Positions 1-54,725 of a stretch of DNA of 54,725 nt are shown piece after piece. The stretch's first letter is position 1. Each line of letters starts with the position of its first letter. The notes beneath the pieces are model-generated. The model saw only the letters and a list, made by a program, of their open reading frames with translations, made no database searches and was not told the origin of the DNA. The stretch comes from Acholeplasma sp. (GTDB lineage Bacteria > Bacillota_I > Bacilli_A > Acholeplasmatales > UBA5453), in the NCBI GenBank assembly GCA_012839355.1, contig DUNK01000030.1, positions 1-54,725 on the forward strand. The letters are read 5' to 3'. Made by a program: the position numbers and the translations under genes.

Positions 1-284
1 TTCTACTGTAAATAGATCATCATTCATTAATCCCATTAATAAATCTAAATCAGTTACTTCTTCAATTGCCTGTAAGTCTTGATCGTGTTCATCATCAACA
101 TCATTTGCGCTCATTGGGTTAATAGCCATTCCACTTAAACTTTCTTCTACTCCAACAACTGCACCCATCCCATATACCATTTCCGGACTCTTAACTTCGT
201 CCAATGTAGCAGATTTGCTACCTCCGCAACTAACTAATAAGCTGCTCCTAAAACTAATAGTAAAACAAAAATATTTCTTTTCAT
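1..284 (-). pseudogene. Lipoprotein gene with a frameshift in the signal peptide, cut by the window edge
   Basis: An ATG at 284-282 follows a good ribosome site (AAAAGGAGAG) and opens a lipoprotein signal peptide, MKRNIFVLLLVLGAA, but this frame stops at TAG (236-234). The frame one base off continues directly with LLVSCGGSKSATLDE and stays open to position 1. One extra T between 240 and 241 (TT to TTT in the read strand) would join the halves into a standard signal peptide with lipobox LVSC. The mature part is acidic (VDDEHDQDL) and I do not recognise its family. Either the gene is a young pseudogene, it varies at a short T run, or the assembly lost one base. The gene continues beyond the window, so its true end is unknown. 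Confidence 0.7.
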
Positions 285-518
285 GTCCATCTCTCCTTTT
301 TTTTTCTTTTGTTTTCACCAAGTATACGAACTCAAATTCATTTTTATTGGAAACTTCTTCAATTATGTGAAAGTTCACACAAATTAGTTTCCTTTTCTTA
401 TATCCTTTATATATATAGGGGTTTTAAGATTGATAATTCCTTAAGGCAGATTAAGTATTATCTTCCAACAAAAATGTTTTTAAGATTATGTTATAGTAAA
501 ACATCTACACCTTTTCAA

Positions 519-548
519 CAAAAAAGAGGCTACTGCCTCTTGTTTTAT
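519..548 (-). terminator. Intrinsic terminator after the small membrane protein gene
   Basis: The stem AAGAGGC/GCCTCTT (524-530 with 535-541) has a 4-base loop. On the minus strand it is followed by a T run (519-525). It sits directly after the stop codon of the 545-814 gene. Confidence 0.75.
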
Positions 549-814
549 CTTTTGTTTTTTTTAGAATACTGCCAAATAATATAACCTATTGATATACTGA
601 GCGCAACTCCTATTAAGAAAAGCGTAATGCCTATATGTGGTCTATTGGGACCTGTAGCAACTACTATATTTACAGCAATAACAAGAATTGAAAACCCGCA
701 TGCATAAAGAACTTTTGATACAAACTTATCGCTATCTTTAAACGATACTCTTTCAATTACAAAAAATACAACAACATAAATAAGCACTGCTAATATAGCT
801 GATAAAATATTCAT
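545..814 (-). CDS. Small three-helix membrane protein, unknown function
   Basis: The 89-residue protein has three hydrophobic stretches (about 1-23, 34-55 and 61-82) and a Lys-rich C-terminal end (YSKKNKR), so it is probably a small integral membrane protein. I do not recognise a family. The ribosome site AAAAGGAGTT overlaps the stop codon of the upstream leucine-rich-repeat lipoprotein gene, only 13 bases away, so the two are almost certainly one operon ending at the hairpin just downstream. It may help anchor or export its neighbour, but that is only inference from position. Confidence 0.65.
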   Translation of the reverse strand: MNILSAILAVLIYVVVFFVIERVSFKDSDKFVSKVLYACGFSILVIAVNIVVATGPNRPHIGITLFLIGVALSISIGYIIWQYSKKNKR

Positions 815-827
815 AACTTAACTCCTT

Positions 828-1883
828 TTAATTAGTCGGGCTTGGATTCCCATCTTCATCAATATTCCAGTTTGGTTTATAATATACAACCAATGATGAA
901 CTGTTCCAATGCTTACTAAAATTACTTCCTTCTTCTAAATGTTCTAAATATAAAATTAAATTGTCGGCAGTTTTAAACGCATCAGTTTCAATTATATCAA
1001 CACTTAAAGGGACGATAAGTGTTTCTACTTTTTTCATTCTCGCAAAAGCTAAAATGCCAATTTTTTCTAAATTATCATTTAAAACAATTTTTGTTAAATG
1101 CTCGTTATTATAAAAAGCATGATTGGAAACTTCTAATACTTCTTCTAACAAAGTATATTCAGTATCTTTCTTACCGCTTGGATAAATTATTAGTTTTGTC
1201 TTATACTTATTATATAAAACTCCATCAACAGTTGAAAAGTTTATATTTCCAACTTGAACATAGATGTTTTTTAATCTTTTACAATTATAAAATAAAGGTG
1301 AACCAATATTTTCTACTTTAGATGGCAACATAATTTCTTCTATATTTGTTTCACTAAAAGCATTACTACCAATCGTTTCTAAAAGACTTCCTTCTTCAAA
1401 AGTTATCAAACTTAAACTTTGTGCATTTGAAAATGCAAAATCACCAATCGTTTTAACACTTTTAGGAATAACTATAGATCTTAACTCAACAGTATCTTTA
1501 AATGCATTATCACCAATACTAATTAATTCACTATTTCCTTCAAAAATTACTTTTTCTAATTTTCTTGAATCAAAGAATGCTGCCTCTTCAATAACTTTAT
1601 AATTAGGTGGAATAACAACCGCTTTTAAACTTGATCCATGAAACGCTCTTGCCCCAATTTTAATAACTGGTTTAGTTCCGTGTTCTACTGTTGTAAACTC
1701 TTTGGGTAGCGTAATACTTCTAGGAAGGTCTTTATTGTATCCAATAATTTGATATGCTACTACTTCTTCATCTTCTAAAACATCACTAAAAATAAGATTA
1801 TCAATTGTCTTCTTAGAATTACTACAAGAAACTAAAAAACTTACTAAAAATATTGTTACTAAAATTGTGAGTGTTTTTTTCAT
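828..1883 (-). CDS. BspA-like leucine-rich-repeat lipoprotein
   Basis: The 351-residue protein starts with a lipoprotein signal (MKKTLTILVTIFLVSFLVSC), so Cys20 should be lipidated and the protein held on the outer face of the membrane. Repeats of about 23 residues of the LRR_5/BspA type fill residues 50 to 310, with recurring units such as IKIGARAFHGSSLKAVVIP, ISIGDNAFKDTVELRSIVIP and KTIGDFAFSNAQSLSLITF. Proteins of this family often bind host or community surface ligands, but the ligand here is unknown. The start has a clear ribosome site (AAAAGGAGTTCTTATT) and an extended -10 promoter 27 bases upstream. It is the first gene of a two-gene operon. Confidence 0.85.
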   Translation of the reverse strand: MKKTLTILVTIFLVSFLVSCSNSKKTIDNLIFSDVLEDEEVVAYQIIGYNKDLPRSITLPKEFTTVEHGTKPVIKIGARAFHGSSLKAVVIPPNYKVIEEAAFFDSRKLEKVIFEGNSELISIGDNAFKDTVELRSIVIPKSVKTIGDFAFSNAQSLSLITFEEGSLLETIGSNAFSETNIEEIMLPSKVENIGSPLFYNCKRLKNIYVQVGNINFSTVDGVLYNKYKTKLIIYPSGKKDTEYTLLEEVLEVSNHAFYNNEHLTKIVLNDNLEKIGILAFARMKKVETLIVPLSVDIIETDAFKTADNLILYLEHLEEGSNFSKHWNSSSLVVYYKPNWNIDEDGNPSPTN

Positions 1884-1909
1884 AATAAGAACTCCTTTTC
1901 ACTTATTTT

Positions 1910-1918
1910 ATTATAACA
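1910..1918 (-). promoter_or_regulatory. Extended -10 promoter of the LRR lipoprotein gene
   Basis: The minus strand reads TGTTATAAT, a TATAAT -10 with the TGn extension, 27 bases before the start codon. No convincing -35 is visible. Confidence 0.6.
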
Positions 1919-1984
1919 TGTTTATAAAATGCCTTCACATTTTTTTAAAAATGTTAATATCCTTTTTTCTTTTTTTGAGTTTTG

Positions 1985-1993
1985 TGTTATCAT
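1985..1993 (+). promoter_or_regulatory. Extended -10 promoter of the 2025-3815 gene pair
   Basis: TGTTATCAT is a -10-like hexamer (TATCAT) with TGn extension, about 31 bases before the start codon at 2025. It probably serves both the tail-anchored gene and lpd, because no terminator separates them. Confidence 0.5.
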
Positions 1994-2024
1994 TTTTGTA
2001 TAGGGATATGAAAGGATTTTTATT

Positions 2025-2411
2025 ATGAATGAAAATAAATCAAAAATAAATAATAAAACACTTACTATTAAAAGTGATTTAAAAACACCTACATTTAACT
2101 TAACTGTTAACGAACGCGATTATGGTGTTATCAAACAACATAACGTTATTCAAACAAACACTCTTAACTCAAAAATTGATTTAACTTTCTCTGTTTTAAC
2201 GAAATCAACAAAGATGTCTTTAAGAATGCTTAAGAATGAGACAATAACTGTTAAGTGGAATAAAATTAAAGGTCGTTTTGAAATTATTAATAATGAAGAT
2301 ATCATTATTTCCCAAAAAACTTATTTATCAAAGTTTTCTAAAGTTTTTTATCCCGCATTAGGGGGATTAATATTGCTTATTATTTTAATTTTACTCATTT
2401 GTCTTTTATAA
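2025..2411 (+). CDS. Tail-anchored membrane protein, unknown function
   Basis: The 128-residue protein has a hydrophilic, Lys/Thr/Asn-rich N-terminal part (1-105) and one hydrophobic helix at the extreme C-terminus (about 107-128, ending LILLICLL), so the soluble part should be held at the membrane from the cytosol. No signal peptide or known motif was seen. The start has the ribosome site AAAGGA 9 bases upstream. It lies 36 bases before lpd on the same strand with no terminator between, so the two are probably cotranscribed. A role linked to lipoamide enzymes is possible but has no direct support. Confidence 0.6.
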   Translation: MNENKSKINNKTLTIKSDLKTPTFNLTVNERDYGVIKQHNVIQTNTLNSKIDLTFSVLTKSTKMSLRMLKNETITVKWNKIKGRFEIINNEDIIISQKTYLSKFSKVFYPALGGLILLIILILLICLL

Positions 2412-2447
2412 TAAACATACAAATTATTTGTTTATAGGGAGAGAGAT

Positions 2448-3815
2448 ATGAAAAATTATGATTTAATAATAATTGGTAGCGGTCCAGGTGGATATGTTGC
2501 TGCCATTAAAGCTGCGCAAGAAAACTTAAGTGTTGCACTCATTGAAAATGAGAATATCGGTGGTGTGTGTTTAAACCATGGATGTATCCCAACAAAAGCG
2601 TATATTAAAAGTGCTAAAACTTATAAAGACTTTAAAAACGCTAAAAACTATGGTATTACAGTTTTAGAAAATTCAGTTTCAATAAATCTTAAAGATATAG
2701 TCAATAGAAAAAATAGAATCGTTAGACAATTAACCACAGGCGTCGCTTATCTTTTAAAGAAGAATAAAGTTGATGTTTTTAATGGTTATGGTACTCTTAT
2801 CAGCAAAGACGAAGTAAAAGTTAATGATGAAATACTAAAAGCTAAAAATATCATTATCGCTACTGGTGCAAGCCCGATTGTTCCGCCAATCAAAGGTGCC
2901 AAAGAGGCGTATGAAAGTGGCTTCTTAGTAACTAGTAAAGAACTTTTAAAATTAACTGAGCAGCCGAAAAGATTAACGATTGTTGGTGGTGGGGTTATTG
3001 GTGTTGAGTTTGCGACAATCTTTAACTTCTTTGATTCAGAAGTAACTATTTTAGAAATGGCTAATGATATCGCAAATACAATGGATGAAGATATTATTAG
3101 AGAGTATACAAAAGTATTAAGATCATCTAAAGTTAACATTATTACAAACGCCAAAGTTACAGAAATTGGTACTTCTTCTGTCTTATATGAAAAAGATGGA
3201 AACATAGAAACTCACGAAACAGATTTAGTTTTAATGGCGATTGGAACTAAACCAAACTTAGATGCCTTTAAAGATGTAGACATTAAATTAAACAAATACG
3301 GCGTTGAAGTTAACGAATTCATGCAAACAAACATCAAAGGTATTTATGCAATTGGTGACGTGACCGGAAAATTAATGTTAGCGCATGTTGCTTCTAAAGA
3401 AGGTTTTGTTGCAGTTGATCATATTTTAGGTCGTGTTGATAAACCAATAAATTATAACGCCATTCCAAAAGCCATCTATGGTATTCCTGAGATTGCATCA
3501 GTTGGCTTAAACGAAGATGAAGTGAAAGCGAAAAACATTAGTTATACAATTTCCAAAGTGCCTTTAATGGCTAATGGTAAAGCATTAGCTGATGGGCAAA
3601 CATTAGGGTTTATTAAACTGATTAAAGGAACCGAAAATGATGAAATATTAGGCGCACATATTTTAGCATATAACGCTGTTGATATCTTAAGCGAAATAAT
3701 CGTTGGCATGAATTCAAACTTAACTAATGCCGATTTAGCAGACGCAGTTCATCCACACCCTTCCTTATCAGAAATAATAATGGAAGCGGCGCTTAAAAAA
3801 CCAATTCATATTTAA
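2448..3815 (+). CDS. lpdA: Dihydrolipoamide dehydrogenase (E3 / L protein)
   Basis: This flavoenzyme reoxidises the dihydrolipoyl arm of lipoyl proteins using NAD+. At 455 residues it has the usual length. Visible parts in order: FAD-binding GSGPGGYVAA (10-19), the redox disulfide GGVCLNHGCIPTK (Cys41 and Cys46), the NAD-binding GGGVIGVEFA near 180, the second FAD motif AIGDVTG near 300, and the C-terminal catalytic HPHPSLSE (His437, Glu442). No pyruvate or oxoglutarate dehydrogenase genes are nearby. In this window its likely client is GcvH of the glycine cleavage operon at 42-46 kb, and lplA lies 4 kb away. There is no fused N-terminal lipoyl domain. A hairpin terminator follows at once. 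Confidence 0.95.
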   Translation: MKNYDLIIIGSGPGGYVAAIKAAQENLSVALIENENIGGVCLNHGCIPTKAYIKSAKTYKDFKNAKNYGITVLENSVSINLKDIVNRKNRIVRQLTTGVAYLLKKNKVDVFNGYGTLISKDEVKVNDEILKAKNIIIATGASPIVPPIKGAKEAYESGFLVTSKELLKLTEQPKRLTIVGGGVIGVEFATIFNFFDSEVTILEMANDIANTMDEDIIREYTKVLRSSKVNIITNAKVTEIGTSSVLYEKDGNIETHETDLVLMAIGTKPNLDAFKDVDIKLNKYGVEVNEFMQTNIKGIYAIGDVTGKLMLAHVASKEGFVAVDHILGRVDKPINYNAIPKAIYGIPEIASVGLNEDEVKAKNISYTISKVPLMANGKALADGQTLGFIKLIKGTENDEILGAHILAYNAVDILSEIIVGMNSNLTNADLADAVHPHPSLSEIIMEAALKKPIHI

Positions 3816-3836
3816 AAGGGCAGCAGCCCTTTTTTC
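3814..3836 (+). terminator. Terminator of lpdA
   Basis: The stem AAAAGGGC/GCCCTTTT (3814-3821 with 3826-3833) has loop AGCA and a T run. It begins within the lpdA stop codon. Confidence 0.8.
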
Positions 3837-3850
3837 TTTTATACACAAAT

Positions 3851-3886
3851 AAAAGCACCCCCGTTTTTTCGGGAGTGCTTTTTTAG
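3851..3886. terminator. Bidirectional terminator between lpdA and the MMPL partner gene
   Basis: AAAAGCAC/GTGCTTTT (3851-3858 with 3875-3882) encloses CCCG/CGGG with one internal mismatch. T runs follow in both directions. On the minus strand it ends the 7842-3903 operon. Confidence 0.8.
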
Positions 3887-3902
3887 TTTCTAATCGTTAC
3901 AA

Positions 3903-5783
3903 TTAATATACTATTACAAACTGAACGCTTTTAGGTTTAGGATTGTCTGGGTGAATAAAACTTTCAATTTCATATTTGTTGGGAAGTAAATCTAAATAGT
4001 CTTTTACATTTGTGAGCATTTCTAAACCTTGATAGAAACTATATTCTTGATGTTCTTGTTTTATTGTTAATCCTTCATTTAATAAGATAAATGCTCGTAA
4101 TGGTTGGGCAAGTTGAAGTTCGCCACCAGTTAATTCTAATATTGCTTCTAATCCTACTTTTCTCGTTGCTAATTCTTCTAAATCAAAGTTTGAAAGCATA
4201 TAATTAAGCGCATTAATTACTCCAATATTTTCTGGGTCATTTTCAATACCATCAAGAGTTACAATTGCAGTTTGCATAACTATTATTTCTTCTTGAACTG
4301 TGAAGTGTGGGAGTGCTTGTTTTAATGCTTCGCTATATGCTGCAAGTTTTCCATTTAAATCAGTTAATTCAGTTGCTAAAGAAATATTAATATCCAGCAA
4401 TTCAATAACATAATTAACAAGTTCTGTCATTTCTTTTTCATACAATCGAAACTCTCTAATTAACCCTAAGTTATCAATCTTCATTGATTCTAATTTTGAG
4501 GATAATAAAGTTAATGTTTGTTTAAATGCATCTTTTTCTTCAATGAGATTATTTATATCACCTAATTGAACTACTATGCCCCTAAGGATTTGTTCGATCT
4601 CAGTAACAGTTGTTAACATCTTATCTAACTTTTCATATGATGTGTCATAACCACTAATTGTTTCTATGTACGATTCAACATTTGGTTGATGTGTTTCAAT
4701 ATATGCTGCAATTCTAGCATATACTTCCTCTATTACTTCAAGTTGATTTTGAATTTCAAGAACATGTCCAAGAATCGCTAATTTTTCAGGAACAGTTTCA
4801 CCTTCTTGAATTAGCGCTGCTGGAGCTAAAATATTGCCAACTACTTGTTCAGTAAAAATCTCTGGCATTTCTGTGTTTTCTAAAGATTCAAAAGCACTAA
4901 TTAAACCTGGATGTAACATTGTAATTAATGAATCTAATCCTCCTATACTACTTTGAATACCATACTTCAACACACCAATTTGGACTTTAACTAGTGTTGC
5001 TGCCGTTGGCAACAACGAAACATTGCCAAACATTGACATATCAAAAGGTATTGCGCTTAACATATCAAATTCTTGTAAAGCGATTTGGACTAAACCTAAA
5101 CTAAAACTTGAACTTTTTAATTCAATTGTAAATGTTTGACTAGCATTTGGCATTACCATATATGCTAAAGTGTTAAGTCTGCCAACAAGTACACTAGCAC
5201 TTGCTCCTTCACTGCTAGTTATTTTGTTTCTTACGATATCAATTGGTAATTGAATCTGTGCTAAATAACCACTTTCATAATTTGGAGTTACTTCAAGTGT
5301 AATTGTGATATTTCCACTCTTGCCTACAAGATTTTCATATGTAGTTTCTACTCCTTCTAACTTATACTTAAAACTAAATTTAAATGGTAATTCATACTCT
5401 TCTTTATCTAAAGCAACTTCAAAAAAATAATCACTATCATCTTTTAAAACAGGGATTTTAGCTAAACCAGTTTCAGCGTTAACATCCAAGTCTAAAATAT
5501 TAGATAAATTTGAGTGCCCTCCACTTAAATATTTTCCTTTATAAGTTACATATGTTTCTTCTTCAACATCAGCTAGGTGAACAACACCTTTAAGTGTTTC
5601 AACTTCACCCTTTTTGTTTAACTTAACAAAAATTGTCTCATCACTTTCATTATCCTCTAATGTTGCCGCAACCGTTGGAAAACTTGGTTTTGCAGGCGGT
5701 TCAACTGGATCTTTTTTATTTACACATCCAACTAAAACTAACGATAATAAAAGTAACACTAAACTAACTATTCTTTTCTTCAT
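3903..5783 (-). CDS. Lipoprotein partner of the MMPL exporter
   Basis: About 626 residues with a lipoprotein signal (MKKRIVSLVLLLLSLVLVGC), so it is tethered outside the membrane. Residues about 40-160 form a beta-rich region with a DSDYFFEV segment and LVGKSGNITITLEV. From memory this resembles the N-terminal domain of the YhgE-like, heptad-repeat proteins found beside MMPL transporters in clostridia; that link is inference. The rest (about 290-590) is mostly helical and coiled-coil-like. Two ATGs are possible. The one at 5792 touches the ribosome site AGGAGG with no spacing, whereas the one at 5783 has 9 bases, so I chose 5783. The start overlaps the end of the exporter gene by 20 bases, which implies translational coupling. 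Confidence 0.75.
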   Translation of the reverse strand: MKKRIVSLVLLLLSLVLVGCVNKKDPVEPPAKPSFPTVAATLEDNESDETIFVKLNKKGEVETLKGVVHLADVEEETYVTYKGKYLSGGHSNLSNILDLDVNAETGLAKIPVLKDDSDYFFEVALDKEEYELPFKFSFKYKLEGVETTYENLVGKSGNITITLEVTPNYESGYLAQIQLPIDIVRNKITSSEGASASVLVGRLNTLAYMVMPNASQTFTIELKSSSFSLGLVQIALQEFDMLSAIPFDMSMFGNVSLLPTAATLVKVQIGVLKYGIQSSIGGLDSLITMLHPGLISAFESLENTEMPEIFTEQVVGNILAPAALIQEGETVPEKLAILGHVLEIQNQLEVIEEVYARIAAYIETHQPNVESYIETISGYDTSYEKLDKMLTTVTEIEQILRGIVVQLGDINNLIEEKDAFKQTLTLLSSKLESMKIDNLGLIREFRLYEKEMTELVNYVIELLDINISLATELTDLNGKLAAYSEALKQALPHFTVQEEIIVMQTAIVTLDGIENDPENIGVINALNYMLSNFDLEELATRKVGLEAILELTGGELQLAQPLRAFILLNEGLTIKQEHQEYSFYQGLEMLTNVKDYLDLLPNKYEIESFIHPDNPKPKSVQFVIVY

Positions 5784-7842
5784 GTTTTTCATCCTCCTTT
5801 TTTCTATATGTAAGTAATTGAATTGGTTTATCTAATACCGATAACAAGGCCGGTAATGCAAATAAGACAAATATACCTGAATAGAGAGCTCCAAACCCGA
5901 TTAACTCTCCCATTTCACTAACTGCTTCAACTCTAGATAGTAACGCTTCACTAAAGCCTGCAACAGCTAACACTAATGATGAAACGATAATTGAGTGGCT
6001 TGATTTTGTTAGAGCCATAATTGATGCTTCCTTAGGCTTCATATCCACTCTAAACTCTTGATACCTACTGGTAAGTAATACCGCATAATCTATTGTGGCC
6101 CCTAACTGTAAACTAGATACAACTAGATAGCCTATATACGATAATGTTTTATCTTGGAAATAAGGTGCTGCGATATTGACCCAAATTGCTGTTTGAATTA
6201 AAAGTACTAATACAACAGGAATTAATGCTGATTTAAACACTATTGCAATAACTAACATAATCGCTAACACAGAAACTATTGCCACAATAACACCATCTTT
6301 AATTGAAACTTCTTTAATTTCAGTAAGCGATGTTACAACTCCTAATGCTTTAGCTTCACCAAAATAGTATTCTGCGTTTTCAATAATGAAGTCGCTAACC
6401 TCATACATTTCTTCTGATTCAGCTCTTAAATTAATATTGATAATCATTCTTGAATAGTTTTCGCCCATAAATTGAACTAAATATTCTTCTGGTACTATCT
6501 CTATTGGCATTTCCGGATCTATTGTAGTTACTAAACTTTGAATGCTTCTTACTCTTTCGTGTGTCAGCATTTTCTCAGCAAAATTTATTGCTTCTGTTTT
6601 TTGTTCGTTTTTATATAACACTACAACTGGTTGGTTAAACCCAAACACTTCACCAATTGCATTATCATGTCTCGTTTCTATTTTGTTTGGATCAGGTAGC
6701 CCTGCTGCACCATAAAAGAATTTAGTTTTTCCCTGGAAATAAAATGCTGTGCCTGCAATTATTAAAAGAACTGCAACTATTCCCCATCTAACTTTTTGAA
6801 TTCCTTTTCCTAACTTTTTAAATTCTGGGACTAATTTTCTATGTTTCGTCTTAAATAGTAATTTATCAAATGTAACTAGTAAAAGTGGCATTAAGAATAT
6901 CGCTGTTAAGAAACTGATAAAGACTGCTTTTGATAACGAGATACCAATATCAGTTCCGAGTGTATAACGCATTGTTAATAACGCTAAGAAACCAAAAATC
7001 GTTGTTAGTGCACTTGCTGTAACTGAACCCATCGCACCCTTCATCGCATCACTAACTGCACTCATTACATCCATACCCTCTTCTCTCTTTTCCATATATC
7101 TATGAATAAAGAACAGAGAATAGTCTAAACTCATCGCAAGTTGTAAAGCACTCGCAATTGCCATCGTTAAAAATGAAACGCTCGGCATTAAACAATTTGT
7201 TCCTAAATTAATAACAATCGCCACTATTAAATTAATTAGTATTACAACTGGCTCAATCCAACTAGTTGAGAATATAAATAAAATGATAATCGCTATAGGC
7301 ACTACAACACTCATAATCATTACCCCTTCTTTAAAGACGAGGTCTCTATTACCTTTAGCTACAATTGGCTCACCGCGATATTTAGCATCATAATTATTTA
7401 ACACTACTTTAATGTCATTAATTGCTTGATCTGTTTTTGAACTATATTCGTCTTCTAAAAATTCAACCATATAAAGTAGTTTTCCATCTTTATAAAAAGC
7501 TTCAACCATTTCACGAGGATAACTTTCAATTGGCTGCGTTATATCAACCACACTTCCTAACCAAGTAACACCTTTTACATTTTTAACATTACTTAATTCT
7601 TCTTGAAGTTCTTCACCTTGAAATAAATTGTCTTCTTCAATCATAATTTCCATATTAGATGTAACGCCGAATTCATCCTTCATCAATTTAAGCGTCTGTT
7701 TTGTTACTGAATCTTTTGGTAAGTATGAACTCATGTCATAATTAATTTTAACAAGTGGCGCTAACGCAATAGATACAACCAACAATACAGAAAATACAAC
7801 TATGGTAATTATCTTACCTTTTTTTGATAATAGTTTTTTCAT
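5764..7842 (-). CDS. MMPL/RND-superfamily exporter
   Basis: The 692-residue membrane protein has the two-fold repeat of the RND superfamily: one helix, a large outer loop, then five helices, twice. The signature GxxxDY-like motifs appear once per half, in ASALQLAMSLDYSLFF (first half) and SSLQLGATIDYAVLL (second half); these Asp residues carry the proton pathway in MmpL-type proteins. MMPL proteins export lipids, siderophores or polymers, but this substrate is unknown. The start has a strong ribosome site (AAAGGAGGG) and a near-consensus promoter. The lipoprotein gene downstream overlaps it, so the two probably form one export machine. The C-terminus is short and Lys/Glu-rich (KKEDEKHEEKNS). 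Confidence 0.9.
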   Translation of the reverse strand: MKKLLSKKGKIITIVVFSVLLVVSIALAPLVKINYDMSSYLPKDSVTKQTLKLMKDEFGVTSNMEIMIEEDNLFQGEELQEELSNVKNVKGVTWLGSVVDITQPIESYPREMVEAFYKDGKLLYMVEFLEDEYSSKTDQAINDIKVVLNNYDAKYRGEPIVAKGNRDLVFKEGVMIMSVVVPIAIIILFIFSTSWIEPVVILINLIVAIVINLGTNCLMPSVSFLTMAIASALQLAMSLDYSLFFIHRYMEKREEGMDVMSAVSDAMKGAMGSVTASALTTIFGFLALLTMRYTLGTDIGISLSKAVFISFLTAIFLMPLLLVTFDKLLFKTKHRKLVPEFKKLGKGIQKVRWGIVAVLLIIAGTAFYFQGKTKFFYGAAGLPDPNKIETRHDNAIGEVFGFNQPVVVLYKNEQKTEAINFAEKMLTHERVRSIQSLVTTIDPEMPIEIVPEEYLVQFMGENYSRMIININLRAESEEMYEVSDFIIENAEYYFGEAKALGVVTSLTEIKEVSIKDGVIVAIVSVLAIMLVIAIVFKSALIPVVLVLLIQTAIWVNIAAPYFQDKTLSYIGYLVVSSLQLGATIDYAVLLTSRYQEFRVDMKPKEASIMALTKSSHSIIVSSLVLAVAGFSEALLSRVEAVSEMGELIGFGALYSGIFVLFALPALLSVLDKPIQLLTYRKKEDEKHEEKNS

Positions 7843-7887
7843 TGATTCCCTCCTTTTTTTTAAATAAGATTTTTAATTTCTACCTAA

Positions 7888-7916
7888 ATTATAAATACAA
7901 AAACCCCGTTTTTCAA
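7888..7916 (-). promoter_or_regulatory. Promoter of the MMPL operon, nested in the lplA terminator
   Basis: On the minus strand TTGAAA (7916-7911), 17 bases and TATAAT (7893-7888) make a near-consensus sigma-A promoter. The -35 lies in the loop and arm of the hairpin that ends lplA. Confidence 0.75.
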
Positions 7917-7925
7917 GGGGCTTTA
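7902..7925 (-). terminator. Second terminator after lplA
   Basis: A CCCC/GGGG core with flanking A/T pairs (about 7902-7925) is followed on the minus strand by a short T run. It overlaps the -35 of the MMPL operon. Confidence 0.6.
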
Positions 7926-7934
7926 AAAAAAATC

Positions 7935-7957
7935 TAAAAAAGGTGGATTTTCCCTTT
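7935..7957 (-). terminator. First terminator after lplA
   Basis: On the minus strand AAAGG/CCTTT with a 9-base loop is followed by a TTTTTT run. The stem is short, so it is probably weak and backed up by the hairpin at 7902-7925. Confidence 0.45.
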
Positions 7958-8058
7958 AAAAAGCCACTAAGATACGCTACATAATTCAAAAAATATCCAT
8001 TTTTGAGCATATTTTGACACGCGTTGAAGTTTAGACTTTTTGAGGGTTTGTGCAGTTT

Positions 8059-9048
8059 TTAAGAAGCCTTAATTATTCCGCTTAACAATAACTCCATAAA
8101 TTCTTCTTTTTCTAAATCGACAATGATACTTTCTAATTTTATTTCTTTGAGTTTTTCTCTAATTGCTTTTTCATTATAAGATGTGTTTTTAAGTTTGTTT
8201 TCAATTAGACTTACTGGTTGAATATTGAAAAAGTCTCCGCTTATTTTTATGTTTTCAATAATCCCATATCTTAAATCCAACATAATATTAAACATCCCAC
8301 CCTTAATTCGTTTTTTCAGCACTTTTGTGTGTGGTGGCTGTTTATCAAATCGCCAACTTCTTTTTTCATATTTTTTAGCCATTTCAAAGATGATTTTTTC
8401 TTCTTCATCTGATAGTTCATAAACACTTGTTGTAATTTCGTTTTCTAAGTGTTCAATTAATTCAGAAAGAGTTAAACCGTTTAACGCTTCTTTTAAATTA
8501 GCAACTCTATTTCTAACACTATCAATACCTTTTGAGATAAGTTTTTCATCATTTGGTGTAATTGCTCTAATCATCGTTTCTATATCTACATCGTACATAT
8601 ATGTTCCATGAATCAAAAATCCGTATTTGTTTTGAAGATAAGCAACACCACTTATCTTCTTATCTTCATATAATAAATCATTCCTACCACTAAAAGTAAT
8701 CTCTAAATTTAATTTTTTCATCGCATCTATTACTAATTGTAGATACGGCCTAAAATTCATCTTTTTATCTTTATTAACAATAAAAGAAAACATCGTATTA
8801 TTTTCATCAGCATAAATTGCCCCACCGCCTGTTGGTCTTCTAAATAATTCAATATTGTTTTCTTTTAAATAATCTATATTTACTTCATTTTCTAATACTT
8901 GATGTTTTCCTACTACAACACCTTTAATTTTCCATGTAAAGAAAAAACTCTTGCCTTCTTCTAACAAGTTCTTCATTATGTATTCTTCTAATGCAAAATA
9001 AAAATATGCCTTAAGATTGCCTTGATTTTTATGTTTAACAAGAATCAT
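8059..9048 (-). CDS. lplA: Lipoate-protein ligase A
   Basis: This cytosolic enzyme activates free lipoate with ATP and attaches it to a lysine of lipoyl-domain proteins. At 329 residues it is the length of the two-domain LplA/LplJ type. Residues 70-77 (RRPTGGGA) are the family signature in the lipoyl-AMP pocket, and KISGVAYL near 131-138 carries the expected catalytic lysine. The C-terminal accessory domain covers about 245-329. No lipA or lipB is in the window, which suggests lipoate is salvaged. The only lipoyl acceptor visible here is GcvH (Lys58). The gene stands alone with its own extended -10 promoter, a GAGGTGATTTA ribosome site and terminators. Confidence 0.93.
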   Translation of the reverse strand: MILVKHKNQGNLKAYFYFALEEYIMKNLLEEGKSFFFTWKIKGVVVGKHQVLENEVNIDYLKENNIELFRRPTGGGAIYADENNTMFSFIVNKDKKMNFRPYLQLVIDAMKKLNLEITFSGRNDLLYEDKKISGVAYLQNKYGFLIHGTYMYDVDIETMIRAITPNDEKLISKGIDSVRNRVANLKEALNGLTLSELIEHLENEITTSVYELSDEEEKIIFEMAKKYEKRSWRFDKQPPHTKVLKKRIKGGMFNIMLDLRYGIIENIKISGDFFNIQPVSLIENKLKNTSYNEKAIREKLKEIKLESIIVDLEKEEFMELLLSGIIKAS

Positions 9049-9072
9049 TAAATCACCTCTTTATCCTTTATC

Positions 9073-9081
9073 ATTATAGCA
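9073..9081 (-). promoter_or_regulatory. Extended -10 promoter of lplA
   Basis: The minus strand reads TGCTATAAT, 25 bases before the lplA start. No clear -35 is visible. Confidence 0.6.
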
Positions 9082-9144
9082 TGTACGATTTATATTTTGA
9101 AAAAACTTATCTATTCACTTTCTTTTCTAATAAAGCCTTTATAA

Positions 9145-9173
9145 TTAACAAATCACATAATTAAGTGTATAAT
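9145..9173 (+). promoter_or_regulatory. Promoter of the amidotransferase-like gene
   Basis: TTAACA (9145-9150), 17 bases and TATAAT (9168-9173) form a near-consensus promoter 28 bases before the ATG at 9202. Confidence 0.75.
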
Positions 9174-9201
9174 AATTATATAGTAACTATGGAGGTGCTA
9201 T

Positions 9202-9867
9202 ATGCCAAAACTTGTCGGTTTAAGCCCTAGACTCTTAACTGAGGATGGCGTAGAAAAACAATTCGTCAATACCCGCTATTTAGAGCCTTTAAACAAAAGA
9301 GGGTTAAACACTCTTATGCTAACGCTAGAAAACCCTAATTTGGAAAAGATTTTAATGTTATGCGATGCTTTTTTGATTACCGGTGGTACAGATGTAGATC
9401 CAAAATGCTATAATGAGACAAACGAAGGGTTATCTAAAAATGTAGACTCTCGTTTAGATGAAGTTGATAAACTTATCGTTGAACACGCCGTGAGATATAA
9501 AAAACCTCTACTCGGAATTTGTAGAGGTCATCAATCAATTAATGTTTTTTTAGGCGGCACCTTACATCAAGATTTAGGTGATTTAAACAAAGACCATAAA
9601 TCCATTCGCAATAATCACTATGTCAATGTCACTAAAAACTCTTTTATTAACTTAGAGGGAACTATCAATGTTAACAGCTACCATCATCAAGCGATTAAAG
9701 ATCTCGCAAAAGATTTAACTATCTTAGGCATTCATAATGATTCTACTATTGAACTTGTTGTACATAAAACTTTGCCAATATTTGCTGTCCAGTGGCACCC
9801 AGAAGTTAATAGCGATTCTTTAGTATCAAAAGTGATTTTTGATAAATTTGCAGAACTTATAAAATAA
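9202..9867 (+). CDS. Class I glutamine amidotransferase-like hydrolase (peptidase C26 family)
   Basis: The 221-residue protein belongs to the gamma-glutamyl hydrolase / PuuD-like group. Motifs in order: the oxyanion region ITGGTDVDP (59-67), the nucleophile elbow GICRGHQ (Cys107), and the catalytic QWHPE (His199, Glu201). Relatives cleave gamma-glutamyl bonds, for example in gamma-glutamyl-GABA or folate polyglutamate; the substrate here cannot be told. There is no signal peptide, so it acts in the cytosol. The start has GGAGGTGCTAT 4-5 bases upstream and a near-consensus promoter. It is a single-gene unit that converges on the cpsB-like gene with only 10 bases between stop codons. Confidence 0.88.
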   Translation: MPKLVGLSPRLLTEDGVEKQFVNTRYLEPLNKRGLNTLMLTLENPNLEKILMLCDAFLITGGTDVDPKCYNETNEGLSKNVDSRLDEVDKLIVEHAVRYKKPLLGICRGHQSINVFLGGTLHQDLGDLNKDHKSIRNNHYVNVTKNSFINLEGTINVNSYHHQAIKDLAKDLTILGIHNDSTIELVVHKTLPIFAVQWHPEVNSDSLVSKVIFDKFAELIK

Positions 9868-9877
9868 TAATTACTAA

Positions 9878-10582
9878 TTATTCAGGGTTAAGCAGCTTTA
9901 ACTGGTTATTATAAAATATATCGTTTAAATAGTTTTCATCAAGCTTATGACTTAAATGTTCGTAAGCTTTTTTCATGTCTGGAGCTCTGTGTTCTGTGTT
10001 GTGGGTATCGGTTGCGATAAAGTCAACTAATCTTTCTTGAACAAGTGTTTTTGCATTATGAACCCATAATTCTCTACCCTTGCCTAAAACAGCATTACCA
10101 TTTACTTGTAAAAGAATTCCTCTTTTTTTCATTTCTTTATAGTCTTCTAATGTTAAGTATGTATATCTTTCTATATGAGCCATAATTGGTTTAAGCCCTT
10201 CCTTTTGAAGCATTTCTAAAACTCCAAAGATATCTTCTTCTGTTTCCCAACTAAACTCCATCAAAATATAGTTTGTATTTTCAAATGTATATTTTTTATA
10301 TTCAGTAATTAAATATTTACGATATTTTACTTCTGCACCTAGATGTATATTAATATCTAAATGAGCTGCTTTTTCTTTTAGTAATTTAAACTGACTCACT
10401 TGTCTTTCCCAAGTTGCTCTAGTGGCGTTAGAATTAACATGAGGTGTTGCGACTACATCAGTGACGCCTTGTTCAACCATCATCTCAAGCATCATTAAAG
10501 ATTCGGCAAAATTTCTTGCCCCATCATCAACATCAGGAATAATATGCGAATGTATGTCTATAAGTTTTACTTTTTTCGCCAA
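9878..10582 (-). CDS. PHP-family tyrosine-protein phosphatase (CpsB/YwqE type)
   Basis: Enzymes of this type remove phosphate from the Tyr tails of CpsD-like capsule kinases, using a PHP metal site. The N-terminus has LIDIHSHIIPDVDDGA, the first metal-binding motif; VVATPHVN and a late FIATDTHNTEHR supply further His/Asp ligands. The length, about 234 residues, is normal. The start is TTG at 10582, because the ribosome site AGAGGTG ends 6 bases before it; an upstream GTG would lie inside that site. The matching kinase and chain-length protein are 37 kb away at 47.2-48.6 kb, so the usual cps gene set is split here. Confidence 0.88.
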   Translation of the reverse strand: MAKKVKLIDIHSHIIPDVDDGARNFAESLMMLEMMVEQGVTDVVATPHVNSNATRATWERQVSQFKLLKEKAAHLDINIHLGAEVKYRKYLITEYKKYTFENTNYILMEFSWETEEDIFGVLEMLQKEGLKPIMAHIERYTYLTLEDYKEMKKRGILLQVNGNAVLGKGRELWVHNAKTLVQERLVDFIATDTHNTEHRAPDMKKAYEHLSHKLDENYLNDIFYNNQLKLLNPE

Positions 10583-10692
10583 AAGCAACACCTCTTTCTA
10601 TTTTCATAATATCACAATTTAACTCTTAAATATATTATTTTGTCTATTTTGTAAACTTGTTTCAGTGTTGATTAATAAATATGTTCAATATG

Positions 10693-10701
10693 TGTTAAAA
10701 T
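10693..10701 (+). promoter_or_regulatory. Extended -10 promoter of rtcB
   Basis: TGTTAAAAT (TGn plus TAAAAT) lies 36 bases before the TTG start. No -35 matches the consensus well. Confidence 0.5.
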
Positions 10702-10737
10702 GTAGTTGTATGTGTGATAGAAAAGGAGGTTATACTA

Positions 10738-11907
10738 TTGTCTAAATATGATTTGAAAATATTTGCTAAAGATGTTGATGAAGAAGCATTAGACCAAATT
10801 TACACTCTAATGAAACAAGATTCTTTTAAAGATGAGAAAGTTAGAATTATGCCTGATGTTCATACTGGCATAGGCACAGTAATTGGTTTTACAAGCACCA
10901 TAGGCGATAAGATTATTCCTAATGTTGTAGGCGTTGATATTGGTTGTGGAATGTTAACTATCGAAATTGAAAACACAAATCTTAATCTAGTTTATATTGA
11001 TGATATTATTCATATGTATATTCCTTCTGGTTTTAGCATCCATCAACATGCTCAAGACTTACCATTCCCGCTAACAGATCTAAAAGTTTATGATGAACTA
11101 GACAATGTTAGAAGATTGGAAAACTCATTGGGCACTTTGGGTGGTGGAAACCATTTTATTGAAATTGGTAGAAACGATGAAGGTAGAACATTTTTAATAA
11201 TCCATAGCGGTTCAAGAAACTTGGGCTATCAAATTGCAAACATCTATCAAAAAAAGGCTGTCAAACACATTAACGAAAAACGCAAAAGCAGACATAATGA
11301 AATAATCAATAAATTAATAAAAGAAAATAGACACAACGAAATAGAATCTACCTTAACTGAACTACATAAAGAACCAAAGATTCCAAACGATCTTGCTTAC
11401 TTAGAAAATGAAGATAGACTTAATTACTTACATGACATGAAACTATGTCAAATATTTGCAAGTAAAAACAGAGAAAAAATAGCAGATGTTATTTTAGAAA
11501 AATGCAACTTAAAAGAAATCTCAAGGTTTGAGACAATTCACAATTATATCGGTGATGATAATATAGTTAGAAAAGGAGCAATTGAAGCATCTAAAGGAAA
11601 GCCTGTTTTGGTACCAATAAATATGCGTGATGGTTCAATCTATGGCATTGGTTTAGGTAACCCAGATTGGAACTATTCAGGACCCCATGGAGCAGGCAGA
11701 ATTTTAAGCAGAAACGAAGCTAAAAGAATACTACTTATGGACGACTTAAAAAAGGACATGAAAGATGTGTTTACTACTACACTTTCAAAAGACACATTAG
11801 ATGAATCTCCAAGAGTATATAAACCTATCTATGAAATCATTGAACAGATTAAAGATACAATTGATGTTAAGTTCATAATCAAGCCTATTTATAACTTTAA
11901 AGGATAA
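10738..11907 (+). CDS. rtcB: RtcB-family RNA-splicing ligase
   Basis: RtcB joins RNA 3'-phosphate or 2',3'-cyclic phosphate ends to 5'-OH ends using GTP and Mn2+. The visible family motifs are MPDVHTGIG (38-46), VDIGCGM (Asp67, Cys70), GGGNHFIE (136-142), HSGSRNLG (156-163), a VRKGA segment and GPHGAGRILSR, whose His317 is the expected guanylylated residue. I chose TTG at 10738 because AAAGGAGG ends 8-9 bases before it; an upstream GTG at 10714 would put that site inside the gene. This gives 389 residues, near the usual length. No RtcA, archease or RNA-repair partner is adjacent, so the target RNA is unknown. The gene is monocistronic. Confidence 0.93.
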   Translation: MSKYDLKIFAKDVDEEALDQIYTLMKQDSFKDEKVRIMPDVHTGIGTVIGFTSTIGDKIIPNVVGVDIGCGMLTIEIENTNLNLVYIDDIIHMYIPSGFSIHQHAQDLPFPLTDLKVYDELDNVRRLENSLGTLGGGNHFIEIGRNDEGRTFLIIHSGSRNLGYQIANIYQKKAVKHINEKRKSRHNEIINKLIKENRHNEIESTLTELHKEPKIPNDLAYLENEDRLNYLHDMKLCQIFASKNREKIADVILEKCNLKEISRFETIHNYIGDDNIVRKGAIEASKGKPVLVPINMRDGSIYGIGLGNPDWNYSGPHGAGRILSRNEAKRILLMDDLKKDMKDVFTTTLSKDTLDESPRVYKPIYEIIEQIKDTIDVKFIIKPIYNFKG

Positions 11908-11945
11908 CAGGAAACAGCCTAACTATGAGATATAACTTAAAAACA

Positions 11946-11972
11946 AAAAAGAGAAAAAATCTCTTTTTTTGT
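11946..11972. terminator. Terminator between rtcB and glycerate kinase
   Basis: AAAAAAGAGA/TCTCTTTTTT (11946-11955 with 11961-11970) has an A5 loop. T runs follow in both directions, so it can serve both convergent genes. Confidence 0.8.
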
Positions 11973-11999
11973 TGGTATATAGTTTGTTTTATGTTGTTT

Positions 12000-13103
12000 T
12001 TATAACTCTTGAAAATAGTTTTTCGCTGCTTCAAACAAGTGCGTTTTTGTTTGTTTTATGTTATCTTTTAACGATAATTTTGAGTCGTTTATTTCTATGA
12101 TTTTATCAAAGATATTATTGTCTTTTAAAAGGTTTGTTCCAACAAATATTACCACCTTGATTTTAGGATTTGTTTCTTTTGCTTTTAAGGCTATTTGTAA
12201 AGGACCTTTTCCACTTAAAGTTTGACTATCAATCTTGCCTTCTGCCGTTATTAAATAATCTGCCTTTTTAAATGTTTCTTCTAATTTTAATTCTTCATAC
12301 ACAACATCAAAACCAGAAGTTATTTTTCCATCAAAAACTGTCGCTAATGAATATGCTATTCCACCTGCTGCACCCACCCCTGGAACATTAGTGAAATCTC
12401 TATTAAATTCTTTGTTTAAAAGTTCGCTTACAATTTTAAATTGTTCATCATATTTTTTTAAATCTTTTTCTTTTAGTCCCTTTTGTGGACCATATACAAA
12501 TGTTGATCCTCTTTCACCTAAAAGCGGGTTTTTTACATCTGTTGCTAAGATTAAATCTATTTCTTTTAACTTCTTATTTACATTCGTTGAATCAACACTT
12601 TTTATCTTAAAAATATCCTTACCGAAAATGCCAACCTCATCATTATTTTCATCATAAAATTTTATACCTAACGCTTGGAGTGCACCAATCCCCAAATCAT
12701 TTGTTGCGCTACCACCTAAACCGATAATTATTCTTTTAGGATTATATTCTAGGGCTTTTAATAAAAGTTCTCCAACGCCATAAGTCGTTGTATAGTTAGC
12801 GTCTCTTTTATCTTCTTCTACTTTTTCAAATCCGGCTGCTAAAGCCATCTCAATTATTATTGTTTTTTCATCTTTTAAAAAACCTATCTCCGCGCTTGTA
12901 AGTTTTCCTAAAGGCCCCGTAACCATAACCGGTAAAGTTTTATTCGCTAGAGCTTTTAAGATTCCTTCTCCGCCATCAGAGATTGGTTTAAGAATATAAT
13001 TATAATTAGGTTTTACTTCTTTAAAAGCTTTAAAAATTGTTGTAGCAGCTGTTGCTGCATCTAATCCGCCCTTAAAGGAATCTGGGGCAATTATTACTTT
13101 CAT
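12000..13103 (-). CDS. Glycerate kinase (GarK/GlxK family)
   Basis: The 367-residue enzyme phosphorylates D-glycerate with ATP, feeding it into glycolysis as 2- or 3-phosphoglycerate. Family features are the N-terminal IIAPDSFKGG (4-13), PISDGGEG near 41-48, IIGLGGSATNDLGIGAL near 130, GVGAAGGIAY and the late ITAEGKIDSQTLSGKGP. The length is standard. Its start overlaps the stop of the upstream membrane-protein gene by 4 bases (ATGA), so translation is coupled; the ribosome site is GGAAGTTAA. The coupling suggests that the membrane protein affects glycerate supply, but that is inference. No glyoxylate or hydroxypyruvate genes are next to it. Confidence 0.93.
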   Translation of the reverse strand: MKVIIAPDSFKGGLDAATAATTIFKAFKEVKPNYNYILKPISDGGEGILKALANKTLPVMVTGPLGKLTSAEIGFLKDEKTIIIEMALAAGFEKVEEDKRDANYTTTYGVGELLLKALEYNPKRIIIGLGGSATNDLGIGALQALGIKFYDENNDEVGIFGKDIFKIKSVDSTNVNKKLKEIDLILATDVKNPLLGERGSTFVYGPQKGLKEKDLKKYDEQFKIVSELLNKEFNRDFTNVPGVGAAGGIAYSLATVFDGKITSGFDVVYEELKLEETFKKADYLITAEGKIDSQTLSGKGPLQIALKAKETNPKIKVVIFVGTNLLKDNNIFDKIIEINDSKLSLKDNIKQTKTHLFEAAKNYFQEL

Positions 13104-13882
13104 TTAACTTCCTTTATAAATCTATTTGAAAATATTTCAAAAAACTGGATAGCAAATATTATTGACGTTATATCTAATAATACCCTAATAAATAATTGAA
13201 TGTCTGCAGTTCTATTTATAGCGAACTGATAAGCATAGTACGATATAAAAATTACAATTACCGCAGCACTTGTAACATATAAACTGTTTCTTTCGCTCGT
13301 TAAACTAAACTCATAGATTAATCCAAACACTAAACCTAAAGCTAAACTTGTCGGTATCACCCAAAGAATATAATAGAACCAATGTTCTTTTACCGGTTGC
13401 GACAATATTAAATTAAATGCATGGAACATAATCCAAATTGCTGATATTAAAAGAAAGCCTAAGTGTTTCTTCTCAAACTTAAATTCTTTTGTTTGTTCAG
13501 TTGCCAAATATCCTAAAAAGATTCCATATATTAAAATAGGGATAACAAATACAATAGAATCAAAAACATACCTTGAAAAATTAGTAAGGGCTTTGGGTTG
13601 AAATCTTAATGCTATCCAAACAACGGAAATCATTACCGAATATACAACACCTTTCGCAAGTTTCGGAAAAGGTATTAAATCATTCGTTAAGATAAATAAA
13701 ATTGTTAACATCACATAAATTAAAAAGTTAATAACAAAATATTCAATTGGTATTTCTAAAAACAATAGATTTATGGTGTTTATATCTTCAAATCCCCTTA
13801 AAGTTAAAGTTTGCGATAAAACTAATATAAACGTTGACAATAGACTTATCCATAATGTTTTTAGGATGGGTTTTATCTTCAT
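13100..13882 (-). CDS. Multi-pass membrane protein, unknown function
   Basis: About 260 residues with seven or eight hydrophobic helices spread over the whole length and short polar links. I recognise no transport or enzyme motif. I chose ATG at 13882 (MKIKPILK) because GGTGAT lies just before it, the spacing used by several other genes here; an ATG 12 bases earlier is in frame but sits nearly on the predicted transcription start. It is the first gene of an operon with glycerate kinase, which overlaps its stop by 4 bases. It could be a permease-like protein for glycerate or a related acid, but nothing in its sequence proves this. Confidence 0.7.
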   Translation of the reverse strand: MKIKPILKTLWISLLSTFILVLSQTLTLRGFEDINTINLLFLEIPIEYFVINFLIYVMLTILFILTNDLIPFPKLAKGVVYSVMISVVWIALRFQPKALTNFSRYVFDSIVFVIPILIYGIFLGYLATEQTKEFKFEKKHLGFLLISAIWIMFHAFNLILSQPVKEHWFYYILWVIPTSLALGLVFGLIYEFSLTSERNSLYVTSAAVIVIFISYYAYQFAINRTADIQLFIRVLLDITSIIFAIQFFEIFSNRFIKEVK

Positions 13883-13898
13883 CCATATCACCATATTT

Positions 13899-13927
13899 AG
13901 ATTACCTAATTAAAAAATGTTAGTCAA
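13899..13927 (-). promoter_or_regulatory. Promoter of the membrane protein / glycerate kinase operon
   Basis: On the minus strand TTGACT (13927-13922) is followed after 17 bases by TAATCT (13904-13899). The -35 is good and the -10 weak. Confidence 0.5.
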
Positions 13928-13956
13928 TACTTTAGAACTTTTTAAGATTATTTAAC

Positions 13957-13976
13957 AAAAAACAACATTGTTTTTT
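13957..13976. promoter_or_regulatory. Palindrome between the feo operon and the membrane-protein gene
   Basis: AAAAAACAA and TTGTTTTTT are perfect 9-base inverted arms with CA between them. The site lies 13 bases before the feoA -35 and 30 bases before the opposite -35, in divergent promoter DNA where a terminator has no purpose. It may be an operator, perhaps for iron control. It does not match a classical Fur box closely. Confidence 0.4.
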
Positions 13977-13988
13977 TTATCGTATTAT

Positions 13989-14017
13989 TTGCAAAAGGCT
14001 CAAAAACTTATTATAGT
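13989..14017 (+). promoter_or_regulatory. Promoter of the feo operon
   Basis: TTGCAA (13989-13994), 17 bases and TATAGT (14012-14017) lie 21 bases before the feoA start. The ribosome site GGTGAT follows. Confidence 0.6.
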
Positions 14018-14037
14018 TATTTTCAGTGGTGATTATA

Positions 14038-14265
14038 ATGAAACTAATAGATTTACAGGTTGGTGAATCTCTAAAAGTAACAAACATTATTGACGATAAA
14101 AACAATATTAAGAAACGTTTAAACGATTTAGGTATAACAAAGTCTGTTGTTATTACAATAAAAGGCTTTGCTCCTTTTGGCAGCCCTGTAAACATCTCAT
14201 TAAGGGGTTATAATCTAGCCATTGATAAAAAATATTTAAACAATATAGAAGGAGTAAAAGTATGA
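14038..14265 (+). CDS. feoA: FeoA, ferrous iron transport accessory protein
   Basis: This 75-residue, SH3-like cytosolic protein supports FeoB in Fe2+ uptake. It shows the family pattern: MKLIDLQVGESLKVTNI at the start, a middle KKRLNDLGI and GFAPFGSPVNISLRGYNLAI near the end. I chose ATG at 14038 because GGTGAT lies 4 bases before it; an upstream in-frame ATG at 14026 would lie close to the predicted transcription start. Its stop TGA overlaps the feoB start (ATGA), so the two are translationally coupled. It is the first gene of a three-gene iron operon. Confidence 0.93.
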   Translation: MKLIDLQVGESLKVTNIIDDKNNIKKRLNDLGITKSVVITIKGFAPFGSPVNISLRGYNLAIDKKYLNNIEGVKV

Positions 14266-16211
14266 AGATAGCGTTAGTCGGTAATCAAAATAGTGGAAAA
14301 ACTACGCTTTTTAATTTGCTTACTAAAAATAATCATACAGTTGCTAATTATCCTGGGACAACAGTTGATATTTATGTAGGCTCAAAGAAAAAAAGCGAAG
14401 ATGTTTTTATTGATTTGCCAGGAATTATTTCCTTAACTCCTTATTCAAGTGAACACGAAATCACTACTTCTTATCTTTTAAACGAAGATGTAGATTTGAT
14501 TATAAATGTTGTTGATGTTACACACTTAGAAAAAGGATTATATTTAACAACTCAATTATTAGAACTAGATATTCCAATGTTGGTTGCTATAAACATGATT
14601 GATATGTTAGAAGATCAAAATATTAAACTACACTTTAAAACATTAGAAAAAATGTTTGGTGTTAGTTTCTTTCCTATCAGTGCTGAGAAAAACATTGGCG
14701 TAACTGATTTGGTCTGCGCAATCGCTACGAAGGATTATTTATATAACCCTACATATAATTGGCTTAATTTCATTAAATCTGATTTAGACAAAATTAAAGA
14801 ACAATTAGAAACAGAACACGAAACCTATTACGCAATTAAAATCTTACAAGATAATGACACATTAAATGCTGAAATAGAAACAATTAAAACTTCTTTAAAA
14901 CATGAATACCAAGAAGATTTTTATGAAGTTATTGCTGAAAAAAGATATAACTACATTGAGACTGCTTTATCAATGTCTTTTAAAGTTCTATCTAAGCATG
15001 AAAGACATACAGAAAAAATTGATAAGATTCTTTTAAATAAATATTTAGCTATACCTATCTTTTTAGCAGTAATGTTCGTTATTTATACTATATCGGTAGG
15101 TTTAGTAGGTTCTCTATGCGTTGGTTTTGTTGAAGAGTTTTTTGGTTGGATTCAAGACAATCTATCAAACTGGCTTACTAGCATCAATGCTAGCGACTGG
15201 GCTGTTAGTTTATTAGTTGATGGAGTCATCGGCGGTGTTGCTGCTTTGATGCCTTTTATCCCCCAATTAATACTCTTGTTTTTCTTTATCAACATTTTAG
15301 AATCAACTGGTTATATGACAAGAATTGCTTATTTTTTGGATAAACTCTTTAGAAGATTAGGACTTTCTGGTACGGCTTTAATTCCGTTTATTATCGGTAG
15401 TGGTTGTTCTGTTCCTGCCATTGGTGCAACAAGAACGATTGAAGATAAAAAAGAGCGTGAAATGTCAGTAATTTTAACCCCATTTATTCCTTGTAGTGCT
15501 AAACTACCAATTATTACTTTGTTTGCTAGTTTTTTCTTTAAACAATATGCCGGACTTATGACTTTTATTCTTTACTTATTTTCAATTGTAATAATTGTTA
15601 TTTCTGCACTCATTTTAAAGTATATCTTTAAAGTTAAACGAGTTAGTGGTTATATTTCTGAACTTCCAGTATATCGAGTTCCAAAAATGAAATATGTTTT
15701 TACAAATATTGGCCTACAAGTTTGGGATTTTATTAAACATGCTTTAACAATTATTACCTTCGCAAGTGTAATTTTATGGTTTTTATTATCATTTGACTTT
15801 AGATTTAATTACGGGATACCAATCGAAACTAGTATGTTAGGAAGGATTGGTTATTACTTATCTTATGTTTTCTATCCAATCCTCGGAGAATTATCTTGGG
15901 CAAGTGGAGTCAGCACAATTCAAGGTTTAATTGCTAAAGAAAATGTTGTTGTTACAATGAAAATAATTGCAGATGTTTCAGGTGATAGTTCTGTATTCAC
16001 TTCTAGTTTATTTTCATTCTTTACAGTTTCAAGTGCCCTTTCATTTATGATTTTCAACTTATACAATGCTCCTTGTTTAGCAGCCATTGGAGCAATGAAA
16101 AGCGAACTCAAAAGCACTAAAAAAACAATCTATGCTGTTCTTTTCCAAACAGGTTTTGCATATTTAATAGCTTTAATTGTATTTAACATTTTACGTTTAG
16201 GAGGATTATAA
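14262..16211 (+). CDS. feoB: FeoB, ferrous iron transport GTPase-permease
   Basis: The 649-residue protein takes up Fe2+ across the membrane. The N-terminal G domain has G1 GNQNSGKTTLFN (7-18), G2-region PGTTVD, G3 DLPGI, G4-like NMID and SAEK. A helical spacer follows to about residue 260. The membrane part starts near 268 and carries two Gate-type repeats, with conserved Cys residues in IGSGCSVPAI and LTPFIPCSAKLP. It ends with a short cytosolic tail. Length and order are typical. The last codons (GGAGGATTA) form the ribosome site of the small Cys-rich gene that follows. Confidence 0.95.
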   Translation: MKIALVGNQNSGKTTLFNLLTKNNHTVANYPGTTVDIYVGSKKKSEDVFIDLPGIISLTPYSSEHEITTSYLLNEDVDLIINVVDVTHLEKGLYLTTQLLELDIPMLVAINMIDMLEDQNIKLHFKTLEKMFGVSFFPISAEKNIGVTDLVCAIATKDYLYNPTYNWLNFIKSDLDKIKEQLETEHETYYAIKILQDNDTLNAEIETIKTSLKHEYQEDFYEVIAEKRYNYIETALSMSFKVLSKHERHTEKIDKILLNKYLAIPIFLAVMFVIYTISVGLVGSLCVGFVEEFFGWIQDNLSNWLTSINASDWAVSLLVDGVIGGVAALMPFIPQLILLFFFINILESTGYMTRIAYFLDKLFRRLGLSGTALIPFIIGSGCSVPAIGATRTIEDKKEREMSVILTPFIPCSAKLPIITLFASFFFKQYAGLMTFILYLFSIVIIVISALILKYIFKVKRVSGYISELPVYRVPKMKYVFTNIGLQVWDFIKHALTIITFASVILWFLLSFDFRFNYGIPIETSMLGRIGYYLSYVFYPILGELSWASGVSTIQGLIAKENVVVTMKIIADVSGDSSVFTSSLFSFFTVSSALSFMIFNLYNAPCLAAIGAMKSELKSTKKTIYAVLFQTGFAYLIALIVFNILRLGGL

Positions 16212-16212
16212 T

Positions 16213-16389
16213 ATGACAATAACTGATGTATTCATCTTAATATTTGTAGTACTAGTTTTAGGATTAATTGTTTATTTTCGTTTCATTAGAAAATCTAGAA
16301 AAGACAAATTAAATTGTTACTGCTATAAAAGAAACTCGTGTAACCTTAAAGTTCAAGAACTTAAAGATATTTTGAAAAAACATGACTAA
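16213..16389 (+). CDS. FeoB-associated small Cys-rich membrane protein
   Basis: The 58-residue protein has one N-terminal membrane helix (about 4-23, VFILIFVVLVLGLIVYF) and a basic tail with Cys residues in CYCYKRNSC. It starts one base after the feoB stop and uses a GGAGG site inside the end of feoB. Position, size and Cys pattern fit the FeoB-associated Cys-rich membrane proteins (FeoC-like in position), which are thought to assist iron transport. The exact role is unknown. No terminator is obvious before pepO, which has its own promoter. Confidence 0.8.
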   Translation: MTITDVFILIFVVLVLGLIVYFRFIRKSRKDKLNCYCYKRNSCNLKVQELKDILKKHD

Positions 16390-16424
16390 ATGGCGTGTTT
16401 ATCATTTAATTTTACTAAAAAAGA

Positions 16425-16433
16425 TGTTATAAT
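16425..16433 (+). promoter_or_regulatory. Extended -10 promoter of pepO
   Basis: TGTTATAAT lies 20 bases before the pepO start codon. No -35 is apparent. Confidence 0.6.
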
Positions 16434-16453
16434 TACTATTGAGGTGAAAAATT

Positions 16454-18355
16454 ATGAATAAAGAATTAATCAAAAAGAACTTTTATAATGCCGTTAATGA
16501 AAAATGGTTAGAAACTGCTGTTATTCCAGATGATCAACCTAGTATGTCTGCATTTTTAGAACTTCATTTAGATATTGAAAAACTACTAATGGACTTAACA
16601 AAAAAATGGGTTCTTGATCCTTCTGGTCTAAACAAAAACTTAAAGAATTTCATTAAGTATTACAAGATGACAAGCGACTTTAATAAAAGAGCTGAGTTAG
16701 GCACTACACCTATAAAACCTTATTTAGACAGAATCTTAAGTCTTGGAAGTTTAAAAGACTTAGAAAACAATGCAAAAGAACTACTTCTTGATAGCATTGA
16801 TCTTCCGTTAAGTTTTAGTGTTATGCAAGACTTCAAAGATAGTAATAATCAAATATTATATTTTGGTTTAGCAGGTGTATTTTTACCTGATACAACTTAC
16901 TATAAAGATGAAGCAACTAAAGAACAATTACTCGGCTTATTTAGAATGACTTCTACTCAACTTCTTCTTTTATATGGTTATACACCTGAAGAAGCAAACA
17001 CAATCATTGAAGAAACATTAGCGTTTGACGCATTGCTTGTTCCGGTTACTAAATCTAGAGAAGAATCAGCTGACTATGTAAAACTATATAACCCTTATGA
17101 TAGAAGTGTTATTTTAGACAAAATCAAAAACTTCAATGTTATGGCATTAGCTGATAAACTAGTTGGCCAAAAGGTTGATAAATTAATTTTCAATAATCCT
17201 GATCACTTAGAACATTTTGATGAGGTTATAAATGAAAACAACTTTAAAATTATGAAGTCTTGGATGATATTACAATTTTTATTAAGCTTTTCATCATTAT
17301 TAACTGATGAATTAAGAATTGCTGGCGGAGCATTTAGTAGAGCACTATCGGGAACGAAAGAAGCTAGAAGTAAAGAAAAACACGGATTTTATCAAGCTTA
17401 TAATAGATTTAATCAAGCTGTCGGATTATATTATGGTGAAAACTATTTTGGTCCTGTTGCAAAAAATGATGTAACTATTATGGTTCATGAAATGATTAAT
17501 GTTTATAAAGAACGAATCCAAAACAATGATTGGTTGCAAGATGCTACTAAAGCAAAAGCAATTAAAAAATTAGATACACTTTCAGTTCATGTTGGTTATC
17601 CTGATGAACTTCCTCCGTACTATGAAAAATTTAACATTAGTAGTTATGAAGAAGGCTCAAACATCGTTGAAGAAAATGTTAAGAATAGTAGAATCATTAA
17701 TGAATATCAGTTTAGCCAATACAATAAAAAACGCAATAAAAATCTTTGGGGTATGCCAGCATCTATGGTTAACGCATACTTTAATCCAACTAATAACCAA
17801 ATCGTATTCCCTGCTGCTATCTTACAAAAACCTTATTATAGTTTAGATCAATCTTCTTCCGCTAATTATGGTGGTATCGGTGCTGTTATCGCACACGAAA
17901 TTTCACATGCATTTGATAATAACGGAGCTAAGTTTGATGAAAATGGTTCGTTAAGCAATTGGTGGACTGAACAAGACTTAGAATCTTTCAATAAAAAAGC
18001 TGAAGATATGATTACATTATTTGATGGTGTTCAAACTGAATATGGTCCATGTAATGGTAAATTAACAGTTTCTGAAAACATCGCTGATAGTGGTGGTATA
18101 AGAGCAGCTTACAATGCTAGTAAAAATAGCGGTAAGCATTCTAATGATGATTTCTTCCAAAACTGGGCAAGAGTTTGGAGACAAAAATCTTCTCCTGAAT
18201 ACGCTCAATTATTATTAAACATCGATGTTCACGGACCAGCAATCTTAAGAGCTAATATGCAATTAAGTAACATGCCTGAATTCCAAGAACATTATGGTAT
18301 TACTAAAGAAGATGAAATGTATCTTCCAAAAGAAAAAATGGTAAGCATTTGGTAA
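16454..18355 (+). CDS. pepO: M13-family zinc endopeptidase (PepO)
   Basis: The 633-residue oligopeptidase of the neprilysin family cuts short peptides. The zinc site is HEISH (His481, Glu482, His485), with the third ligand in ENIADSGG (Glu541; Asp545 also conserved). NAYFNPTNNQIVFPA before it is the family's substrate-binding segment, and the C-terminal RANMQLSNMPEFQEHYG closes the domain. There is no signal peptide or membrane helix, unlike animal neprilysins, so it should act in the cytosol on imported or recycled peptides. The start has GAGGTG seven bases upstream. It is a single gene between its own promoter and a strong hairpin. Confidence 0.95.
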   Translation: MNKELIKKNFYNAVNEKWLETAVIPDDQPSMSAFLELHLDIEKLLMDLTKKWVLDPSGLNKNLKNFIKYYKMTSDFNKRAELGTTPIKPYLDRILSLGSLKDLENNAKELLLDSIDLPLSFSVMQDFKDSNNQILYFGLAGVFLPDTTYYKDEATKEQLLGLFRMTSTQLLLLYGYTPEEANTIIEETLAFDALLVPVTKSREESADYVKLYNPYDRSVILDKIKNFNVMALADKLVGQKVDKLIFNNPDHLEHFDEVINENNFKIMKSWMILQFLLSFSSLLTDELRIAGGAFSRALSGTKEARSKEKHGFYQAYNRFNQAVGLYYGENYFGPVAKNDVTIMVHEMINVYKERIQNNDWLQDATKAKAIKKLDTLSVHVGYPDELPPYYEKFNISSYEEGSNIVEENVKNSRIINEYQFSQYNKKRNKNLWGMPASMVNAYFNPTNNQIVFPAAILQKPYYSLDQSSSANYGGIGAVIAHEISHAFDNNGAKFDENGSLSNWWTEQDLESFNKKAEDMITLFDGVQTEYGPCNGKLTVSENIADSGGIRAAYNASKNSGKHSNDDFFQNWARVWRQKSSPEYAQLLLNIDVHGPAILRANMQLSNMPEFQEHYGITKEDEMYLPKEKMVSIW

Positions 18356-18368
18356 TTTAAATTGACTT

Positions 18369-18401
18369 AAAAAAGAGAGACTTCAACATCTCTCTTTTTT
18401 T
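18369..18401 (+). terminator. Terminator of pepO
   Basis: AAAAAAGAGAGA/TCTCTCTTTTTT (18369-18380 with 18389-18400) has an 8-base loop. The reverse T run could also stop recD2, which ends at 18411. Confidence 0.8.
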
Positions 18402-18410
18402 GTTTTTTAC

Positions 18411-20618
18411 TTACATAAAATCATATGGCGTTAATTCTTTTTTCTTTTCTTTTAAATCTTCTTTTTCTTCTAACAAATACTCTTTTAATTTTGTTTGTCG
18501 CTTCTCATTTATCTTACCGCTTGCATAGTTTATTAAATCTATTTCTCCAATTAAATATAAATGGTTTTTGGCTCTTGTAATAGCTGTGTATAGAAGTTCT
18601 TTTCTAAGCATAATTTTATAACTTCTCACAAGCGGAATGAAAACTGTTTTATATTCGCTTCCTTGCGATTTATGAATGCTTATTGCATACGCAAGAGTTA
18701 ACTCTTCTAACTCATTTAAGTTGTAAGGGACCTCTCCTTCTTGATAAGAAACGAGCACTATTTTCTCATTCTCTTTTGTTGAATAAATAGATATTATTTT
18801 TCCGATATCTCCATTCATTACGCCTTTTTCCGGAGAGTTGACTAAGTGCATTACCTTATCTCCGATGTAAAACCTTTCTAAATTCCTTTCAACATGGACT
18901 TCTTCTTTTTTATGGAAGTGCGATTGAAACATTTGATTAACTGTATTAATCCCAACCGAACCATTATACATCGGTATTAAGACTTGAATATCTTCAATTA
19001 AATCATAACCATTTTCAAGTGCTTGAGTCGTTAATTCAATTAATGTTTTTACTATTTCTTTTGAGTCTTCTTTAATGAAAATTAAATCCTCTTTTACTTC
19101 ATAACTTTCACTATTAATAGTTTGATTGTTTACATCATTTGCGAGTTTAATAATTCCGCTGTCTAATGACTGTCTATGTATCTCATCTAAAACAATTGTT
19201 GGCGCTCTACCAGAAGAGATTATATCAGCTAATACTTGACCGGGTCCAACGCTCGGCAATTGATCTTTATCTCCTACTATTACTACTTGTGCATTATTAG
19301 GTATTGATTTAAATAACTTTTCGGCTAAATAGATATCAATCATACTTGCTTCATCAATTATAAATAGCGCTTGTGGCAATTGGTTTTCTTCATCATACAT
19401 AAATGTTCTATCATAACCATAACCTAAAAGTCTATGAATAGTAAACGCAGGAATTCCAATTAAATCACTCATTCTTCTTGCCGCTCTTCCCGTTGGTGCA
19501 CAAACACCAACATTATTAACTACCGATGAACCTCTAATGTTAATTCCTTTATATAATGCATAAACGCTTAAGATACCTAATAATACGGTTGTTTTACCTG
19601 TCCCTGGTCCACCTGTTATAACAGTAAGAGGATTGTTTATTGCTTCATTAATCGCCTCTTTTTGTTTAACCGTATAAGTTATCCTGTTAATCTTTTCTAC
19701 TTGAGCGATTAAATCATCTAAATTAACATTTGTTCGTTTTTTATTGGTAAATCTTAATAATTGTTTTGCTAAATTTTCTTCTGTCTTTTTAACTTGCGCT
19801 AATGTGTAGTTGTTATCTTCAACATAAATTATATTTTTACTAATTAAATTTTCTTTTGCAGTATTAATTTCTTCTTTTAATTCATCTGTGTTTAATATTT
19901 TATTTATTGCTTGTAAGAGATTCTTTTCATTTAAATATGTATGTCCCGATGAATTAATATATTCATTGATAGAATAAACGATTGCTGCCTCTACTCTTTT
20001 TGGATCATCATCTTGAATTCCTATCTTTTTAGCTATAGCATCAGCTCTTAAAAAACCTATGTTTTCAATATCATACATTAATCTATAAGGGTTTTCTTTA
20101 ATTACTTCTACTACGTCATAACCATAAAAATCAATTAGTTTCATTGATATTTTTAATCTTAGGCCATAAGAAAAAAGGTCAACTAATACCTTGTCTAACT
20201 TTTGGTTTTTATATAACGCTTGATAAAACCTTTCAATTTGTAGAGCATTGAAACCAATTCTTTTTAAAACATTTTTATCTTCTAATATAATATCGATTGC
20301 TTCAGTGCCAAATGTATCAACTATTCTTGTTGCAGTAATTATTCCTACCCCAAAAAATAAATCGCTAGATAAATAACTAATTAAACCTTCTCTATTGTGA
20401 GTTGCTGCTTGTTTAAAAGACTTAACATCGTATTGAAGCCCGTATTGGGGATGATTAACCTCATCAACTTCAAATTCATACAATAAATCTTCAGTTAGTT
20501 TTGGTAAAACCCCTTTAATTATTACCTCTTCTCCTGTTTCTAAAGAAAGAACATAAATAGAGAAACTAGTCTCTTCGTTTCTATATATTTGTTTAATTAT
20601 ATGCCCTTCAATAATCAT
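18411..20618 (-). CDS. recD2: RecD2-type ATP-dependent DNA helicase
   Basis: This 5'-3' superfamily 1B helicase, not part of a RecBCD complex, works in DNA repair and fork maintenance. The 735 residues hold an N-terminal OB-like and helix-hairpin-helix region (1-320), Walker A GGPGTGKTT (336-344), Walker B FIIDEAS (419-425), GDKDQLPSVGPG near 455, and the C-terminal 1B motif AISIHKSQGSEY. Length and order match RecD2. No recB or recC lies nearby. It is the last gene of the operon nadD-nadE-mnmA-recD2 and starts 9 bases after mnmA, with the ribosome site AAGG. Confidence 0.93.
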   Translation of the reverse strand: MIIEGHIIKQIYRNEETSFSIYVLSLETGEEVIIKGVLPKLTEDLLYEFEVDEVNHPQYGLQYDVKSFKQAATHNREGLISYLSSDLFFGVGIITATRIVDTFGTEAIDIILEDKNVLKRIGFNALQIERFYQALYKNQKLDKVLVDLFSYGLRLKISMKLIDFYGYDVVEVIKENPYRLMYDIENIGFLRADAIAKKIGIQDDDPKRVEAAIVYSINEYINSSGHTYLNEKNLLQAINKILNTDELKEEINTAKENLISKNIIYVEDNNYTLAQVKKTEENLAKQLLRFTNKKRTNVNLDDLIAQVEKINRITYTVKQKEAINEAINNPLTVITGGPGTGKTTVLLGILSVYALYKGINIRGSSVVNNVGVCAPTGRAARRMSDLIGIPAFTIHRLLGYGYDRTFMYDEENQLPQALFIIDEASMIDIYLAEKLFKSIPNNAQVVIVGDKDQLPSVGPGQVLADIISSGRAPTIVLDEIHRQSLDSGIIKLANDVNNQTINSESYEVKEDLIFIKEDSKEIVKTLIELTTQALENGYDLIEDIQVLIPMYNGSVGINTVNQMFQSHFHKKEEVHVERNLERFYIGDKVMHLVNSPEKGVMNGDIGKIISIYSTKENEKIVLVSYQEGEVPYNLNELEELTLAYAISIHKSQGSEYKTVFIPLVRSYKIMLRKELLYTAITRAKNHLYLIGEIDLINYASGKINEKRQTKLKEYLLEEKEDLKEKKKELTPYDFM

Positions 20619-20627
20619 ATTAATACC

Positions 20628-21761
20628 TTAATACTTTCTTTTCTCATCATTATAATAAACCGTATCGATAAAACCACCGCCCACACAAACTTCACCTTCA
20701 TAAAAAGCTGCTGCTTGGCCTGGTGTAACTGCTCGTGCTTTTTTCGGATAATAAACCTCTAATGTTGTCTTATCAAGCCACTTTAACTCTACATCATGAT
20801 CTTTTTGACGATATCTAAACTTAGCTGTAAATGTTCTTTCTGCTAAATCCCTATTACCTCTAAAAACAACATCTTTAACTATACATTTATTTGAATATAA
20901 ATAAGGATGGTGAAAACCTTGTTCAACATAAAGTGTATTACTCTCAACATCTTTACCAACAACAAACCAAGGCTCTTGGCTATAATCCTTCATACCGCCA
21001 ATTTTAAGTCCTTTTCTTTGCCCAATTGTATAATAAAAAAGCCCATCATGGTCTTTAATATATGTACCATCTAACATCGTCATTTTACCTTTTTTAGTTA
21101 ACATATAGTTTGATAAAAATTCTCCAAACCTTCTTTCGCCAATAAAACAAATCCCTGTTGAGTCTTTTTTCTTCGCAACAGCAATATTTTCTTTTTCGGC
21201 TATTTTTCTTACTTCACCCTTAACTAAATCGCCAATTGGAAAAAGTGCCTTTTCTAATTGTTCTTCCGTTAATTGTGATAAAAAGTATGTTTGATCTTTA
21301 CTCTCATCTTTCGCTCTTTTTAAAACCGGTCTACCATCAATGAAGTCTTTTTGAGCGTAATGACCCATCGCAATATAATCTGCATCCATTTCCATTGCGT
21401 ATTTTAAAAAGGCTTTAAATTTAATTTCCGTATTACATAATATATCGGGATTTGGAGTTCTTCCTTTTTCATATTCTGTTAAAAAATATTTAAAAACATA
21501 ATCCCAATACTCTTCAATAAAATCAATTCGGTATAATGGCACATTTAATTGTTCAGCAACCTTTTTTGCATCTAGGTAATCTTGTTCTTGTGTACAAATA
21601 GGGTCATTTAATGTGGGATTCCCTAAAATATCATCATTAACAAACGAGTCCCAATTACGCATAAAAACTGCTATTACATCATATCCTTCTTCTTTTAGTT
21701 TTATTAGCGCAACTGCACTATCAACACCACCACTAAGACCTAATACTACCTTTTTTTTCAT
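20628..21761 (-). CDS. mnmA: tRNA 2-thiouridylase MnmA
   Basis: MnmA makes 2-thiouridine at position 34 of Lys, Glu and Gln tRNAs, using ATP and a sulfur donor. The 377-residue protein has the PP-loop SGGVDS (10-15), the first catalytic Cys in PDILCN (Cys109) and the second in STGICFIGER (Cys205). The later C-terminal part contains the central and beta-barrel domains seen in the family. The start overlaps the nadE stop by 4 bases (ATGA). No cysteine desulfurase is adjacent, so its sulfur donor must be encoded elsewhere. Confidence 0.95.
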   Translation of the reverse strand: MKKKVVLGLSGGVDSAVALIKLKEEGYDVIAVFMRNWDSFVNDDILGNPTLNDPICTQEQDYLDAKKVAEQLNVPLYRIDFIEEYWDYVFKYFLTEYEKGRTPNPDILCNTEIKFKAFLKYAMEMDADYIAMGHYAQKDFIDGRPVLKRAKDESKDQTYFLSQLTEEQLEKALFPIGDLVKGEVRKIAEKENIAVAKKKDSTGICFIGERRFGEFLSNYMLTKKGKMTMLDGTYIKDHDGLFYYTIGQRKGLKIGGMKDYSQEPWFVVGKDVESNTLYVEQGFHHPYLYSNKCIVKDVVFRGNRDLAERTFTAKFRYRQKDHDVELKWLDKTTLEVYYPKKARAVTPGQAAAFYEGEVCVGGGFIDTVYYNDEKRKY

Positions 21762-23608
21762 CTTTTTCTCACATCGCTGCCCATCTTATAATCACTGCGT
21801 GGAGAAAGTCCGATAGAAATTACTTTTGGCCCGTCTGGCATAACCTGTCTTTTAAATTGCGAGTTATAAAATCTATCTAAAAATCTTTTTACATATTTTT
21901 TCGCTTCAGTTAAATTTAATTCAAACGCTTTTTCAAGCATAAACACCATTTTCTCTTCACTATCACCAGCAACTAAATGACGATAAATTAAATAATCGTT
22001 AATATCATAAGAACCTAAAAACTCTTCCGTCTTTTGATTCTTTTTAAGTTCTGGTGAAACTGGCGTATCTAATATTCTCTCAATTAATTTTTCTTCTTTA
22101 GTAAATATTTTGCTGTAATTTCTAAACTGTCTTCTTACTAATGTCTTAGGTAAGCCTGCATTAATCGCATACATGCTCATTTGATCAGCATTATAAGTCA
22201 TAAAACCTAACGCTATCTCACTTAAACTTCCAGTTCCTAAAACTATACCATTTTCTTGATTGGCTAAGTTCATCAGCGTCATAGTTCTAATTCTAGCTTG
22301 AGTGTTTTCATAAGTTATATCTTCATTTTTTTCATCTTGATTAATCTTTTCAAAATGAAGTAATGTTTCATCTTTGATATCAATCTCTTTATATGTTACA
22401 CCTAAACTTAAAGATAATTCCTTAGCGCTAGTTTTCGTTCTTTCACTTGTCGCAAGCCCTGGCATAGAAACTGCTATAATATCTTTTAACTCTCTTTTAA
22501 GCTGTTTAAATGTATCAACTGCAACTAATAACGCCAAACTTGAATCAAGACCACCAGAGACGCCTAAAACTATTTTAGGTTGATTAATGTGTTCTAATCT
22601 TTTCATTAAAGCTTTCGTTTGAATATTTCTAATCTCTTCAAATCTTTCTAGTGTATCTTCACCAATTAAAGCTTCAGCATCTATTTTATTTGAAAAAACA
22701 TACTCTTCTGTTTCAGAAAAATTTACTTCAACCATAGTATAATCAATATCAAATTTATGTAAACTATCCTTTAATTTTGATGATTTTCTTCTTTGATAAT
22801 TTATTAATCCAAAATCAATGTCTGATTCTAATATCATTGTAGATAAGCCGTCAAACAACCTTTCATTAACCACCGAACCTAAGACTGCATGAATATTATG
22901 ACCAGAAAAAACAACTTCGCTCGTTGATTCTGTACTGCCTGAAGATGTGTATAAATATGCGCCATGGTTTTTTCTTGAATGCTCTTGAACAACAATTCTT
23001 CTACTATCTTTTTTATCTAAATTTGCTGATGAAGCACTTAAATTTAAGATTAAGTTTGCGCCAACTAAACTCATTAAATTACCAGGAGTAATCGGTACCC
23101 ACATATCTTCACAAATCTCTATCGCAAAATTAATATCATTTTTATTATCTTTAAATAAAACTTGTCCAAAAGGAACTTCTTGATTTAATAGTTTAACTTT
23201 GGTTTTTTTGATACCCATCGCACTATTAAACCATCTTTTATCATAAAAGTCGCCAGTGTTTGGCAAATAATACTTAGGTACAACCCCCAAAATTTTATCT
23301 TTTTGGATTACAACCGCAACATTATACAATACTGAATCAACATCTAGCGGCATTCCAACAACTACAACACCTGGAAATTTGAGGTTTATTAATCTTTTTA
23401 AAGCTTCAAGAGATTCTTTTAGTAATTCTTCTTGATAAAATAAATCTCCACACGTATAACCTGTTATCCCTAACTCAGGAAACAAAACTAAAGAAGCCTT
23501 AGTTTCTTTTAAGACTTTTTCCATTTCAACTACATTAATTAGTGGTTTGCCGACCTGTAATTTAGGTGTCACTGTTGCGACTTTTAAGATATTATGCTTT
23601 AACATCAT
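21758..23608 (-). CDS. nadE: Glutamine-dependent NAD+ synthetase
   Basis: NadE makes NAD+ from nicotinate adenine dinucleotide with glutamine as nitrogen source. The N-terminal nitrilase-type glutaminase has the Glu-Lys-Cys triad in LFPELGITGY, VPKYYLP and AIEICEDMW. The synthetase domain has PP-loop SGGLDSSLAL and the late ALGFMTYNADQMS. At about 616 residues it is the long, two-domain form. Start choice: ATG at 23617, 23608 and 23605 are all in frame; a GGGGG stretch lies just before the last two, so I favour 23608. It overlaps nadD by 17 bases or more, so the last two NAD steps are coupled. Confidence 0.93.
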   Translation of the reverse strand: MMLKHNILKVATVTPKLQVGKPLINVVEMEKVLKETKASLVLFPELGITGYTCGDLFYQEELLKESLEALKRLINLKFPGVVVVGMPLDVDSVLYNVAVVIQKDKILGVVPKYYLPNTGDFYDKRWFNSAMGIKKTKVKLLNQEVPFGQVLFKDNKNDINFAIEICEDMWVPITPGNLMSLVGANLILNLSASSANLDKKDSRRIVVQEHSRKNHGAYLYTSSGSTESTSEVVFSGHNIHAVLGSVVNERLFDGLSTMILESDIDFGLINYQRRKSSKLKDSLHKFDIDYTMVEVNFSETEEYVFSNKIDAEALIGEDTLERFEEIRNIQTKALMKRLEHINQPKIVLGVSGGLDSSLALLVAVDTFKQLKRELKDIIAVSMPGLATSERTKTSAKELSLSLGVTYKEIDIKDETLLHFEKINQDEKNEDITYENTQARIRTMTLMNLANQENGIVLGTGSLSEIALGFMTYNADQMSMYAINAGLPKTLVRRQFRNYSKIFTKEEKLIERILDTPVSPELKKNQKTEEFLGSYDINDYLIYRHLVAGDSEEKMVFMLEKAFELNLTEAKKYVKRFLDRFYNSQFKRQVMPDGPKVISIGLSPRSDYKMGSDVRKR

Positions 23609-24170
23609 TACCCCCATATAGATTATGACCTTTTATATATGATACCACTTTTTTATTTAAAAAGTGTTCTAAAGTTGTGTTTTCTCGATACTTTCTTGAT
23701 GAAATTTCAGAATGATACTCTACAACACTAAAGTTTTTAACATTTTCTGGAAACTTTTCTTTAATTAACTTAACAGGATCATAGCCTTCCCTAGTTAAAA
23801 CTATAAAATTATGCTCACTAATTAGTTTTTCATAATTAATCCATTTGTCTAATTGCTCAATATTATCTGCGCCCATTACAAAATATACATCACTTTTATG
23901 TGTTTCTTTTAATTCATTAAGCGCCCAATATGTGCCTTTATATCTTTTTTTGTTTTCAAGAGTGTTTATTTCAAAAATTTCATCGTTAAACACTAATTTA
24001 AGCATTTTCTTTCGGTGTTTGAAACTTACAAAGTTATCTTTCCATGTGTAACTATCACCAACAGGCAAAAATATAAACTTTTCAGGGTTATATTTTTCTA
24101 TCAACAGATTTGCTATTTCTTCATGTGCCTTTGTTGGGGGATTGAATGTTCCTCCATAAACAATAATCAT
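23592..24170 (-). CDS. nadD: Nicotinate-nucleotide adenylyltransferase
   Basis: NadD joins nicotinate mononucleotide and ATP to give deamido-NAD, the substrate of NadE next door. The 192-residue protein has the nucleotidyltransferase motif GGTFNPPTKAHEEIA near the start (with the H/TxxH-type TKAH), GADNIEQLDKW in the middle and the late ISSRKYR (ISSTxIR-like). The ATG at 24170 is preceded by AGGTGATTATTG; a TTG one codon upstream is possible. It is the first gene of the four-gene operon and has an extended -10 promoter. Confidence 0.94.
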   Translation of the reverse strand: MIIVYGGTFNPPTKAHEEIANLLIEKYNPEKFIFLPVGDSYTWKDNFVSFKHRKKMLKLVFNDEIFEINTLENKKRYKGTYWALNELKETHKSDVYFVMGADNIEQLDKWINYEKLISEHNFIVLTREGYDPVKLIKEKFPENVKNFSVVEYHSEISSRKYRENTTLEHFLNKKVVSYIKGHNLYGGNDVKA

Positions 24171-24187
24171 CAATAATCACCTACTTA

Positions 24188-24196
24188 ATTATATCA
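24188..24196 (-). promoter_or_regulatory. Extended -10 promoter of nadD-nadE-mnmA-recD2
   Basis: The minus strand reads TGATATAAT, 18 bases before the nadD start. Confidence 0.6.
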
Positions 24197-24215
24197 CATT
24201 TTTAATCGTTAATTA

Positions 24216-24224
24216 TGTTATAAT
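24216..24224 (+). promoter_or_regulatory. Extended -10 promoter of the acyltransferase gene
   Basis: TGTTATAAT lies about 40 bases before the start codon and is divergent from the nadD promoter. Confidence 0.6.
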
Positions 24225-24264
24225 AATTATTACATAAAGAATTTATAATAAACATGGTGAACAG

Positions 24265-25074
24265 ATGAACGAAAAAGATAAAAAAGATGAAGGCAAAGTT
24301 TTTGATTCGGAAAAGCATTCCTATCAAACAATCAAAGCTAGACCAGTAAAATTAAAGGATAACTATGACTATTTCAACATAAAATGGTATAAACGACCTT
24401 TTACTAGGTTGGCCGCTTTTATCGTGCTTTTTTTGATGAAAATCTTTGTTGGCCCTGTTTTCTTTGGCTTTAAAGTTGTTAACAAAAAGGCTTTAAGAAG
24501 CGCAAAAAGAGAGAAAACTGGTTATATTTATATTTCTAACCATATTCACCCTTTTGATGCTTTTTTAACCGCCTCTGCTATCTTCACTAAACGAATTTAC
24601 ATTACTATGCTTATGACTAACTTAGGCATTCCAGTCGCTGGCAAAGTGATGAAGTTTTTGGCTGGCGTGCCCATTCCTGAAAACAAAAACCATTTTAGAG
24701 ATTTTAAAAAACAAATGAAGATTGTTCTTGATAGAGGTGCTTGGATTGCTGTTTATCCTGAATCAGCATTAGAGCCTTATTGCGACCATATTCGCCCTTT
24801 TGAAAAAGGAGCAATAAGATTTGCGTTAGATAATAATGTAAATATTTTACCGATGGTTTATGTGTTTAAAAAACCTCGTGGTCTTTATAGATTATATAAA
24901 AGAAAGCCTCTATTACATTTACACATATTAGAACCTTATAAACTTGAAATAAAGGATTCCAAGCATGAAACCGTTGAATATAATTCTAATGTTTTAGAAA
25001 ACATGATGAGAGATTATTTAGAAAAACAAAAAGAAGTATACAAATCTAAAGAAAAGAAAAAGACTAAGAAATAA
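24265..25074 (+). CDS. 1-acyl-glycerol-3-phosphate acyltransferase-like protein
   Basis: PlsC-type enzymes add the second acyl chain in phosphatidic acid synthesis at the membrane. The 269-residue protein has one or two N-terminal hydrophobic segments (about 49-75), then the acyltransferase block H-x4-D (NHIHPFD, near 92-98), VPIPENKNHFRD and YPESALEPY, where family members usually have an EGTR-like motif. The C-terminus is very Lys-rich. The EGTR-like box is unusual (PESALEP), so an acceptor other than lysophosphatidate is possible. GGTGAACAG precedes the start. It is a single-gene unit whose terminator hairpin encloses the stop codon in its loop. Confidence 0.8.
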   Translation: MNEKDKKDEGKVFDSEKHSYQTIKARPVKLKDNYDYFNIKWYKRPFTRLAAFIVLFLMKIFVGPVFFGFKVVNKKALRSAKREKTGYIYISNHIHPFDAFLTASAIFTKRIYITMLMTNLGIPVAGKVMKFLAGVPIPENKNHFRDFKKQMKIVLDRGAWIAVYPESALEPYCDHIRPFEKGAIRFALDNNVNILPMVYVFKKPRGLYRLYKRKPLLHLHILEPYKLEIKDSKHETVEYNSNVLENMMRDYLEKQKEVYKSKEKKKTKK

Positions 25075-25090
25075 TTCCTAGTCTTTTTTA
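25057..25090 (+). terminator. Terminator of the acyltransferase gene
   Basis: AAAAAGACTA/TAGTCTTTTT (25057-25066 with 25079-25088) plus extra T. The TAA stop codon (25072-25074) lies in the loop. Confidence 0.75.
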
Positions 25091-25103
25091 TTATTTACTT
25101 TAA

Positions 25104-26453
25104 TTATACGATTATTTCCTCTTCTTTTCGTATCGCTGTGAACACAACCATAGTTAAAAGCGTGTATATTACCATATGAATTGTATTATCAATTAATCCG
25201 TGTAACATCGTTATTGTCCATGGCACTCCAAGTAATAACACATTTTTGTTAAGTTTCTTTAATATTGTTGTGAAACAAGCAACTGTAAATATAAATACTG
25301 AAATTAAACCAAATATTCCCGAGATTGCTAATGTATGGAATATTGTTGAGTGGAACACTTGGATTCTATTAACATTTTCGGCTTCAAATGTTGTCCAACC
25401 GGCTCCAAACACAGGATATTTTTTAAATATTTCAATAGCATCCTTATATAATTGTATTCTACCACTAGAAAACCTATTCATATCCTCAACACCACCTTGA
25501 AGAAAGTTTTCAAAAAAGATTAAAAATATATCTTTAAAGGCAAAAGCTAGCCCCATAACAACAAACAACAAGACATTTACAATTATAATCTGTTCTTTGG
25601 TTCCATAAACATACAACATAATATAGTAAGAAAATAATAATAAAACTAATGTGATTGCCCCACCTCTTGATCCGCTAAATACTATTAATACAACATATAG
25701 TATCGCAAAGAGCCAGTAAAAATAGTTTTTGGGGTGTTTAATTATTTTATAAAATATTCCGCTTGATAAGATTGCTAAATGAATATTTAAATCATTAATA
25801 TTTCCAAATCCATAATCTGAACTTCCCCAACTATTATTTAATCCTATAGCAATCGTTTCTTCTAAACTATTGTTTTTTATTAATTGAATAAAGTTAGTTC
25901 CCATTGAATAAAGCATAATTACTAAAAGTTGGATGCTTGCAAAAAAGAAATAATTTAAAACATCATCTGTAGTTACTTTAGCAGTGCTTATAAAAAATAA
26001 ATAAAATAACACGTATATTATTCCGGTAATAGAAATAGAAAACATTAGGCTTGATAATGGCATATAAGCCATAGGTATCAAATATGATATTGCAATTAGC
26101 ATTAATCCTAAGGCAATATAATCAAACTCAAACTTGTGTTTAAACCTAATTAAATGCACCGTTAAACCAATCAACATAAGAATCACTATTAAATGATAAA
26201 TCGTAAAGCCTGTAATTTCCGCAACGCCTATTTCTGCAACATTTAATGTGAAAACTAATGATAACAATATTGGTATAATATATTTCGTGTTTTTAAATAA
26301 AGACAACACAAAAACAGCCGTACAAACTAATATAATCATTAGTATGTTGTTTAACCATATAAAATCTTTCGGCAATATCCAAGCAATCGCGCCTATAAAT
26401 GCCACTATTAATGGGTAATCATTGCTTTCTAAAAATTTTTCTATTTTATTCAT
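25104..26453 (-). CDS. O-antigen-ligase-like multi-pass membrane protein
   Basis: The 449-residue protein has about eleven hydrophobic helices and an extended outer loop (near 300-360) containing NRFSSGRIQLYKDAIEIF and FGAGWTTFEAEN, followed by a helix with a late HGLIDN. This is the pattern of the Wzy/WaaL O-antigen ligase-polymerase family, which transfers or joins lipid-linked glycans outside the membrane; the loop pattern with an Arg and a His is the main evidence. A substrate cannot be named. It follows the MBL-fold hydrolase gene with a 4-base ATGA overlap. No glycosyltransferases are next to it. Confidence 0.75.
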   Translation of the reverse strand: MNKIEKFLESNDYPLIVAFIGAIAWILPKDFIWLNNILMIILVCTAVFVLSLFKNTKYIIPILLSLVFTLNVAEIGVAEITGFTIYHLIVILMLIGLTVHLIRFKHKFEFDYIALGLMLIAISYLIPMAYMPLSSLMFSISITGIIYVLFYLFFISTAKVTTDDVLNYFFFASIQLLVIMLYSMGTNFIQLIKNNSLEETIAIGLNNSWGSSDYGFGNINDLNIHLAILSSGIFYKIIKHPKNYFYWLFAILYVVLIVFSGSRGGAITLVLLLFSYYIMLYVYGTKEQIIIVNVLLFVVMGLAFAFKDIFLIFFENFLQGGVEDMNRFSSGRIQLYKDAIEIFKKYPVFGAGWTTFEAENVNRIQVFHSTIFHTLAISGIFGLISVFIFTVACFTTILKKLNKNVLLLGVPWTITMLHGLIDNTIHMVIYTLLTMVVFTAIRKEEEIIV

Positions 26454-27061
26454 AAATATTCCTTTCCAACAAAGGGATTGTTCATTTTTTCTTCAAAAAT
26501 TGTTGTTGCCCTTCCGTGACCTGGATAAACTATTGTATCATCCGGCAGTGCGAAAAGTTTATTTTTAACACTTTCAAATAGCGCCTTAGTATCACCCAAA
26601 TATAAGTCCGTTCTCCCAACCGAATGATAAAACAGCGTATCACCTGAAAATAAAACTTTATCAGCATATAAACAAACAGATCCATATGTATGACCCGGTG
26701 TTTCTATAATTTTAAAGATTACACCTTGAAAATTAATTATGTCTTTTTCAGTAACATATTTATCAACCATTATGTCTTCATAAATTTTGTTTCTAGGGTC
26801 TCTCATATACCAATAAGCATCCTTTTTAGGTGCATAAACTGTTATGTTAGGGTATTTCTTTTTTAATGAATTAACTCCGCCAACATGATCAAAATGTCCA
26901 TGAGTAATAAAAACAGACTCCAGAACTATCCCGTTATTAAGCAAAAAATCTTCAATTTCTTTTGATGAATAACCTGGGTCAATAATCATTGCTTTGTAGT
27001 CTTTATATAAAACATAGCAGTTAGTTTGGTATTCCCCTAAAGCAAAAGTTTTCAACTTCAC
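26450..27061 (-). CDS. MBL-fold metallo-hydrolase (glyoxalase II-like)
   Basis: About 203 residues with the metal-binding signature THGHFDHVGG (first His block), the later ETPGHTYGSVCLY, LFSGDTLFYHSVGRTDL and PGHGRATT. This order fits the small YqgX/YcbL type of glyoxalase II-like hydrolases, which act on thioesters. The start is uncertain. ATG at 27073 would lie near the transcription start without a ribosome site. GTG at 27061 (then KLKTFALGEYQTNCYV) matches where relatives begin and has TGTGAT just upstream, so I chose it. It is the first gene of a pair with the O-antigen-ligase-like gene. Confidence 0.88.
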   Translation of the reverse strand: MKLKTFALGEYQTNCYVLYKDYKAMIIDPGYSSKEIEDFLLNNGIVLESVFITHGHFDHVGGVNSLKKKYPNITVYAPKKDAYWYMRDPRNKIYEDIMVDKYVTEKDIINFQGVIFKIIETPGHTYGSVCLYADKVLFSGDTLFYHSVGRTDLYLGDTKALFESVKNKLFALPDDTIVYPGHGRATTIFEEKMNNPFVGKEYL

Positions 27062-27102
27062 AATATCACACATCCAACTAATATTATAATGCTATTAGAA
27101 AT

Positions 27103-27111
27103 ATAATACCA
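27103..27111 (-). promoter_or_regulatory. Extended -10 promoter of the MBL-fold gene
   Basis: The minus strand reads TGGTATTAT. A second TATAAT at 27088-27083 lies closer and would give an almost leaderless transcript from the ATG at 27073. Confidence 0.45.
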
Positions 27112-27150
27112 CTTTTTGAACGTGAAAACTATTAAATATATATTTAATGT

Positions 27151-27179
27151 TTGACAAAGTTTAGTATTGTTGTTAAAAT
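27151..27179 (+). promoter_or_regulatory. Strong promoter upstream of secG
   Basis: TTGACA (27151-27156), 17 bases, and TAAAAT (27174-27179) with a TGT extension. Transcription should begin near 27186, some 170 bases before secG. Confidence 0.8.
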
Positions 27180-27185
27180 ATTCAT

Positions 27186-27245
27186 AGTAATTAGCTGGTG
27201 CAGTTTTTAGTCCTAAAACTCACAAAAAAGCTATTTTATTTTTTC
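27186..27245 (+). ncRNA. Candidate structured leader, attenuator or small RNA before secG
   Basis: From the predicted start near 27186 the RNA can fold into an outer stem TAGCT/AGCTA (27192-27196 with 27229-27233), an inner stem GTG/CAC (27198-27200 with 27221-27223) and AGTTTT/AAAACT (27202-27207 with 27215-27220), with loop TAGTCCT. A T-rich tract (27234-27245) follows, as in an intrinsic terminator. It could be a 60-base small RNA, or an attenuator or riboswitch for secG. I do not recognise a known riboswitch class. Confidence 0.45.
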
Positions 27246-27252
27246 AAGTGTT

Positions 27253-27294
27253 TTTCAATATTAAAAAAAAGTTTTTTTATTTTTAGTATTGAAA
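27253..27294 (+). repeat. AT-only inverted repeat in the secG leader
   Basis: TTTCAATA (27253-27260) and TATTGAAA (27287-27294) are inverted arms around a run of A and a run of T that also pair. It may be a second hairpin in the secG leader; the pairing is all weak A-T apart from single G-C pairs. Confidence 0.4.
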
Positions 27295-27359
27295 GTTTTG
27301 TATGTTTATTTTAATAAGAAAGGAGAACATAATAAGTTTCAATATTATGTGTGAATAAT

Positions 27360-27587
27360 ATGAATTGGGCAGATGTACTTGTATTTATTTTTAGTATTTT
27401 AATTATTTTAACTGTTGCCACTCAACAGGCACAAGATAGTGTTCAAGATGCCTTTAGCGGAGAAAAATCAGACTTATTTAAAGATCAAAAAACAAGAGGT
27501 TTTGAACTCTTTTTAATGCGTAGCGCATTTGTTTTCTCGCTTGTGTTCGTGGCATTTGTATTTGTTTCTCTCTTTCTTCATAAATAA
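27360..27587 (+). CDS. secG: Preprotein translocase subunit SecG
   Basis: SecG is the small helper subunit of the SecYEG protein-export channel. The 75-residue protein has two membrane helices (about 4-20 and 52-72) joined by a polar loop with QQAQDSVQDAFSGEKSDLF, typical for SecG. I place the start at ATG 27360, with the weak site GTGTGA just upstream; GTG at 27351 is in frame. A better ribosome site, AAGGAGAA (27319-27326), lies too far away to serve either start, so it is either unused or belongs to a very short upstream reading frame. The gene sits 50 bases before an unknown gene and behind a long structured leader. Confidence 0.85.
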   Translation: MNWADVLVFIFSILIILTVATQQAQDSVQDAFSGEKSDLFKDQKTRGFELFLMRSAFVFSLVFVAFVFVSLFLHK

Positions 27588-27637
27588 TTTTTAAGAAAAG
27601 ATAATTACTTTTAGAAAATCATAGGAGGCAATAAATT

Positions 27638-28225
27638 ATGAATAGAAAAGAATTTATGAATGAGTTTTTCCATTCAAGAAGACGTCGTAATTTAAGAATT
27701 TCAGATTTTGATGCTTATGTCTTAGAAGATATTAACAAAGCAACTACAAATGCTAAGACAATTTTAGGTGTTGATGATTTTGTCGTTAACGAATTTAGTC
27801 CTGTTCTTGTTTCAACTCCAGCAGCTAATTCAGACATTTTAGAACCTGTTATTGTATTTAGCGAAGATAAAATGCGTTATGATATCGCAAACTTTAACGC
27901 TTTATTCTTTGGTAGCAAGTTTTTATTTCATTATTCTTGTATGATAGATCATAAAACTGGCGCAAGTTTCAATCACCACACAGTTGAAGTTCCTTACTCA
28001 GAAATCAAAGCGATTGAAACATCTTCAAGATTTGAACTAATTGAAGAAATCGAACACCATGTTTTTGATATTACATTAATTTTAGATAATTATGAACTTG
28101 TTGTTCCGCTAAGAACATTGTTAGTTGATATTAAGACTGAGAAAAAAGAATATTTAATTCCAAAAGACTTATTGGATTTAATGACAAGCCTAAAAGCTTT
28201 TTTAAGAAAGAAAATCGCTGAGTAG
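27638..28225 (+). CDS. Conserved-looking cytosolic protein, unknown function
   Basis: I do not recognise this 195-residue protein. It starts with a basic patch (FFHSRRRRNLRISDFD) that could touch RNA or acidic lipids. The middle (about 85-165) looks beta-rich, with NALFFGSKFLFHYSCMIDH, VEVPYSEIKAIETSS and FDITLILDNYELVVPL, reminiscent of bacterial PH-like domains; this is only a visual resemblance. It ends with a short helix (LMTSLKAFLRKKIAE). There is no signal peptide or membrane helix. A strong ribosome site (AGGAGG) precedes it, 50 bases after secG with no terminator, so it is probably cotranscribed with secG. Confidence 0.65.
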   Translation: MNRKEFMNEFFHSRRRRNLRISDFDAYVLEDINKATTNAKTILGVDDFVVNEFSPVLVSTPAANSDILEPVIVFSEDKMRYDIANFNALFFGSKFLFHYSCMIDHKTGASFNHHTVEVPYSEIKAIETSSRFELIEEIEHHVFDITLILDNYELVVPLRTLLVDIKTEKKEYLIPKDLLDLMTSLKAFLRKKIAE

Positions 28226-28262
28226 TTTAAAATACTTATTTTAATCTTCATGCATCTTATAA

Positions 28263-28291
28263 TTGACATCATATAATCGTTTTGTTATAAT
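28263..28291 (+). promoter_or_regulatory. Consensus promoter of yceD-rpmF
   Basis: TTGACA (28263-28268), 17 bases and TATAAT (28286-28291) with a TGT extension. It is the best match in the window, as expected for a ribosomal protein operon. Confidence 0.85.
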
Positions 28292-28311
28292 TGATTTCGC
28301 TGGTGATTAAA

Positions 28312-28680
28312 ATGACATATACATTAGACTATTTAAAAACCAACCAAAACAAACCTTTAAAGTTCACTTTGGACTTTAAAGATGAGATAAAAAATCTTGC
28401 AATGGTTGAAGATATTGATACGTGTTATGTAAGTGGAACATATTCATTTACAAACAGTAGATATTTAAATTTTACATTAGATGTTAAAGCAGAGATTACT
28501 ATGCTAGCATCAGACACTTTAAATCCCATCAAACATTTAATTGAATTTACTTTAGTTGATGAAGTCTCAGAAACTTCAAAAACGGAATATAAAATCAAAG
28601 ATAATCAAATTGATTTTTATGAAATGGTTTGGGGATGGTTTATTACCGAAATTCCTTATAGGATTTTCGAAAGAGATTAG
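28312..28680 (+). CDS. yceD: DUF177/YceD-family protein
   Basis: The 122-residue protein lies directly before rpmF, the position that DUF177 (YceD) proteins hold in most bacteria; members are linked to 23S rRNA processing and ribosome assembly. Visible family traits are a beta-rich body, CYVSGTYSFTNSRYLNFTLDV, and a C-terminal region with NQIDFYEMVWGWFITEIP. The usual Cys pairs are missing. The start is ATG at 28312 with GGTGATTAAA just upstream; an earlier in-frame ATG would overlap the promoter. It shares one transcript with rpmF, 12 bases downstream. Confidence 0.85.
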   Translation: MTYTLDYLKTNQNKPLKFTLDFKDEIKNLAMVEDIDTCYVSGTYSFTNSRYLNFTLDVKAEITMLASDTLNPIKHLIEFTLVDEVSETSKTEYKIKDNQIDFYEMVWGWFITEIPYRIFERD

Positions 28681-28692
28681 GAGGATTAGAAA

Positions 28693-28881
28693 ATGGCAGT
28701 ACCATTTAGACGAACAGGCAAAACAAGAAAAAGAAAACGTCGCACTCATTATAAACTTAAAAAACCAACACTAGTTATTGACAAATCGACTGGTGACTAC
28801 ATATTGCCACATAAAGTTTCACCATTTACTGGCGAATACAAAGGTAAACAAGTAAAACAATTAAGCGAAGACAATGAGTAA
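28693..28881 (+). CDS. rpmF: Ribosomal protein L32, zinc-free form
   Basis: L32 is a small protein of the large ribosomal subunit. The 62-residue sequence begins [19 protein letters not shown], closely matching Mollicute L32. It lacks all four zinc-binding Cys residues of the common C+ form, so it is a C- type that folds without zinc. The strong site TTAGGAGG lies 7-9 bases before the start. It follows yceD and is closed by a clear terminator. The lack of Cys could reflect low zinc supply or simply the lineage. Confidence 0.95.
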
Positions 28882-28883
28882 TT

Positions 28884-28912
28884 AAAAGATGCTAAGGCAG
28901 CATCTTTTCTTT
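28884..28912 (+). terminator. Terminator of yceD-rpmF
   Basis: AAAAGATGCT/AGCATCTTTT (28884-28893 with 28899-28908), 5-base loop and T-rich tail. Confidence 0.85.
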
Positions 28913-28959
28913 ACATTTGGATGTTTTTAATATAACATATTAATAATAAGGACTTGATA

Positions 28960-30981
28960 ATGATGAAAAAATTATCTGATAAACAATTTTATGTAACTTT
29001 TATTAGTTTATTTCTCGTTTTAAATCTACTTAATGGGTTAGTTGTTAGCTTACCTATTTTTAATCCAGAATTAAACCTTTATAAATTTACATTCCAATCT
29101 TTTTTTATGTCTTTATTAGGTGATTTAGGCTTCTTATTAATGTTGTTGGGAATTATCTTAATTGGTTCAAGACATAAACGTTCAGTCCTTTTAAATTTAA
29201 CAATTGTTAGTGTTATTCTTTCAGGAATTGTTTTTGCACTAAAGATTTATTCGTTTTATTATGGAACAGCCTTTTCATTTTTCAACATTAGAACATTTTC
29301 AAATCATAATCCGGATTTAGGTAGACAACTAACTATATTCTTATGGAAAAACCTTTTTATAATGGGGCAATGGATTGCTGTTATTCCTGCGATTATAATG
29401 ATAATTTTAAATGTTTCAGTTTACAAACATAGACGTTTTATGACTCCTAATCCTTTTACTTATTCTAGTGATGTTCGCGAGAAAATTTCTTATGATTATA
29501 TTACAGTGTTTAAGTTTTTCTTGACTGGTTTATGTCTTTATTCTTTCAGCACTTTCACTTTTCAATATAAAGTAGAAGCTAACCACAACAACTACATTGT
29601 TGAAGACTTAGAAGCTATTCAAAACATGGGCGTTTATACTTATTTAAGCAATGACCTATTAGGCTATTTAACTAGTTCAGATGAAAAAATTATTGATACT
29701 GATTCTAAAAACTTTGAACAAGCCCAACTTTATTTAGATGAAAGTCAAAAAGAAAATCCGATTAGTTTTTATGGTCATACAACAAACAACTCAGAAGCGA
29801 TTTTTGAAAATAAAACTTTAATTATGATTCAGTTAGAATCATTTAATACTTTCTTAATTAATTTAATTGTCGAAAACCCAAACACTGGAGAAACTTATGA
29901 AATTACACCATTCATAAATAGTTTGGCTAACAACTCCCAAAACTTATACTATTATAACTTCTTTTCCAATATTGGCGTTGGTAAAACAAGCGATGCTGAA
30001 TTTGCTGCCTTAACTGGTATTTTCCCAGATGGTAATATCGTTACTTATTATGATTACATTCACGAAGATTATGAAACATTACCAAAACTGTTTAGTGCCA
30101 AAGGTTATGAAACTTACGCTTTAAGAGGATCAAACATGAACTTTTATCGTCGTGAAGAAGTTTACGCTCAATTAGGTTTTAATCCAGATCATCTTGTTAG
30201 TGAAGAGTCTTTAATTGCTGAAGGAAAACTTGATTTAAGCATCAATTCTCATAAAATGAATGGTTGGATTAATGACAATATTATTTATGATAAACTTGTT
30301 GAGTTTGTTGATGCTGAACAAAAACAGTTCATTTTCTCTTTGTCAACCATTCTTCATTCTCCATTTATGGAACATGAAGTTATTACAGGCATGAACGGCT
30401 GGACAGAGTTTATCCCTGGCCAAATTGGTAGATATTTAGATTATGCAAGATTTACAGATGACGCCTTAAAAGGGTTATTTGAAAAGTTAGAAGAAAAAGG
30501 AGTTTTAGATGATATCGTCTTTATAATCTATGGTGACCATAAATCTGATATGTCAATTAGAGAACATACTAAACTAATTGTTGAAGCGAAAGATTTATTA
30601 TATAACCAAAAAATATCTCATAATGTTCCTTTAATAATTACTTCTAAAAATACAGATTTAAGTGCTTATAACGCTTCTACTTCTTTAGTCAGAGGTCAAT
30701 CAGATATAAAACGAACAGTTGTAAATCTTTTCGGCTTAGATGCCAAATATACTTTTGGTGTAGATATTTTAACTACCGATAAAACAATCACATATGTTCC
30801 ACTAACAATGGATGTATTTACTGATGATTTTCATTTGAATTATCGTGGCAGAGAAGTTGATAATCCGACAATTACTGAAGAGAAAATTAGTCAGTTTATT
30901 GCCGCTTTTGACCGCTTTAAAACTTTAAACGATTTAATTCTTCACAACAATTTTTTTGGAGAATCTGATAATGAAACATAA
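28960..30981 (+). CDS. LTA-synthase-like sulfatase-fold membrane enzyme
   Basis: The 673-residue protein has five N-terminal membrane helices (about 8-220) and an outer sulfatase-fold domain. LtaS-type enzymes transfer glycerol phosphate from phosphatidylglycerol to a glycolipid. Key pieces: MIQLESFNTF (metal Glu), GKTSDAEFAAL with the nucleophile Thr, LRGSNMNFYRREE, LSTILHSPF and FIIYGDHKS with Asp and His metal ligands. The length and order fit LtaS, though other phosphoglycerol transferases share this plan. Start: ATG at 28960, with AAGGA 7 bases upstream. Its end overlaps rsmH by 11 bases. Confidence 0.85.
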   Translation: MMKKLSDKQFYVTFISLFLVLNLLNGLVVSLPIFNPELNLYKFTFQSFFMSLLGDLGFLLMLLGIILIGSRHKRSVLLNLTIVSVILSGIVFALKIYSFYYGTAFSFFNIRTFSNHNPDLGRQLTIFLWKNLFIMGQWIAVIPAIIMIILNVSVYKHRRFMTPNPFTYSSDVREKISYDYITVFKFFLTGLCLYSFSTFTFQYKVEANHNNYIVEDLEAIQNMGVYTYLSNDLLGYLTSSDEKIIDTDSKNFEQAQLYLDESQKENPISFYGHTTNNSEAIFENKTLIMIQLESFNTFLINLIVENPNTGETYEITPFINSLANNSQNLYYYNFFSNIGVGKTSDAEFAALTGIFPDGNIVTYYDYIHEDYETLPKLFSAKGYETYALRGSNMNFYRREEVYAQLGFNPDHLVSEESLIAEGKLDLSINSHKMNGWINDNIIYDKLVEFVDAEQKQFIFSLSTILHSPFMEHEVITGMNGWTEFIPGQIGRYLDYARFTDDALKGLFEKLEEKGVLDDIVFIIYGDHKSDMSIREHTKLIVEAKDLLYNQKISHNVPLIITSKNTDLSAYNASTSLVRGQSDIKRTVVNLFGLDAKYTFGVDILTTDKTITYVPLTMDVFTDDFHLNYRGREVDNPTITEEKISQFIAAFDRFKTLNDLILHNNFFGESDNET

Positions 30982-31861
30982 GCCTGTATTATTAGATGAA
31001 GTTATATCTTCTTTAAATATTAAACCTAACGGCATATATGTTGATTTAACATTAGGTGGTGGCGGTCATAGTTTAGAAATCTTAAAAAGACTTTCAAATG
31101 ATGGTTTTTTATACGGCTTTGATCAAGACCAATATGCCATCAATATTGCAAAAGAAAACCTAAAGGGCTTTAATAATTTTAAAATATTTAAGTCGAATTT
31201 TAAAAACATGAAAAAAATATTAAATAATGAAGGCGTTACTAAAGTAGATGGTGTCCTTTTAGACCTTGGTTTAAGTTCTTTTCAAATAGATGATCCTTCT
31301 AGAGGTTTTAGTTATATGCATGATGCCCTACTTGATATGCGGATGGATAGCGACTCTAACTTAACCGCAAAAGATCTCATTAATACACTTACAGCCGAAG
31401 AGTTGGAAAGAATCTTTCGCATTTATGGTGAAGAAAAAAACAGTTATAAAATTGCTCGTGAGATAGTTAAAAGAAGACCTCTTAATACAACATTTGATTT
31501 AGTCGAGATAACAGATTTATTTCCAACAAAAGGTCATTCAGCAAAAAGAGTTTTCCAAGCTTTAAGAATTTACCTGAACAAAGAAATTGAAGTCTTAGAA
31601 GAAACTTTACCGCAAGCTATATCTATGTTAAATAAAGATGGGGTAATAGCAGTTATATCGTTCCACTCTCTTGAAGATAGAATTGTTAAAAACTATTTTA
31701 AAGAATTAGCTGAAGAAAAAGTTATTAAAGGACTACCAACACTCCCGCAAGAAATGCCAATGCGCTATGGAGAAAAGAAATCATATAAACCAACAAAAAA
31801 AGAAATTGCAGAAAACTCAAGGTCTGCTTCTGCAATCTTACGAACGTTAATTAAGAACTAA
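30971..31861 (+). CDS. rsmH: 16S rRNA m4C1402 methyltransferase RsmH
   Basis: RsmH (MraW) methylates N4 of C1402 in the decoding centre, using S-adenosylmethionine. The 296-residue protein has the N-terminal HKPVLLDEVI, the SAM site VDLTLGGGGHS, FDQDQYAI, DGVLLDLGLSSFQIDDPSRGFSY and the late VISFHSLEDRIVKNYF. The start is ATG at 30971, with GGAGAATCTGATA before it, inside the end of the LTA-synthase-like gene. It normally heads the division/cell-wall cluster (mraZ-rsmH-ftsL); here it is orphaned and none of these neighbours is present, in keeping with a reduced or missing wall. Confidence 0.94.
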   Translation: MKHKPVLLDEVISSLNIKPNGIYVDLTLGGGGHSLEILKRLSNDGFLYGFDQDQYAINIAKENLKGFNNFKIFKSNFKNMKKILNNEGVTKVDGVLLDLGLSSFQIDDPSRGFSYMHDALLDMRMDSDSNLTAKDLINTLTAEELERIFRIYGEEKNSYKIAREIVKRRPLNTTFDLVEITDLFPTKGHSAKRVFQALRIYLNKEIEVLEETLPQAISMLNKDGVIAVISFHSLEDRIVKNYFKELAEEKVIKGLPTLPQEMPMRYGEKKSYKPTKKEIAENSRSASAILRTLIKN

Positions 31862-31892
31862 AAAACACCTACCAAAATTAGTAGGTGTTTTT
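31861..31892. terminator. Bidirectional terminator between rsmH and the ABC exporter operon
   Basis: AAAAACACCTAC/GTAGGTGTTTTT (31861-31872 with 31881-31892), 8-base loop. The A/T tracts allow it to stop transcription in both directions. Confidence 0.85.
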
Positions 31893-31893
31893 T

Positions 31894-33693
31894 TTATTTG
31901 TCTTGCAGTTTATATAGACTATAATAAATTCCTTCTTTTCTTAATAGTTGTTGATGATTACCTTGTTCAACTATTTCTCCTTTTTGTAGGACATATATTC
32001 TATCTGCTTTTTGAATTGTTGATAATCTATGTGCTACAACAATCATCGTAGAGATATCCATCATCTTTTCTAGCGATTCTTGAATGATTGCTTCTGACTC
32101 ACTATCAATGCTTGCAGTTGCCTCATCAAGGATCATTACAGTCGGTTCATAAACTAGTGTTCGTGCAAATGAGAACAATTGTCTTTGCCCTGTTGAAAAG
32201 TTGTTTCCTCTTTCCCTTACAATATAATCATACTTATCTGGCAATGTTTCGATAAATGGCGCAACTCCGACATATTCTGCTGCTTGAATAACCTCTTCAT
32301 CTGTTACTGTGTCATCTTTAAATGCAATATTAGATTTAATCGTCCCGGTGAATAAAAACACATCTTGTGGCATTTGTCCAATTGCACCTCTTAAACTATC
32401 AAGTTTGATTTTTTGAATGTCTATTCCATCAATTAATATTTGACCTTTTTGGACATCGTAGTTTCTAACTATCAAGTTCATTATTGTTGTTTTACCACTA
32501 CCTGTTGGTCCCACGAAAGCTACAGTGTCATCTGGGTTGATTTTGAAAGATATATCTTTTAATACCCACTCATCTTCAATATAAGCAAACCATACATTTT
32601 TAAATTCAATTTCGCCTTTAAAGTCTACCAACTCAACTGCATCTTCTGCATCCATAATTTCTGGAACTGTGTCTAATACATCAAATACTTTCTCTGCACT
32701 TGCAAGAGCACTTTGAAGAATATTAAAGTCTTCACTAATTGATTGAAGCGGACGATAAAAGTCAATTGAGTATTGATACATCATAACCATTAACGCAACT
32801 TGAACAGAAACCACTGATGCCGATGCCCCTGATTCTACTAAATCTAAAACGCTTGAACCAACATAGTAAATAACTAGTAGTGCCGCCAACATTGATAGTA
32901 AATACATTAATGGTCGGTAAATTATAAACAGCACCAACTCTTTTAATTGTTCTTTCCTAAGTTTTTTGTTAGCATCAGCGAACTCATCTTTTTTCTTATT
33001 TTCACGATTAAATACTTGCGTTAGTTTAACACCACTTAAGTTCTCCTGTAAGAAAGCATTCACGTTTGTATTTTCATTTCTAACTCTTCTATATTGTTCT
33101 CTAGCAAGTTTTCTATAACCAAAAGTAATAACTGCTACAAATGGAATTGTTGTTGCCATTATTAATGTCACCTTAACATTAATTACTAACATAATTACAA
33201 ACTGAACAATCATCATTAATAAGTTTCTGATTAAACTGACAATTACTGAAGTATACATTTCTGATAAAGTGTTAGTATCATTTGTAACTCTAGTAATCAT
33301 TTTCCCAACAGGAACTTTATTAAACTGACCTAGTGATAATTTTTCAATATGTTCAAACACTTCTACGCGAACATCTTTAACTATTTTTTGACCGGCAGAT
33401 TGTAATAAAATATTTGAAAAATAAATTATCGCAATCACAATTACTAGTGAAGCAACAAAGATTCCTACAATGCCAATTAAAAATAAATATTTTCGATCTA
33501 CAGACATATCGCTGTTGATTAACCAAACTGCTGTACCCATCAACGCTGCAGTTGCACTACTTAAAATGACATCAAATATCATTAAAATAAAAGATATTAT
33601 GAAGTTTTTAGTGTACGGCTTAGCATAAACCAACAATCTTTTAATGATTTTACTATCCGCTCTATGTCTTGTTACTTCATCAAAGTCACGCAT
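31894..33693 (-). CDS. Heterodimeric ABC exporter, subunit with the catalytic site
   Basis: The 599-residue half-transporter has six membrane helices (about 35-335) and a C-terminal ATPase. Walker A GPTGSGKTT, Q-loop QMPQDVF, signature FSTGQRQL (replacing LSGGQ), Walker B VMILDEATAS with a normal catalytic Glu, and H-loop VVAHRLS. Its partner, encoded just upstream with an 8-base overlap, has a normal signature but an altered Walker B. Together they match heterodimeric exporters such as BmrCD or LmrCD, with one working and one degenerate ATP site. The substrate may be a drug or lipid, which the sequence does not reveal. Confidence 0.92.
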   Translation of the reverse strand: MRDFDEVTRHRADSKIIKRLLVYAKPYTKNFIISFILMIFDVILSSATAALMGTAVWLINSDMSVDRKYLFLIGIVGIFVASLVIVIAIIYFSNILLQSAGQKIVKDVRVEVFEHIEKLSLGQFNKVPVGKMITRVTNDTNTLSEMYTSVIVSLIRNLLMMIVQFVIMLVINVKVTLIMATTIPFVAVITFGYRKLAREQYRRVRNENTNVNAFLQENLSGVKLTQVFNRENKKKDEFADANKKLRKEQLKELVLFIIYRPLMYLLSMLAALLVIYYVGSSVLDLVESGASASVVSVQVALMVMMYQYSIDFYRPLQSISEDFNILQSALASAEKVFDVLDTVPEIMDAEDAVELVDFKGEIEFKNVWFAYIEDEWVLKDISFKINPDDTVAFVGPTGSGKTTIMNLIVRNYDVQKGQILIDGIDIQKIKLDSLRGAIGQMPQDVFLFTGTIKSNIAFKDDTVTDEEVIQAAEYVGVAPFIETLPDKYDYIVRERGNNFSTGQRQLFSFARTLVYEPTVMILDEATASIDSESEAIIQESLEKMMDISTMIVVAHRLSTIQKADRIYVLQKGEIVEQGNHQQLLRKEGIYYSLYKLQDK

Positions 33694-35434
33694 CGCCGCT
33701 CACCTTTCTTTCTAAGGTCTGACGTTGAACTAATTCCTTGTATAATTCAGTTCGAGAAAGGAGTTCTTCGTGAGTACCTACATCTACTAACTGTCCCTTA
33801 TCTAATAATACAACCTTATCTAAATTTCTAACTGTGCTTATTCTATGCGCAATGATAATTGTTGTCTTATTTTTTCTAATTCTTTTTAAATTTTGTAAAA
33901 TTGTTTCTTCTGTATTAGTATCTACGGCGCTAACAGAATCGTCAAAAATTAAAATTGGTGCATCTTTTGCTAAAGCTCTTGCGATTGATATTCTTTGCTT
34001 TTGCCCACCAGAAACTGTTACTCCTCTTTCACCTAACACAGTATCAAAACCATGTGTGAAATCAATAACATTATCATAAATATCAGCCAATTTAGCTGAT
34101 TCCATAATTTCTTCATCAGTTAATTTTTTTGCACCAAAAGCGATATTATCTTTAATTGTTGTTGAATATAAAAAGTTGTCTTGTGGAACATATGCTATTT
34201 GTTCTCTTAAACTTGATATTGAAATATCCATAATATCTTTACCTTCAACATAAATCATATCTCTTTCAATGTTATAAAGTCTTAATAGTAAATCAACTAG
34301 CGTTGTTTTACCAGAACCAGTTCTACCAATAATTCCTATTGATTCGCCAGCTTTCATTGAAAACTTGATATCCTTTAATACATACTGTTCTGGCTCATCT
34401 GGATAAGCAAATGTTAAATTATTAAATGTAATGTTTCCTTTTAATTCAACTTCTTCATCTCCATCAACTAATAAAGGTTTGCTGTCTAAAAACTCAGCAA
34501 CTCTTGAATAAGATGCTAAAGATTGACTTCTTAAATTGGCAAATTGAGTTATAGCCATAACTGGCCATGTTAACATTCCAAATAGCGAAGTGAACTCTGT
34601 TAAATTACCAACACTAAAATTCATAGGATTAGAAATCGCAAAATAAGCGCCAAATAAAATAATTGTTATAAATGTTAAACTAATAAATGTTGATATAACA
34701 ATTTGAACTTTAACCATTTCTCTAACAAAGTCCATATGCTTATTATAAAAATCATCACTTTTCTCTTTAAATAGCATTGCTTCTTTTGTTTCTCTTACGA
34801 ACGCTTTAATTACTTGTATACCTGAAAATGACTCTTGCGTAAAGTCATTCATAGCTTCAAACGAGTCCTGGCGAAGTCTAAACTTCATACGCATTCTCTT
34901 AATAATGAAAAACGCAACAACCCCCAAACATGACAATGGGATTATGCTTACTAGTGTTAACATCACATTCATTCTAAACATTCTTACTATAACAATCCCA
35001 CTTAAAAAGAGTCCATCAAGAAGTAACAATAATGCTCTACCAAATGATTGTCTAATAACTTCAACATCATTAGAAAAATAAGTCATTATCGCACCAACTT
35101 TATTTTCTTGATAATATGGCTGATCAAGTGTCATCGCATGATCAAATAATTGTTTACGTAAATCATACTGAATGCTTCTACTAGTTCCAAATAAAAACAC
35201 ACGCCACATCATTCTACCAATATACATTACCCCGACCAATAGTAAAAATGTGATGATAAAATCCATTAAGCCTTTTCTATTCATAAAGCCATAACTAAAA
35301 TCATCTACCATCTCGCCAAACAGCCTAGGTACATATATACTAATAAAATCTACCAATAGGAGTACAACTGCTCCTATAAATAGTAGAATGCCGTATTTTT
35401 TATAATATTTGTTGATATGTTTTCCAAATAACAC
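33686..35434 (-). CDS. Heterodimeric ABC exporter, subunit with a degenerate Walker B
   Basis: The 582-residue partner half-transporter also has six N-terminal helices and a C-terminal ATPase. Walker A GRTGSGKTTL, Q-loop VPQDNF and signature VSGGQKQR are normal, but the residue after Walker B is Asp rather than Glu (LIFDDSVSAVD), so its own ATP site should hydrolyse poorly. The H-loop (AHRIS) is kept. The start is GTG at 35434, with AAGGAG about 11 bases upstream. It is the first gene of the pair, under an extended -10 promoter; no regulator gene is nearby. Confidence 0.92.
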   Translation of the reverse strand: MLFGKHINKYYKKYGILLFIGAVVLLLVDFISIYVPRLFGEMVDDFSYGFMNRKGLMDFIITFLLLVGVMYIGRMMWRVFLFGTSRSIQYDLRKQLFDHAMTLDQPYYQENKVGAIMTYFSNDVEVIRQSFGRALLLLLDGLFLSGIVIVRMFRMNVMLTLVSIIPLSCLGVVAFFIIKRMRMKFRLRQDSFEAMNDFTQESFSGIQVIKAFVRETKEAMLFKEKSDDFYNKHMDFVREMVKVQIVISTFISLTFITIILFGAYFAISNPMNFSVGNLTEFTSLFGMLTWPVMAITQFANLRSQSLASYSRVAEFLDSKPLLVDGDEEVELKGNITFNNLTFAYPDEPEQYVLKDIKFSMKAGESIGIIGRTGSGKTTLVDLLLRLYNIERDMIYVEGKDIMDISISSLREQIAYVPQDNFLYSTTIKDNIAFGAKKLTDEEIMESAKLADIYDNVIDFTHGFDTVLGERGVTVSGGQKQRISIARALAKDAPILIFDDSVSAVDTNTEETILQNLKRIRKNKTTIIIAHRISTVRNLDKVVLLDKGQLVDVGTHEELLSRTELYKELVQRQTLERKVSGDA

Positions 35435-35467
35435 TTCTACACAACTCCTTAAAACCGCTCACCAAAT

Positions 35468-35476
35468 ATGATACCA
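35468..35476 (-). promoter_or_regulatory. Extended -10 promoter of the ABC exporter operon
   Basis: The minus strand reads TGGTATCAT, 34 bases before the GTG start. Confidence 0.5.
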
Positions 35477-35572
35477 CATTTATCCTTTAATTTCACTAAA
35501 AATGTTGTTTTATTAATAAAATATTAATATCTATCTAAAATCTATTGTTTTACTCCTCATTATTTGATAATT

Positions 35573-35581
35573 TGTTATAAT
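35573..35581 (+). promoter_or_regulatory. Extended -10 promoter of pepT
   Basis: TGTTATAAT lies 32 bases before the pepT start. No -35 is evident. Confidence 0.6.
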
Positions 35582-35613
35582 ATTATTAACCAAATAAAAG
35601 GAAGAGTGAGAAT

Positions 35614-36816
35614 ATGGATATCGTAAAAAGATTTATAAATTATGCAAAAATTGATACACAATCAGACCCTAATAGCGATACTATTCCTTCTACTAGTAAA
35701 CAAAAAGATTTAAGTAGACTTTTAGTAGAAGAGTTAAAAGAAATGAAACTTGATGCGTTTATGGATAAGTATGGTTATGTTTATGCAAAAATACCCGCTA
35801 ACACAAAAGGAAAAAGACCTGTAGGTTTTATTGCTCACGTTGATACTTCTTATGATGCACCAGGCAATAATGTTAAGCCTCGCATCATTAAAAACTATCA
35901 AGGCGAAGAAATCGTTTTAAACGAACAGTATAAAATGTCTCCAGACAAATTTGATTGTTTAAACGATGTTATTGGTGATGATATTATCGTTACTGATGGA
36001 AACACTTTGTTAGGTGCTGACAATAAAGCGGGCGTTGCTATTATAATGGACTTAGCTCAAAAACTAACAAAGGATAATAGTATTTTGCATGGTGATGTCT
36101 ATATTGGTTTTACTCCTGACGAAGAAATAGGACGCGGACCTCACAAGTTTGATTTAGATTATTTTAAGCCTGACTTTGCTTATACGATTGATGGAGGAAA
36201 GGTTGGAGGCTTAAACTATGAAAACTTTAACGCTTCTTCTGCAGACATTAAATTTATCGGCAAATCAATTCATCCAGGCACAGCCAAAAATAAAATGATT
36301 AACGCCATCCATCTCGCTATGGAATTTCATTCGATGTTGCCAACATTTAAAAACCCTGCATATACAGAAAAAAGAGAAGGCTTTAATCATCTATCAAGCA
36401 TAAAAGGTTCTGTTGAAGAAGCAACAGTTCATTATATTATTAGAAATCATGATTATAATGAATTTAAACAACAAGAAAAAGAATTTGAAACTATTAAAAA
36501 TTATTTAAATAATAAGTATGGCTATGAAGCAGTTCATCTTACAATTAAAGAAAGTTATTTAAATATGTATGAGGTTCTTAAAAAGGATATGACTCCTGTT
36601 AAGATTGCTGAAGAAGCAACAAAAAAAGCCAATGTAACTCCTTTCGCTTCTCCAATGAGAGGAGGAACCGATGGGGCTCAATTGACTTATATGGGGTTAC
36701 CTTGCCCGAACCTAGGAACAGGCGGTTATAATTACCACGGCCGTTATGAATTTTTAAGTATTAACCAAATGAAAAAGGTTGTGGAAATTTTATTAGAAAT
36801 AATTAAATTACTTTAA
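35614..36816 (+). CDS. pepT: Peptidase T (tripeptide aminopeptidase)
   Basis: This M20-family dizinc exopeptidase removes the N-terminal residue of tripeptides in the cytosol. The 400-residue protein has IAHVDTSYDAPG (first metal His and Asp), LLGADNKAGVA (bridging Asp), TPDEEIGRGP (catalytic Glu pair), a lid domain with SIHPGTAKNK, and the late MRGGTDGAQLTYMGLPCPNLGTGGYNYHG that closes the metal site. It starts after GGAAGAG and has its own extended -10. Its last 9 bases overlap the end of the convergent esterase gene, and no hairpin is seen between them. With pepO it forms part of a peptide-use set. Confidence 0.95.
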   Translation: MDIVKRFINYAKIDTQSDPNSDTIPSTSKQKDLSRLLVEELKEMKLDAFMDKYGYVYAKIPANTKGKRPVGFIAHVDTSYDAPGNNVKPRIIKNYQGEEIVLNEQYKMSPDKFDCLNDVIGDDIIVTDGNTLLGADNKAGVAIIMDLAQKLTKDNSILHGDVYIGFTPDEEIGRGPHKFDLDYFKPDFAYTIDGGKVGGLNYENFNASSADIKFIGKSIHPGTAKNKMINAIHLAMEFHSMLPTFKNPAYTEKREGFNHLSSIKGSVEEATVHYIIRNHDYNEFKQQEKEFETIKNYLNNKYGYEAVHLTIKESYLNMYEVLKKDMTPVKIAEEATKKANVTPFASPMRGGTDGAQLTYMGLPCPNLGTGGYNYHGRYEFLSINQMKKVVEILLEIIKLL

Positions 36817-37536
36817 AATCCACTTAAGAGCTTTCTTAATTTCTTGATCCCAATAATCCCAACTATGTGCTCCTGGACCTGTTAAATAAGTGTGGTTATA
36901 TTTAATCTCATTTAAGTGTTTATGAAAGTCTTCATTTTCATTAAATAAAGAGTCTTCAGTTCCACAAGTGAAATATAGTTCAACCTTGTTTAAAGCCTTC
37001 TTTGAAAGAGTATAAAGACTATTCTTTTTTGCAGTATCTTTGTTTAAAAATAATTCAGTCTTAGGTCTTAGGGAATCTTTAACTCTATCAATCATATTTT
37101 CTAATTTAATCACTGATGAAAACCCAACAGCTTTAGAGTATTTTTCAGGATATGATAAAGCTGTTTTTAACGCTCCATATCCACCCATGGATAATCCTGC
37201 AACAAAAGTATTTTCTCTTGTTTGTTTAATGTTAAATGTTTTATTGATTAACTCATAAATTTCTTCAGCTACATACTTAGAATAATCACCAAATATTTCA
37301 TGATTAACATAAAACGAATTATACCCGCTAGGCATAACAACTAACAAGTTAGTTCCATCAACATATCTTATCAAATTAGTATACTTAACCCAGTTGGCAT
37401 AATTGCCTTGATAACCATGCAAGAGATAGAGAACTTTTAATTCTTCATTGTCTTGTAAAATGTTTGGTTTAATTACATACAAGTTTGTGTTTAATTCTAA
37501 TACATTACTATGAAATTCAATCATCATTAATGCCAT
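36808..37536 (-). CDS. Alpha/beta-hydrolase esterase (FrmB / esterase D-like)
   Basis: The 242-residue hydrolase has the nucleophile elbow GLSMGGYG (Ser116), an Asp in CGTEDSLF (Asp195) and a His in GAHSWDYW (His224), plus LYLLHGYQGN (oxyanion region). This matches the putative-esterase family that includes S-formylglutathione hydrolase and tributyrin esterase EstA. There is no signal peptide, so it is cytosolic; the real ester is unknown. The start has a strong site, GGAGGAAATAAAC. It follows the glycerophosphodiesterase gene by 14 bases, so both probably lie in one operon and may work on lipid or acyl-ester breakdown. Confidence 0.85.
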   Translation of the reverse strand: MALMMIEFHSNVLELNTNLYVIKPNILQDNEELKVLYLLHGYQGNYANWVKYTNLIRYVDGTNLLVVMPSGYNSFYVNHEIFGDYSKYVAEEIYELINKTFNIKQTRENTFVAGLSMGGYGALKTALSYPEKYSKAVGFSSVIKLENMIDRVKDSLRPKTELFLNKDTAKKNSLYTLSKKALNKVELYFTCGTEDSLFNENEDFHKHLNEIKYNHTYLTGPGAHSWDYWDQEIKKALKWILK

Positions 37537-37550
37537 GTTTATTTCCTCCG

Positions 37551-38999
37551 CTATAACACTTCTACTTCAATCAAATCTGAAGCATAAGTTATTTCCTTTT
37601 CAATTATTTTTGCAGTATGTGTTACATACATATATGCTGTACCTTTTTTCTTTGCGCCAACTATCTTATTATCTTTAATCTCTAACCCTAATGGATTATC
37701 AAACAATATGTGCGTTTTAAAATCTAAATTGTCTCCCTTTTCATCATACACTTTAATTTCCATCTTATCGTTTTGTTGATATTCCATCTTTCTTTTTACT
37801 ACTATTCTTTTAGGCATATGACTTAAAAGATGAACGTAATCTGAATTAATCATATCATGCCCTTCAAATAACACATCATCTAATTTGTTTTTTGGTATTC
37901 CCCAAGGTGAATAACCAATCATACGTGCTTTTAATTCCTTTTCTAATTCTTTGTTTTGTTTAGGATAGTGTGGATGAACAATCAACCTATACTTATTAAT
38001 AACCTTCAACATTGAAAGTAAATCCATATTTTCTCCATCTAACGAAACTAATAACCCGTTTATATTATTAGGCATTGATTCATCCATGTTAATTAATGCT
38101 ATCGGATAAAAACTCATTACCATTACATTTCTTTTCATTTTATTAACTACTTTTGAAATTGCCTTAATTGCTCTTTGTGTTTCTACTTTAGTTTCAACTA
38201 AAAACGTTAGATCTTCCGGTAACGCTTTATCCATTTCTGCTAGTGTTGGGATAGCATCTTCTAAGACTTGATTGCCTAATTTTTGTCTAGCTTGTTTAAG
38301 TTCATTTAAAGTATTATATTTTATCACTAAATCTTTATTGTAAGTTCTTCCTAGTGTTCTATCATGGTTTACTACAACCACATCATCAGCAGTTAAGTGA
38401 ACATCCATCTCTAAAACATCTGCGCCATGTTCATATGCCATTAAACCAGATTTAATAGAGTTCTCAACTTGATCAACATGATAGCCTCTATGAGAAACTA
38501 AAAAAGGTAATGTTGATATATCGCCAACTAATTCTACTTTTTCAATATTTCTACCGATAACACCATCAGCACCAGCCAATGCTGCCTTATAAACTTCTAA
38601 TTGATTATTTACTCTTATAATTACTTTTATCCCGTAATGATGAAGTTCTCTTATTTGTCTTTGAGTAGCATATTTAGGTTCCAAACAAACAGTAAAAAGA
38701 TTTAGTTTAAATGCTCTTTTTACTAACTCATCAAATGTTTTAAATTTAGTTTTTGGTTCATATATAAGTCTTGTGTAATCAAAGACATTTCTTGCTTCGC
38801 TTAATGTTTTTCTACTATTAGAAAGTAAAAATATATCATAATGATTTAATAATTTTAAATATTCAGAACTTTGCACAGCATCTGCCGGATGGTTAACTTC
38901 AAGCAAGTTAAGACCTTTAAAAACAGTAATTGTTTTACTATCCCTAATATAATTTACATCAGCATCGTTTGTGTCTGTTATATAAATCATCTTTCTCAT
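37551..38999 (-). CDS. Glycerophosphodiester phosphodiesterase with extra N- and C-terminal regions
   Basis: About 482 residues in three parts. The middle (about 165-400) is a GDPD TIM barrel with VSHRGYHVDQVENS, VLEMDVHLTADDVVVVNHD (Glu/Asp metal ligands and His) and LVETKVE; such enzymes cut glycerophosphodiesters to glycerol 3-phosphate and an alcohol. The N-terminal 160 residues lack catalytic residues, but YGIKVIIRVNNQLEVYKAALAGADGVIG looks like the last strands of another GDPD barrel. The C-terminal 90 residues look beta-rich and Ig-like. No signal peptide is present. Start: ATG at 38999, because GAGGG lies 5 bases upstream; the earlier GTG overlaps that site. Confidence 0.8.
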   Translation of the reverse strand: MRKMIYITDTNDADVNYIRDSKTITVFKGLNLLEVNHPADAVQSSEYLKLLNHYDIFLLSNSRKTLSEARNVFDYTRLIYEPKTKFKTFDELVKRAFKLNLFTVCLEPKYATQRQIRELHHYGIKVIIRVNNQLEVYKAALAGADGVIGRNIEKVELVGDISTLPFLVSHRGYHVDQVENSIKSGLMAYEHGADVLEMDVHLTADDVVVVNHDRTLGRTYNKDLVIKYNTLNELKQARQKLGNQVLEDAIPTLAEMDKALPEDLTFLVETKVETQRAIKAISKVVNKMKRNVMVMSFYPIALINMDESMPNNINGLLVSLDGENMDLLSMLKVINKYRLIVHPHYPKQNKELEKELKARMIGYSPWGIPKNKLDDVLFEGHDMINSDYVHLLSHMPKRIVVKRKMEYQQNDKMEIKVYDEKGDNLDFKTHILFDNPLGLEIKDNKIVGAKKKGTAYMYVTHTAKIIEKEITYASDLIEVEVL

Positions 39000-39023
39000 T
39001 TTATCCCTCACTTATACTCAAAT

Positions 39024-39050
39024 ATTATATCCTTTATAACATACGTTATA
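39024..39050 (-). promoter_or_regulatory. Promoter region with palindrome before the phosphodiesterase gene
   Basis: On the minus strand TATAAT lies at 39029-39024, and an alternative TGTTATAAA just upstream overlaps a 16-base palindrome, TATAAC-ATAC-GTTATA (39035-39050). The palindrome could be an operator, though AT-rich promoter DNA yields such matches readily. Confidence 0.4.
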
Positions 39051-39123
39051 TAATGAATGTTTAAACCACCACTACTATTATATACCAAAACATCCATTTA
39101 TTTTAAGAAAATAATGGAAAAGT

Positions 39124-39152
39124 TTGACTATTTTCTTTATATTTGTTAAAGT
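39124..39152 (+). promoter_or_regulatory. Promoter of nagB
   Basis: TTGACT (39124-39129), 17 bases and TAAAGT (39147-39152) with a TGT extension, 45 bases before the start codon. Confidence 0.65.
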
Positions 39153-39197
39153 TTTTGTGGATGCATATTAATAATATACTTGGAGGAAATTAATAAA

Positions 39198-39905
39198 ATG
39201 AAAATAATTATTAACAAAAAAGCAAAATTAGACAAATTAGCAGCTCAAGAAATAATTAATTTAGTAAATGAAAACCCTAAGGCTGTTTTAGGTTTAGCAA
39301 CAGGTTCAAGCCCAATTGGTCTTTATGAAGAACTTATCAAAGACCATAAAGCTAATAAAACAAATTATAAAAAAGTTACTACTTTTAATTTAGATGAGTA
39401 TATCGGTATCCCTATCGATCATGAACAAAGTTATCATACTTTTATGTATGAAACTTTATTTAAACACTTAAACATCAATTTAAAAAACACTAACTTTCCT
39501 AAACAAGATGACCCAGCAAGTTATACAAAACTTTTAGAGAAAAAACCTGTTGATTTACAAATACTAGGTATTGGCTCTAACGGGCATATAGCATTTAATG
39601 AGCCTGGCACCTCTTTTGATTCTACTACTCAATATGTAGATTTAGCCGAATCAACAATTAAAGATAATTCACGTTTTTTTGATTCAATTGATGATGTTCC
39701 TAAAAGAGCAGTTACGATGGGGTTAAAAGACATAATGATGGCAAAGAAAGTAATTCTTCTTGCTTTTGGTAAAAATAAAGCTGAAGCGATTAACACACTC
39801 GTAAATGGGAAAAAAAGCGAAGACTGCCCAGCAACAATTCTTCAAGATCATCCAAACCTAACTTTATATCTTGATGAAGATGCAGCAAGTCTATTAAAGA
39901 AATAA
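39198..39905 (+). CDS. nagB: Glucosamine-6-phosphate deaminase
   Basis: NagB converts glucosamine 6-phosphate to fructose 6-phosphate and ammonia, linking amino sugars to glycolysis. The 235-residue protein shows GLATGSSPIGLYEEL, TTFNLDEYIG (catalytic Asp), LGIGSNGHIAFNEPG (catalytic His) and VTMGLKDIM. This is the shorter, Gram-positive form without the allosteric tail of E. coli NagB. The start is ATG 39198, 11 bases after GGAGG; a TTG at 39180 would overlap that site. No nagA or sugar transporter is adjacent. The opposite reaction direction would feed GlmU, 2 kb away. Confidence 0.94.
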   Translation: MKIIINKKAKLDKLAAQEIINLVNENPKAVLGLATGSSPIGLYEELIKDHKANKTNYKKVTTFNLDEYIGIPIDHEQSYHTFMYETLFKHLNINLKNTNFPKQDDPASYTKLLEKKPVDLQILGIGSNGHIAFNEPGTSFDSTTQYVDLAESTIKDNSRFFDSIDDVPKRAVTMGLKDIMMAKKVILLAFGKNKAEAINTLVNGKKSEDCPATILQDHPNLTLYLDEDAASLLKK

Positions 39906-39927
39906 ACTCTGTTTAATTAGATAAATA

Positions 39928-39967
39928 AAAACCTACTGTTTTCGACAAATGAAATAGTAGGTTTTTT
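39928..39967. terminator. Bidirectional terminator between nagB and the macro-domain gene
   Basis: AAAACCTACT/AGTAGGTTTT (39928-39937 with 39955-39964) has a 17-base loop and T runs on both strands. Confidence 0.75.
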
Positions 39968-39968
39968 C

Positions 39969-40487
39969 TTATTTTAATTCTTCTAATTTATTTTTATAAA
40001 AGTTGTATACACTCTTATCATATATAACAAACTTAATATCTAATAATTTATATTGTTCACTTGTTAGTAGTTTTAATACTTTTTCTGCAACATCTTCATG
40101 TTTGAATCCGTAAACCCCAGTTCCTAATGATGGTAATAAAATACTTTTATAATTGTTCTCTATACAAAAGTCTAATAAATTTTCGCATGTTTGAAGTAAC
40201 ACTTTTACTGCTTCATCTAATGTTTTATAGTCGTATCTTTTTGGCCCTTGAACAAACAAAATATCAAGAGGAATATCAAACCCCTTCGTAACTCTAACTT
40301 CAGAAACTTTCATATTAGTTTTATATTTTTCTTTACAGTATTTTTCTAACTCATCTTTGCCTGCTTTCTGAAAAATCAAACGAGATATACCTGAACCAGA
40401 TATCATATATGGGTTAGTAGGATTAATTATTATTGATGCTTCTTTTAATAGTTTGTCATTAACTATAGAATCATTTATTATTTTCAT
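39969..40487 (-). CDS. Macro-domain protein (ADP-ribose-binding type)
   Basis: The 172-residue protein is a single macro domain: ASIIINPTNPYMISGSGISRLIFQKAG holds the NxxN-type loop and diphosphate loop, and LLPSLGTGVYGFKHEDVAE the second binding loop. Macro domains bind or remove ADP-ribose from proteins, nucleic acids or metabolites. Whether this one is a hydrolase is not clear; the usual second Asn and GGG are changed (NPTNPYMISGSG). Its start overlaps glmU by 17 bases and there is no ribosome site, so it is probably translated by coupling to glmU. The hairpin at 39928 ends the unit. Confidence 0.85.
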   Translation of the reverse strand: MKIINDSIVNDKLLKEASIIINPTNPYMISGSGISRLIFQKAGKDELEKYCKEKYKTNMKVSEVRVTKGFDIPLDILFVQGPKRYDYKTLDEAVKVLLQTCENLLDFCIENNYKSILLPSLGTGVYGFKHEDVAEKVLKLLTSEQYKLLDIKFVIYDKSVYNFYKNKLEELK

Positions 40488-41859
40488 TCTTGATTTTATT
40501 AAAGTGCTTATAGTAAAAATCTTCTTTTACTTCTTGTCTATTTCTAGCAATCGCTAGAGAGCCTTTTTTAACATCCTCAGTAATTGTTGAGCCTGCTGCA
40601 ATAATTACATCATCATCAATTTTGATTGGCGCAATTAAATTAACATTACAACCAATAAACACATCATTACCAATAACAGTTTGATATTTTTCTTTTCCAT
40701 CAAAATTAACTGTTACGCTTCCACAACCAAAGTTGACTCTTTTACCTGCCTTCGTATCACCGATGTAAGCGTGATGAGATGCAAATGAATCATCACCAAT
40801 AGTTGAGTTTTTAACTTCTGTAAAATTGCCAACACGAACATTTTTACCAATAACTGATAAATCTCTAATGTGTGCGAATGGTCCAACATAACTTTTTTCG
40901 CCAATAGTTGAGTTAGCGATTACACTATCTTCAACAATAACTTCTTCATCTATTTTTGAATTCATAATTGTTGTATTAGGTCCAATAATTGAATTCTTTT
41001 TAATTATTGATTTACCATTAATAATTGTGTTTTGTTTAATTGTTACACCTGGTTCTATAACAGCATCAACACTAACTCTAATTGTTTGGGGAGATTCCAT
41101 AGTTACGCCATTTAACATAAGTTTGTTGTTGATTTTTTCTTTTAAATATTCTTCAATTGCACTGGCTTGTTTATTATCATTTATGCCTGCTGTTTGATAG
41201 GTGTCTTCTATAACAAATGCTCCCACTTTATAGTTAGCACTCATCAACTCAACAATATCTGTTAAATAATATTCTTCTGTTAATTCATTAGGTTGTATTT
41301 TGTTTATATATTCTAACAATAATCCATTTTTAACTACATAGATGCTCGTGTTAACTTCTTTAACTAATCGTTCTTTTTTTGTAGCATTTTTATGTTCAAC
41401 TATTTTTAAAACTTGTCCTTTACTATCTTTAATTATTCTTCCGTATTGTAACGGATCATCAAGAATCATTGTACAAACAGTTAAATCATTTCCTTCTTTT
41501 AAATGTTTCTCTATGATTTCATCTGTTAGCTCTGGAGTTAATAAAGGTACATCTCCCGGAACAATAAATGTTTGGCCTTCCTTATCTTCTAAATGATGAA
41601 TCGCACACTTAACTGCATGTCCTGTGCCTTTTTGTTCTATTTGTTCGGCAAAGATTACACGATTAGATAAATGTTCGTAAAAATACTCTTTTTTATAACC
41701 GACAATCAAAATTGTTTCATCAACATATTTTGACTTTTCAAATCTTTCTACAACATATTCAATAATTGGTTTGTCTAATATAGGAAAAGCACATTTTGGA
41801 ATGTTGCTTTTCATTCTAGTTCCTTTTCCTGCCGCTAACACAAGTGCGTATGTTTTCAA
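40471..41859 (-). CDS. glmU: Bifunctional UDP-GlcNAc pyrophosphorylase / GlcN-1-P acetyltransferase GlmU
   Basis: GlmU acetylates glucosamine 1-phosphate and then makes UDP-GlcNAc, the amino-sugar donor for surface glycans. The N-terminal half has LAAGKGTRMKS (UTP binding), EQKGTGHAV and VPGDVPLLTPE. The C-terminal half is a left-handed beta helix of hexapeptides (from about 245), with RNRQEVKEDFYY near the end. I chose TTG at 41859 (then KTYALVLAAG), with GGAGTGGTGAAT just before it; the length, 462 residues, is usual. It overlaps the macro-domain gene. UDP-GlcNAc use without a full peptidoglycan set in view hints at glycolipid or capsule synthesis. Confidence 0.94.
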   Translation of the reverse strand: MKTYALVLAAGKGTRMKSNIPKCAFPILDKPIIEYVVERFEKSKYVDETILIVGYKKEYFYEHLSNRVIFAEQIEQKGTGHAVKCAIHHLEDKEGQTFIVPGDVPLLTPELTDEIIEKHLKEGNDLTVCTMILDDPLQYGRIIKDSKGQVLKIVEHKNATKKERLVKEVNTSIYVVKNGLLLEYINKIQPNELTEEYYLTDIVELMSANYKVGAFVIEDTYQTAGINDNKQASAIEEYLKEKINNKLMLNGVTMESPQTIRVSVDAVIEPGVTIKQNTIINGKSIIKKNSIIGPNTTIMNSKIDEEVIVEDSVIANSTIGEKSYVGPFAHIRDLSVIGKNVRVGNFTEVKNSTIGDDSFASHHAYIGDTKAGKRVNFGCGSVTVNFDGKEKYQTVIGNDVFIGCNVNLIAPIKIDDDVIIAAGSTITEDVKKGSLAIARNRQEVKEDFYYKHFNKIKNENNK

Positions 41860-41955
41860 ATTCACCACTCCTAATTTTATATAATTATTATAATGCATAC
41901 ATATAATTATAACCTATTTAATAATTATTATTAAGTCAATATTATATTTAAATTT

Positions 41956-41981
41956 AAAAAAACCAAATTAATGGTTTTTTT
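41956..41981 (-). terminator. Terminator of the glycine cleavage operon
   Basis: AAAAAAACCA/TGGTTTTTTT (41956-41965 with 41972-41981) with a 6-base loop and a T tract on the minus strand. Confidence 0.75.
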
Positions 41982-41994
41982 ATTTTTGTTTTTA

Positions 41995-43434
41995 TTATAA
42001 ATCTTTAAATTTTAACTTTGGTTCTCTCGCTGCTGTTACCTCATCTAATCTTCTTACCGGTGTCGTATGAGGGGCTTCTCTTAAAATATCTGGATTTTCT
42101 TTAGCCTCTTTAGCGATTTGTTTTAATACTTTAATATAGTGATCCAATGTTTCTTTTGATTCTGTTTCTGTTGGTTCCATCATTAGTGCTTCACTAACTA
42201 CAAGCGGGAAATAAATTGTTGGTGGATGAACATTAAAATCTAATAGTCTTTTCGCAACATCTAATGTTTTAATTCCTGTACTTTTATCTTTCAGTCCATC
42301 AAATACAACTTCATGCATACAAGCTTGTGGGTAGACTAATTTATAATCATCTTTTAATGATTCTTTTAAATAGTTAGCATTTAAAACTGCAAGTTGTCCA
42401 ACTTTTTCTAAATTATTTTTACCTAATGTTTTTAAGTAACTTACTGTCTTAATATATACACCAAAGTTACCATAGAAATTACCAACTCTACCAATTGAAT
42501 GTTTAGGATAAACAAACTTATATTCGTTCCCGTCTTTTTCAACAATTGGTCCTGGTAAAAAGTCTCTTAATTCTTTAACTACTCCTACTGGACCTGCTCC
42601 TGGACCGCCTCCACCATGTGGTGTTGAAAATGTCTTATGAACATTTAAGTGAATGATGTCAAATCCCATCATGCCAGGTTTTCCTTTACCTAAAAGTGGG
42701 TTTAGGTTTGCTCCATCATAATATAAGAGTCCACCATTTTCATGAATTAATTCAGACATTTTTAAAATGTCTTTCTCAAATAGTCCGACAGTATTTGGGT
42801 TAGTTAACATTATACCTGCAACCTCATCTGTTAATATCTCTTTTAAATGCTCAACATTAACTAAACCATTTTCGTTTGATTTAACTTCAATAACTTCAAA
42901 TCCTGCTACGCTTGCGCTTGCTGGGTTTGTACCATGCGCACTATCTGGAACAATAATTTTTGTTCTTTTGAAGTCTCCGTTAACTTCGTGATACTTCTTA
43001 ATTATATAAAGTCCAATTAACTCACCGTGTGCTCCAGCAAAAGGCGCTAAACCTACTTTGTCCATACCTGTAATTTCTGATATCATTCTATCAGCTTCAT
43101 ACATTAATTTTAAAGACCCTTGCGAAGCTTTAATAGGTGTTAATGGGTGTTGATTAACAAAACCCTCTAAGTTAGCCATTTGTTCATTAATCTTAGGATT
43201 GTACTTCATTGTGCATGAACCTAACGGATAAAAACCCTTATCAACACTAAAGTTTTTTAAACTAACATTTGTGTAGTGTCTTACAACATCTAGTTCTGTT
43301 ACTTCTGGTAAATCTAAATTATTTCTCTGAAGATGTTTTGGTAAAGCTTTTTTTAAGTTGTTTGTCTCAACTTTTAAATCGTGAGCAATTCTTCCTTTTT
43401 GAGATATTTCAAAAATTAACTTATCATATAGCAT
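41995..43434 (-). CDS. gcvPB: Glycine dehydrogenase (P protein), subunit 2
   Basis: This is the PLP-carrying subunit of the heteromeric P protein, which decarboxylates glycine and passes the aminomethyl group to GcvH. The 479-residue protein has the PLP Lys in LNVHKTFSTPHGGGGPG (Lys267), with SAHGTNPASA and YYDGANLNPL in the cofactor site. The start overlaps gcvPA by 11 bases, with the ribosome site GGAGGTG inside the end of gcvPA. It is the last gene of gcvT-gcvH-gcvPA-gcvPB and is followed by a hairpin. Confidence 0.96.
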   Translation of the reverse strand: MLYDKLIFEISQKGRIAHDLKVETNNLKKALPKHLQRNNLDLPEVTELDVVRHYTNVSLKNFSVDKGFYPLGSCTMKYNPKINEQMANLEGFVNQHPLTPIKASQGSLKLMYEADRMISEITGMDKVGLAPFAGAHGELIGLYIIKKYHEVNGDFKRTKIIVPDSAHGTNPASASVAGFEVIEVKSNENGLVNVEHLKEILTDEVAGIMLTNPNTVGLFEKDILKMSELIHENGGLLYYDGANLNPLLGKGKPGMMGFDIIHLNVHKTFSTPHGGGGPGAGPVGVVKELRDFLPGPIVEKDGNEYKFVYPKHSIGRVGNFYGNFGVYIKTVSYLKTLGKNNLEKVGQLAVLNANYLKESLKDDYKLVYPQACMHEVVFDGLKDKSTGIKTLDVAKRLLDFNVHPPTIYFPLVVSEALMMEPTETESKETLDHYIKVLKQIAKEAKENPDILREAPHTTPVRRLDEVTAAREPKLKFKDL

Positions 43435-44728
43435 TTTCTAACACCTCCACAAATTTATCTATTTCTTTTTTATCATATTTTTCAGTAACAGCAAAAAGTA
43501 TTTTATTATCACCAATATGTAAGCCTGTTAAATAACCTTTATCTAATAAAACATCTTCTACTTTTTTATAATCAAAATTCGCTTCTAAAACAAACTCTTT
43601 AATAAATGGTTTATTATAAACTTCTTTAAAGTGTTTTGTTTTTAAAAGTTTTTCTTTTAAATATGAAGCATTATTGTAACAAACTTCATTTATCTTTTCC
43701 ATGCCTGACTTGCCCATTACTGATAAATAAATTGTTACCCATAAAGCCATCAATGACTGATTCGAACAAATATTTGAGTTAGCCTTTTCTCTTCTAATGT
43801 GTTGTTCTCTAGCTTGAAGTGTTAATACGAACGCACGCTTACCATCAACATCTTTAGTAACCCCACATATTCTACCAGGAAGTCTTCTAACATATTTGCT
43901 TGTTGTTGCCATATATCCTACATATGGACCACCAAACTGTAATGGTATCCCCAGAGACTGTCCGTCTCCTACTGCTATATCAGCACCTAATTCGCCCGGA
44001 GATTTTAAAACCGCAAGTGATTGTAAATCAGAAATCATTATTACTAAACCTCTTGCTTCATGAACTTTATCAATAAGTTCTTTATAGTCTTCAATTATTC
44101 CATAATAATTTGGGTATTGAACAATCATTCCAGCGATGTCTTCAGCATCAAAGTCTTTAACTGTTTCATAGTCTTTTTCAGCCACCAATAGAACTTCAAT
44201 ACCTCTAAAGTGAGCGTATGTTTTAATAACATCAATTGTTCTAGGATTAACAGTTTTGCTAACTAAAATTTTGTTTTTTCTAGTTGCCCCTGTCGCCATA
44301 AACATCGCTTCAGCTGCCGCTGTTGCACCATCATAAACAGACGCATTACTTGCATCCATTCCTGTTAATTCACAAACATACGATTGAAATTCAAAGATGT
44401 ATTGCAATGTTCCTTGAGATACTTCTGGTTGATAAGGTGTGTATGATGTTGCGAATTCACCTCTTGATACTAAAAAAGGGATAACCGATGGTGTGTAGTG
44501 ATCATACGCGCCAGCACCTCTAAATACCTTTAGGCCCTTGTTTAGGCTAGCAATTTCTTCCATTTCTTTAATTAGTTGATGTTCACTAATGCCATCTTTC
44601 AAATCATACTTAGCCTTTTCTAAAATTTGTTTAGGAATATCCTTAAAAAGATCATCTATGCTGTTAACACCAACCTTTTTAAGCATTTGTTTAATGTCTT
44701 CTTCAGTATGAGGAAAGTATTTAAACAT
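43424..44728 (-). CDS. gcvPA: Glycine dehydrogenase (P protein), subunit 1
   Basis: The 434-residue partner of GcvPB completes the P protein; the split form is common in Firmicutes and archaea. Family features are YFPHTEEDIKQML at the start, FRGAGAYDHYTPSVIP (active-site loop), TSYTPYQPEVSQGTLQ and TGMDASNASVYDGATA. The start follows the gcvH stop by one base, with a weak site (GAGAG) and likely coupling. The PLP Lys is absent here, as expected, because it lies in GcvPB. Confidence 0.96.
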   Translation of the reverse strand: MFKYFPHTEEDIKQMLKKVGVNSIDDLFKDIPKQILEKAKYDLKDGISEHQLIKEMEEIASLNKGLKVFRGAGAYDHYTPSVIPFLVSRGEFATSYTPYQPEVSQGTLQYIFEFQSYVCELTGMDASNASVYDGATAAAEAMFMATGATRKNKILVSKTVNPRTIDVIKTYAHFRGIEVLLVAEKDYETVKDFDAEDIAGMIVQYPNYYGIIEDYKELIDKVHEARGLVIMISDLQSLAVLKSPGELGADIAVGDGQSLGIPLQFGGPYVGYMATTSKYVRRLPGRICGVTKDVDGKRAFVLTLQAREQHIRREKANSNICSNQSLMALWVTIYLSVMGKSGMEKINEVCYNNASYLKEKLLKTKHFKEVYNKPFIKEFVLEANFDYKKVEDVLLDKGYLTGLHIGDNKILFAVTEKYDKKEIDKFVEVLENAI

Positions 44729-44729
44729 A

Positions 44730-45089
44730 TTATGCTCTCTTTTCTTTATATTCTTTTTCTGACATTAAATCTTTTAATTCTTCTTCATTAAAATCTTCAA
44801 TTTCAATTAAGAAGTTTACGATTGGATCTTCGTTGATAAGTTCAGGACTATCTTCTAAGTCTTCATTCACTTTAACTACTCTTCCACCAATAGGCATATA
44901 CATGTCGCTTGCTGCTTTTACTGATTCAACAGCCCCAAATGCTTCGCCTTTTGAAAACTCATCGCCAACTCTTGGTAACTCAACAAAAACGATATCTCCT
45001 AACTCACTAACTGCATAGTTAGATAAACCGATAGTTGCTTTACCACCTTTAACTAAAACCCATTCGTCTGTTTTTGTGTAATATCTCAT
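44730..45089 (-). CDS. gcvH: Glycine cleavage H protein
   Basis: GcvH carries the aminomethyl group on a swinging lipoyl arm between the P, T and L proteins. The 119-residue protein has the lipoyl site GAVESVKAASD (Lys58) and the standard start YYTKTDEWV. LplA in this window could charge it with lipoate, and LpdA could reoxidise it. The start has GAGGGAG. It lies 15 bases after gcvT and one base before gcvPA. Confidence 0.96.
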   Translation of the reverse strand: MRYYTKTDEWVLVKGGKATIGLSNYAVSELGDIVFVELPRVGDEFSKGEAFGAVESVKAASDMYMPIGGRVVKVNEDLEDSPELINEDPIVNFLIEIEDFNEEELKDLMSEKEYKEKRA

Positions 45090-45104
45090 TGTTCTCCCTC
45101 TTTC

Positions 45105-46187
45105 TTATAAATATTTTCTATTTCTTAAACGAACTTTTAGTCGTCTGTTTCTAACTTCAACTTCTAACTCATCACCGATTTTATATTTATTCTTAATAAG
45201 ACCATTCGCATATGAGTTTTTAGTACCTGGAATCATAAATCCACTAGTTACAAAACCAACTTCTTCATCACCATCATAAATAGGATAACCTTGTCTTAAA
45301 ACTCCACGGTCTAGTAACTCCATACCATAAATCTTTTCATGAAGATTTTCTTTTTGTTTTAAAAGAGCGCTTCTACCGATAAACTCACCTTTATCATAAT
45401 CTACTGCAAACCCCATCCCTGCTTGAATAGGCGAAATAAATCCACTAATTTCGTGTCCATATAAAGGTAAGCCTGCTTCAAATCTTAAAGTATCTCTTGA
45501 ACCTAAACCGCATAAAACAACATCGTTTTTAACTAGTTCTTTTGTTAGTTTTAAAATCTCTTTATCGCTCCCATAAACTTCAAAACCATCTTCACCTGTA
45601 TAGCCGCTTCTAGACACAACAAGACCTTTAATCATTCTAAAACGCATATATTTAATTTCACTCAAATCTTCTTTTAAAACTTTTGCAAGAACTTTTTCAG
45701 CTAGTGGTCCTTGAATAGCTATAGCTGCATATTCGTCGCTTTCATCTTTCAATTCAATCTTATACTTTTTATCTTTTTGAATCATTTCTAAATATGCAAC
45801 AACTGCATCTTTATTAGAAGCATTTGCAACTAACCATAAATCATCTTCCGCAAACTTATAAACCATCAAATCATCAACTGCTCCACCATCTTCTTGCATA
45901 ATGATATTGTATTGCATTCTTCCTGGTTTAATCTTTCTAATGTCATTTGATGCTACATAATTTAAAAAGTTTGCAGTTTCTGCACCTTTTATTCTTATTT
46001 CTCCCATATGTGAAATATCAAATAAACCACTTTTTTCTCTTACTGCTTTGTGTTCGCTAATAATACCTTCACTAAAATTAACCGGCATATAATAGCCGCC
46101 AAAATCAGTGAACGAAGCTCCTCTTTCTTTAAAAAACTCATACAATGCTGTTGTTTTTAATCCAAACGGAACTTTTGCATCACTCAT
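45105..46187 (-). CDS. gcvT: Glycine cleavage T protein (aminomethyltransferase)
   Basis: GcvT takes the aminomethyl group from GcvH, releases ammonia and forms 5,10-methylene-tetrahydrofolate. The 360-residue protein has the folate-domain landmarks YYMPVNFSEGI, GLFDISHMGEI, YTGEDGFEVY and GLGSRDTLRFEAGLPLYGHE. The start has GGGGGAGAAAAT. It is the first gene of the operon, under an extended -10 promoter; the leader of about 60 bases is too short for a glycine riboswitch, so control by glycine would need another mechanism. Confidence 0.96.
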   Translation of the reverse strand: MSDAKVPFGLKTTALYEFFKERGASFTDFGGYYMPVNFSEGIISEHKAVREKSGLFDISHMGEIRIKGAETANFLNYVASNDIRKIKPGRMQYNIIMQEDGGAVDDLMVYKFAEDDLWLVANASNKDAVVAYLEMIQKDKKYKIELKDESDEYAAIAIQGPLAEKVLAKVLKEDLSEIKYMRFRMIKGLVVSRSGYTGEDGFEVYGSDKEILKLTKELVKNDVVLCGLGSRDTLRFEAGLPLYGHEISGFISPIQAGMGFAVDYDKGEFIGRSALLKQKENLHEKIYGMELLDRGVLRQGYPIYDGDEEVGFVTSGFMIPGTKNSYANGLIKNKYKIGDELEVEVRNRRLKVRLRNRKYL

Positions 46188-46250
46188 ATTTTCTCCCCCT
46201 AATTTTAATTGTTTTATTAATTTTTGTAAATTAATATCTCTCTATCTAAA

Positions 46251-46259
46251 ATTATACCA
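46251..46259 (-). promoter_or_regulatory. Extended -10 promoter of the glycine cleavage operon
   Basis: The minus strand reads TGGTATAAT, about 63 bases before the gcvT start. Confidence 0.6.
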
Positions 46260-46275
46260 CACCTAAACTGATTAA

Positions 46276-46317
46276 AAAAACCCTATGCGATTTATTTACA
46301 TAAATCAAAGGGTTTTT
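46276..46317 (-). terminator. Terminator of the cpsC-cpsD-mscS unit
   Basis: The outer stem AAAAACCCT/AGGGTTTTT (46276-46284 with 46309-46317) encloses an inner stem GATTTAT/ATAAATC. A T run follows on the minus strand. Confidence 0.75.
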
Positions 46318-46326
46318 AAATTATCT

Positions 46327-47187
46327 TTACTGTTTTAAATTATCATGTTCTACTACATAAGGTACTTCTAAATCAATACTATGATCTCTTGCGAACTTAA
46401 GTAGTTCTTTCATAAAGTCTCTTTCAACTACAATATTTCTTCTTATATCTGTATCAAAAGTAACTCTTAATGTCACATGTCCACCAAGTAAACTAACTAC
46501 AATAATTGCACTTCCTTCGTTTGTAACATCAGGATGTTTTTCCGCAAACGCTTTGACAAAATTAGTAAACTCTTCTGATTCAAAGATTTCAATATCTTTT
46601 CTAAAATCGATATTAAAATCAATTATTGCCACACCTGGTTCTAAACTAAAGTTGATTACTTTTTTAATATCGCCATTATTGATTGTAATAATTTCATTGG
46701 TGAATGTTCTTAATTTTGTTCTTCTAAGACCAATATCTTCAATATAGCCTTTGTTTCCACCAATCTCAACAACATCACCTATTCTAAATGTTTTTTCTAA
46801 AATTAAGAAGAAACCACTGATGACATCTTTTGTTAATTCTTGAGCACCGAATCCAATCGCAAATGCAAGTACACCAGCACCAGCCAATACCGGTAATATT
46901 TCAATACCTAATTCTTGAAGAACCATAATCACTATCCAAAAGATAAATAAAACTCTAATAAGGCTATTAATAAGTCTAGCCATAGTTAATGATTCTTTTG
47001 TTCCTTTGTCTTGTAACTTAGACGATCTTAACACTATTAGTTTAGTTATTTTTATTACAATAAAGCCTAAAACTAACCAAAAAAGCACCATTGTCGCAAT
47101 TGTTAATGTATTAGTTAAAGGGACATTTGTAATATATTTAGTGTAAAAATCTCTAATAACTTCTCTTAATGTATCAACTAAATTCAT
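46327..47187 (-). CDS. mscS: Small-conductance mechanosensitive channel (MscS family)
   Basis: This channel opens when the membrane is stretched and lets out solutes on hypo-osmotic shock. The 286-residue protein has three membrane helices (about 20-120), the pore helix with GAGVLAFAIGFGAQELTKD, followed by the beta domain with FRIGDVVEIGGNKGYIEDIGLRRT and the C-terminal alpha-beta domain. Size and order match MscS. It starts 12 bases after cpsD with AAGGAG, so it is probably in the same transcript. The link with polysaccharide genes is likely only transcriptional. Confidence 0.93.
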   Translation of the reverse strand: MNLVDTLREVIRDFYTKYITNVPLTNTLTIATMVLFWLVLGFIVIKITKLIVLRSSKLQDKGTKESLTMARLINSLIRVLFIFWIVIMVLQELGIEILPVLAGAGVLAFAIGFGAQELTKDVISGFFLILEKTFRIGDVVEIGGNKGYIEDIGLRRTKLRTFTNEIITINNGDIKKVINFSLEPGVAIIDFNIDFRKDIEIFESEEFTNFVKAFAEKHPDVTNEGSAIIVVSLLGGHVTLRVTFDTDIRRNIVVERDFMKELLKFARDHSIDLEVPYVVEHDNLKQ

Positions 47188-47199
47188 TATTTCTCCTTA

Positions 47200-47907
47200 T
47201 TAATACTCATCATCGTAGTAGTAATAATTGTAGTGAAATGCTCTTTTAGGCATTTTATATTGAGTAAATACTGTACCAATTATTGGTATATCGTGTCTTT
47301 TTAACTCGTTGACGCCATCTCTAATTAAATTTTTCTTAACAGCATCATAAGCAACCACATAAATAACGCCATCAATTAATTTTGAAATCATTACTGCATC
47401 AGAATTGACTTGTATTGGTGGTGTATCGATTAAAATATAATCGTACTCTTCTTTAAACTTATTAATTATCTCTACTAATTTAGTGCTTTGAAGCAAGTTA
47501 GAAACAGCACTTGTTCTTTCGCCGGCAACTAATACATCAATACCATGTGTTGTTTTTTTAACTGCTTGTCCAATAGTTGCACTTCCATGTAAACAATTAA
47601 TAATTCCAACATCGTTAGAAAACTGAAACAATCTATGCATTTTTGGCTTTCTTAAATCTAAATCAATAACGATAACTTTATAATTTCTTTGAGCTAATAA
47701 AATAGCCATATTGCCAACTAAAGTTGTTTTTCCTTCACTTGCAAGAGTTGATGTTACTTGAATTGCCTTAAACTTTCCATCAACATTTGCATGTTCTAAA
47801 TTGATAATCAGTTTTTGGATTGATTCTGAAACAAAAGAGTTCGGTCTTTCTACTACTTCTAAATGTGAATAGTTCTCTAGTTTTTTTCTTTTAAACATTC
47901 TTCTCAT
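47200..47907 (-). CDS. CpsD/CapB-type tyrosine kinase
   Basis: BY-kinases of this type control the size and export of polysaccharide through cycles of Tyr autophosphorylation. The 235-residue protein has Walker A STLASEGKTT (53-62), Walker A' VIVIDLDLRKP (78-88) and Walker B ILIDTPP. The last 11 residues (HYNYYYYDDEY) contain six Tyr, the expected phosphorylation cluster. Its ATG overlaps the cpsC stop by one base, so kinase and membrane activator are coupled. The CpsB-like phosphatase that would reset it lies at 9.9 kb. Confidence 0.92.
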   Translation of the reverse strand: MRRMFKRKKLENYSHLEVVERPNSFVSESIQKLIINLEHANVDGKFKAIQVTSTLASEGKTTLVGNMAILLAQRNYKVIVIDLDLRKPKMHRLFQFSNDVGIINCLHGSATIGQAVKKTTHGIDVLVAGERTSAVSNLLQSTKLVEIINKFKEEYDYILIDTPPIQVNSDAVMISKLIDGVIYVVAYDAVKKNLIRDGVNELKRHDIPIIGTVFTQYKMPKRAFHYNYYYYDDEY

Positions 47908-48617
47908 TACAACTTCGCCTCCTCTTTTGCTAAACGTCTTTTTCTATCAACTTCAACATACTCAGGAACAACGCCTATAACTTGAATACCTAAATCTGCT
48001 TCAATACTCTCTTTATCCTTGTATGTATATCTTGCAAATTCTGCGAAAAAGACTAAAGCAGCACCAATTAATGCACCCACTAAAAATCCTACAACTAGGT
48101 ATAAGACTTTATTAGGAGATACATATCTACCTTCTTTTGCATCACTAGTCTTAATAAATGAATCTCTTAACATTTCCCCTTCATTATTAGCAATATGCTC
48201 TCCTGAATCAACTACTTGTTGGGCAACGATTTGCGCGATATTTTTGTCTGTGTGTGTATAACTAATTTGCATATAAAACATTGTAGTTTTGTATGTAACA
48301 GATAATCCTTTTCTAATTGATTCAACGGTAATGTGTTGTGAATCTATATGCTCAACTACGTGTTCTAAAACTATATCAGTTTGGAAATGATAAGCTACTG
48401 TTTCACTAATTTTATTTGCATAATTTATATCAAATCCACTACCTGTTTGTGGTTCAAGTCTTATCTCAACAGTTGATTTATATTTTGGGGTAACAACTAC
48501 AAAAGCTAAAATGCCTGTAACAGCTACTCCCAGAATTATAGTAATAAAAACAATGTACCAGCGCCTTAATAACGCCTGAAATAATTCGCTTAGAGTTATT
48601 CCTTCTTTTCCTTCCAT
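47907..48617 (-). CDS. Polysaccharide chain-length determinant / kinase activator (CpsC/CapA type)
   Basis: About 236 residues with two membrane helices (about 22-45 and 168-190) around an outer Wzz-type domain, ending in a short cytosolic tail that normally activates the CpsD kinase. ITLSELFQALLRRWYIVF at the start and TPKYKSTVEIRLEP after helix 1 fit the Wzz family. The start is ATG at 48617, 9 bases after AAGGAG; TTG at 48623 would be too close to that site. It is the first gene of cpsC-cpsD-mscS. Confidence 0.88.
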   Translation of the reverse strand: MEGKEGITLSELFQALLRRWYIVFITIILGVAVTGILAFVVVTPKYKSTVEIRLEPQTGSGFDINYANKISETVAYHFQTDIVLEHVVEHIDSQHITVESIRKGLSVTYKTTMFYMQISYTHTDKNIAQIVAQQVVDSGEHIANNEGEMLRDSFIKTSDAKEGRYVSPNKVLYLVVGFLVGALIGAALVFFAEFARYTYKDKESIEADLGIQVIGVVPEYVEVDRKRRLAKEEAKL

Positions 48618-48677
48618 TTTCAAAATCTCCTTACTTAAAACTATGTATTAATTTATAAAATAAATTGTGATATTTTA

Positions 48678-48706
48678 ATTATACCCTATTTACTATATAT
48701 TTTCCA
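48678..48706 (-). promoter_or_regulatory. Promoter of the cpsC operon
   Basis: On the minus strand TGGAAA (48706-48701), 17 bases and TATAAT (48683-48678). No hairpin separates it from uvrB, so uvrB transcripts may also read into this operon. Confidence 0.6.
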
Positions 48707-48712
48707 TTTAAT

Positions 48713-50677
48713 TTATATTTTTAAGATAGCCTTTAATTCAAACAATAAATCCCTTAATTCAGCAGCTCTCTCAAAATCTAATTCCCTAGCCGCATTCTTC
48801 ATTAGTCTTTCTACTTCAACGACTTGTTTTCTTAAATCTTTATCACTCTTGCGCTTAACTATTCTACCTTGTTCGTCAGTTTCTGTCAACTTGATGGTTA
48901 TTTCTTCTTTGACTGATTTTTCTACAGTTACAGGCTTTAAATCATATTTTTCATTGAATTCTTGTTGGATTTTTCTTCTTCTATTAGTTTCAGTAATCGC
49001 CTTATCCATCGCCTCGCTAATTTCTTCGGCATACATAATAACTTTACCATCAACATTTCTTGCAGCTCGACCGATAGTTTGAATCAAACTTCTTTCACTT
49101 CTTAAAAAACCTGTTTTATCAGCATCTAATATAATTACCAGTGACACTTCAGGCAAATCTAAACCTTCTCTTAATAAGTTGATACCTACAACAACATCAT
49201 AAGTTCCTATTCTTAAATTTCTTAATATTTCAATTCTTTCAAGAGCCTTAATCTCGCTATGTAAATAAGCCACCTTTAAACCTAAACCTTTTAAATAATC
49301 CGTTAAATCCTCACTCATTCTAATAGTTAGAGTTGTAATAAGAACTCTTTGATTTTTTGCAATTCGCTTTTTAATCTCATAATAAATATCATCCATTTGC
49401 CCATATGGGTTTCTTACTTCAACAACTGGATCAAGCAAGTGTGTTGGCCTAATAATTTGTTCAACAAGAGGATAACCTAAATCTAACTCATAATCGCCTG
49501 GTGTAGCCGATAAATAAATAACTTTATCTAGTTTTTTATCAAATTCATCAAACATTAAAGGCCTATTATCTAGTGCGCTTGGGAGTCTAAAACCATAATC
49601 AACTAAGTTTTGTTTGCGAGTTCTGTCACCATTATACATCCCCCTTACCTGTGGTAATGTAACATGCGATTCATCAATAATCATTAAAAAATCATTATCA
49701 AAGAAATCAATTAACGTGGCAGGAGTCTCACCTTCTTCTCTTAAAGCCATATGTCGTGCATAATTTTCAACGCCTGGACATGTTCCTATTTCTTCTAACA
49801 TCTCTAAATCGTAATTCGTTCTTAACTTAATTCTTTCTGCTTCTAACAGTCTGTTTTGGTTCTTAAAATATGTAATTCTTTCTTCAAGTTCGCTTCTTAT
49901 CCTTCTAATCGCTTCATTTAACTTTTCTTTGTTTGTCATGAAGTGTGTCGCTGGAAATATCGTTACATACTCCATTGTTTCAATAACATTTCCTGTTAAA
50001 ACATCAAATGTTCGAATTCTTTCAACTTCATCACCAAAAAACTCAACCCTTATTCCATTTGAATATTGGTTAGACGGAATCACTTCAACAGTTGAGCCTC
50101 TAACCCTAAAAGTTCCTCTCTTAAAATCAACATCATTTCTTTCATATGTTAATTCAACTAATTTATTTAAAAAGGCTCTTTGGTCAAGCATATCGCCTTT
50201 TCTTATGAAAATTATTCCTGTTTGATAATCTTCTTTACTACCTATACCATATATGCAAGATACACTCGCCACCACTATTACATCATCTCTTTCTAAAAGT
50301 GACGCAGTAGTGCTATGTCTCATTTGATCAATCTCATCGTTGATTGAAGCGTCTTTTTCAATATATAAGTCTCGGTTTACTACATAAGCTTCTGGTTGAT
50401 AATAATCATAGTAAGATATGAAGTATTCTACTCTATTATGAGGAAAAAAGGCTCTTAACTCTTCAAAAAGTTGCCCAGCTAATGTTTTGTTGTGCGCCAA
50501 AACTAATGTTTTTTTGCCAACCTTCTCAATTATATTAGAAATAGTAAAAGTCTTACCTGTACCTGTTGCACCGCGTAAAACTTGCCTTTTAACACCTTTG
50601 AGAAAGTTGTCTTTTAACGATTCAATTGCCTTTATTTGGTCACCTTTTGGTTCAAAAGGCGCTTTTAACTTAAACAC
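48713..50677 (-). CDS. uvrB: Excinuclease ABC subunit B (UvrB)
   Basis: UvrB is the damage-verifying helicase-like subunit of nucleotide excision repair. The 654-residue protein has Walker [11 protein letters not shown] (about 38-47), the beta-hairpin region with [20 protein letters not shown] (motif II), [22 protein letters not shown] (motif VI), and a C-terminal UVR domain ([20 protein letters not shown]) that contacts UvrC. The start is GTG at 50677 with GGAG TGATTTA before it. uvrA and uvrC are not next to it. The promoter seems to be inside the pfkA terminator. Confidence 0.96.
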
Positions 50678-50696
50678 TAAATCACTCCATTTATTA

Positions 50697-50727
50697 GAAA
50701 AAATAACAAGTCCATCCTTGTTATTTT
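50697..50727 (-). terminator. Terminator of pfkA
   Basis: AAAATAACAAG/CTTGTTATTTT (50700-50710 with 50717-50727), 6-base loop and T run on the minus strand. Confidence 0.8.
50700..50708 (-). promoter_or_regulatory. Candidate extended -10 promoter of uvrB inside the pfkA terminator
   Basis: The minus strand reads TGTTATTTT in the 3' arm of the pfkA hairpin, 23 bases before the uvrB GTG. There is little other room for a promoter. The hexamer is weak (4 of 6). Confidence 0.35.
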
Positions 50728-50737
50728 AATTCTATAA

Positions 50738-51694
50738 TTAAGAAATCTTTGGAACTAATTCAAATAATTCTTTTAATTTTTTATCGTTGCCTTTTTTAAA
50801 CGCTTCTTCAAACGGATATTCAACAATATCTTCGTGTTTTACACCGATTGCTATCCCACTTTTACCTGCTAATGCAGCTTCTACCGCATATGCACCCATT
50901 CTACCTGCTAATATTCTATCTTTTGGAACAGGTGAACCGCCTCTTTGAACATATCCTAAAACTGTTGCTCTACATGCAAAACCACTCTTTTCAGCAATCT
51001 CGTTAGCAAATTCATATGTATTTAACATTTTCTCCGTTACGATAATAATCGCGTTTCTTCTACCCTCTTTTAAGTGTTTTTTTAATGATTCTATGATTGT
51101 TTCTTTATCAATTTGATGTTCAGGAGTAATTATAAACTCTGCTCCAGTTGATAAGCCCGCATATAGCGCTAAATCGCCTTTACGGCGCCCCATAGTCTCA
51201 ACAACACTCGCTCTTTGATGGCTTGAAGATGTATCTTTTAGTTTGTCGATATCTTGAACGATTGTATTTAAAGCTGTATGAAAACCGATAGTATAATCAG
51301 TTCCTGCTATATCATTATCAATTGATGCTGGAATACCAATAGTTGGAAAACCCATCTTATTTAAATCCGCAGCACCTTTATAAGTGCCATCACCACCAAT
51401 AACTATCAAACAATCAATCTCATACGCTCTTAATTTATCTATAGCTTGTTGGCGTACTTCTTCATACTTAAACTCATCAAGTCTTGAAGTACCTAAAACA
51501 GTTCCGCCTCTTGATAGAATATCGGAAACACTTTTTTTGTCCACCTCAACAATATAACCTTTTATAAGCCCGCGATATCCATCATATATAGCATATGCTT
51601 GATGTCCATGATATAAAGTTGTTCTGACAACAGCTCTTATCGCTGCGTTCATTCCAGGAGCATCTCCTCCTGATGTTAAAACTGCTATTTTCAT
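50738..51694 (-). CDS. pfkA: ATP-dependent 6-phosphofructokinase
   Basis: PfkA phosphorylates fructose 6-phosphate with ATP, the committed step of glycolysis. The 318-residue protein has TSGGDAPGMNAAIR (nucleotide loop), VIGGDGTYKGA and IPASIDNDIAGTDYTIG with the catalytic Asp, and the late VLGYVQRGGSP. Two positions separate ATP from pyrophosphate enzymes; in E. coli numbering they are Gly104 and Gly124. Here they are Gly and Ala, so it should use ATP. It starts after GGAGTGATAAA and is a single gene, divergent from pfp. Confidence 0.96.
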   Translation of the reverse strand: MKIAVLTSGGDAPGMNAAIRAVVRTTLYHGHQAYAIYDGYRGLIKGYIVEVDKKSVSDILSRGGTVLGTSRLDEFKYEEVRQQAIDKLRAYEIDCLIVIGGDGTYKGAADLNKMGFPTIGIPASIDNDIAGTDYTIGFHTALNTIVQDIDKLKDTSSSHQRASVVETMGRRKGDLALYAGLSTGAEFIITPEHQIDKETIIESLKKHLKEGRRNAIIIVTEKMLNTYEFANEIAEKSGFACRATVLGYVQRGGSPVPKDRILAGRMGAYAVEAALAGKSGIAIGVKHEDIVEYPFEEAFKKGNDKKLKELFELVPKIS

Positions 51695-51714
51695 TTTATC
51701 ACTCCAACAAAATT

Positions 51715-51723
51715 ATTATATCA
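51715..51723 (-). promoter_or_regulatory. Extended -10 promoter of pfkA
   Basis: The minus strand reads TGATATAAT, 21 bases before the pfkA start. Confidence 0.6.
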
Positions 51724-51793
51724 TATATTAATTAACTTTTTTAACTAAAAAAGTAATTTTCTTTTGATTGTTTTAGGTTTTTTCCTTCTTTTA

Positions 51794-51802
51794 TGTTATT
51801 AT
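51794..51802 (+). promoter_or_regulatory. Extended -10 promoter of pfp
   Basis: TGTTATTAT lies 37 bases before the pfp start. No clear -35 was seen. Confidence 0.45.
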
Positions 51803-51839
51803 TAAAAAGGAAACAATAATTAATAGGAGTTGAGATAAT

Positions 51840-53084
51840 ATGAAAAAATTAAAGGGCGCAGCAATATTAGGTCAATCAGGTGGACCAACAAGCGTTATTA
51901 ATGCCAGCGCAGCGGGAGTTTTCCTAGAAGCGTTAAAACACGAAGAAATCACAGCTGTTTATGGCGCTAAACATGGCATTAGAGGTATTTTAAACGAAGA
52001 GTTTTATGACATCGGTAAAGAAGATGTAAAAGAACTTGAATTATTAAAAAACACACCAGCAAGCATGATTGGTTCGGTTAGATATAAACTAGCTGATCCA
52101 AAAAAAGATCCAACAGATTACTTTAGATTGTTAGAAGTATTCAAAAAATATAACATTCGTTACTTTTTCTATAATGGTGGAAACGACTCAATGGATACAG
52201 CAAACAAAATCGCTGATTTCTTAACTGAACACGATTATGAATGTAGAGTAATGGGCGTTCCTAAAACAATTGATAATGATTTATACGGAACAGATCACTG
52301 CCCAGGTTATGGAAGTGCTGCAAAATATGTTGCAACAACATTGATGGAACTTTACCATGACGCAACAGTTTACGACACTCCTCAAGTAACAATCGTTGAA
52401 ATTATGGGTAGAAACGCTGGTTGGTTAACAGCCGCTAGTCAATTAGCAATTGAAAAAGGTCAAGGCCCAGACTTAGTATACTTACCTGAAAAAGTCTTTG
52501 ATTATGATGAATTCTTTGAAGACATCGAAAAGAAACTAAAAGAAAGTAGTAAAGTAATTGTTGCTTTTAGTGAAGGTGTAAGAGATAAAGATGGAAACTA
52601 CATCCCTGAAAAATATTCTGACCTTTCTAAAGACTCATTTGGGCATACTCAACTTGGTGGAGCTGCTGCAATTTTAGCTGATGAGGTTAAAAAACGCTTT
52701 GATGTTAAAGTACGAGCAATTGAGTTTTCATTAATGCAAAGATGTGCCGCTCACTTAGCTAGTGCAGTTGATGTTGAAGAAGCATTCAACGCTGGTAGAG
52801 AAGCTGTTAAATCAGCCGTTAACGGTCACTCAAAATATATGATTGCCTTTGAAAGAGTTAGCAACAACCCATATAAAATCAATTATGTACATCTACCATT
52901 AAGCAAAGTTGCAAACGTTGAAAAGAAAGTACCACTGGAGTGGATTAAACCACATGGTGCAGGTCTTACAAAAGAATTTGTAGAATATGCTTTACCACTT
53001 ATTCAAGGCGATGATAAAGCACCACTTGAAGATGGTCTCCCAAGATTTGCAAACCTAAAGAAAGTTTTAGTTAATAAAAAATAG
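51840..53084 (+). CDS. pfp: Pyrophosphate-type phosphofructokinase
   Basis: This enzyme phosphorylates fructose 6-phosphate with pyrophosphate, reversibly, and so saves ATP. The 414-residue protein has ILGQSGGPTSVINASAAG, NGGNDSMDTA and VPKTIDNDLYGTDH. Asp in GGNDS (position 104 of E. coli PfkA) and Lys in PKTIDND (position 124) are the residues that mark pyrophosphate users; pfkA next door lacks both. MGRNAGWLTAAS and the long C-terminal region are also typical. The start has GGAGTTGAGATAAT. A terminator follows, and the CRISPR array begins within its T run. Confidence 0.92.
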   Translation: MKKLKGAAILGQSGGPTSVINASAAGVFLEALKHEEITAVYGAKHGIRGILNEEFYDIGKEDVKELELLKNTPASMIGSVRYKLADPKKDPTDYFRLLEVFKKYNIRYFFYNGGNDSMDTANKIADFLTEHDYECRVMGVPKTIDNDLYGTDHCPGYGSAAKYVATTLMELYHDATVYDTPQVTIVEIMGRNAGWLTAASQLAIEKGQGPDLVYLPEKVFDYDEFFEDIEKKLKESSKVIVAFSEGVRDKDGNYIPEKYSDLSKDSFGHTQLGGAAAILADEVKKRFDVKVRAIEFSLMQRCAAHLASAVDVEEAFNAGREAVKSAVNGHSKYMIAFERVSNNPYKINYVHLPLSKVANVEKKVPLEWIKPHGAGLTKEFVEYALPLIQGDDKAPLEDGLPRFANLKKVLVNKK

Positions 53085-53097
53085 TCTAAATGAAGAT

Positions 53098-53128
53098 AAA
53101 AGAACCTATAAGAAAAGGTTCTTTTTTT
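53098..53128 (+). terminator. Terminator of pfp
   Basis: AAAAGAACCT/AGGTTCTTTT (53098-53107 with 53116-53125), 8-base loop and T run. Its tail overlaps the first three bases of the degenerate CRISPR repeat. Confidence 0.85.
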
Positions 53129-54725
53129 ATCAACTAACAAAAATTTTTAGGGTAACAAAACAATCTCTTGATAACTCATTTTCTCATTATCGTTTTCAAA
53201 TAGCAAAAATTTTTAGGGTAACAAAACGAGAGAGGTAAGGGCTCATTATCATTAAGAGTTTTCAAATAGCAAAAATTTTTAGGGTAACAAAACTAGATTT
53301 TATGCGTAAAAACAATCGCAAACGTTTTCAAATAGCAAAAATTTTTAGGGTAACAAAACCTCTCGTAGAAGAGCATAACGGATTCTACGGTTTTCAAATA
53401 GCAAAAATTTTTAGGGTAACAAAACGAGATTATAACGAACGAAGAGAAGACACAGGTTTTCAAATAGCAAAAATTTTTAGGGTAACAAAACAGGGATAAT
53501 TATTTTCCACGTGATATACCGTTTTCAAATAGCAAAAATTTTTAGGGTAACAAAACCAGTCTATCAATAATTTCAATATACTCGTTGTTTTCAAATAGCA
53601 AAAATTTTTAGGGTAACAAAACGTCCTGTAAATTCTGGTAAAATGTCATCAAGTTTTCAAATAGCAAAAATTTTTAGGGTAACAAAACGTCTATAATACG
53701 ATAAAATGCACCTTTTTTGTTTTCAAATAGCAAAAATTTTTAGGGTAACAAAACTCATCAGTCGTATCATGTTCAATAACCAAAGTTTTCAAATAGCAAA
53801 AATTTTTAGGGTAACAAAACAGATTTCATTAAAAATTATAAGGATAATGAGTTTTCAAATAGCAAAAATTTTTAGGGTAACAAAACAACCAAACTAACCA
53901 ACTCTTTACGACCTAGGTTTTCAAATAGCAAAAATTTTTAGGGTAACAAAACTATCCGTACTTATTAGTAGTCGCTTTAAAAGTTTTCAAATAGCAAAAA
54001 TTTTTAGGGTAACAAAACTCAATTGTTGGATTATTCCATGCGGAGTTAGTTTTCAAATAGCAAAAATTTTTAGGGTAACAAAACCTTCTTCATTTTGCTT
54101 TAACATTTCTACTAGTTTTCAAATAGCAAAAATTTTTAGGGTAACAAAACGTTGGCAATACGATACACATGATGGTTATGGTTTTCAAATAGCAAAAATT
54201 TTTAGGGTAACAAAACTAACTGGTCTGTAGCCTGTAGATATAACAAGTTTTCAAATAGCAAAAATTTTTAGGGTAACAAAACAGCCTTTTGCCTTACTTT
54301 TTCTAACTGTTAGTTTTCAAATAGCAAAAATTTTTAGGGTAACAAAACACTTCTTTACTGTTTGATCTTAGTTTTTTCGTTTTCAAATAGCAAAAATTTT
54401 TAGGGTAACAAAACTAATTGACTTTACATCATCAAGATTAAATGGTTTTCAAATAGCAAAAATTTTTAGGGTAACAAAACTTATATCGGTTGTGTCACTC
54501 TTGCCGTTTTGTTTTCAAATAGCAAAAATTTTTAGGGTAACAAAACATGGTTGGAATTTATACGGCGATGGATACGGTTTTCAAATAGCAAAAATTTTTA
54601 GGGTAACAAAACCAGTCGATAATGCACGTAATGTCATTGTATGTTTTCAAATAGCAAAAATTTTTAGGGTAACAAAACGTATTATTATAGAGCAGATGAC
54701 ACCGATGTGTTTTCAAATAGCAAAA
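53126..54725 (-). CRISPR. CRISPR array, type II-like, 25 repeats and 24 spacers, incomplete at the right
   Basis: The 36-base repeat reads GTTTTCAAATAGC at the left end, AAAAATTTTT in the middle and GGGTAACAAAAC at the right (plus strand). There are 23 identical full copies from 53192 to 54678, a degenerate copy at 53126-53161 (mismatches only at repeat positions 1, 4, 9 and 12) and a 17-base partial copy at 54709. All 24 spacers are 30 bases except spacer 6 (53492-53520, 29). Repeat length, GTTTT/AAAAC ends and 30-base spacers fit type II (Cas9) arrays. The degenerate repeat and lack of leader space at the left suggest transcription on the minus strand from a leader to the right, so strand is inferred. 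No cas gene or tracrRNA is in the window. Confidence 0.97.

Follow-up and report, generated by a model that had tools for sequence, protein, structure and literature searches.

Type II-A CRISPR systems of Mollicutes (Acholeplasma, Spiroplasma and Mycoplasma) were described in 2019; their Cas9 proteins are SaCas9-like, with 1069 to 1272 amino acids, and the system of Acholeplasma palmae J233 was reported as degraded (PMC6882279). The locus analyzed here resembles these systems in its order of cas9, tracrRNA, cas1, cas2, (csn2) and array, in a SaCas9-like Cas9 slightly larger than SaCas9, and in a guide RNA with a repeat:anti-repeat stem, a nexus hairpin and a terminator. It differs from them in belonging to another lineage and in its intact cas9, whereas the sole Acholeplasma system in that study is the degraded one. 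Since Mollicutes systems that combine this gene order with SaCas9-like proteins are on record (PMC6882279), the present one is of an already known kind. It is an ordinary system that raises no new question of CRISPR biology except for a small point about a tracrRNA hairpin. What the analysis provides is the assignment of an orphan array to a II-A system that seems complete, in a bacterium related to Mollicutes, and one more SaCas9-like nuclease for a clade of interest in genome editing.

An array at the end of a contig

The window, that is, the whole stretch of DNA analyzed, is the entire contig C29 (54,725 bp) of a 964 kb genome that was assembled in 41 contigs and is estimated to be about 86% complete. 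At its right end lie 23 exact copies of the 36-bp repeat GTTTTCAAATAGCAAAAATTTTTAGGGTAACAAAAC, spaced with a period of 66 and, once, of 65 (Table 1). The array contains 24 spacers, no two of them alike; all are 30 bp long except one of 29 bp. Repeats of 36 bp with spacers of about 30 bp match the format of type II-A arrays. This regularity is far above chance and confirms that the array is real. The initial annotation had described 23 identical repeats with spacers of 30 bases, which is correct but for the one of 29 bp; it also held the array to be actively maintained, a view with which the identical repeats are consistent and no more than that.

Comparison of 30 spacers with 50,697 phage records gave no credible match; the only ones, to Lak phages, had an E value of 4 and were taken as chance. 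For five spacers, the 3' 26 nt were compared with viral contigs, with no exact match, and no self-match that would indicate self-targeting was found between the spacers and the genome itself. Elsewhere in the window (31894-35434, minus strand), two neighbouring ORFs (599 and 582 amino acids) showed partial-length matches to the PADLOC MADS models mad3 and mad8, which may reflect general ATPase-type similarity rather than a defence system.

The cas operon and the probable joining of two contigs

A search of all contigs of the genome located the window repeat on just one other contig, C32, whose last 6 kb hold a cas operon and the start of an array (Table 1; locus L010 starts at C32:97000). The initial annotation had called the array type II, had placed its effector beyond the window, to the right or remote, and had noted neither cas genes nor a tracrRNA to the left of the array. 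It had also proposed a search for cas9, cas1, cas2 and a tracrRNA complementary to the repeat, and all of these were located on C32, where together with a csn2-like gene they adjoin the identical repeat. The operon lies on the leader side of the array, at the right end of C32, which supports the forecast of an effector to the right, beyond the contig. No cas genes occur within the window, the sole Cas9 RuvC_III and Cas1 matches in the genome being on C32, and the best anti-repeat scores in the window outside the array were 41-42 versus 52 for the real anti-repeat on C32. The type II call could be narrowed: type II cas1 and cas2 genes share the operon with cas9, the csn2-like gene is the only ORF between cas2 and the array, and no cas4 was found, a gene content that assigns the system to subtype II-A. 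No NCBIfam model matched the 294-aa Csn2-like protein.

The repeat on C32 reads GTTTTGTTACCCTAAAAATTTTTGCTATTTGAAAAC in the crRNA sense, which is the reverse complement of the window plus strand, so the window array would be transcribed from right to left. C32 ends in a leader part without a trailer and C29 in a trailer part without a leader, and the two ends face each other. As the same repeat is found only on C29 and C32, the latter with the cas operon and the leader, the window appears to carry the distal half of the array; we put at about 95% the probability that it is the older, trailer-side part of a II-A array whose cas operon is on C32. The simplest reading is that both contigs carry one array broken by assembly, a linkage that we infer, as neither a read nor a contig bridges the two ends. 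Together, the 5 complete spacers on C32 and the 24 in the window would give an array of no fewer than 29, plus part of a further one, and the II-A system seems complete but for the assembly gap inside it.

With the C29-C32 junction unassembled, and with a stray repeat-spacer unit upstream of cas9 (L010:7564-7652) leaving room for more than one repeat locus, the window could instead hold a second, separate array with the same repeat that would use the same Cas9 in trans. This is very unlikely, as the leader-only C32 and the trailer-only C29 match in orientation, each contig breaks off within an array and the repeat is on no further contig. Since the genome is estimated to be 86% complete, the window array might also belong to another type (I, III or V) whose effector would be encoded in the missing part; yet the identical repeat stands next to a complete II-A operon on C32, the single cas1 of the genome is of type II and the anti-repeat on C32 fits the window repeat, which leaves this reading with almost no weight.

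At the point where the single II-A array would be interrupted, the right end of C32 (L010:14993-15213), the last 97 nt duplicate the preceding repeats and spacer in inverted orientation. The loop of this fold-back has 16 nt (TGATTTAGGTTATGAC), apparently of the next spacer. The inverted duplication is probably an artefact of assembly or amplification, and Rfam miRNA matches at this end were rejected as artefacts that arise from the fold-back of two repeats.

Table 1. Features of the array in the window and of the cas locus on C32 (L010)
Feature	Position	Strand	Size or evidence
Diphosphate--fructose-6-phosphate 1-phosphotransferase, housekeeping neighbour gene unrelated to CRISPR	window 51840..53084	+	family search
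Distal (trailer) part of type II-A CRISPR array	window 53126..54725	-	orientation from leader-side copy beside csn2 on C32 and degenerate repeat at opposite end
Degenerate terminal repeat, trailer end of array	window 53126..53161	-	4 mismatches
23 identical 36-bp repeats with unique spacers between	window 53192..54678	-	
Further repeat severed by contig end	window 54709..54725	-	first 17 nt (+ strand)
cas9	L010:9180-12473		1097 aa; TIGR01865, 3.9e-172
tracrRNA gene, between cas9 and cas1	L010 ~12485-12590		
cas1	L010:12598-13494		TIGR03639 (type II Cas1), 3.4e-84
cas2	L010:13484-13807		TIGR01573, 1.2e-22
csn2-like	L010:13817-14701		294 aa; PADLOC Csn2 models, 4.6e-50; Pfam St_Csn2, 1.1e-8, above cut-off
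Leader with TATAAT box, then first five repeats	L010:14742 to contig end		

Cas9, the tracrRNA and its 5' hairpin

RuvC, HNH, WED and PI domains were recognized in the Cas9 protein, whose best solved relative is SaCas9 (1.6e-161). The catalytic motifs of the two align, and the RuvC and HNH residues derived from these motifs are D9, E515, H598, N621, H760 and D763. The system of Staphylococcus aureus (PDB 5AXW, 5CZZ) is thus like the present one in its catalytic motifs and in the similar size of Cas9, and differs in repeat sequence and in exact length (1053 versus 1097 aa). A compact Cas9, as suggested beforehand, was found in the sense that the protein is of SaCas9-like size, but it is no smaller than SaCas9.

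The tracrRNA gene has a terminator hairpin and a perfect sigma-70-type promoter (TTGACA-17-TATAAT), which lies within the end of cas9. Repeat and anti-repeat match along 34 nt, apart from 3 mismatches and a single gap of 2 nt. When repeat and tracrRNA are joined, the folding energy is -59.7 kcal/mol versus -20.6 for shuffles (z = -11.8). Gene content, repeat identity, this pairing and the conserved catalytic residues are evident from the DNA itself; expression, processing, PAM, cleavage and immunity would follow those of the family. By this analogy, transcription of the array would start at the leader behind csn2 and run leftwards in the coordinates of the window, and the tracrRNA, encoded between cas9 and cas1, would pair with each repeat. 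Host RNase III would then cut the repeat:tracrRNA duplex, and the SaCas9-like Cas9 with its crRNA:tracrRNA would cleave the matching DNA of invaders next to a PAM on the downstream side of the protospacer. Acquisition of new spacers, by Cas1, Cas2 and Csn2, would take place at the leader end.

Between the predicted start site of the tracrRNA and the anti-repeat there is a hairpin (L010:12485-12545), which was also seen in loci L012, L014, L027, L031, L032 and L037. It reads GUAUCC-AAUAAA-GGAUAC here, and the one in G005 has a 14-bp stem. In seven close tracrRNAs the fold is more stable than in simple shuffles (z from -2.5 to -7.2). In an alignment of 11 sequences, five of the six pairs of the hairpin change on both sides, and the share of paired cells is 80%, against 72% for shuffles and 27-55% for slid controls. 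Three rows of this alignment are out of register and it is therefore imperfect, so that the covariation is good but inconclusive evidence for a 5' hairpin conserved across the SaCas9-like clade. Little of the hairpin is seen in several relatives that are more distant and have shorter segments (G301, G448, G383, G395 and G401). A limited literature search found no description of this structure, by which we do not imply that it is new. Self-repression of the S. pyogenes tracr-L kind (PMC11417352) was considered but found no support: a search upstream of the anti-repeat gave no second copy of the 5' half of the repeat, and hence the hairpin does not act as a natural single guide.

Stray repeats upstream of cas9 and related systems

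Upstream of cas9, a full repeat (L010:7564-7599) is followed by a 30-nt spacer and a 23-nt repeat piece (7630-7652), after which comes a 464-aa ORF; the same 23 nt are found again at 9053-9075, about 100 bp before cas9. No such repeats occur beside cas9 in G001 or the other relatives, and they may be the remnant of a shift or insertion of the array, or a misassembly at the repeat. A role of the half-repeat as a cas9 promoter found no support, as the 9/12 match that overlaps it (TTGTTA-16-TACAAT) is no commoner than in shuffles, and another candidate (9126-9154) is placed as the one of G001, where no repeat exists. A broader proposal, in which the conserved hairpin would control tracrRNA stability or availability across the clade and the stray repeat pieces would serve here as a control element of cas9, seems to us doubtful.

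The 464-aa ORF is 5'-truncated and lipoprotein-like, and lacks the N-terminal signal that its only relative has. A role as a Cas accessory or anti-CRISPR protein was discarded, given that the ORF has no family match and that its sole relative in the order, in G015, is a lipoprotein-like gene beside a ribosomal protein gene. This relative (L049:1301-2889) has an in-frame TGA after about 54 codons and would be either a pseudogene or a gene in which TGA is read as Trp.

Close Cas9 proteins (E <= 1e-60) were present in 7 of the 160 genomes of the order, including the present one, and 17 of 395 genomes sampled from the class had a Cas9 at E <= 1e-120. Such a scattered occurrence suggests that the system was transferred horizontally or lost repeatedly. 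Repeats of the same kind adjoin relatives of the present Cas9 in G001, G005, G046, G033 and G027. In G001 (L026), of the same genus, Cas9 is 62% identical to the present one over its full length, the order cas9, cas1, cas2, csn2 and array is as here, and the repeat and tracrRNA are related, whereas the stray repeats upstream of cas9 are missing and the chromosomal neighbour is another. The cas9 of G046, a single contig of 1,554,229 bp, is broken (C1:305602-308863, L027), with an 878-aa frame and the remainder in another frame. We presume that this is the degraded system of Acholeplasma palmae J233, which it fits. The array beside the broken gene has about 48 repeats, with blocks of spacers duplicated internally.
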